DNA of 64,000 bases from Antennarius striatus (lineage: Eukaryota > Chordata > Actinopteri > Lophiiformes > Antennariidae), in assembly GCF_040054535.1 (NCBI RefSeq), contig NC_090796.1, forward strand, positions 15,713,501 through 15,777,500, in the 5' to 3' direction. This document shows, in pieces, positions 1 to 64,000 of this stretch. The translations under genes and the position numbers were made by a program. Numbering within the stretch: the stretch's first letter is position 1; every line of letters starts with the position of its first letter. Under the pieces are notes generated by a model. That model did not search any database, had not been told where the DNA came from, and was given only the letters and a program-made list of their open reading frames with translations.

Positions 1-77
1 AGCGCTTCGGTTCTTAGGCCCCGCCTCCATTCATGCGTCCATAAGTGTGTGGAATTATAACGTTTCATCTTCCTCAG

Positions 78-862
78 GTTGCGACCCTGACCACGTCTAA
101 ATGCATTGAATGGATGGGAGGCGTCGGCTTCACCAAAGACTACCCCATAGAGAAATACTACAGGGACTGTAAGATCGGTGAGCCTGACTAGTTGCTGGAA
201 GGGCTGCATGAAGGTCAATGAAGCTGACTGTGATTGGTCCAGAGTGGGGAGGGTGGAGGAACGCACTGATAGCGGCGGCTGTAATCGGACTCTGTAGGAA
301 TTCCACCCCACACACACACACACACACTCTTCGTGGTGCCAACGCACCGACTCACAGCCAAAGGAAGCTGCAAGGGCAAAAAGTCATCACTGCTTTCATC
401 ACCAGACGAATAATGAGACCCCCTGTCTCTCAGAATTGAAAGCTGAGGTGGGGGGGTGGACAAACGTGGCCTTGTTGGTGGTTTTTAACAATAATTTACA
501 CAAAGTTGTGAATAGTTACCAGAAAATAAACTGATGGGTCTTCACAAACCTCCACACCTCCTGATCTAATATAGCAGCCCACCTTAGACGAGCTAACGTG
601 TGAGCTAGCTCCTTTAGCTAAGAGGCTGCACTGAATGTGTAACTTTAAAAAAGGCTGTGATTAATCTGGGCTGTCAGATCTTAACTAAACTTCACCCAGC
701 TTTCACCCATCAGAGTTCTGTTTTAACTGTTGATCCTTCTGGTGAAGGTGATTCATTCTAATGCTTCGTTTTTCTCCATGTGCAGGTACCATTTATGAAG
801 GAACCACAAACGTCCAGCTGTCCACTATGGCCAAGTTCATTGATAAGGAGTATGACCATTGA
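78..862 (+). CDS. acadsb: Short/branched-chain acyl-CoA dehydrogenase, last two coding exons (5' part outside window)
   Basis: Two coding exons, 78-177 and 786-862, joined by a GT-AG intron (donor 178, acceptor ending 785); the split codon gives Gly and the frame ends at TGA 860-862. The peptide contains [20 protein letters not shown], followed by RDCKIG and then [12 protein letters not shown]. This is the C-terminal alpha-helical domain of acyl-CoA dehydrogenases, with the 'RD.KI..IYEGT' segment near the FAD and active-site region. Family knowledge: ACADSB is a mitochondrial matrix flavoenzyme that dehydrogenates 2-methylbutyryl-CoA and related short branched acyl-CoAs in isoleucine breakdown. 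The ending FIDKEYDH resembles the ACADSB C-terminus better than ACADS, and linkage to hmx3 and bub3 supports ACADSB. The intron holds a short (CA)n tract near 305-329. Everything upstream, including the mitochondrial targeting peptide, lies left of the window. Confidence 0.93.
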
Positions 863-1240
863 GATAATGTGAACAGAGCCTTGAGAGATTCTTCTAGAAG
901 TCCTTTTTGTCCTCAATTTCACCAACTTTCACTCCCATGACAGATCCTGACCGTATTCTTTTCCTGTTTTAGGATCAAATTAGTGTTGCATTGTGAAATA
1001 TAAAGAAATCATGTCGTAATACAAAACTAACCTATTGTTACATTACTGGAATCCAACATCTGATTTCAGATGGTTCTGTGGGAAACGTCACACACGTGAT
1101 GGATTTTCAGTTGAAATGGTGTTTTCTTTGCAGGGTTTTATTAAGGAAGTAGATTCCACGTCTTTCACACTTGTAAGGAAAGGAAATCAAGTGATTTAAC
1201 GCTGTACTGTGAAAATGATCTGTAAAAATAAAAGTCTGCA
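863..1240 (+). other. acadsb: acadsb 3' UTR with poly(A) signal
   Basis: Sequence following the acadsb stop. A canonical AATAAA hexamer lies at 1227-1232 and is the most likely cleavage signal for this transcript. No ORF of note is present. Confidence 0.6.
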
Positions 1241-1275
1241 GCTCATCTTTTTCAACATTGTAATGCTGATTTCTG

Positions 1276-1289
1276 CCGCTAGAGGGCAG
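1276..1289 (+). promoter_or_regulatory. CTCF-like motif (forward)
   Basis: CCGCTAGAGGGCAG matches 13 of 14 positions of the core consensus CCASYAGRKGGCRS. It lies just after the acadsb poly(A) signal, at the border between acadsb and the hmx3 upstream region. Occupancy is not shown by sequence. Confidence 0.45.
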
Positions 1290-3464
1290 CATTCTCCTGC
1301 TGTCAGTCACGACTGGAAGCGCAGTCAGTTATCGCGTCTGCTAACAGCCTGTCACCTCTAACGATGTTTGATATTCATTTAATCACGCTGGGGCCTCATG
1401 TGAAGAGAGGCCGCCTTATTTAATGGACTCTGAGCATTTTCCTGATTACTTTTCTGCAGCCTGATCGACTTCCACTGACAACAAGGACGAGCCGTGTCCG
1501 CGTAAATACGCACAGAAAAGGCAGTTCTGCGCGTTGGATTGTTGATTTTTGTGTGTTATCGTGAAATTCAGGATTATTATTCTCTAAATTTTACTTTTTA
1601 TCAGTCGTTCAATCAAAGCTTCAGCTAAACAGACTGAAAAAATACAGACTAAAATATTAAAGCAAAATATGATCGATGCGTAATTATTATTGTCTCCTAT
1701 GGGTCACCAAAAGTCTGGAAAACTCACTGTGAGACAAGCCCAAATAACGCAACAGCTATTCAACCTATTAAATTAATGTAATTCAACGGAAATTCCTGCT
1801 GAACATATTCTAATTGAATTTCAGATTTCTGTAACGTTTCATTATACTTCCTTTCGAGAAGCCCTGTTGTGTTTTAGTGCTACCCTAAAAATATATTTTG
1901 CTTCTTCTGGATCTGGAGCTCATAATCTGACATGAGTCTTTGATAAATATTAAACCTCTTTGAATTTCACCTTAATCTGAGGTGGACCGCGTTCAGTTTG
2001 ACATTCAGAGGAGCAGCAGCGCGCTGACGTTCTGAAAAATCGTTAAGTAACTAAATTGAACGGGCTGTAAAATAAAACCCGCCTTTGCATCATGAATATT
2101 TGTACGAGCTCCTCCGACTCTTTCTGTGTTTTGTGCGAGTTTCTGTTTAATGAAGTTAATCTGATGGAGAACGCGGCTCTCCGCGCTTCACGACCAGCCT
2201 CGTTCTCCGCCCCCATCTTTAACGCAGCTATGAGACCTCTAATTATTCAGGGGTTCAAGTAGCTTTTCACAAAACACAGTGTTGTCCTTTAGAGCTGGAG
2301 AGCGCTCCATGAGCTAAAAGTGCAGGCTGCATGTTTTGTAGGTTGAGCAAATTCAATTGATTGGATTATCTCTCTGCTTCAGAACTGGATTCAAAGATGA
2401 GACTTTGGTTTCTGCCCATTATTTTCAGTTGGAGAATTAATTATTAGCTGGTAGACAAAAGCAACTAAATGTTTATTAATAGTGTGTTTGGCTCAATTTG
2501 TCGTGCGTTAAAATCAACTGCAAAGAAAAACCCACGTCTCAAGAGAAAACAGGACTGACATAGAAACTCCCACCTGTTCACCCCGTGTCTTTATCATCTA
2601 ACCTCATCGCACTTGATCATATAAATGTCTCATTACACATTACAAATAGAATAATAATGAATAACTATAACGCGCTGCATCCGAGCGCTGGTTTTATTGT
2701 AATGTTTATCAGGGACGTCTTGTCTTCCTCTTGCATTAGATCACCTGCCGCAGGCTTTTGTTCAAAGCTGATTTGAAAAGCCTTTATCACAGAGGTAAGC
2801 ATTCAGTTTGATGGCTGCCTGTAGCATTTCCTGACTAATTAAATTTCACTAAAGTCAATGAGCTCTGGTGCAGGAGAAACGCACAGTGCGTATCTTTCCG
2901 GTTGCGCACAGGTTGAGCAAACATGGGCAGTTTGGAAAAAGAATATAGCAGATAACTAAACGGAAGGTTGATCTCCAGCAGGTTAAACTCTTCATTTTTA
3001 TATAAAAAACAACAACAAAAAGTCGAGTTTTCCTTGTTTTATTTATTGTTCCATGTCACGTTAGCGCGTAAAACGTGCGTAAAATTGGTACCAAAGCCAC
3101 TCCGCTTGCAGATTGAGGCGTAATAATTCCTGGACCATTTATTCAATTAACTGACAGATGATTACAGTTTGCGCACGCCCTCAAAAACCCAGAGACATTT
3201 CCCTCTTTGCTCTAATTGGATGATAAGTGGGTCCCTTTCTGTTCAGCAGACGTCAAAACGCTTGCGCGGCCTTTTTTCTTTTTGGAGCAGCGCTCGTCAC
3301 AGCCCCATCACGGTTTCGTCTCAAATCCCATTTGCTATTGTACCTGCCCAATAGCAGGGACCGAGCGCGTTTTAACTCGATAGGCATTTTTTATTTCATC
3401 ATTACAATCCGGCGCAAGTTTGACTCAGTGATCTCAGCGCTCTCGGGAGCTGGAGGCAGCTTTC

Positions 3465-3495
<31 letters not shown>

Positions 3496-3602
3496 TCACT
3501 TGCTCCCCTCTTTCTTTCTCTCTCTCTTGTGTGGTTTTTTAACTCAAACGATCAAACAAAAGCATCTTTTGCAGGCGTTTTTCTTTCTCTCGCCAAGTTT
3601 TG
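1290..3602. other. Non-coding hmx3 upstream region, probably regulatory
   Basis: No convincing exon on either strand. The segment has complex, non-repetitive sequence with many homeodomain-type TAAT/ATTA cores, for example around 1990-2480 and 2580-3180. This is typical of developmental promoter and enhancer DNA and contrasts with the repeat-rich intergenic stretches further right. Near the gene the leader carries a CT-rich tract (about 3467-3530). The transcription start could not be fixed from sequence. Confidence 0.4.
3467..3530 (+). repeat. CT-rich polypyrimidine tract in hmx3 leader
   Basis: Run of TCTCTC, CTTTCT and similar units just upstream of the hmx3 start codon. It may be transcribed as part of the 5' UTR. 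Confidence 0.7.
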
Positions 3603-3632
3603 ATGGTGATCCCCATCGGACAGCGAACGGTG

Positions 3633-4746
3633 ATGGCCGACTCTGACGCGCAGGAAACCCGCCAACCCGCTAAAGACTCGCCGTTCTCCATCAAGAACTT
3701 GCTGAACATCGAAGACAAACCAGTGAAGCCGAAAAGCTTCTTCAGTTCATCCAAAGGAGTGTTCGAAGGCAGCTTCTTCTCCCGGCTCGGTGAGCTGTCT
3801 TTCCCTCGGTTCGACTTGCCAACGCAGAGAATCGGACTATCAGCGCAGTATTTGGAGAGAGCGTCCACCTGGTGGTACCCGTACACGCTCGGGACTCATT
3901 TGAGGACCGGAGGTAAATATTGTTAAATCTAGCTCTGGAAATTGTCTGAAAAAGTCTTAATTTAGATGGATGCTATTTTTATAAGATTAATGGAAATTTT
4001 ATAGGGTTTAATATGTCGCCTGTATCCGGATTTATGTCAGTAAAAATGCTCATTTTATTAATGCACCTTCAAAAGAAACATCCAGAAGAGACAGATACGA
4101 TATTTAATGGTTTAGAGGATTCTAACTGAGCCCTGGTTTCTGGTTTTCTCTAGGATCTGAAAAGGCCAGCCACAGAGAAGCGTCACCGGCGCCAGACAGG
4201 CGCTCCCCGGACCTCCAAAAAAGTGACCAAGATGCCAAAGAGGAAAGCGCGGATGACGATATCGCGTTGGAGGAAAGTGACTCAGAAGAGCCAAAGAAAG
4301 AAATAGACCAGGAGGACGACTGGAGAGGAAAAACGGGCGAGTTGGATTCCGACAGGAAACCGTGTCGGAAGAAGAAGACGCGCACGGTTTTTTCCAGGAG
4401 TCAAGTCTTCCAGCTGGAGTCCACCTTCGACATAAAGCGCTACCTGAGCAGCTCGGAGAGGGCCGGCCTGGCCGCGTCCCTGCACCTGACGGAGACGCAG
4501 GTGAAAATCTGGTTTCAGAACCGGAGGAATAAATGGAAAAGGCAGCTGGCCGCGGAGCTGGAGGCGGCAAACCTGAGCCACACTGCGGCGCAGAGGATTG
4601 TGCGGGTTCCCATTCTCTACCACGAGAACGGAGCCCCGGACTCGGCCGGTGGGCGCGCCGCAAACTCACCGGGCAGCCAGTCGCTCCTGGCTTTCCCTCA
4701 CCACATGTACTATTCCCACCCGGTCCCACTGCTGAGGCCCGTTTAA
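3633..4746 (+). CDS. hmx3: Homeobox protein HMX3 (NKX5.1), two exons
   Basis: Exon 1 is 3633-3912 (donor 3913); exon 2 is 4154-4746, stop TAA. The product is 290 residues. The start at 3633 (MADSDAQE) is preferred because known HMX3 proteins begin about 15 residues before the [10 protein letters not shown] motif. An in-frame ATG at 3603 would add ten residues. [10 protein letters not shown] (residues 16-25) is an Eh1-like repressor motif. The segment near residues 80-90 contains WWYPYTL. The homeodomain (about 165-224; 4366-4545) contains [19 protein letters not shown] and [16 protein letters not shown]. It is followed by the HMX3-type tail [14 protein letters not shown] and a terminal [12 protein letters not shown], which separates it from HMX2. 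Family role: a nuclear transcription factor in inner ear, lateral line and hypothalamic development. Human HMX3 is longer, mainly through alanine/proline-rich stretches absent here. Which teleost copy (3a or 3b) cannot be settled from the window. Confidence 0.96.
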
Positions 4747-4837
4747 CGCCGTCAACACAGGCTGTACATACGTTTTTAAATAAGGGTGGCCGTCATTGAA
4801 AATAATTACATTTTGTATATTTTATAGATTACGAACA

Positions 4838-4838
4838 A

Positions 4839-4890
<52 letters not shown>
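4838..4890. repeat. (ATT)n trinucleotide repeat in hmx3 3' UTR
   Basis: About 17 tandem ATT units within the hmx3 3' UTR, upstream of the poly(A) signal. Confidence 0.95.
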
Positions 4891-4892
<2 letters not shown>

Positions 4893-4958
4893 ATTATTTT
4901 ATTGTTTTTATTCTTATTATTGTATAATCAGTATTTATCCTGCCGAGACATGAGTTCC

Positions 4959-4964
4959 AATAAA
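4959..4964 (+). terminator. hmx3: hmx3 poly(A) signal
   Basis: Canonical AATAAA about 210 bases after the hmx3 stop codon, followed by an A-rich stretch. Confidence 0.65.
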
Positions 4965-4984
4965 GGATCAGCAGAAAAAAAGGA

Positions 4985-5011
4985 TTATTATTATTAATAT
5001 TATCATTTTAA

Positions 5012-5062
<51 letters not shown>
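4985..5062. repeat. Second (ATT)n repeat
   Basis: Interrupted ATT/TTA tandem array immediately downstream of the hmx3 poly(A) signal. Confidence 0.9.
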
Positions 5063-5064
<2 letters not shown>

Positions 5065-6180
5065 ATTGGTGAAATTGTTCTATGCTCGAAAATAGGCAAA
5101 TCTATTTTAATGTATTACTTTTAAAAAAACTTGTTTTTCATTTGTATTTAACAGAAATTTGTGTCAGTGTTTGTAGCAAAATTGTGGAATTTAATATTTT
5201 ATATTTTCTAATATTGTGCAATACCTGGCTTCACATAGGCTAAGTCGGTCCGGTCTTTGTCACCTATCTAAGTTCACTTTTACAGAAAAAAAAAAAAGCT
5301 CTCTCTTCGTATTAGTGAAGACAATCATACTATTAAAAAAGAATCTCCGCAAACAGGTGATGGGTTGTTGTTTATATGACGCATTGTTTTGCCAGTAATT
5401 TTGAAGCCATGGAAGAGCCAAAAATACCTTCTGTTTCTGTGTATGTTTTTCTGATATTGTTTAAAGTCTGTATATAAATGGTCTCACACAGTAAAGTTTT
5501 TCTTCCAACAAGAGAAGCATCTATCCTTCATGTAATTATGTAAGAAAAAAGAATAATTGTGGATCTTGGCTGGAGGTGATTTTAAAAATTCTAAGAAGAT
5601 ATTAAGGATGCTTGAAGGAAAGGAGAATGGTGGTGCTGCCTTTGATTAAAAATGTACTAAATTAAATTATTTTAGAGACTACCTCATGGTCTCATTTGTC
5701 AAGTTAAGACATTTTGAGCCACGTCTTAATACTTAGTAGTTTTCTTCTATGTTGCATATTTGCACAGACAAAAGTGGTGATTTCTTGATGAAAGCGGAGC
5801 TTTTGTTTGGATACATCAAATGAACATTTTTAAATTGCACATCTGCAAACAAGGTATCGCAGTTCACAAACTCCACATTCAGGCTGCAGCTAAAGGCAAA
5901 ATGAAATTAGTTTTAACTTGATTTTTCTTTGCATTTTAAAGATAATTGATGACACAGGCAAAGGTTCTCTTCAAACTACAGTACTGTATACGGAAGAAAA
6001 TACAAAAGGTGGAAAGAAATAGCTGACAAACAAAGGATTAAAAAATTACATGATACGTAAAATCAACGTGGATGGGTCTGGGTATCTTACAGTGGCACTA
6101 CTTTGCGCGGATTTATATATTTTTACAGAGTTCTGGTGTTATTTACGCTTTTAATTCAACCGGTGAACTCACGGCTACGT
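5063..6180. other. AT-rich spacer between hmx3 and bub3; no hmx2
   Basis: AT-rich DNA without a supported exon. I looked in all frames for a second HMX homeodomain ([17 protein letters not shown]) because tetrapod HMX2 sits between HMX3 and BUB3. None is present, intact or decayed. Confidence 0.6.
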
Positions 6181-6260
6181 CATCAACAGAGGAGGGGCGA
6201 AAGAACGATCCAGTGTCATGTGATCTGTGCTGAGGAAACGGAAATACTGCCAGGACCTGG

Positions 6261-6310
6261 CTCAACCAATCAAATCACGGGCGGGATTTCGAATTTTTCT
6301 CTCAACCAAT
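6261..6310 (+). promoter_or_regulatory. bub3: bub3 promoter: paired CCAAT boxes with a CHR-like element
   Basis: Two CCAAT boxes in near-identical contexts (CTCAACCAATCA) lie at 6266-6270 and 6306-6310, exactly 40 bases apart. Between them is TTCGAA at 6288-6293, which fits the cell-cycle homology region consensus TTYGAA. The block sits about 170-220 bases upstream of the donor of the non-coding first exon. NF-Y boxes plus a CHR are a known signature of G2/M-regulated promoters; its use here is inference. Confidence 0.5.
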
Positions 6311-6339
6311 CAGCATTCTCTGCTCCCCTACGACAGGCG

Positions 6340-6482
6340 CTCGCTAAGGAGTTAGCTACGTGTAGCCGCATTGCCTCCTGGCATCGCCTTTATTCTATAT
6401 TTTAGCTTAAAACAAGTCAAAAATAATCGATCGCATTCACGAGAAACAGCTTCTTTCGCCCGACTGACACCAAACCGAAGCG
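6340..6482 (+). other. bub3: bub3 non-coding first exon (5' end approximate)
   Basis: A GTAAGT donor at 6483 ends a segment downstream of the CCAAT/CHR promoter. The coding part begins directly after an acceptor at 7093, so a separate untranslated first exon is required. The 5' border is a guess from promoter position. Confidence 0.5.
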
Positions 6483-7093
6483 GTAAGTGAACCGAAACGG
6501 CTAAAAATGTAAACACGTTAATGCTTACCGTTACAAGCACCGGTAGCAGCAGAGGTGGGCTAGGTGTAATTGCTGGATGCGTATGGAACAGGAAACACTT
6601 AAATCGGAAGATCGAAACCTCCTCACATTGACTTTTATTGTTTTGGAAACGGAGGGTTGTGTGGTTGGATCTGCATGTTGGCTAATCGGCTACTCGCTGG
6701 TGCTAAATGTTAAACCTACCGCTGGTAGCTTCAAGCTAACCCAGATAAACATGGGCTGTGCCTGTCTAGTAACTGGACACCAGGTTAATGAAAGCCTTCG
6801 AATCTTTGCTTTCAACTCAGTGGCAGCAATGGTTTCACTTTCAGATCGAGGTTTTTGGATAAAACAATTCAAATAATAATCAAAGAAGAAGATAAATTCA
6901 GCTAGATATATCTATACATGGATAGATGTGGAAATATCTCAAGCTAAAGTAGGCAATAATTTTCCCTATAGGTGATTAATAAAGTTGATCAATATCTGTA
7001 TCTGGAACGAAATCAGCTAAACACACACTTTCTCCACACACACTGTCATTGAGTCTGAGTTTTCAGAGGTTATAAATCTGCTCCTTTCTGCAG

Positions 7094-9076
7094 ATGACCG
7101 GCTCAAACGAGTACAAGCTGAACCAGGGACCAGAAGACGGCATCTCTGCTGTGAAGTTCAGCCCCACCACGGCCCAGTTCCTGCTGGTGTCCTCCTGGGA
7201 CTGCACCGTCCGGCTGTTCGATGTCGTGAGCAACACCATGCGGATGAAGTACCAGCACACCGCACCGGTTCTTGACTGCGCTTTTTACGTGGGTGTCAGG
7301 TTTAAGTGTGTTATTGACTTATCAAAGCGTTGAAATCCATTCAAACAGATTATCCCCCTTTCTGTTTTCAGGATCCGACACATTCTTGGAGTGGGGGTTT
7401 GGATGCACAATTAAAAACTCATGATTTGAACACAGACCAAGGTATAAATCCAACCTCAGTGGTACCAGTCATCCCAAATCCATCTCAGATCTTCAAAACG
7501 ATGTGATTCCGCTGTATGTGTTTACTGATGTGTTGTTTATCATCCTCAGATACGATTGTTGGAACACATGAAGCCCCCATCCGCTGTGTGGAATACTGCC
7601 CAGAGGTTAATGTGATGGTTACCGGTAGCTGGGACAGGTCAGTCAGGCTGTGGGACCCGAGGACACCCTGCAACGCCGGCACTTTTACTCAACCTGAAAA
7701 GGTAACGTCAAACATCCGATTGGATCAAAAGCTTGTTTTTGCATTGTTGAACTCTTGGCACCACGTCTCCCTCTTGTTGTCACGGTGACAGGTTTACACC
7801 CTTTCCGTGGCCGGAGACCGGCTCATCGTCGGCACGGCCGGAAGACGAGTCCTGGTGTGGGATTTGAGGAACATGGGTTACGTCCAGCAAAGACGAGAGT
7901 CCAGTCTCAAGTATCAGACTCGCTGCATCAGAGCCTTCCCCAACAAACAGGTCTGTTTTACATATTATCCTCTTTTTAATCAGTTTCACACAGCTGTCAG
8001 ACATCCAACTACACTGTATTCGAAACAAATCGCTCAGATGAGCTCTACTGAGAACAGGCATGTAAAGGAGTTGGATGCTAACTTCACGCTTTTCTTTCTC
8101 GTCTCCAGGGCTACGTGTTGAGTTCCATCGAGGGACGGGTAGCTGTGGAATATCTGGACCCAAGCCAGGAAGTCCAGAAGAAGAAATACGCCTTCAAGTG
8201 CCACCGGCTGAAAGAGGACGGGATCGAGCACGTGTACCCCGTTAATGCCATCTCGTTCCACAGCGTTCACAACACCTTTGCCACAGGTGTGACTGTTGCT
8301 GCTGTTGTTTCTGTAATGGAGTGGTTTTTACACCGATGATGGCTTCTGACGGTTGTTAGAGATCCAGATCTCTCCCTCAAATCTTCACCCTGGAGTGTCT
8401 CCTCCTTCCAGGCGGCTCTGACGGCTTCGTGAACATCTGGGACCCGTTCAACAAGAAGCGCCTGTGTCAGTTCCACCGCTATCCCACCAGCATCGCCTCG
8501 CTGGCCTTCAACAACGACGGCACCATGCTCGCCATCGCCTCCTCCTACATGTACGAGAAGGGAGACATCAGCCACCCGGAAGACGCCATCTTCATCCGCC
8601 AAGTCACGGACGCCGAGACCAAACCCAAGTGAGTCCCTCCTCATCCTCGCCCCCTCGCGTCCCCCGAGACGTTTTGAAGCTGCGAGCCTCCGCCACTGCA
8701 GCGTTCGCCGATCTTTATCACTGTCCGTCTTCAATATCCGACAGTTAAAAGATAGAGCGGCTGAAACGGAGAATATCCTCCCCCCATGTCAGAAACGGAC
8801 ACTCAGCAAGCAGACATACACAAACACTGTATTAAAACAATCTACACGAAATACAGCAAGTCAGCTTCCAGACGCTGGAGGTGGGGTCGGATATTTCTTT
8901 GAAAGGACACATTATGACCTCAGAATACTTTTATTTTTAACAGAACATCTTGATTTAAAATCCAGGTAGTCACATGATCAAAACAAGCTTCCACTGGCTC
9001 AGACGAACCAGGGTGAATATGGGTGACTCGCCTCTGACTCGTCTGGACTGTTTTTTGTGTTTGCAGGTCGACCTAA
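7094..9076 (+). CDS. bub3: Mitotic checkpoint protein BUB3, complete
   Basis: Coding exons: 7094-7288, 7372-7441, 7550-7701, 7792-7950, 8109-8286, 8412-8628, 9067-9076. Every intron has GT-AG ends and phases agree, giving 326 residues. The ATG directly follows the exon acceptor and yields [18 protein letters not shown], as in vertebrate BUB3. WD40 beta-propeller landmarks are [39 protein letters not shown] and [14 protein letters not shown], and the length equals the family's. Role: BUB3 binds the GLEBS motifs of BUB1 and BUBR1 and phospho-MELT repeats of the KNL1 kinetochore scaffold, supporting the spindle assembly checkpoint. The last coding exon adds only a split Lys plus Ser-Thr. If the final intron is retained, TGA at 8630-8632 ends the protein after the same Lys, so the 3' end tolerates alternative splicing. 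Identity with the mammalian protein is very high by eye. Confidence 0.97.
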
Positions 9077-9393
9077 GGTCAGAACGGTTCCAGCGGCCCG
9101 AGAATCCTCCATCACACCTGAGACATCTGCTGGCATCCAGTGCGTCACCGGCGTGTCATTTCCTGTTTGTCTTCCTGCGGCGTTTGTCGACTGTCCTTCT
9201 CTTTTCTGTCTCTTTTTAAATATTTTGTCGTTCTCTTCGGTTCCTCATCTGTCCAAAACCTTTCTGACATTTGTGTCGGTCATTCTGGACTTTTTATTTC
9301 CTCTTGAATCTGTTTTCCATCCCATACTTTCAGCCTGATTAAACATATTTCTGCAGTTTTGACCTTTATAGAATGAATGTTTTGTTAAAACAA

Positions 9394-9399
9394 AATAAA
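9394..9399 (+). terminator. bub3: bub3 poly(A) signal
   Basis: AATAAA about 320 bases after the bub3 stop, in an A/T-rich context. Confidence 0.55.
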
Positions 9400-12300
9400 A
9401 CCTGAGAAACTCCAGGAATGCGTCGGAGGCTGTTTTCTTGATGGCGTGTTGAAGGACAGCGATGATCCACCCGCCTCACCCCCACCACAGGGCTCCACTT
9501 GCCCCCAGACACTGACCTGAGCTGATAGGCATCGGGTGGGGTCGTGGCCTGAACCACATCTCGCTTTATTGTTTGGAAATATTAGGAGAAAAACCACTGA
9601 ACTGGGTGACCCCTGGCTGCGTACGGAAGCCTGTGAGGTTCATTACTCTTTTTAAAGTCAGGATCAGCTGATTTCCTGCACGTTTTTCTTTCCAAAACCG
9701 GAAGTTTCAACAAATGTTATTAAGGGGGGGGGGGGGTTTCCTGTTTTTTTTTTTCCATCATTATCTCTGGATTTATCTGCCGCTGTGGCGTAACTTGTGA
9801 CGCCGGTGACAGCGGGACGCAGCGCAGACCTTAATGCCGCGTTCAGTTGTGCATGAATGGGAGCAGCCTGCGCGCAGCAGCCCCCCGTGGAAGTCTAAGT
9901 GGAGCATTTTCCCCTCGGTTCAGACTTTCAATTGCGACTAATGCGATTTCTGAAGCCCTTCAGAGAAGATAGAGATGTCAATTATTCCATTTAAGAGCCT
10001 CAATTCGTTCTAATGGCTTCTATCTGCTTCTGCGGCATCCTGGAAATGATTAGTCCGGATTGGTTAAATGAAGTAACTCATTCCCGTGATTGTCAATAAT
10101 GAGTCCTGTCTTTGACGTTGGATTCGGACAGCAGCTCAATATGAAAAGGGATTCATTTGGGGGTGGGGGTGGGGGTGTAATTACTAGCCGTGAGGAGGGG
10201 TTGCAGTGAATTACCTCATTTCCTGTCATCTGCAGCTTCCGCTAAATTGGAAAATTGGGGTTCTTTGAACGCGCGTCAAGGTTTCGCTGTCTGCTGATTT
10301 ACAGGAAGTTATTTTTAAACATTAAAAGAAATTTTTTGAACAGAAAAATATTTCAAAATGCGCGATTTCAAGGAAGCGCAGCCGATAAATCTGTTGCATT
10401 TCTCCAGCAGTATCTTCCTCCATCTCCTCCATCCAGCTGCTGAAGAAACGCAGGAAAACGATTCGGATGTGCGTCAAACCGTTACCATAATTAAAAAGGC
10501 TGTTATTTTCTCGTTAGAATAACTATTAATTATTAATATCTTCTTCAGTTTCACAACGCGCGGCAGCTTCCAGTAAAGTCATGATGTCAAGTCATTAAAA
10601 ATGACAAGGTAATTAAATTAAATTGACATTATGACTGTTGACACAGTTCCAATTACATTATTTAATTGGGTCAGCTGACAAAAATACTAAAAAATGAAAT
10701 TGTGAATGTCTTAAAAGGAGTGAAATATATAATAATCTCAATAATCTCAAAAATAATAACACATTATAAAGCTGAACCATAAAATAATTGAAGAAAAATC
10801 ACATTTTTGGAAAGTGAGGTCTAATTGGAACATCCTAACAAATTTATATCAAAAAACATTTTTATATATGAGCTTTAATTTGTATAATTATGGCTAAATA
10901 CAGAATTTATTCATGCAGATTCTTAAATCATAAGATTAATAAAAAAATCTAATTTTTTACGTAGGAGTATGAAAATCCTGAAAGGCCGTGTGTATCACGT
11001 ATGGTACTCGGTTTTAAAGGGTTAATACAATATACATATATATTTAAAACAGATTTAAGTTAAAACACACTTTCTAAAGCAGCCAGTCTGACTGGTGTCA
11101 GGATGTGAACATAGGAGCAGATTGGGGGGGGGCAGCATCGGTCCAGACGGCCTCATGTTCCTCCGTCACTCGGGGTGTCTGCACTAAAACATTTCACAGA
11201 TCTGATCGTCCCGTAAAGACCCGGCGTCCCGTTGCCGGGACGTCTCAGCTGGGGAGGGAAACCTGAGCTCCCCTCCCTGTTCTTGCCACAACACCTCCCT
11301 TCAGAGCTGCCCCTGCCCCCGGGGGAGGCTTTTAAAAGGGCTTTGGTGGCCGAGACAACATCTCCTTGAGAGCATTGTAGTTACATTAGAGGCTAATTAG
11401 GCGGCGGAGCTCAAGGCCATGTAACCACTGCTGGGGTGTCACGCTCTCAGCCATCCATCTCTGAGCAGGTAGCGGAGGGGGCCGACTGGAGGAGGAGGAG
11501 GTGTTCACCTGGGACGGGGTTGTTGTAAATCAGACGTCTCTAACGGTGACAGGAGGGTCACGGGATTTGAGGTGGGGGGGGTTTGCCTCCTGGTCTTTGC
11601 AGATTGACGAGCCGTCAGCATGAAACCAGATTGAATTTATCCCCCCGATCACCTTCTGCTCCGCTCGGCTCCTGGTTTGCAGGACGACTCGGAAAGGACG
11701 GGCGAGAAGACTTTATGGGATGGGGGAGTGATCCGTCGAGGTCCGATGGGGATCTGAATAAAGGGAGGGATGGGACTGTATTGTTAGCGATGCCGAAAAG
11801 GTTTTTTTTGGGGGGGGGTTTTCCCTCGGTTTTGTGTGACGATCCTTAGAAATACATCGTTGGGTTTGTGCTCTTTAAGTGCTTTATTCATCTTTTTTCG
11901 CCAACAATGAGACAAAGCTCGACGGTTCCTGCCGATGATGGACCACCCATCCCATGTATAGGGTGTCACACCAGGGTGTCGATCTCCTCCGGGGGTGGGG
12001 GGGTGAAACTGCAAACACTTGAACACAACCGATCCCACAGAGAGACACCTGACAGGTGCGGCGAGACGTATTCCACTTGAAAACGTAGAACCCGTCGCAT
12101 TGTGTCGGTGATTTGCGGTCGGCTTTTGGAGCGACAGGTTGTTTTTCTGGATTTTTATTGTGTGTAAATTCCGTCCCGGGGGGTGGGGGGGGTGGTGTCT
12201 TGTTATCCTCATTTTAACTAAAAATCAAATTGCATGCCTTTTTCAGGGCAGTTTCTTTGTACTCCCTCCACGCCCGTCATGTTTAATGGGTTCATGGCCA

Positions 12301-15300
12301 GGGGGGGGGGCAAGGGTTACAGCTTGTCCTTCCTGCAATTAGCATTCACGGTTAGCTTAGCAGAACTAATGCACCTCATCTTTGAGGCTCAGGTTCACCC
12401 CCCCCCCCCCCAGTGAGCCTCCAAGCGAGATTCATCCACCTGCTCGGATCCATTTCAACCAGACTGGATGCTGCATTTCAAGGGAACGATCAGCCAATCA
12501 AGTTGAACGTTGAAATCCACACACGGACGTCAGTTCTAACATCCGTGGTCCTCGATTTCACGTCACGGATCAAACTTCCCCTTCAGACGTTTGTTTCTTG
12601 TGTCAGGAGGGGGGGGGAACGCCGCCTCTGTTGTGTTGGCATCTTCTTGTGTGACATTTAGGTCAAGACTTTGTGATGTCACCACGGCGACACCGCCGCT
12701 ATTGTGGCGGCAGCTGGGATCTCATGGGTCTAAAGTGACACGACTGTTTTTTCCTTCGCTGCCTTGTGTAATTTTATATAGTTTATGCATGATTACGTAC
12801 AAAAAAAAAAGGTCGATTTATAAAATGACGCAAATCTGCTCAACAAAAAAACCCCAAAACCCCATCAAACTAAAATGATGCATGGATTTTAGGAAAATAA
12901 AATTCAACCAAAAATGAAAATTCAAACTTGATCTTCTCGCCACCAGACTGATGGGAAGATTGCATCGCAGAATTCTTCAACACAACTTAAAGAGATTGGG
13001 ATTTATTTATTTAAAAAGTAAACACTAAATGAGCCTCAGCTCCTGTGATGTCATCGAGCCGCGGCCCTGAGACCCCAAACCGAGTGGAAAAGAGGTTCTT
13101 TTTTATATTTTAAAACTCCTCATCTTCTTTAATTGTGCAGAAGAACGCTGGATGCTGATTAGATTTGTTGAACTGTCCCTGAAAATGAAAATAATTTACC
13201 GTAAAGCCATTATACATATTAGCAGAGCTGAAAGGAGCCCATCCCGTGGCGACACGCCCTCTGAATCTAGAGGTCAGCAACAGAAGTGAAAGCTAATATT
13301 ACTATTAGTGACTTTGTGATGTTTTCCCCGTTTCTAAACTTCAACCTGTGGTTAAGCAGGGAAAAATCAATGTTATTGAATCTATAATACATTTGTCATT
13401 TCCTAAGTGCATTCTGTCTGAGTGATCAGTGCATTACCGTCCGATCAATAACACACACACAAAAAAAGACGCGTTCTCATAAACAGCTTTTGATTATTGG
13501 ACATAATTAACGTCTCTGAATGCGGTGAAGTGAAACGCTGTTTTTGCCATCGACTCCTGAACAAACTAATGTGAACGCAGCGATCAATGCATTCATCTGC
13601 GGATGTTTCTGTTGGTGAAGTCTGGCTCTAACTCATCTTTGTCCGCGCATTATATTATTATTGATGGCTCTAGCCCCCCGGGCCCGGCCCATTTGTTTTT
13701 CAGATTTGTGACAGAATGCTGGATGGAGGTTTCTTCTGCTCGCAGCTCGCTTTGATTTCTCTATTGATCATCATACCTCCCAACAATCTGGCGCCTGACA
13801 CATTTTGACAACATTATGTGGAGCAGGTCAGAGAGGACGGCGCTAATGAAAGCCGCTGATGGATGCTGTTGTCCGCAGCATTTCATCTAGCCCATACTAC
13901 AAACAGCTTTCATTGTGGTGATCGGGAGGAAACGCAAAGTAAACGACACAGGTGAGTAAAAAAAGTTTGAAAAATGAATCAATAATGAGATTTTACTGAT
14001 CATCATCTGGATCCAGCATGTTGACCTTTGAGGGATCAATGATTGGACAAATATGACACAAATAAATCACCAATTTTCAATAACTCAAAATGATCTGGAC
14101 TGACCTGAGATCAGATTGAAACGGACTAGAAGTCAAATTTATCGTTTTAACATTCTAATCTGGATCCTAATAAAAAAATCTATTATAATTTATCTTTTTT
14201 ATTTATTATCCAAGCACGATTTTTATTTTTTGCCAATTGCCAATAATCAATAGTCTGCAGGTGTGAGCAGTGAAGGAGTGGAACCGTGACCTTTGGCCTC
14301 ACATCACAGATCTTTCATTACATTTGTGGGTTGATTTAATCCACAAAAATAGATCTGAAGTGGAATAAGCCCATAAATTTGGTCGTCATGGCGATCCATC
14401 CTGGGAGGATAAAAGTGAGCAGGTATTTTAACACGTCTGGATTTCTCTTAGAAAGGAGGCAGAAAATGACATTGCACCAAAAGAAATAAAGAAAGGAAGA
14501 AAGAAAGGAAGAATCTCATTCTGCGCTGAGGGAGAAGCCGTACAGGAGAGGTCTGAACACCAGGCGTGAAGTGAGCCGTCTGACTGCCAGCGCCATCCTA
14601 ATGCATCCCCTACTCAATAGCCGAGGATGATGGGAGAAAGGAGCGCCTGTGCGAGGCGCTCCAGTAATTGGCGAGGAAGCTTCATTTCATTCACTCCTGT
14701 ACATCTTTTGTTGCACTGTGGCTTTTTTTTTTTTTTTTTTTTTTACAAGTGTGCTGCTTTTGAGAGTCGCCTCATAAACGTCTAATTTCTGCAGCACACT
14801 TACTTTATTTTCTTCACGCAACACAATCGAAAGAATTTTTCTTTTTCCTTTTTTTTTGCTGCACACTGAAGCGCATTAACAGAACCTTTAATTACACCTT
14901 GATGATGCTTTCCTGAATTCTGAACATCTGTAAAAAAAAGGTGGAGAAACATTTATTCTCTTCTGCTTTCACACCAAAGTACGGTCAGAGAATAGAGGCT
15001 GTTGGCATGAGAGGGACAGTCTGTCTCCTTTCATTATCACATTGTGGTCGTTCTATAAAAGCCTGCAAAGTGTAGCTTCTAGTCATGTTTTCACAATTAC
15101 TCTTCATTCTGTTGTAAAATGCATTAACAGATTTTTTTTTTTTTTTACTGTATCACATCAGTGCGTTTTCCCCTCATAAGCGCTCTTAACCTCCTGATAC
15201 ATCATCTTTATATGAATGTGAAGGGCGAAACCCGGCAGCCCGGTCCTCTCTCTGCGTTTTTAGAACATCTTTTATTTATCCGGGCACTTATATGTTTAAA

Positions 15301-15339
15301 CAGCTCTAACCTACTAGATTGATGTTGTGTTCCTGAACC

Positions 15340-15358
15340 CCCCCCCCCCCCCCCCCCC
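15340..15358. repeat. Poly-C tract
   Basis: Uninterrupted run of about 19 C residues; length is probably polymorphic or assembly-sensitive. Confidence 0.85.
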
Positions 15359-16804
15359 GTGGCGCCAGAAAATCACCAAAAAAAATGAAAATTATCATCA
15401 CTTTGCCTCCACGCTGATGGAAAGTAGGCGGGAACTCGCTTCAAAAACCAAAACCGGATCAAACGATTTAGGTGTGAAAACGGCTGAACAATCCCAGCCT
15501 GACCTCCACTGGACTAGGAATGAGAAGATAAGGACTTTGGATGAATATTAATGTTGGTGTGGAGTAATTCCTTACATTTTCAACCCAATCTCCTCACAGA
15601 TGCCACAAACTGCACCTAAGGTGACATAATTTTTTTTTTTTTTTAAAAAAAGCAGAACCGATGTCTGCCTGATCAGAATCGGTCAAGCTGAAGGAGGGAG
15701 AAATGGCATCAGGTGAAAGCAGAAAGTAGAATCAGGTATTTAAGCATTCTGGTGCAGGATTTCCTTCTAAATGGATGTATTTGAGACAAATCTGCACAAA
15801 GCAAAGGTCAAAGCGGTCACCTGACCCCACAACCATCCAATGGCGAGAGGTCGCAGCAGGACAAACGGTCTGACTGCAGGGTTGAGACTTGTACATCTAC
15901 GCCTCTCAAGTCTTTATATCAAAACAGAAGACTCACAGATGGTCAGGTTATCTGCAGGTAATTGCATGAGGTCCCAAAAGCAAAGCTACATATTTACAAG
16001 CTGATTGTGTTGCGCTATGGATCGGGTATAATTCGATATCCGGGAGAGGATTTCCCTTCAAAACAGAAAGCTCATTGATTCGGTTTCCAGAGGAATTGCA
16101 GCCTGGATGGGTTTACCTTGTTACCTTGTCGCACTATGTTCTGGTCTGATCTCCATGTCCATTTCCGCTCAGCGTCCCCTCCCTTCTCGCCATCGCTCAG
16201 CCCAACAGAGTCGGCTTTGTCCCTGTGGCCAGTCATCCATTTCTAATATCCAGTCCTTTGCTGCACTGGAGACCTGAAGCATGCTTTCAAAGGGCAGCGT
16301 GAGCTGTTGATGGATGCTTCCCCCCTCCACCCCTCAACCCCCACAATTCCTAAATGAAGCTTTGAGGAACCCATGAGACCCAGTAGTAAAAAAAAACAAA
16401 AACGACTGAATATTATAGATCATTCAGATTCATAGAATAGAATTCATTTTTTATTACGAGACCAGAGAGTACAAATAAATGTTAAGGTAAAAACGACTAC
16501 AAAACACGCACACGGATGAATTAAACCATCACGCCTGAACCAATCCACTCATGGATGAGTTTAACAATCATGCTTCTAACGTTGGCTTGATGCTCAAAGT
16601 GCTTAAAGTTAAAAAAAAAAGTATTAAAGTATAATAAAAACCACAGTATAAAACCTGCATGCGCCCACCGCTAACCATCACGTGTGGTTCACTTGCCTCT
16701 AATCCGAGATCAGTTGAGAAATCAGTCCCTGATGACACTCTTTGAATTTAAAAATTCAATAATATTAAATTCAGAAAAACACAAACAAAAGACACCACAA
16801 TTTA

Positions 16805-16807
<3 letters not shown>

Positions 16808-16836
<29 letters not shown>
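16808..16836. repeat. (CA)n microsatellite
   Basis: About 14 CA units in the bub3 to NERD-like gene interval. Confidence 0.95.
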
Positions 16837-18141
16837 TTTTAAAAAAAACCCAGAATCCTATCATCTGTGTAGAAACGTTTCACGTCGCTTGGATGGTATC
16901 GTTTGAGTCGGGAGGTTCGTCAGAGCATTTCAACGACATCTGAGCTTTATATGATGTAAAGAAAACTTAAAAAAAAAAAAATTTAAATAAAAAAAACTTA
17001 ACCCGAACTCTTATTGAGGTTCATGATAACAAATACATTTGCTAATCAATCTACGGTTGCTACCGTCCCAACTTGTTGGATAATGGTTAGATCAAGTGTA
17101 TAATAGTAACATACAGAATAATACGGCGTGTTATTACATTCTGGTTTGTTTTACGAAGCATTGCAACTTTTTTTGGAGCCTGGAAACAATTAAAAACGAT
17201 CCGGCCCTCAGGTAAAAAAAAAAAAAAACACCCTTTGAAAAAAGAAAGTGAGGAGCTCGAGTAGAGCGTAACGTGGTTTCAGGTGGGGAGATGCCGTCCG
17301 AGGAGATAGCATCGGCACAGAGAGCTCCTTCTATTGCATTAGCTGAAGGCACTGATATCTTGATGGAAATAACTTCATTTTGGCCGCTACCAGGCACAGT
17401 AAATACAATTGCTAGCTGTTAGCGCAGCTGCGCCGAGCCCGGTAACTGATGGAAAGTGACTCAGACACAGTTATGAATGGTGCTGGTTTTGGCTGCGCCT
17501 GTACTTTCTTGAATGTGTTATCTCCTGCGGTGCGGTGGAGCATATTAATAAAGCACCTTACAGTCACACCCCCCCCCAAAAAAACAGACCGTAAATCAGA
17601 GGCAGCGACAAGTCCGGCCCCTCGCCGGGTTTTACCCAACACGATGAACAGATTACACACTTCAGGGCTGAACTGATGTGACACGATCAGCCGGAATAAT
17701 GATGAATTAATGGGGAGTGTAAAGTGAGGGCCAGCCCTAGAAATTAAAAACAAGAGAAAATTAACCAGGCTAATTGTCTGAAGCGACCCTCATTTGCATA
17801 ATGTTACCGACGGGGACAGACGGGCCTGATTTTACAGTAAACGCTCTTAAAGGTAGAGTTCCAAGAAAAAAAAATTAAATATAACGTCAAGTAACATAAA
17901 GATGCTCATTAACCCATGAAGTTCCCATCTTCTGTGGCTGATTTGGTGCTGATGCTAAGATGCTAATTGATGCAAGATTTACCGGGTTATAAATTATTAT
18001 TGAACTAGACAATCAGATTTTGAACAACTACGAGAAAACACAACAAGAAAAGGCACTTTGTAAGAAAAAAAAAAAAGCTTAAATTAAAAAAGGAGTATCC
18101 CTCCCCCGCCCGTCCCGTCCCGCTTACTGCCACACCCGCCG

Positions 18142-21100
18142 TCACTCGCTGAGCGTGATGCTGTGGATGCTGTTGGCGGGGATTTTGGCGTCCGCTTCCT
18201 CGCCGCTGACCCTGAAGATGACGAAGGTGTTGGAGGGGATGGTGGCGGTGGCGTTCAGGGTCTTACCCAGCCAGCCGTCAGAACCACGCTTGTACATTTT
18301 CACCGTTACCTGCAAGGAGGGGGGAGGAGGAGGAAAAACAGACAGAAAGCGAAGGTTAGAGAGTGGAAAGTGGAGCGATGTTGCCGGGGTCATGACCTCT
18401 TGACCTTTGGCTGGAGGTAAGCAGACACTCGTGAGTTTCAGTTTGACCTACAAGCTGTTGTTTGGACTCAAGAACCGACGGGGAAATCACAAACGACATC
18501 AAGTCACGTTCGACTGGCCAGCATCATCTTCATCGTTATTTTAACAGGTAAATAAATCGGTTATCAGCGAAAACAGCTGGAATTTAAAAAAAAAATCATT
18601 CCTAAACTCGGCAGAAATATTGTACAACTCTTTAGGAACGATGATCAACATGTAGGCATCTAAAAAAAAATCAACCCGCTTTTCAAGGTGAGCGTTTTTA
18701 ATTCCACTCTGCATCTTGAATGGAGTCACACCACTCTTGATTTTATGTAGGTTGTAGGGCATAATACGTTTTAACACGACATCAGAACGGCCCTGTTATG
18801 TTTGAGCCTGACAATGGAGGCCTTAACTAGATTTAGACATGCAGGTAATTGAACTACATCCATTTTTAAAAAAGAATGCCTCGCAGCATCTCTTGTTTGG
18901 CTGCATTTACAGGGATAACAGAATATTACGGTGCCTTTTCACAGTTCCATTTTCTTTCACTTCAGCATTAGGCAATTTTTCAATTATTATTATTTTTTTT
19001 TCCATGCTCTTTCATCCCCAGCTCTCCATAATGCCTGGGCCTTTTAGTTAATGGCAGCGACAGTCAGAGCCCAGTATATCAGCCCTTGTCCATTTTGCAG
19101 GTCATTGTGGGAGCCCAATAGGCCTTTTATTACACCGACATCAAAAGGCAGATAAGCATTAGAGGTGGGGAAAATACCCTGCACTAGATATGTTCCCTCT
19201 TTCCTTTGTCTGCTATTGAAAGTGATCATTTTAATAGTGAAGAGGTTGCTGAGCTCCGGGGCTGATGGGAAGAGCGACACCCCTGACAGCCCACGAATGC
19301 GTGCCGAGTCGATAACACACCGCCAGCAGCCCAGCACACCCTCAACACCTGCACACTCTTGCTGCTAACCTAATTATCTGCAACAAAGACCGCCGCGATT
19401 TCACACACACATCCTTCCACCATTTACTTACCTATTACCGTGCATTAAAAACAAGGCAGAGAGAGAGAGGGGGAAAAAAAAAAAAAAAAAAAAGGGAACA
19501 ATTGCGTCTTATATTGCAGCCTTGGCCGAATGCCACATGGCTCGCGCGACAATAGCGTCAGACACTTCACAAGCGAAAGTGAGGGTCTATTAATTGGGGG
19601 ACGCATGGAGAAGTCGCTTCGTGACAGCTGGTGGCAGAGAAGCACATAAAACCGACACAAAGACGTCTACAGAGGATTGTTCTAACAAAATCACGGCCGC
19701 TCGTGACAGTTGGTCATCAGCGTTTAAATAATTTAATGGAACCGATGTCCAGTGATTCCATCTTTGTCGAGCTGCAGAGGCGCAAACACGATGCTGCCGA
19801 GTTCATCCTGATGCACATCTGAAAAGTTTGCAACACTTATCCCTTTTTTTTTTTTTTGTTAAACCCAGGATTTGAAAAGGTTCTGGTGTATTCGCAGTGT
19901 CATAAAACACAAAGAACACGTGTCTCCAGCGTGATTCAGATGGATTTTCCAGAACTTTGAGGTGCAGTGGAAACGTAAACCACAAAGATTAGGAGGAATT
20001 TCCTCAGGTAAATAAATTCCTGCTAATAAAAGTTGCAGGAAATGATCCTGATTTGCTGATGGAACACAACTTCTTTTTGGATGGAGACCTGCCGTGTTCC
20101 AAATTAAGGACCCTGAGGAACTCCTATGGGTATATGGAACCATGATGAAGAATACGGATCCATTTTTTACCCAAATATAAATCTTAACTTTCACAGAAAC
20201 ATAAAAATCCATGAAAGTCCCCAGAAGCTGCATGATTTCAACCGACCTTCTCGGTTATCGTACTGCAGTCTGATTCAGACTGGCCCTTTCCCAGCCTTTA
20301 ATTTGGATTTTTTTCATACTAATGGAAAAACATTTAAAATAGACCATTTCTTAGCAAAAATGTGATCCAGAATCTGCATCAATACCCAGATTTGCTTTGA
20401 AGTTTTTGATCAAACCTACGTCAAACTTCCCGCCACAAACAAGAAAAGAGAATAATAATACAAGTTGATATTTAAGAAGCAGAAAAAGAGTTCAGCGTGC
20501 TCTGAAAGGAGAAATCAAAATGCACTGAGCATCCCGAGGTTAAAAAAAAGAAGAAGCTTTTTTAAAGGCGTACCAGAAGCGTGCGAGTCATCGCCACGTC
20601 AAGCACAGGCAGGCCTGAATGCGTTGGAAGCTTCACGGCGAGGACAGCACCCTTGGGGCGAAGGTTGGGTGTCGCACAAAAGGTGAGCTCGCCTAACCGT
20701 CTGCCTCTCACTTTCTGTGTCGTGTGAATGACATCACCGCTCACATTTCAACAACAGCGGTTCGGGGCCTTCTTTATTTACCGTCTGCAAAGTAGTTTTA
20801 AAAGAAAAATCCCGCCTCTGGTTCACCTTTTGAACCCGACTCCCGAAGGCGCGGGCTGGGTCGTCTCCGTCGCCGTGACTACACGGTAGGTCATCAAACG
20901 TTTTAAAGCGTAGATGTGATTATCCCGGCTGATGAATCACTTAGAGGGGGGGGGGGGTGTGTCACCGCCTGCATGTACACCCATTCACCAAAGTTCAGAT
21001 TCCTCTCTGATAAAGCCCAACAATCCCCAGTGGCGGATCAGTCAGCGCGGGCCGTTCACCTGGAGGCACAGGTGCAGGGTTTCAGGTGAACTCTGAGTGA

Positions 21101-24100
21101 GGGTAACGCCACACCGGCTTCAGACGACGGCCTTTTTGTTCCGCGCCGCATCTCGCCCTGGTGCAGATGGGGAGTAAACACACACACACACCCCGGCGTG
21201 AAAAGGCATCTTTGTCGACGAGTCAAGAGTGACAGAATCGGACCAACAAGTGGTTTTTTAAGCTGACATTTCGGCGGGATTAACAAGATGATTAGGTTAA
21301 GCCCTGTGGTTTGGCTCCATGGGAGAGTAAATAAACAAACTTCTGGGGTAATTCTAGAAGATAAATGATGGGGGTTTTTTTTAAATCACAGGTTCAGTCC
21401 GGTTCATTTTAAAAACCATGAGGTAAATTCGTTAAGACTGCTCATCTCATTACGCCTAAGAGAATGATTGGAAGAGCGTCGCGTTCCGGAGTGTCCTCTG
21501 CTTCTCGTCCGTAAATGGATAGACCCCAGCAACCCCCGTGACGCACGAAAGTGGAATAAACTGATAAAGATGAAGGAATTTTATTTCAAATCCAATGAAT
21601 CAGAACAAATTCTGGGATTCAGAGAGATTATATTAATCTGGAAGGAGTAGAAGTAGAATCCTATCTCTACTCTAACCTCTCAGCCTACGCTAAAACCGAC
21701 CATTTAAGATGCCTCAACTCTTTCTGTATAAATAAATACAGGTGTAAACTTTAACGCAAAGTTAAACTTCTGATCTTCCAACCAGAGGAAGCCATTAAAC
21801 TCTCTAATATAACCAAAGACTCCGGTTCACCTGCCCCCCGACTTTATTTCCGTCCTTATAGGCGACATTTTCTGTGAGAGGTTCAAATATGAATCCCCAT
21901 CCCTCTATCTTTCTTTCTTTTTTTTGTGTCCACAATAGGTCTGGTTGTCTGGCCGACTTGAGAGGCCACAATCCATGGCTGATTTAATTTGCTCTTTACA
22001 AACATCTCTAACAGCATTACCCCCCAGAGCATACACTGACCGCCCCCATCTGACTCCATTAACTCACAAATCGGGTTTAAAGACCATATTGATGCCGTCC
22101 GTTATTAAGGGTGATTATCAAAACAACAGACAATGGGCCAAAGTGTCTGTTAACTAGTTTATCCATAATTTCAGCTAACTGTAACAGATGGCAGGGCTGT
22201 CAATTACAGGCTGGATCTGCTGCACACACTGTCTGGATATGCAGCATATTAGCCTTCGCATTAAAAGAACGATAGTCTGCTCACAGGTGGCCGGAGGAAA
22301 TGAACCGAGAGCACACAAAATGTACTGATATTAAATGTCAAACACGGACACGCATCAATTTGGGAATATACAGGGAAATTTAGGGTTTTTGTTTGTTTTT
22401 TTTCCTGTATAATAAAATAAAATCCACTTCACCACCTTTATTCTTCTCAATTAATGAGAATGGCTTTTGAAAGTGTAATTAAGTATCCGTCCTCCACCCG
22501 GACGCTTTATTATTCATGAATCTCCATTGATGGTATCGGACTACCAGGACCACGAGGATCACTGTTAATATCCTGGATCCACCACCCCCCCAAAAAAAAT
22601 AAAAAAACAAATAGCTGAGCTTCCAGAGATAAAAATAACATTTAGGGGTCAGAGAAATGTTTCTGTTCACTGCTAAATCCAGAATTTGATGCCAGATCGG
22701 ATGATGTCAAGAGAATCATTAATAGGAGAAATGCTGATTGAATACGCTATAGCAAATGTCTGGGCGATAATTCAATATGATCATTTATTGGGTTTGGCTG
22801 GAGCCACATTGCTACGATATGCTCGTGTCATTACGGTTAGAAATGATTTTTATTATAGATCAATCTGCGTGTTCTTGACTCGATTAATAAATCAACAATT
22901 TTGGGCGAAAAAAAAAAAAAGTTAGGAAATAGGAGGTGACGTGGATCAGTTTGATCGTTTATAACTAGTTAAAACATCTGAGATCAGATTTTTATTACAG
23001 GCTACAAATTTTAAATTACAAATCTGTTCCACTTTAAAATTCAAACAACTGCAAAAAAAACCCCCCCTCACAAATAAAAATAAATCTTCATCTGGTCGTT
23101 TCAGGTTTTTCATAGAATTGTGGTTTAACAGAATCATGAAAAATCTGTTAAAATGTGATTTTATTTTGCACATTTTATCACTTTGGTCTGTAAAGCATCA
23201 CAACTGAACGTTTTTCACTGTTTTTGAAATATTTTTTACCTCAATTTGCTGATATAAAAGTGATCTAGACACAAATCTTTAAACACCATGATCGACTTCT
23301 TTCTTTTATTTCTAAACTGGTCTAACATTCAGTACGGCGTCGCAGCTCATTTCACATTCAAAGAAATTATTTTATAATGAATATTAATGGTTTGGAGCTT
23401 TATTTGAAACACGAATTCAAATTTACTGGAACTCAATCTCCGTCTATGTGAAGTAGAAATGTGTAAAACATGAACTCCACCGGTTGATGTTTAACTAAAT
23501 TAACAAAAGAGCGCTTGAAGAGCCCTTTAAAGCGACTGCTGTTGCATTCTGGGTGATGAATGTGGAGGAAACGCGTTGAATCATCTCCAAGCCAAACGGA
23601 CGCGGAATCTCTCCATAGAAAAACTAGATTTTAGCAAGTTTAATCAGAGGCTATCACAAAGCAGCGCCTTCCTCTGTTTGAGTGCTGGAGTCTTCGCTGC
23701 TTCATCACACACACTTCTCATCCTGCGGCGCTCTCCTCCTGTATAATTGCATGTTGAGCTTTTCCTTCCTACACACACACTCCAGTGCAAATTATTTCCA
23801 ATTCCAGTTTCCTTTTGAGAGCGATGCTGCAATTACAGTTCTGGTAATTTCAACACAATTTTCATTTTTTTAGTTGAAGAAGAAAAAAAAAAAAAAGAAA
23901 AAACAGCAGCTGATAGATTATCATTACTTTCTAGGGGATTCCTCAGAAAAGTTTGGAAATCCTCTTTTGTCCCTGACGAGTTGGGAACTCGACGAATCCG
24001 TAAGTAAAAGCAAATCTCCTGAATGTTAAAGTAGTAGAAGTAAAAAAGGTCAAACGGATCACCGCTCCTACTTCTGATGTTTCAGTCCGGGACGCATTTT

Positions 24101-24739
24101 TTAACGCCTCTTGTTCTTTTTTAAATATAAAACTACTCGTGTCAAATTTTTATCGACATTATATTTAGTTTCACATACTGAACTACCAATTTATGCATAT
24201 TAATATTTAATTTATGGTATTGCCATGAAATGAAAGGTTGAAATTGAATTTTTCTACTCTGACCGTTGAATTATATTGAAATTTGATGTTACTTTAGCAA
24301 CTTTGGAGCCGTAATAAAGTCTTTACCTCTAAAGATAAAACTTCTGTCGGGTCATTTGACTGAAAACAGCGTTTGGTTTATTTTTTTTACTGTTTTAACA
24401 GCACAGAATCCTTTTCTTTCTGGTTATTAACACATCAGAGAGGTTCTGATGCCGGGTTAATTTGGACCATTTCAGGTGAACAATCGCACAAACCTGTCTC
24501 TTAAACTTTTTACAGCGTGCTTCAGCTCCTGGCTGCTCCATCATAAATAATGTGTAATTACTGATGATGGTTAATGGTTATTCTTTAAATAACTAAACAC
24601 TCCTCTATTTACAAAGACATCAGAACGCCACGGCCAGCCAGCGTGGCCTCTTTGGGCTGCGGGGTCGGCGAGCTTTGTCGCCGGTCAGCTCCTGGCCTTT
24701 TGTGCGCCTCCATTCATTCTCGCCACAGAGCACAAAGGT

Positions 24740-24785
<46 letters not shown>

Positions 24786-27700
24786 TAACGGCCTGCGACA
24801 CGTGCAGCCCCGGGAGATGGCCGAACCGAGAGGAATGTCAGAGCGGAATTAACAAGCTCCGTCCGCGTCCATCCAGAAGGGACGTCTCCGTGGCAACCGA
24901 GGTGGGATGGTTTGTTAGCGGAGGTGAATTCTGTTCTATTAATTAGTTCGGATGTTCTCTATGAGGAACATTAACCTCTTCTCCTCCTCCTGAGAAAAGC
25001 TTTCCATAAACTGGACACGAGGCCTCGGATAAATAAACTGCACTTAAATTAAACACACACCAGAACACCCCCCAGTCCACACAAACTGAGAACGCGGTCT
25101 AAGAATATAGCCCATAATTAATAAATTACAGCCTCTCTACTCCATCATTCTGCACTGGGGGGGGGGGGTAACACTGACGTCCAGGAGCGATCGGACGCCT
25201 CACCTTCCCGGTGGCTTTGTGGATGCATCTGGCGCCGTATCGCACATCTCCCCCCTCCGCGTGTTTACAACTAACAAATCAAAAGCATGCATTATATTTG
25301 GGCTCTGAAAACACCCCTGGGGGAGCGCCCGGGGGAGCTCTCGGGTTTCTCCCCCCTCCCCACCCCCTTCCCGTCGCAGCTGCTCTACGGGAGATCTTAT
25401 TATAGGGAGGTGGAAAATGTCTGAAAACACTTCACCGAAGCTTTACTGTACGAATATCAACACAACAATGTCTGATGAAGGGAATATTTATCATATATGC
25501 TCCCTATGGAGGGGTGAGGGTGGGGTTGTGTGTGTGTGTGTGGGGGGGGGGGGTCACCTCATCTTGCTTCCATTAACAAATATTTCTTTGAATGTAATAT
25601 ATTTTGTTGTCACCCTGTTTGTCGCCTCGGGTTAGAAAAGCGCCCGTCTGATGACTGTCAGGGTCGTGTATCAACCACACAGCAGCTGGAGGCCAGAGGG
25701 GGGGTACGTAAGGTCTGGATGGGGAGGGGGGGGGGGTCTGTAAGGAAAGCCTGTAGTGTTTGGGTGCTGAGGCTGTCGTGGAGGCTGACCCTGCTGTAGA
25801 CTCTAAAGTTCACAGAATGTTTGATGTTTTAATTCTATTTAAATTTAATTTTAACTCGGCAAAGATTCTCCTTCATTCCTCTTAAAGAGTTCAAGTTTTT
25901 GTAGACGTTTATTCTAAACATGTTAATCTGCAACAACCAAAAATTATCCTGATAGTTGTAATTGCTGTCACTTAATCTGCTGTTTACACAGTAACACCCA
26001 CACATCCCCTAATTAAATATCACCCTAATTGTTTTTGAATAAGTGTAGAATTGCTCTCATTCTCTGCAGTTCAAAATGAAAACCAGAATACTACTGCCCC
26101 CTGCTGGTGGCTGGGTGCACTACACCTCCACGCACATAGGGAACCTGTGGTCCTGGTGCCCCCCCCCCCCCCCCCCCCCCCAGCCGTGGACTCACCCGAG
26201 GGGCGTGAACTGATGACAGGAGGGTGGACTCACCTGAGGGGTGTGTCCCAGCAGGGCCCACAGCGAATCGGCGGAGAGGGTTTTGGTTCCGGAGAACTCC
26301 AGCGTGTCGGTGTCCTGCCGGTTCAGGGCGATGAACTTGCACCCCTGGTAGTCCCCCCTCAGCTGCTCCCCGTCATGCAGCCGCACCAGATCCCACGTCC
26401 CCACCCTCCTCAGGACCTGCCGGACCGCCTCCATCTGCCTGTAGGACAGGTGACCTGCAGGACGAAACCAAACACCGTGAAAAGGCGGGACTTCCCGTCA
26501 AAACGCCCGCTTCATTTAAGGACCGCTCACCAGAAATCCAGGAGGGGGTCATCGCGTCCGATAGCCAGGCTAGGTAGCCCCCCTTGAAGGAGGCCAGGAA
26601 GTCGTCTATCTGGTCGTGGGACAGCAGCTCCCTCCTCTTCCTCAGCTCCTCATCCAGCTGGCAGTCCGGAGAGAGGAAGACGACCCTGGGGAAGAAGAGG
26701 CTTTGGCGCACCGACACGCTACTCCTCTTCAGGTGGCTGCATAGGTTAGCTGTCTTGGTCTGGAGGAGAAGAATGTAGGGGGAGGTAACAATCAATTTAT
26801 ATTAGTCATTGATTAATTAGTCATTCAGGTTGACACGGTCACTTTAGACAAATAAATCTGATTTAAACAGTAATATAAAATAATTTAAAATGCCTTAAAT
26901 CCAACAGAGGATGTTTCTACGGAGACTATCTCTGCCTCGCTCATCGATCAACTTTTCATTTCCACCTCGCCTCAAATCAAACCTGTTGGTTTCGGGGTCG
27001 GCGTACGGATGTTTGTCCAGTCCGAACCTGCTTTGTGTGGCTGAAGCCCAGTCGCTACCGTCGGCTATCTGAACAGCACAGTGTCTATAGAGATGGAAAT
27101 GACTCCTACAGATGGGGGGCCGCGGGGTCACAGCTGTGTTTAGGCACCTGCCGGCTTTCAGCCCCTCTCTGAGCGTAATTATCGCCTTTCAGATGAAGAG
27201 CAAGCACTTGGGAAGTTTAGAAAGCCTCATTGTCATGTTTGAAAATTTCCATATAGATTGTTGCTCAGGATCTCTTAACCCGACTGGAGCTTGTTAGCTC
27301 ACAACGCGCCGCAGCTGATTGGCCCCTCCTGAGCCGGACTGTTTGACATTCACGTTTTCACGATGGTATTTCATCATTTCAGATAAATGGCTTTTTATAT
27401 TCATTCTCTTTCTTCTTTTTTTTGTTTGTTTGTGTACCGTGATAGCTTTCAGGGGATCTTCAAACTGCTCGATGCAGGTATTGCTAAAGTTTTGGTCCAC
27501 GTCTTTCACTTGCGCGTGCCAGTTGTGTTTGTTAGCCGATACCGAGCCTCTCCAGGGTTTGACGTCTATGCAGAAGATCCCGTGGCCTTCACAAAAAAGG
27601 ACAAAACAGAGTGGTACCCACAATGCAAAGAGCTTACAACGTCAAGCAATGTTTTCAGGAAAGGGTTATCCTGGATGCTAACCTGCGAGGATAACGACGT

Positions 27701-28664
27701 TGATGTCGTCTTTGGTGTTTTGGAACTGGTCGGGGACGCGCAGGTTGCAGTAAACATCTTCTTTTCTCAGCCCGGTCAGTTTCCTGAAATGATTTCAATT
27801 TGTAAGAACACGTCACGCATAAAAACATTGTTTGAGTTCAATTTGGCCACTAGAGGGCGGTAGAACGAGCTGCAAACATTACGAACGAGCTTGTCATTGC
27901 TAAGAGACTATTTCCAATGGTTGTCCCTCTAAAGGCTGAACTCTTTCCTGTAGCTTCTCAGCTAAACTTGTTCACATGCCCTAATATTTCTATATGTGCT
28001 TGCAGACACTGATGTATACCAAAGCAGCAAGACTGTCTAGCACGTGTTTTCAAGCTTGTGATCTCTCCTTAAACAGGATGCATGCTAATGCCTTTAGCTT
28101 CGGGGCTACATAGAAGATTTCCACATGTGCAAACCAAACTGTGACCTCCACACATGCCGTACGAATTAATTCTGCGTTTGCCGTCATTTTCTTGAGGAGA
28201 ATGCTTACAGCCCTTTTTAGATGTGAAGTTCCACCAAAGTTTCGTGGACCCAACTTTCCGTTGTCTTGGATGAAGTCTGTTACTTACTTTTTTTAAATTT
28301 TATTTTTATACACTTATAATCCCTTTAGAGGAATTAAGAATGCACTCTCTAGTTTTAAGCTTGTGAACTGTGGAACTGAGTGGATGCTAGGCTAGCTGAG
28401 GCTAGCTGGGGCATTTTACTGGTAACCAGTTGGACTTGTCGGCTAGCGAGGGAACATTTTTGTCATTCTCCGTTTATCCGTTGCAACCTGGGGCTTTTGT
28501 CCTCCACTTGTATTTCCATCTTTAAATACCAATAAGTATTTATCACGTGACCACACTCACCTGACGCGCTGTAGAAACTCAGGTAGGGCCGGCGTCTGAT
28601 GTGGGCTTTCTGAATCTTTGGAGCCCGGATGGAACCGGGTCAACAGACTTCCCAGCTGAGGCAT
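18142..28664 (-). CDS. NERD-like (nuclease-related domain) protein, six coding exons, function unknown
   Basis: Minus-strand exons in transcript order: 28664-28561, 27783-27683, 27586-27438, 26759-26531, 26454-26234, 18309-18142. All introns are GT-AG and phases agree; the product is 323 residues and begins MPQLGSLLTRFHPGSK. Residues about 35-190 resemble the NERD domain: DDINVVILAGHGIFCIDVKPW places Asp61 and Asp76-x-Lys78 where the E(I)D ... (E/D)xK signature of PD-(D/E)xK nuclease-like folds lies, and FEDPLKAITTKTANLCSHLK matches the family's 'nPl.Q' helix. A Lys/Arg/Glu-rich helix and DQIDDFLASFKGGYLAWLSD follow. The last 110 residues look beta-rich (VRLHDGEQLRGDY, then VTVKMYKRGSDGWLGKTL). 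There is no signal peptide and no membrane span. NERD proteins are known in bacteria, plants and some animals, mostly uncharacterised; nuclease activity here is unproven. The acceptor just before the ATG implies an upstream non-coding exon. The gene is flanked by bub3 and gpr26, both on the opposite strand. Confidence 0.82.
24742..24783. repeat. (CA)n microsatellite
   Basis: About 20 CA units in the long intron of the NERD-like gene. Confidence 0.95.
26094..26107 (-). promoter_or_regulatory. CTCF-like motif (reverse)
   Basis: On the minus strand CCAGCAGGGGGCAG matches all 14 positions of CCASYAGRKGGCRS. It lies in the NERD-like gene's last intron, 127 bases from exon 5. Occupancy is unknown. 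Confidence 0.5.
27847..27860 (+). promoter_or_regulatory. CTCF-like motif (forward)
   Basis: CCACTAGAGGGCGG, preceded by TTGG, matches all 14 core positions and part of the flanking preference. It sits in the first intron between coding exons of the NERD-like gene, about 60 bases upstream of its second coding exon. Confidence 0.55.
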
Positions 28665-29079
28665 TCTGGTGTTTATCTGGGGGGAAAAAACAACAACACA
28701 ACAATAAAAACACACTCACATTTCGCTGACTCAGCAGTTTGAAACAACGTCACTGTCCTCCAGGAAGTTGGTCGACCCCATCATGACTACAGAGTCTTTT
28801 TTGGCCCACAACTATGATGGGTGCAAATGTTCAGGGTCATGTTGCCCCCAAACTGGGATTAGAGGGACGGAGTCATCGAGGATATTTCTCTAACGTTCTC
28901 ATTCCAGACTAAAAACCCACATTTTCTCGACTGAATAAATTTAAAGCATAAATTTTAACTTTTAAGCCGTTTTTTGTTTTTTTTTACGACAGGCAAAAAA
29001 AAAAAACGACCCCGACTCAACTTCAAAGACAACAAAGAGCCGACAAAGGGCGCACGAGCCAACCGCAGGACCATACGTA

Positions 29080-29410
29080 CGGTAGAGGGCTCGCGCCGTG
29101 TGATAAAGAGTCGTCACGCGGGGGAGAAACGACCCGTTTCAACTCGACATCTTCCCGGCGACGACGTCGCCTTGTTGTCCACAGCCGAGCAACGGGATCA
29201 CTGCGCGTGGGGGCGGGGGCGTTTCACAACGTCCGCGTCCCCTCCCCCCTCCTCCTCCGCTCCGGCAGCGCTCCCAACGTTCCTGGAAGAAGTAAACAAC
29301 AGACCACGTGCGCCGTCCCAACGCATCAGGTTTCAGCTGCTCAGCCGTGACGTCAGGAAACGTCACTCAGCCCTGCCCGGGCGCGTGCAGCTGCTTCCAC
29401 GTGATGTTTA
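29080..29410 (-). promoter_or_regulatory. CpG-rich likely promoter of the NERD-like gene
   Basis: A CpG-dense, GC-rich block about 0.4-0.75 kb upstream of the first coding exon, unlike the AT-rich flanks. It contains a full CRE/ATF site TGACGTCA (29348-29355), a CACGTG E-box near 29297 and another at 29399-29404. The acceptor immediately before the start codon (28664) shows that a non-coding exon lies upstream, which this block would supply. Start site and orientation are inferred. Confidence 0.5.
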
Positions 29411-29441
29411 GGTGTTGTTTTGGAGCACGAATGTAGGTCAA

Positions 29442-29467
29442 GTAATAATAATAATAATAATAATAAC

Positions 29468-29506
<39 letters not shown>

Positions 29507-29520
29507 GATGATGATGATGA
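29442..29520. repeat. (AAT)n/(GAT)n trinucleotide repeat
   Basis: About 18 AAT/ATA units grading into GAT/ATG units, directly beyond the CpG-rich block. Confidence 0.95.
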
Positions 29521-29670
29521 TAGTAATAGATTTCTAGATAAAAATATTATTATTATCAGTTATTATTATTAATAATAATTTGTTTAACTTTTTCTTGTGC
29601 ACCAATCCTGCTTTATGTGCCTTCAATTGCCCCTTGGGGAAAAATGAAATTTTTTTTAATAGAATTGAAT

Positions 29671-29688
29671 TATTATTATTATTATTAT

Positions 29689-29738
<50 letters not shown>

Positions 29739-29753
29739 TTAGTATTAGTATTA
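29671..29753. repeat. (ATT)n-(AGT)n compound trinucleotide repeat
   Basis: ATT units pass into about 16 AGT/TAG units and then TAGTAT units. Confidence 0.95.
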
Positions 29754-32700
29754 TTTTAAAGTGTCTTTTTTCAGTTTTTTTGCGTAAGAGAAAGAGCAGA
29801 TTTGGTTTATTCAATAGTTGTCTGAAATATTCAATAGTTGGCTGAAATAAAATAATATTTTACATTTCATAGCACATGGTGGAACAATGATGGAATATAT
29901 ATTGGGTTTTTTATCCCCCTTGAACTTGAATTTGCCGGCACATCCAACAGGATTCTCACATCCTGCAGGAGCCCGTGGAGAGGATATTACAAAAGGGATG
30001 AAGAATATGTAATTCAGCAGTAAATACAGAGTGAATATCTCAATGTGGTGATAAACAATATCCGGATAGCACAAAAAACTATGAAAGAACTTAATATCAA
30101 GAACAGATAGCCAAATCAGGCGGTATGGGCTCAATGGAAGCCAATAAACAGAGGCACTCTGCCCCTCCTGACCTTCACTTCTGGTTGAGATCGGGGCGAT
30201 AAAGCAGGCACAACCTCAATAAAACCCATGCAATGGAGCAAAATAAATAGATATTAAATTAAAGCAGAGGCAATACTGGCTGAACTGCTGCAGGAATTCG
30301 AGAACAAAAGCTTCTTTGTGGGGTTTAATATTTTCTCCAATCGTTATCTGGTGACACATTTCCAATCGTTTCCATCTCCTTGCCTTGACATATCAACGCA
30401 TATAATCATCTTGTATTGGAACTTGCAAATGTGAGCAGCCATGTTTATATATTAAATGCATGTCTTGCTCCTAGTTTGGCCTTTCAAAAAATCCCATTCA
30501 ACACATTCTCATCTCTCTTTATCTTGCACAAACTTTATCCTATATTTGCTGTTCTTTCAGGCCAGTTTGGTAGTGTCATTATAGAAGACAAATACGGAGC
30601 TCAGGTGGAAGAAACAAGAGCAATCTGGAAAACGATACCTAATCCTGAATAAGTGCAAAAACTAAAAGCCAGAGAGATGATCATCTTTCACACCAATATT
30701 TCCATTTTCAGTCTTTCAAATCAAAAACCTTATTTGCAGAAGTAATGGCGACATCGCCGACGCTCCGCTCGCAAATTCTTGCTCATTTCCTCTCAATTAT
30801 TAATACAAGAGATTCTCCATTTGCTCCCTGAGCCACTGGTTTCGATTAGAATTAGCATTTTACAGCAGAGTATAAAGAGCTTAAATGCCCCAATCAGCCC
30901 AGGTGATTGAAAGCCTGTCCTGTCGGGGGGTTTAATGGAGCTGCAGCTGAACCAAACAGCCTGAAATGTTCCCAGGTTTCAATCATTTAATCAAACCAAA
31001 AACAGCAAAAAGAGGTTGCAAATTAAGAGAGAAACGCTTTTAGGTCTGTTGGATGCAAAAACAAAACAAAAAAGACAAATAATAACCCATCCATATAATC
31101 AACTAAGCTCAACCTCGAAAAGGAAAGTGTGGAAAGCAGTTTTGGGAGAGCCCTCTTGGTGACAGGCCTGCCTCCATAATTAGTTATGCCATATGAAGAG
31201 GTAATTTGTATGCTAAAGTTTAATTGTTCAATTATCACTGGACGTTAGAGGAGGTCTTCATGCCATTTCATCATGTTTGAAAATAGTGCCGAACCCCTCG
31301 TGACGTTTATTCTAATAGCTGGCAATTACAGGAAGAGCCCTCTAACTAATTTGATCGATGGAGGCCGGCCGCTCTGAGAGGCCTCCCCCCCCCCCCGCCT
31401 GGTGCAGTTGTTGGGGGATGAAGTGCTGGTCTGGTCAAGCTGCAGGGCTTCAGCAGCCGGGTGACTGTGGAGAAAGACCCGAGCTAGCTGCTAGCAGATG
31501 GCGTAAACACATAAGTACCGAAAGGACAACATGTTAAAACAACCTCATCACGGAGTAAACAACAGAGTATTTATCGCTCTTAGGAAGTCCATATGTTTTG
31601 TGACAGCTTGTCAATCCCTTCATGGAGGCTAGATACCGCTGGTGGTGGTGGTGGCAGATGAATCTGCTGAGACAAATGAGGTAGATATGCACACACAAAA
31701 AAAAAAGAAGGAGTCATATTTAAACTGACATCAGATGCAACATCTAACAAAGAAGATGAGCGATTGGACGGGTGTGGCCAGCTGATGCTAACAGCTGATG
31801 TCTACTGCTAATGCTAAAATTAAAGGTAAGGTAATTTCATGCTTTTTCCGGGGCCCAGATGTGAATCCAATTAAAAAAAAGGTCTCATGAAGCAGCTTCC
31901 CAGGATTCTCATTAGTGTTCATTGAACTAGATGTGTCTGATTTATTATTAGCGCCCTCTAACTAATGGAGACATGATGTTTTTTAGTAAAACGTCCCTCT
32001 GCCACCAACACAGGAAGCATTTTTAAACTGTAAAAACTGTACTTTTTATGTTTGACCGAACTTTTATTTCAGTAAAAACAAAGAATGATTCTCGTCAGCA
32101 GGTTTCTTTTAGATTCGGGTCTTTTCTGCTGAAACAGGAGCTTCTGGCGGTTTGAGTTCCATCACGTGACGAAACGCTGTGAACTCTGAACATGTGGCAG
32201 CGACACAAATCCTCTGACGAGTGATTTGTACAACCAGACGCAGAACAACGTCCTCAAGCCCTTCGTGTCCATCCGGCGTGGCGCTCACAAGCAAAAACAA
32301 GGCTGCAGTTGAGGTCGTCACCAAACAATGACATTTGTTCTCCTCTCCAAATTCCCCCATATCATCTCTACGCAGATGAGCAATTCGTCTGTCATGAGGT
32401 CGGGGGCATCGGTCCACTCAGGGCTCATTTCACTGACAACGCCGTCATTAGCCGTAAGCCGATCCGGGGGGCAAATGAATCTGCCTTCTGTTTAGGAGGC
32501 CGGGGCTCTTTTCACCGATTAATTTGATAAATATATTAATTATGAATCTGGATGACAGTACAATCAGATTGTCAGGCTTCCAGACTTGGCCTTTTGTGAT
32601 TGGTCCAGCTTGGGTTGGGGGTCTCCTCTGGTTTCGGGAGCTGTCATCCCCGGGGGCTCAGCCTCTTATCAGCGACTGACCCATTCACTCAGTAATTTCC

Positions 32701-33843
32701 TGTGTGTTGTAATTAAATGGAGGCTTTCTGGTTGCAAGTGACTCTTTAAGATGTGAGCATTGGGTTTCAGGTGGGGGGTGGGGTTGTGTCTTACCTGCCC
32801 TCTGTAGGACTCAGGAGGCAGCATCCTGGTGGTGCAGCAGTGTCTGAGCCCTTTATTAACAAGATCTTATTATTAGTTTACACTGAAGATACCCCTGTGG
32901 CAGATAAAGATACCCCTGTGGCAGATTATCCTGATAAATCCCTGAGACGTTCAAGAAAATCCCAGGTGGCTGCTAATCCTGACATTTGCTACAGGTGATG
33001 CTGCTGCTAGCCCCGCCCCTTGATTTTGATTGGATATTATTACAAATAGGGGAATGTTCCTCCTAAGTGGGGTTATTATGGAAGGTAAAAATGCCCCTGA
33101 GGGGCTCAGAAATTTTTTTCCACCCTTGGTTGCTATTGGAAACAAAATCGGAGCGATGATAAATTCTCATCGGGTTACCGGTTTTTAATTTCTGGCTCAG
33201 AGTTAATGTGAAACTTTCCCTCGTGCTGAGATTCAAGTCAAAATTGCGATATTATTCCTGCTTTATCTCACCGCTATCAGAACCTTTATCCTCCTGAGTG
33301 GCGTCCAGTGGAAGCCTGAATTAGCTCCACGGCGCTGCCTCTGAAGGCACAGAAAGTTCCCCTTTCACTTCTCTCTGGTATCTCTCTGGCCTATAATTAA
33401 AATCATTTCCCTCTCCCCATTAATTCAGAGAGAGGCACCATTATGGAGGTCGTGGCTTCCAGGGTAGCGCCGGGGAGGAGGTGGGTCAGAGGCTTTTCAA
33501 CATTAATGGCCCCACTGTGTGCCTGCTATTAATCTCAACAAGGGGTAAAGTGGCTTCATCCCAGCTGCAGGACGGGGCCTTCACGACGCGGCCGACTGAA
33601 AGGAGCTGGATCTGTGACAGTTAAACAGATTATTATCTTCATATTGTTCCTTTATTCAGAGACTTTATTGTATTTCATCATCATGAAAAGAAATGTTAAT
33701 CTTTTTAAAAGGAGGCTTTGTAAATATTTAGACAAAAACGATTTTAAAAATCCAAAATGTCAAACTTGCTATTATTTTAATTACCAATGTGTGCAAATTT
33801 ACAAAACTAGTGAGAGAAAACTGGAAGCGTTGACTGTAGTTGG

Positions 33844-33857
33844 CCACCAGAGGGAGC
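33844..33857 (+). promoter_or_regulatory. CTCF-like motif (forward)
   Basis: CCACCAGAGGGAGC, preceded by TTGG, matches 13 of 14 core positions (A for C at position 12). It is one of two forward motifs within 91 bases. Confidence 0.45.
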
Positions 33858-33920
33858 CACTGGTTCGAGGTGGCAGCTTTTTATAGTTCATCCCTTGTTT
33901 TTTTGTAATATTGCTGTCTG

Positions 33921-33934
33921 ACACTAGATGGCAG
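33921..33934 (+). promoter_or_regulatory. CTCF-like motif (forward), second of a pair
   Basis: ACACTAGATGGCAG matches 13 of 14 core positions (A for C at position 1), in the same orientation as the motif at 33844 and 77 bases downstream of it. Confidence 0.4.
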
Positions 33935-36717
33935 GAGCGCATATTGCGTGTAGAAATAATTAAATTTATTAGCCACAATCCAAACAAACAGGAGAGTTAC
34001 AGATTTTGTGAGACGTTTCTGATTAAAAATATTTTATATCTTGCAGGGAGGGTCTGGGTAAAGTTCCATCTGCAGAGCATTGATGAAACAGTGATGAAAC
34101 GCCGCACCCCAGAGAGGAGGACGCCAGAGGTTAATTGCAGGAATAAAACTAAATTATGCTCTCATATTCATGTAATCAAGGTGATACGAAATGAGATTTC
34201 CAGATATCAAAATCACATTGTTCCTTTTCTTTCGCTCCAGCGACGTTAAGCTGGAGATAAAAGAGTAATTATGCATTGAGTTGTTTTTTTTGTGGTTTTT
34301 TTTCATTAGCTGATAAAATTTTCTTTGAATGTAATAAATAACAGTGAAATCAAATTAGGGGAGCAGATTAATCCTTGGCGCGCATCAGGTCAGTGGATGA
34401 GAAAATGGGATTTGGAGGTTTCCGTGTAAAACAGTCACACAGGAAGTTGTGATGATCGATGGCAGCCGCTTTTGTTGGGCTGCATTTACATGTTGAGCAT
34501 CAAACAATCCACAACATCCGTTCTATTGTTGCTATTTTTATTTTTATTTTATCTCAGAGAAGACAGACAAAACACTCCTGGACAGTCCGTGCGCCGGGCA
34601 GCAATTCTGTTATCAGGATTTTCCAGGCATTCCCATGATGCACCTTGACAACCTGTTGGGGGTTTTTTTGCAGCGAGGCGCCAAAGATAAGCAGAAGAAC
34701 CTGTCAGGTGAAGTTTCTCCACAAAAACCGGATTGAACTCGCTTGAAACCCGGATGTGTCGTCATGGTAGCATTTCGGTTGAATGTTGGCGTTTTCAAGA
34801 GGATAACCCCCCCCCCAGATTAGGCCCCCGAAACACCGTCGTCATGTCAACGCATATAAAAAGCGTTACGATGCACGGAAAACTTGCACAAATCAAAATA
34901 AAATGTTTATCTCGATGTTCAAGAATCCCCGTGTGAACCGTGCATTTGGGGCTTTGCCGCAAGAATCACCAATAAGCAGATCAATATATTGCAAATGGTT
35001 TTGGTAGCAGGGACCTGAAGGAGCTGCTGATAACGACGGCGTGAACTCATCTGTGAAATAAAGAGATGGGAGACAGATACGACTTCGATCGACCCCTTTG
35101 GAGGCCGAAGGCGCCATGGCGTCCGTCCCCGATTCCCGTCGGCGCGGAAGTCGGCGGTTCTTCCGTCAACATTAGCCCGAAAACGCAGCTCGCTTCTGCT
35201 CTCTCGCCTCTTGTGGTTCAACAGTTTTTTACATAATTAGACCGTAAATCTCCTCCAAAGCTGAACGGCAAATATTTGCAGAAAACTGACAGTTAATTAC
35301 GGTTCAATATTTTATGGCGGGAATATTAACGGAGACGATAAAAACTATTTGTCAGCAACCTGCCGGCAAACAAGCAGCGGCGTGTCTGATTAAAATCCTT
35401 CTTGTTTGTACCTGAGACTGTTTCCCTCCTCCTCCTCAGAGGCCAAATCCTTCCTGCATCCTTAATGAAAACAGGCTTTTACTCCACAGTCCAGTACTTT
35501 CATTAACGTCCTGATAATAAAACACTGCCGTGACTTCCTCAACAAGGTACCTGGGGCCCCCCAGGTAGGTTTAGTGAGGGCTAGTGTGAAGGTGTTAGGG
35601 TGTTTATTTCCTCCCCTTCTGTGTCTATTTTGTTGTTGAACTGAGTTTTCTCTTAAATTTAGATTTTTAATGAGCTCTAATTCACATTTTCAGTGGAAAA
35701 ACTTTACATTGAAGTCCAGAAGGAACTAAAGGGAAAGAAAATGTCAGACTTCAATGGAAAATAAATTAATTTTTCATCATTCCAAAGACATTTATTGGAG
35801 GTTTTTTTTTATAAGCTGTCACTGATCGGAGACGACCGGGCCAAGGGAAAGTGGAAATAGTGATGATCATTATTACGTGTCGACACCTTCCTTCTTCTTC
35901 TTCATCTTCTTCTTCTTCACCTATACAACTGGGATTTCTGACATTTCTCTGTGAAGCTTCTCATCTGGCTGAGCCTCCCCTCCCGTCTTCACCTCTGAAA
36001 CTTTTATGAGGCGTGAGACTTTACATCCATAAAACCTTGGTTTTTATATTTAAAAAAAAAAAAAAAAAAAAGTGAGTCTGCAAAAAGTATTTACATCCAG
36101 GTTTAAAATTTACGCCGGACTGAGAATACGAAGGAAGTGAAGCGAGGGAATTGGAACTGGCAGCGGATTCAGATCCACACTGTCACAGCAAAAAAAAAAA
36201 GGAGGAGAGCTGGGGGGGGGGCGTCCTCTTCCTCACAGAAGTCGTCCACGTCTGACAGGAGGTATTATCCTCAAAAGAGTGTTGACGGCTCAGCAGCCAG
36301 ACACTCATGAGATCAGAATTGATTGGAAAAGATTTTATTGGTCATTTATTTCATGGACGATATATTGACTTTTCTCTTTAAGTTGAAAACGTTAAAGATA
36401 AAAAAAAAAACCCAAACAAACACCAAAACCGTCCAACAGATGGGTGCTCTGAAGAATCTAACAAGAAAGATAAGACATGCACGGGAAATATTGGACATGA
36501 TGGGATGAAAATAGGCAAGTTAAAAGATAAAACATTCCATATAAGGAGCAGAATCCCATCAGTCCAGCTGCTTTCCTCTCACCTGAGCGTCCCTCAGACG
36601 TCTCCTTCATCCGTGGAGCCGACATTTAATTATGAATGGAATAATTAAAGAGCTGCTCTTGAAGCCTGAGATCAACTGGTGTCTGGGTGCTGATAAGGCC
36701 TCTAAAGTGACAGGGGT

Positions 36718-36752
36718 GGGTGGTGGTGGTGGTGGTGGTGGTGGTGGTGGGG
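36718..36752. repeat. (GGT)n repeat
   Basis: About 11 GGT units ending in a G-run. Confidence 0.95.
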
Positions 36753-37037
36753 GACCAGTGATGCTGGAGGTGCATCCATCACACCCACAACCTCACTGAT
36801 GGAGTCATGATGGAGCTGCAGTTCAGACTAATGACAGCGGGAGCTGGCAGGGAGGACCTTGATCACACCCACACCATCTTCCCACTGCTGCCCCCCCCCC
36901 CCACCTTATCACCCCAAGACTCCACAGATAGCGTGAAAACATTTTAATGGGCTTCACTTTCTCCCCCTCTTCAGCCACCAGGGACCAAATAAAAGGAACA
37001 CTGTGGCCTCCAACTCCTCAGCTATTTTTGTGCAGAA

Positions 37038-37230
37038 GCAGTAACCCCACCCCCACCCCACCCCACTCACCCAAACCCACCCACTCACTCCCTCACCCCC
37101 CTCTTCCCATTTCAACCATCACCTCTCTGCGCTGGGGGGGGGAGAGATTCACGTGTAGCGACACATTTCTATGAGTCCCACGCATTCTCCACAGTGGAGT
37201 CCAGAGGGGGGTGGGGGGTGGGAGGGGGTG
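37038..37230. other. G-quadruplex-prone tracts on both strands
   Basis: 37045-37105 is a series of CCCC/CCC runs separated by one to five bases, giving G-quadruplex potential on the minus strand. 37205-37228 has four or more G-runs of three or more separated by single bases on the plus strand. The block lies 0.8-1.0 kb upstream of the gpr26 start codon. Confidence 0.55.
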
Positions 37231-37540
37231 TCATCCGTCAGCTTCCAGGGGAACAGAAGATGCTGGTCCTCGTCGGTCCGATGAAGCAGAATTAATCTGT
37301 GAAGATATTTGAGAAAAGGATGGAGGGAGGAGGAAAGACATGATGCAAAAAACAAGAACAAAACGCAAGAACGCAGCATTTATTATCAGAATTCAGGTTT
37401 GGATCATCTGTAAACGAGGGGAATAACAGAGCTGCACATTGAATAATCAGAAAATTAATTAAACAACATGATTTCTTCTGTGTGTGATAAAAAAAATTGT
37501 TCCCCAAGTTAAAAAAAACACATTTACGCACGAAATTCGT

Positions 37541-38016
37541 GTCATTTATCGATCTGCTCCTCAGTGCGCAGTGTTGTTCTCCTGGACGGAATACCCTGCA
37601 AGTCTTATCAGCGTGGTTTCTCGGAGGACACAGGGATAGCCCACACACTGTGCAGCCTGTGCGGAGGGGTGATGCCTCGGGAGCGCATCACAGGACGACA
37701 AAAAGCCCACTGCAGGACGCAGCGCCAGAAGAGAGCCGCTCTGGCACCGGCGCTGCTTCGGCGCCGCAGCTTGAAGGATCATATTCTCCTCCAAACGCGC
37801 TTCTTATCATGCGGGAATCCTTGTGAGCATCTTTCACTGGCGGCTCACGCACGGAGGAGATGTAGTGGAGAGGAAGCGGGGGACCTCCGCCGGGTGGAGA
37901 CGTCTTGGGGATGCTTTGGCACAGCGCGGGATGATGACATTGATGACATTTTGACGCAAAACAAACCTGGAAATGCGCACAAAAAGTGGGGATAAGTGAG
38001 TTTCGGGGCCCACAGG
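37541..38016 (+). promoter_or_regulatory. gpr26: gpr26 5' leader and probable promoter
   Basis: GC- and CpG-enriched compared with the AT-rich DNA before 37540 and directly abutting the first coding exon with no splice acceptor near the ATG. The leader is therefore probably continuous with exon 1. No TATA box recognised. Confidence 0.4.
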
Positions 38017-41000
38017 ATGGACACTGCGGAGGTAATTCTCTCTGTGTTGGTGGTTGTGATTATTATAGTGTCGTTGCTGTCCAACATCCTGGTGCTGATC
38101 TGCTTCCTATACAACCCGGAGATCCGCAAGCAGGTCCCAGGTTTGTTCACCCTCAACCTCACCTTCTGCAACTTGTTGCTGACCGTCTCCAACATGCCTC
38201 TCACTCTGGTGGGGCTCGTCATCCAGGCGCAGCCGGGGGGAGACAGCTTCTGCCGGATAGCGGGCTTCTTGGAGACCTTCCTGTCCACCAACTCGATGCT
38301 GAGCATGGCAGCGCTGAGCATCGACAGGTGGATCGCGGTGGTGTTCCCCCTGAGGTACCACTCCAAAATGCGCCACAAGGACGCGGCTTTTGTGCTCGGG
38401 TACACGTGGGCGCACTCCATGTCCTTCTCCACGGTGGCCACCAGCCTCTCCTGGGTGGGCTACCACCGGCTTTACGCGTCCTGCACGCTGGCAAACGCCA
38501 GGGCGAGCAGCTGGACCCAGTTCGTCGTGTTCACCATCTTTTTCCACTCCTTCACCTTCCTCCTGACTTTTATAGTTCTGTGTGTCACATATCTGAAAGT
38601 GTTGAAGGTGGCGAGGTTTCACTGCAAGAGGATCGACGTTATCACAATGCAAACTTTGGTGCTGCTGGTGGATATACACCCCAGGTGAGCCCCTTTCTGT
38701 GTGTGTGTGTGTGTGTGATAATATTTAATGTGGATTCATCTCTAAAGCATAAAACAAACTATGAATATCAACCCTCTGATCAGATAAAAAGGAAAGAACT
38801 CCCCAGGAGCATCCAGTCGGTTCCATCCTCCTCGTTCACTTTGAGGTTACATACTGGAATAACTCCGTTCCCTATCCGAGCACAGCTAATGAAGCTCCTC
38901 CATTTTTGCATTTACATTTAAATCATGGCCTTGTTATTCAGAGGGGATGCGAAATCTATTTAAATGTCACCCACAGCAGTGGGTTCACTCCCACCCCTCC
39001 ACTCTCTAAAAAGCAAAATGTGAGTGATTTATAGCTAACCTTGTTTAAAGTCTGATGAGATTAAAAAGATCCAACCTTCAACATGTCAGACGTCTACATG
39101 ACATCTAGAACCGTCTCAGTGACCTCCAGCTAATGAAATATAACTTGAAGCTTTATGACATCATAGCCGTGATGTAAAAAGTCATGCATGAACGTAAAAA
39201 AAAAAAAAAAAAAGCAGATTCTGGATCGGGTTCCATCCTTCTAACCTCGACTTTTGTGTTCTCCAGCGTCCGCCAGCGCTGCCTGGAGGAGCAGAGGAGG
39301 CGACGCCAGAGAGCCACCAGGAAGATCAGCACCTTCATCGGCACCTTCATGCTCTGCTTCGCTCCTTACGTGATCACGAGGTGAGCCGCCGGACGACCCC
39401 AGGCGGCGGTGGTGGAGGGAGGAGAAGGAGGGCGAGGGATGCCAGCCTGGCACACTGCGGCATTCACAGCCTTCTTTGTTTTGCTGGCATCCCCCAAAAC
39501 CTCCCTCCTCCCCCCTTCACTGCCTCCCCTCTCCACCAAGCCGGAGTTGGAAGATGAGATTGGCTGACCTTGTGATAAGTAATACGCCTCGGCTCTGTGG
39601 TTCCTGCTGCATGAGCACTTTTTCTCTTCAAGCAGAATGTAGCATCATTTGAAATATGTGCTATCAAAGAATCTGTTCTAAAAGCAACTAAATGTTGTTG
39701 TTTTTAAAAAAAAATAAAAAAAATCTTTCGTTGTTGGGCTGCAGGGCCACAAAAGTTAGAGAAGAAAAACACCAGAAATAACCCGTCTCTGTCTCGTCTT
39801 GGTGTTATGAAGTAAATGCAGTGTCATGTTCTCAGAATAATGACATCATCAGCATTTAGATTGCTTTCCTATGAAGCTCACTTTCCCCATTCAAATTCGT
39901 TTCAGCCACCCCCGGCGTGCAATCTGTGGAGGAAATAAAGGCGGGCTGGACGGAGGTCCGACCCGGTCCCCCTTTTCTATCTACTCTCAATAAATGAATC
40001 AGAAACAGGAAATAGTTTTGTCCTTCCACATAAAAAACAGTTTAATTGTCTCCTTAAGAGGAAATGGAAGTTTTCACCCTTGTTCACTTGTTTGTTTGTT
40101 CGTTTTGGGGTCATTTTGCGTAAAAGTCAAAGCCGCGGCCTGATGGCGGATTTAATCCCACCAGCGCTGTGGAGTATATAAAAGTGCTAGCGATGGCTAC
40201 CTGCCCATGTAGGGCTAATGTTAATGGGCTGGTGGGGCTTGATGGTGGACGGCGTAATCACACAGAGTGCAAGTGGACAGGATCAGCGATTTTCTTCTCT
40301 CATGACAGTAAAAAAAATCTCAGCACTCGGAAAAAGTAAAGAGTAAAGCATCATTTTTCTGTTTTTACTGTCTGTCCCTTTGAGATTTCGTCCTTGGCAT
40401 CAGTAAGTTTAAATCCACTTTAATACCAAAGCAAAGACAGTTTTCACCTTGGGAATTTGCATTTGGTTTTGAAAAATAAACATGCTGTCTCCTTGGGTGC
40501 TGCCCCCTTCTGGTGACCTCAGGTATTTTGCACCTTAATGCATCTAAAAACTGCAAAACTCCAAAACAACCTGGAAATACCTCGTTAAAAAATGCCACGA
40601 GTCAAACAAAACAGAGTCCTGGGGGGAAAAAAAAAAGTTTAGCAACTTATAATGATTCCGTTGTGAATGAAGCTGCTGCTGTTCATAACAACCACTGCAA
40701 ATGGCTCCAGGCGGAAACCTCTTCCACCGCGGGGGGGGGGGTTCTCATCTGCTGTTCTGGTGGAGAAACGGGAGGCCAGATGCACATTCATATGAAACTG
40801 CATCTGAAGTGGGACGTGATTCCAAGATATGTGCACAAATATCTAAATATAAAATAAGCCTGACATGCAAACGCCGGGAGGTTTTTGCTCCAAATCAGGC
40901 CTCGTGGTAGAACTCCTGAGCTGGGGGTGTTGGTGGACTCTGCATTAGAGAACGTTCAAAGCTAATTGGCTTGTTTCCAGACTCTCGTTACTGTTAGACA

Positions 41001-41489
41001 GGTCTGCTTTATGCGACCGGTGGCTCTTCTTCTTCTTCTGGCAGGAAATGCAGCCGGCTGCAAATAAGAAAAGCGATGATAAATAGCCCCCAGCATGAAA
41101 GGTAGCAATAGTTGTTTTCACAGTTGCAGTATTTTATCTTATGGGCTCTTTTCTTACTTCATTACAGCCTCAAGAAGCATTTCTATTTATGCTTAATAAA
41201 AGCTTTAAAGCGTGCTATGTCTCCCTCTTTCACCACCCTTACCTTTATTCCCACCTGCAGGATCGTGGAGTTATTTCCAGCGGTGCCTATCAACCCCCAC
41301 TGGGGAATCGTCTCCAAGTGCTTAACTTACAGCAAGGCGGCCTGCGACCCCTTCGTGTACTCCCTGCTCCGCCACCAGTACAAGAAGACGTGCGCTGACA
41401 TCATCAACCGGTTGCTGAAGCGCAGCTCCCTCAACGCGTCCAGGCCCAGGCCCGAAAACCCAGGCAGCAGCATCCCGACGGCTGAGTGA
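38017..41489 (+). CDS. gpr26: Orphan class A receptor GPR26, complete, three exons
   Basis: Exons 38017-38684, 39267-39380 and 41261-41489; GT-AG introns, consistent phases, 336 residues. The ATG at 38017 gives MDTAEVILSVLVV, aligned with the GPR26 N-terminus. There are seven hydrophobic spans. TM1 is about residues 7-31. FTLNLTFCNLL in TM2 has Asn where most class A receptors have Asp2.50. The TM3 end reads SIDRWIAVVFPL, so DRY is replaced by DRW (103-105). HCKRIDVITMQTLVLLVD and the exon-2 segment RRRRQRATRKISTFIGTF form the long third loop, followed by CFAPYV in TM6. TM7 has DPFVY (290-294) in place of NPxxY. Family knowledge: GPR26 is a brain-enriched plasma-membrane orphan receptor with high basal Gs/cAMP signalling, and its relative is GPR78. 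Both intron positions interrupt the region from loop 3 to the start of TM7. Linkage with cpxm2 supports the call. Confidence 0.96.
38699..38720. repeat. (GT)n tract in gpr26 intron 1
   Basis: About ten GT units just after the exon 1 donor. Confidence 0.9.
40500..40513 (-). promoter_or_regulatory. CTCF-like motif (reverse) in gpr26 intron 2
   Basis: On the minus strand CCAGAAGGGGGCAG matches 13 of 14 core positions. It points toward the forward motifs at 33844 and 33921. Confidence 0.4.
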
Positions 41490-44281
41490 CGGCCGGCGGA
41501 CCGCCAGGGGTCCCGAGGGCTGACCCCGAGAACTGCCAAGGAAGGCTGATTTATAGTCGACGAACACGAGGAGGAAAGTCAAATCTGGTCCCCGCGAGAA
41601 GAAATGTCCCGACAAAACAAGGACGAATCCCGACGCCGTTGGGTTAGGAGCGCCCGGAGCGGCGTTGAGAACTGAGGACGGACGCGTTCACACTGGTGTA
41701 GCTTCAGTCGGGTGTCTTTTAGCAGAAACTTGTGTGTTTTGATGTCGTTGGAGTATATATTTAAATCTTTACAAAGAGGTAGGGAATGACTGTATGCCTG
41801 TTTTAGTCTGTGCTCAGTCGGTTCTGTATGTAGCACTGAAAACTAGCTCAACCAAAACTGGATAGAACCCCCCCCTTTGTTGTGTTATAGCTGAAAACAC
41901 TCAGCAGGCCAAGTTGGGCTCAATCGTGCTCCTAATTCAGCTAATCTTTGAGTATTTTTGTAATAGATTACCACGGTAGGAATGAAGGAAAACAGCACGA
42001 CGGGGTGTGGTTTATATTCTTCAACACATTTCCATCGTTTGAAGGACGCTGGCTCAGTGTTTTATTGGGGAAAAACCAGCCTTCAAACCGACTGCCTTCG
42101 CTCTGATGACTGACAAGCGGCCCCCGGGTCGTCGAGGGAAGTGGAGCGTGATTGACTGGACCCGCCCGGCGACGCTCGCACGCCGGCGCGATGGACGAAT
42201 GAGGCAAACGTAGGCCTATATGATGTCTTTATCTTCAAATGGCAATGAAGGGCAGAGATAAAAGCATATCTTGGAGGTGGGGGGGTGATATTTTTCGCTC
42301 AAATGGAACACATTAACAGCTTGTTTGAATTAGCCGTCATGTTAATACTGTTTATATCACCAGTCCAAACATCAGTCACTCCTTTTTATTGGTTCTATCG
42401 TCTTATCATTAATTTATGACGTCTAAAAATAGGGTATCGTTCTACGCTAAGCTAAGCAACCACATTTCCTCAGTTTGGAAGATATGATTGAACGTCGTCT
42501 CCCGATCTCAGTGGTTTTTCATGAAAACGGTGCGACACACGTGAAACCACGTTTAAAATCATCCCATAGTTTCATATCTTCTGGGTAGAGCATGTTTTAG
42601 TATTATATTGTAAAAATCAGAAGGCAATTCTGCGTCGGTTCTCAGTTCAAAAGGTTTCTCGTCCCACAAAGAGAAAGGAGCACTTGGTTTCACAAAGGCA
42701 GACTCAGGTTGTTCAGGGGCCGCCGGGGGGGGGCAAATAAATCCGAGAGGGCACCTGTCTGCGTTTCTAGTTTTCTTGCGTGACGTACGTCGGAGGCTCG
42801 CCCGTAAGGCGTCCCCTGAATCCTCCAGCTGTAGATTTGTTGGTTTTAAGTGTTCCTTAACGTCAGCGACACCTGATGCTGCCACTTCCACGTCTCCGGC
42901 ACAAACAAACAGGCGTGACCACCCCCACCCCCCACCCCCACCAGATCCAGTAATATGAAATCACCTTTCACCGTATCTATGGAGGGGAAAACTGTTTTTT
43001 AAGCTTGCTGAGGATGAATTACACAGAATCCAAAATGGTTTGGGGGGCAGTTTGGATGAAATTTTCGCAACTCTGTGGTTAAAAAACAGGGAAAACCAGC
43101 TGCTAACCATTCACAGATTCATGCAGAGCAGTCGGTATGACAACACACGGCACGCTTATCATGTTTAATTTGCCATAGATACTTCCTGGAAGGCGTGTGT
43201 TTGCATGTGTTTTCTTTTATACACCAGAGTCGCTTTGAGTCCAATCGTGCAAACCGTTTATTTATATCCTGGCGCGGGTTTCCTACATAGGCAATGTGCA
43301 GTATCTTCAATTTTTGTGACATCAGTTTCTCAAAATGATTCTGCTGTTACGTTTTCTGAAGGCATTGGGCTTGGTATTCCTATTTTGATGGATATAAGTG
43401 TTCCTCTTTGACAGATACTGCACTTTGGCTTCGTGCGTCCAGGTGTTTCTGGTCTCCAGGTGTTTCCGGACCCGCCTCATGTTGTACGTCCACTTCTTTC
43501 TGTATCAGAAGACAGGCAGCTCTGTATCAGAGGGCTTTCCACTCGTTATGGAGTCCACTTACTGTAGATAGAGGCGTCCTTCAGAGATATATTACACTGA
43601 ATAGCCCAGTCAGCCTAGTCACGAGTAGCTGCAGGTTAACCTCAGAACATAGCAGGTATATTTATGTAGGAATTAGTGAAAATTTGTTCTATTTTGTGGT
43701 AAAACAGAAGAGTAACGGTGTCTTGGGTGCACGTGTAGCTCGGTAACCGAAGCCTTAAATTCTCTAGTATATAACTGTTTTTCCTTGAATGTTGGCGTCT
43801 GAATATTTTGACCAGTAGATTCATTTATTGCCTTATTCTCTCCTGTCACCTGCCTCTCTAGAATCTGCTTTCCATGCTTCTTTCTTTCTTTCTTTCTTTC
43901 TGTTTTGCTGAATTTCTCGGCGAAAAAGCAAACAGGAAACCGTTCCATGTCGACAGATTTAGATAAACGACACGCGTGAAGAGCGTTCCTGTGTCTTTTT
44001 GATGTACATACATGTGATTGATGATGATGATGGCGCCGTGTTTGTGGGGATGTTCGGGAATGTGCTGCTTTCAAATGCAAATGTTGTCCCTTGTTGGGAG
44101 CTGACGATGAATTCGGTGTAACATACCTCATTTCCACTCGACTGAACCGTTTTGTCATGTGTATCTTCTAATTTACGACGCCGTCGGCTCCGTGCTGCTA
44201 AACATGGCGGAGGCCAGGGCGGCGGATATCAGCCGCTGCTTCTATCCGGTGGGAATATTTGGTCGTTGTGACGATTTTAAT
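41490..44281 (+). other. gpr26: Probable long 3' UTR / 3' flank of gpr26
   Basis: Non-coding on both strands as far as can be seen. No good AATAAA occurs soon after the stop, which would fit a long 3' UTR, as is known for mammalian GPR26. The end cannot be fixed. Minor features are a C/G-rich tract at 42919-42942 and a short (TTTC)n run near 43877-43901. Confidence 0.35.
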
Positions 44282-44283
44282 TA

Positions 44284-44509
44284 CAGTATTTTCCACACTA
44301 TAAGGCGCACCTTCAATGAATGGCATATCCCAAAACATTTTTTCATGTACAAGGCGCACTGGATTATAAAGCGCACTGGATTATAAAGCGCACTGGATTA
44401 TAAGGCGCACACTGTCGGTTTTTGAGAGAATAAAAGGTAGATATAATTTATTTATCCCAAACTGGGAAATTTAAATTTAAAGGTGCGCCTTGAAGTGCAG
44501 AAAATACTG
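44284..44509. mobile_element. Tc1/mariner-like MITE with terminal inverted repeats
   Basis: A 226-bp element. The left end CAGTATTTTCCACACTATAA continues into GGCGCACC; the right end, reverse-complemented, reads CAGTATTTTCTGCACTTCAA followed by GGCGCACC. That gives imperfect inverted repeats of about 28 bases. Both ends are flanked by TA (44282-44283 and 44510-44511), fitting a TA target duplication. There is no coding capacity. Inside are three tandem copies of the 17-mer GCGCACTGGATTATAAA (44354-44404). The motif 'TATAAGGCGCAC' is common in fish genomic repeats. Superfamily placement is inferred from the TA duplication. Confidence 0.75.
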
Positions 44510-45293
44510 TAAAATGTTAATAGAAATGAGGTTGTCAGTTTCAGATTTTCACCATTGATCATTAAATTGTAGAATTTGCCAAAGTGGTTTTCTTGTGACA
44601 AAAATAAAAAAGAAATTGCTCAAATTCTCCAGGAGGTCAATTTGTTTTTGGACAAATTGGAGGTGAAGGAAGATCGGAACGAAAAATAGAACATCTCGAC
44701 ATGAGTGATATAACTTTAGTGATTGTTTTCACCTGCAATCAGCCCTGGAGGGAAGAGATTTCTCTGTTCGCACCGCAGCTCAGGTGGTAATGAAACAACC
44801 ACGGCTGACCAAAACACCCCGGCTGTTCGTGACTCAGAGTCAGCGCAATGATTCACACCCCGGGAGCCGGTGATTGTCTTCCGGTGGGTGGCAATGACCG
44901 CAACGCTCGGCTTAATCACAGCTGGCCTCAACCCACCGGGTCGCCTCAGGGCCCCAGGCGTGAGATCAACCACAACGCGGAGCGACAAGAGAAAATCAAG
45001 ACACGCTTGTTGTGTTCCTCTTCATAACTCCGAGACGTGCCACCAGGAACGAAACTAACGTACAGCTCCAAAACAGCCTGGATCCGGGGTCTTTCAAGTG
45101 ATTTAACGCAGCAGGTAGAGGAGATTCGTTTTATGTGGTCAAAAAAATAAATAATAAAAAAAGCAACAGTAGAAAAACAAAGAAAAATTAAAAAAAATAT
45201 GAAAAGGCCAGAGAGCAAAGAAGAAAGTTTCTCTGCTGCTAACCACAAAAATAATTCGTGCAAAAAAACAACAACAACTGGAATGAAGCCTGT

Positions 45294-45295
<2 letters not shown>

Positions 45296-45375
<80 letters not shown>
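45296..45375. repeat. Long (CA)n microsatellite
   Basis: About 40 uninterrupted CA units, the longest perfect dinucleotide array in the window. It creates spurious Thr-His and Cys-Val ORFs. Confidence 0.98.
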
Positions 45376-45382
<7 letters not shown>

Positions 45383-47688
45383 TAACACGTGTGTGTACCT
45401 GTGGTTGCATCTGGAGGTTTCTCTACTGGATGCAGATTTTGATTCACACACTTCCTGTTTGCTCTCTTGTTTTATGTCTGATGAATCTTCAACCCATTCG
45501 GACCAGATCCTCATTTTCTCTGTGGCTGAATGTAATGTAGAACCTCCCGTCTAAGCAGCGCCATCACGTAACCTAACGCTCCTGTGTGGAGCAGCTGTGT
45601 GTAATTACTCCCCACCCCCCTCGGTGCAACTCCTCTGCGTGGAGGTGGTTTGTTCTTCACCTTCTGGAACATCTGTGCCGGGGCAGCTGCTGCCGAAAAG
45701 GATTTGCTCGCTGGGGAATCACCTCTTGACTTCCTGGCCTGGCAAACCCTCCAAATAACAACACTTGCTGCTATTTTTAGAGGCACACACGCTGTAAATG
45801 TCATTAATATCTCTACAGGATGATGAAACCTTCTTTCTAGGATAAAATCTGAATCATTGAAGCTTCGTTTTACGATTTTACATTTTTTTAAACATTTTTT
45901 ACGTGTTTCTTTTACGTTTTTTACGTTTTACGTTTACGATTTTTTTTCTTTTTTACGAAGCTTCGTTTTACATTTTACCTGCAACACCTGTCATTCCATC
46001 CGTCCTCTGTGAGGCGGAGTCTCTCTTAATTAGCAGCATGCTAAAATGCTAAAAAAAAAATAAAAAAAAAGATCATCCTGGTGAAATTATTCACAGTTTA
46101 GTCAGACAAATATCAGTCTGGTGTGTCTGGAACCAGCGCCGTGCGTCAGCTTGTTCCTGTGATATCCAGGCCTGCACTTCAAATGGCTGGACCGACTTCT
46201 GAGGAAGCTCTGGCCTGTCAGCCGCTGGCAAGGTCAAGTGGTTCCTGCTCCATCCCACACATCTGCACCGTATCCCCGCCGCCGGCCTCCTGCAGCATCA
46301 GCATCACCAGCCTCGCCCACGTGAACTCGCACTCGTCTGCAAGCCGAACGGGACGAAGCGGACCTCAGTTTTTCCTACAGGTTCACGTCCGGAGCTCCAG
46401 GAGGAACAGCGACATTAAAAAACGATGATCAGCCTCCTCCTCCTCCTCTCCGGCGTTCCGAGATGATGGCAGGTGTGTGAGAGTCTGTTCAATAACTTCT
46501 GGAGGCGGGGGGGGGATAAGAGGTTGAGGTCTTCCTCTAATTGCATATTGGCCAGAGAGGAAGAAGGCTGGTGCTGTTGTCAAAGGAAGCCAGCGATCTG
46601 TAAAAGCCCCAGCAGAGCTGGGATAATTAGAGCCTTTCCTCCCCGGCACACCCAGGATACGATCCTGCAGGAATCTAATGAGGTGACGCTTAAAATGAAC
46701 CGCAGTGATTACTACAAGCAAGTTGAGGGAATGAGACGGAGTTTATTTCCCATTAGGGGCGTTCAATCAAGCAGAAATCAGAGTTAACTTTGTTACGAAA
46801 GACACGGGTAACATTAATAAATGATTCGATCCATCAGTTTATATTTCGTCTGACTCAAACACATAAATTATCATTCATCTTGTGTCACTTTTCCTTTTAA
46901 TTTGAGTATTTTTCCATTTTTTAAAATTAGTCTGGCCTCTAAATGTAATATTTTCCCATAAAAGCCGTGCTATTTCTTTATATCATTTCTAATGTAATTC
47001 TTTATTTACCATTTTTTAAATTTCACAATTATTTCATTTAAAGTTATTTCTGAATATATAAATGATAATAATTCCTTATTTTTATTTACTTTTAAAATAT
47101 ATATATATATAAAGAAATTATTTCATTAATTTCCTTTTTTTAAACAATGAATCCATCGCCAGTTTAAAAGACATTCGAGGTCAATCAAATTAATCCGCTG
47201 CAGTGAAAAGTGAACACAATGAATTCTGTTCGAGTTCATTCCAGGAAACTTGGATATTATGAGAAAATTATGGAACCACAAAGTCATCGGAAAATTACCT
47301 GCAGCCATAAAATAAAGCGTTTGACCTGTGTTAACCTTCACGAAAGACGCAATAGTGTGAAGTATAATGAAATAAAAACCTCAAAAAGAATCCACATGTG
47401 TCCATTTTAGGAATTAAACTATTTCACCCGTGCAAACGTAATCTTTATTTAATAACTTGCCAAAGCAAATAGTAAAAAAAAAAAAAAAAAAAAAAAAGTA
47501 AAAACAAAACAAAACAATGACACACAAAAGGTCACTGAGTCCACAAGTTGATTTAAAGAACTACAAATTGCTGGAGTGCAGGTAATAAAAGCTTTTGTAA
47601 TGTTTGTGTTTACATAAGTTAATAAGTATTTACATGATGATGTCATGGGCTGTTCCTCACTAAAAGTTGATGCTAAATTCATTTCTCT

Positions 47689-47694
47689 TTTATT
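47689..47694 (-). terminator. cpxm2: Candidate cpxm2 poly(A) signal
   Basis: TTTATT on the plus strand is AATAAA on the transcript strand, about 330 bases after the cpxm2 stop. Another copy lies near 47446. Confidence 0.45.
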
Positions 47695-48025
47695 TAAAAA
47701 AAAAAAAAGTTTGCAGGATGGGTGTTTATACAGTAGGTGATGTCACAGGGACTAATGGCAGATTATAGACGGATATCTGACAGGATGAAACTCTGATCTG
47801 ACGTCTGGAGATGAAATCCAAACTAAACAAGAACCCAATAAAGCATCCTGCTTAAATTAAACCACATCTTTCTTCAAACACTGACTCGGCTGACAGCATC
47901 CTGGAGGAATCTGACGGCGGATCCAAACCCAGGGCTTGGATCCCCCCACCCCCACCCCCACCCCCGGTCTGATCGGCGTGGATGTTTTGTTTTGAATTCT
48001 TTCCTCCCTCTTCCCGGTTGGCTCC

Positions 48026-63730
<15,705 letters not shown>

Positions 63731-64000
63731 CTGAGGAAGGAAAGAACATTTTTATTTAAAATGAACTTCGACGGGTGGAATCAGCCTCAGAACTGCTGAT
63801 TCATCAAACTGAAACAGAAACAATCATCATCTGGACGGATCCAGGAATGAGAGTCAATCTCTGGGCTTTCAATTACAGGATATCTCCGACTCGCCGTCAG
63901 ACGATTCTGCTTTTTCAATTTGCACTTTCCTTTATTTATTATAGTGATCATCACATGTGAGATAACTCACAGTCATATAAAGAGGCTGGAGGGGTGCGGC
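63731..64000. other. cpxm2 intron continuing past the window edge
   Basis: Follows the acceptor of the exon ending at 63730. No further upstream exon is visible before 64000. Confidence 0.6.

Follow-up and report, generated by a model that had tools for sequence, protein, structure and literature searches.

MAD6, PglW and MkoA are proteins of anti-phage systems, and the NERD domain that they carry represents what we take to be a mainly bacterial, nuclease-like family, the same one in which the fish protein described here is placed. In their remarks on the domain, the authors who characterized SmdA state that NERD occurs in bacteria, some archaea and plants, and that its function had, to their knowledge, not been studied before (PMC9040797). 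A NERD entry is also included in one gene table of Leishmania (PMC9031872). In the literature on the domain, including that on zebrafish and teleost nucleases, no vertebrate NERD protein was apparent, judging mostly from titles. The gene reported here is located in a 64 kb stretch of fish DNA (the window), which belongs to a genome of 548 Mb in 42 contigs, that of a teleost to judge from the genes present. It is a real but little-described gene, and it may well be listed in the fish annotations of sequence databases.

The gene sits, as the original prediction had it, in the interval between BUB3 and GPR26, where it is flanked by a BUB3-like and a GPR26-like gene (Table 1). These names, like HMX and CPXM2 for the genes further out, are presumed ones, used alongside the Pfam matches. 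When seven stretches of the window were compared with Pfam, four gave matches (homeodomain, WD40, 7tm_1 and peptidase M14), and two BUB3 exons and the last GPR26 exon gave none. Among PDB sequences, the top match of one BUB3 exon is an mRNA export factor (1.8e-10), followed by yeast BUB3 (3e-9); GPR26 exon 1 had no match there at 1e-20. The mammalian gene order is HMX–BUB3–GPR26–CPXM2, and the homeodomain exon upstream of BUB3, presumably of the HMX/NK type, fits this order. The CPXM2-like M14 exon lies on the opposite strand to GPR26, an arrangement also reported for the mouse (PMC3572983). For the human region, the sections of PMC5668427 and PMC4302572 that touch on it, neither of which lists all genes of the interval, name none between BUB3 and GPR26. 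Neither a tRNA nor, at gathering score, an Rfam family is present in the window.

Table 1. Features of the window, with positions counted from its first letter
Feature	Position	Strand	Support
Exon 1 (ATG at 28664), residues 1–35	28561-28664	-	open frame; donor CAG|GTGAGT 9/9
Exon 2, NERD strands as far as ILAG; contains Asn63	27683-27783	-	joining to exon 3 lifts NERD score
Exon 3, NERD core with D76-x-K78	27438-27586	-	NERD 19.5 bits alone
Exon 4, end of NERD domain and linker	26531-26759	-	exons 2+3+4 = 40.7 bits; codon score
Exon 5, start of C-terminal region	26234-26454	-	GC3 0.90; codon score
Exon 6, C-terminal region and stop	18142-18309	-	best terminal-exon candidate; codon score
Asn63 codon AAC, position of the NERD catalytic Asp	27699-27701	-	bacterial column; N63D score
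Asp76-Val77-Lys78 codons, (D/E)xK motif on strand 3	27558-27566	-	column counts
Ala116 codon, NERD motif Gln column	27444-27446	-	column counts; A116Q score
CpG-rich stretch upstream of the gene, possible promoter	29000-29399	.	CpG observed/expected
Homeodomain exon	4126-4743	+	Pfam homeodomain match
BUB3-like exons	7094-8629	+	one exon with Pfam WD40 match
GPR26-like exons	38017-41486	+	first exon with Pfam 7tm_1 match
Carboxypeptidase M14 exon, CPXM2-like	49653-50069	-	Pfam peptidase M14 match

The six exons predicted to splice into a 323-residue protein do so on the minus strand, giving 323 amino acids and a stop. All five introns are GT-AG, the phases are compatible, and no stop interrupts the joined frame. 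Codon scores were computed with the exons of BUB3 and GPR26 as training set, and same-length stop-free stretches outside exons served as background. The scores of exons 2, 4, 5 and 6 are matched by 0.5 to 1.5% of these stretches (1.0% for exon 4, 0.8% for exon 5 and 0.5% for exon 6), the signal of exon 3 is borderline (5% score as high), and that of exon 1 is weak (22%). The GC3 of exons 4–6 ranges from 0.84 to 0.90. Among 103 candidates for a terminal exon, exon 6, which is separated from exon 5 by an intron of 7.9 kb, has by far the best codon score (31.9 vs. 7.8). One internal phase 0-0 exon candidate within this intron scored poorly, as did 15 upstream candidates for a first exon. The same intron (18310-26233) may hold regulatory elements, the mammalian region near HMX2/3 being described as having conserved non-coding elements (PMC4302572). 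The donor of exon 3, ACG|GTACAC, is poor, with 5/9 consensus bases; a single shorter variant of the exon, with the donor CAA|GTGAAA, reaches 37.4 NERD bits vs. 40.7 for the longer one, which was retained for this reason.

At the 5′ end, a strong acceptor-like site, TTTTTTCCCCCCAG (28664-28690), lies in frame 12 bases upstream of the ATG and hints at a 5′ UTR exon or at a first coding exon that the model lacks. The two 200-base blocks of the CpG-rich stretch have observed/expected values of 1.46 and 1.00, the first of which alone lies above the 95th percentile of the window (1.25; median 0.71). At the 3′ end, neither AATAAA nor ATTAAA occurs within 1.5 kb downstream of the stop; the nearest AATAAA is 1.7 kb past it, and a TATAAA is found at 1.2 kb.

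Membership in the NERD family, which had been proposed from the motif, is borne out by the spliced protein, which matches Pfam NERD over residues 42-142 (E 8.1e-10) with 39.6 bits, over the curated cut-off of 22.1. Exon 3 by itself stays below this cut-off, and the score reaches 36.6 bits for exons 2 and 3 joined and 23.1 bits for exons 3 and 4; exon 1 contributes 0.3 bit on top of exons 2–4 (41.0 vs. 40.7). Exons 1, 2, 4, 5 and 6 taken singly, and exons 5 and 6 joined, have no NERD match. The rise of the score across exon junctions provides independent support for the splicing.

For comparison, 80 bacterial NERDs were assembled, 60 from search results and 20 weaker ones picked by hand. The former come from 62 loci (L008-L069), of which L037, L039 and L040 were excluded, the other 59 giving 60 NERD stretches at threshold. 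Because some loci carry the same gene twice, the rows were also reduced to 35 that are non-redundant at 60%. A profile of the 80 gives the joined fish protein 40.6 bits, with a slight lean towards the fish, since the fish row was part of the alignment of the 80 and was dropped from it afterwards. None of 20,000 shuffles equalled this value (11,547 returned a score, the best being 15.9), and among 1,072 open reading frames of the window the one with exon 3 scores 22.7, the best other 6.4. That unrelated open stretches were taken for a gene by chance is extremely improbable in view of the shuffles and of the Pfam E-value, even with the weak coding score of exon 1, the weak exon-3 donor and the missing AATAAA near the stop counted in its favor. 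The gene and its NERD assignment are supported.

The NERD domain forms the N-terminal part of the protein (about residues 40-155). No domain was recognized in exons 1, 5 and 6, and the C-terminal part that exons 5 and 6 encode (about residues 195-323) matched nothing in Pfam, even at E as high as 10; it gives the impression of a small beta-barrel, for which no search backed any name. The own 548 Mb genome yielded no second copy, the six exons alone being matched among the best candidates scored. When the Pfam NERD model was run over all six frames of the whole genome, a scan that is blind to introns, nothing was found at E up to 0.001, because three exons share the domain between them. Outside this genome, a pattern search for relatives of the fish protein in viral contigs gave no match, and 67 pattern matches obtained with a two-row profile in genome contigs contained no confirmed relative. 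A single plasmid PglW matched the fish protein at E 0.2, five matches to phage records (E 0.1 to 6) look like chance, and the best PHROGs match had E 0.3. Among the sequences of solved structures, the best match of the fish protein is unrelated (E 0.27), and that of the bacterial NERD profile (E 0.049) falls outside the NERD part.

The motif had been given as Asp61 … Asp76-x-Lys78. The letters D61, D76 and K78, as well as ILAGHGIFCIDVKPW, are present in the spliced protein, and Asp76 and Lys78 keep their places in the motif; Asp61, on the other hand, lies off the catalytic column, which is occupied by Asn63. In the alignments that cover this stretch, Asn63 is aligned with the NERD catalytic Asp, 13 residues ahead of Asp76. 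The column holds Asp in 78 of the bacterial NERDs, Glu in 2 and Asn in none, whereas the column of the fish Asp61 holds Glu (35/80), Gln (27/80) or His (5/80). The column of Asp76 is Glu in 69/80 and Asp in 2/80, and that of Lys78 is Lys in 70/80. The strand-2 acidic residue is absent from the fish protein (Asn63); it is a feature of the active site and is not needed for the Pfam cut-off. The motif Gln, which belongs to the helix that follows the motif Pro, is Ala116 in the fish; this Gln is not universal, being found in 24/35 non-redundant rows and 38/80 of all.

Substitutions made in silico and scored with Pfam NERD (unmodified reference 40.7 bits) raise the score most at these positions, to 46.6 bits for N63D (+5.9) and 44.6 for A116Q (+3.9). 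The other values are 38.9 for N63A, 42.4 for D60A, 38.9 for D61A, 42.5 for D61E, 38.0 for D76A, 42.8 for D76E and 35.9 for K78A. The alignments and the substitutions agree on position 63, which leaves Asp61 outside the catalytic column. The main rival explanation, a NERD nuclease that is still active, with Asp61 in the role of the usual Asp, seems unlikely. It would draw on the retained Asp76 and Lys78 and on the strand that Asp61 shares with position 63, but the catalytic column is acidic in 80/80 bacterial NERDs and never Asn, and the motif Gln is missing too. Its further point, the pairing of E29 with the helix-1 Glu seen in one alignment (Glu 15/17), is unstable on realignment (Glu in 5/35 non-redundant rows). 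The fish protein is read, from its residues, as an active-site-degenerate NERD and probably not an efficient nuclease.

Judging from the aligned sequences, degenerate NERDs occur in bacteria as well as in this fish. Among the 20 weaker bacterial NERDs, 9 are without the acid at 76 and 8 without the Lys at 78, and all 20 are acidic at 63, so that this acid may matter for structure too. Those of L075, L077-L080, L084 and L089 keep the strand-2 acid and have lost the acidic residue of (D/E)xK.

The reading that we favor, by a modest degree, is that of a real gene for a two-part protein, with a NERD domain of altered active site and a C-terminal part, acting as a binding module that does not cut. 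The NERD domain would retain the PD-(D/E)XK fold, and its altered site would not properly hold the metal ion. With the metal site damaged in this way, binding and not cutting would be expected, and the domain may serve as a nucleic acid- or partner-binding module instead of an efficient nuclease, with the C-terminal part (about residues 195-323) providing specificity for a partner or location. An improbable alternative is a gene of weak function, held for HMX regulatory elements in its introns and drifting to loss. The 7.9 kb last intron, the substituted active-site residues and the conserved non-coding elements described for the human HMX2/3–BUB3 region (PMC4302572) would agree with it, but the six exons are all open in a joined frame without internal stop, exons 2, 4, 5 and 6 have coding-like scores, with the high GC3 of exons 4–6, and no regulatory element was identified in the introns. 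As for the origin of the putative binding module, it may be, although we consider this doubtful, that the vertebrate gene derives from the NERD nucleases of bacterial phage defence, has held its place beside BUB3 in fishes, came to serve as a catalytically dead adaptor or nucleic-acid sensor that gained a new C-terminal domain, and was lost in mammals. A vertebrate NERD with a changed active site would open a non-nuclease function of NERD to study in an animal.

Among named systems, the N-terminal NERD of the BREX/Pgl kinase PglW, of MAD6 and of Mokosh MkoA matches the NERD region of the fish protein, which, unlike these proteins, gave no match to a kinase or helicase domain. The matches to whole families are partial (42.3 of the 460 bits needed for MAD6 and 22.5 of 990 for PglW) and lie far under the cut-offs for the full length of these defence kinases, kinase part included. 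SmdA of Staphylococcus aureus is a membrane-anchored factor of bacterial cell division, which sets it apart from the fish protein (PMC9040797). In a model of a bacterial NERD, as distinct from the fish protein, the motif residues fall in a PD-(D/E)XK nuclease-like fold, and the nucleases Can2, McrBC, EndoMS and Hjc share their fold with this bacterial model at 9 to 15% identity. With the NERD family (PF08378) itself, the fish protein has in common the sequence in which the motif residues follow one another and the distances between them, the D/E-x-K motif, G82 and P113; it departs from the family at the catalytic Asp (Asn) and at the motif Gln (Ala), and it has about 8 extra residues ahead of P113 and a C-terminal part without a known domain.
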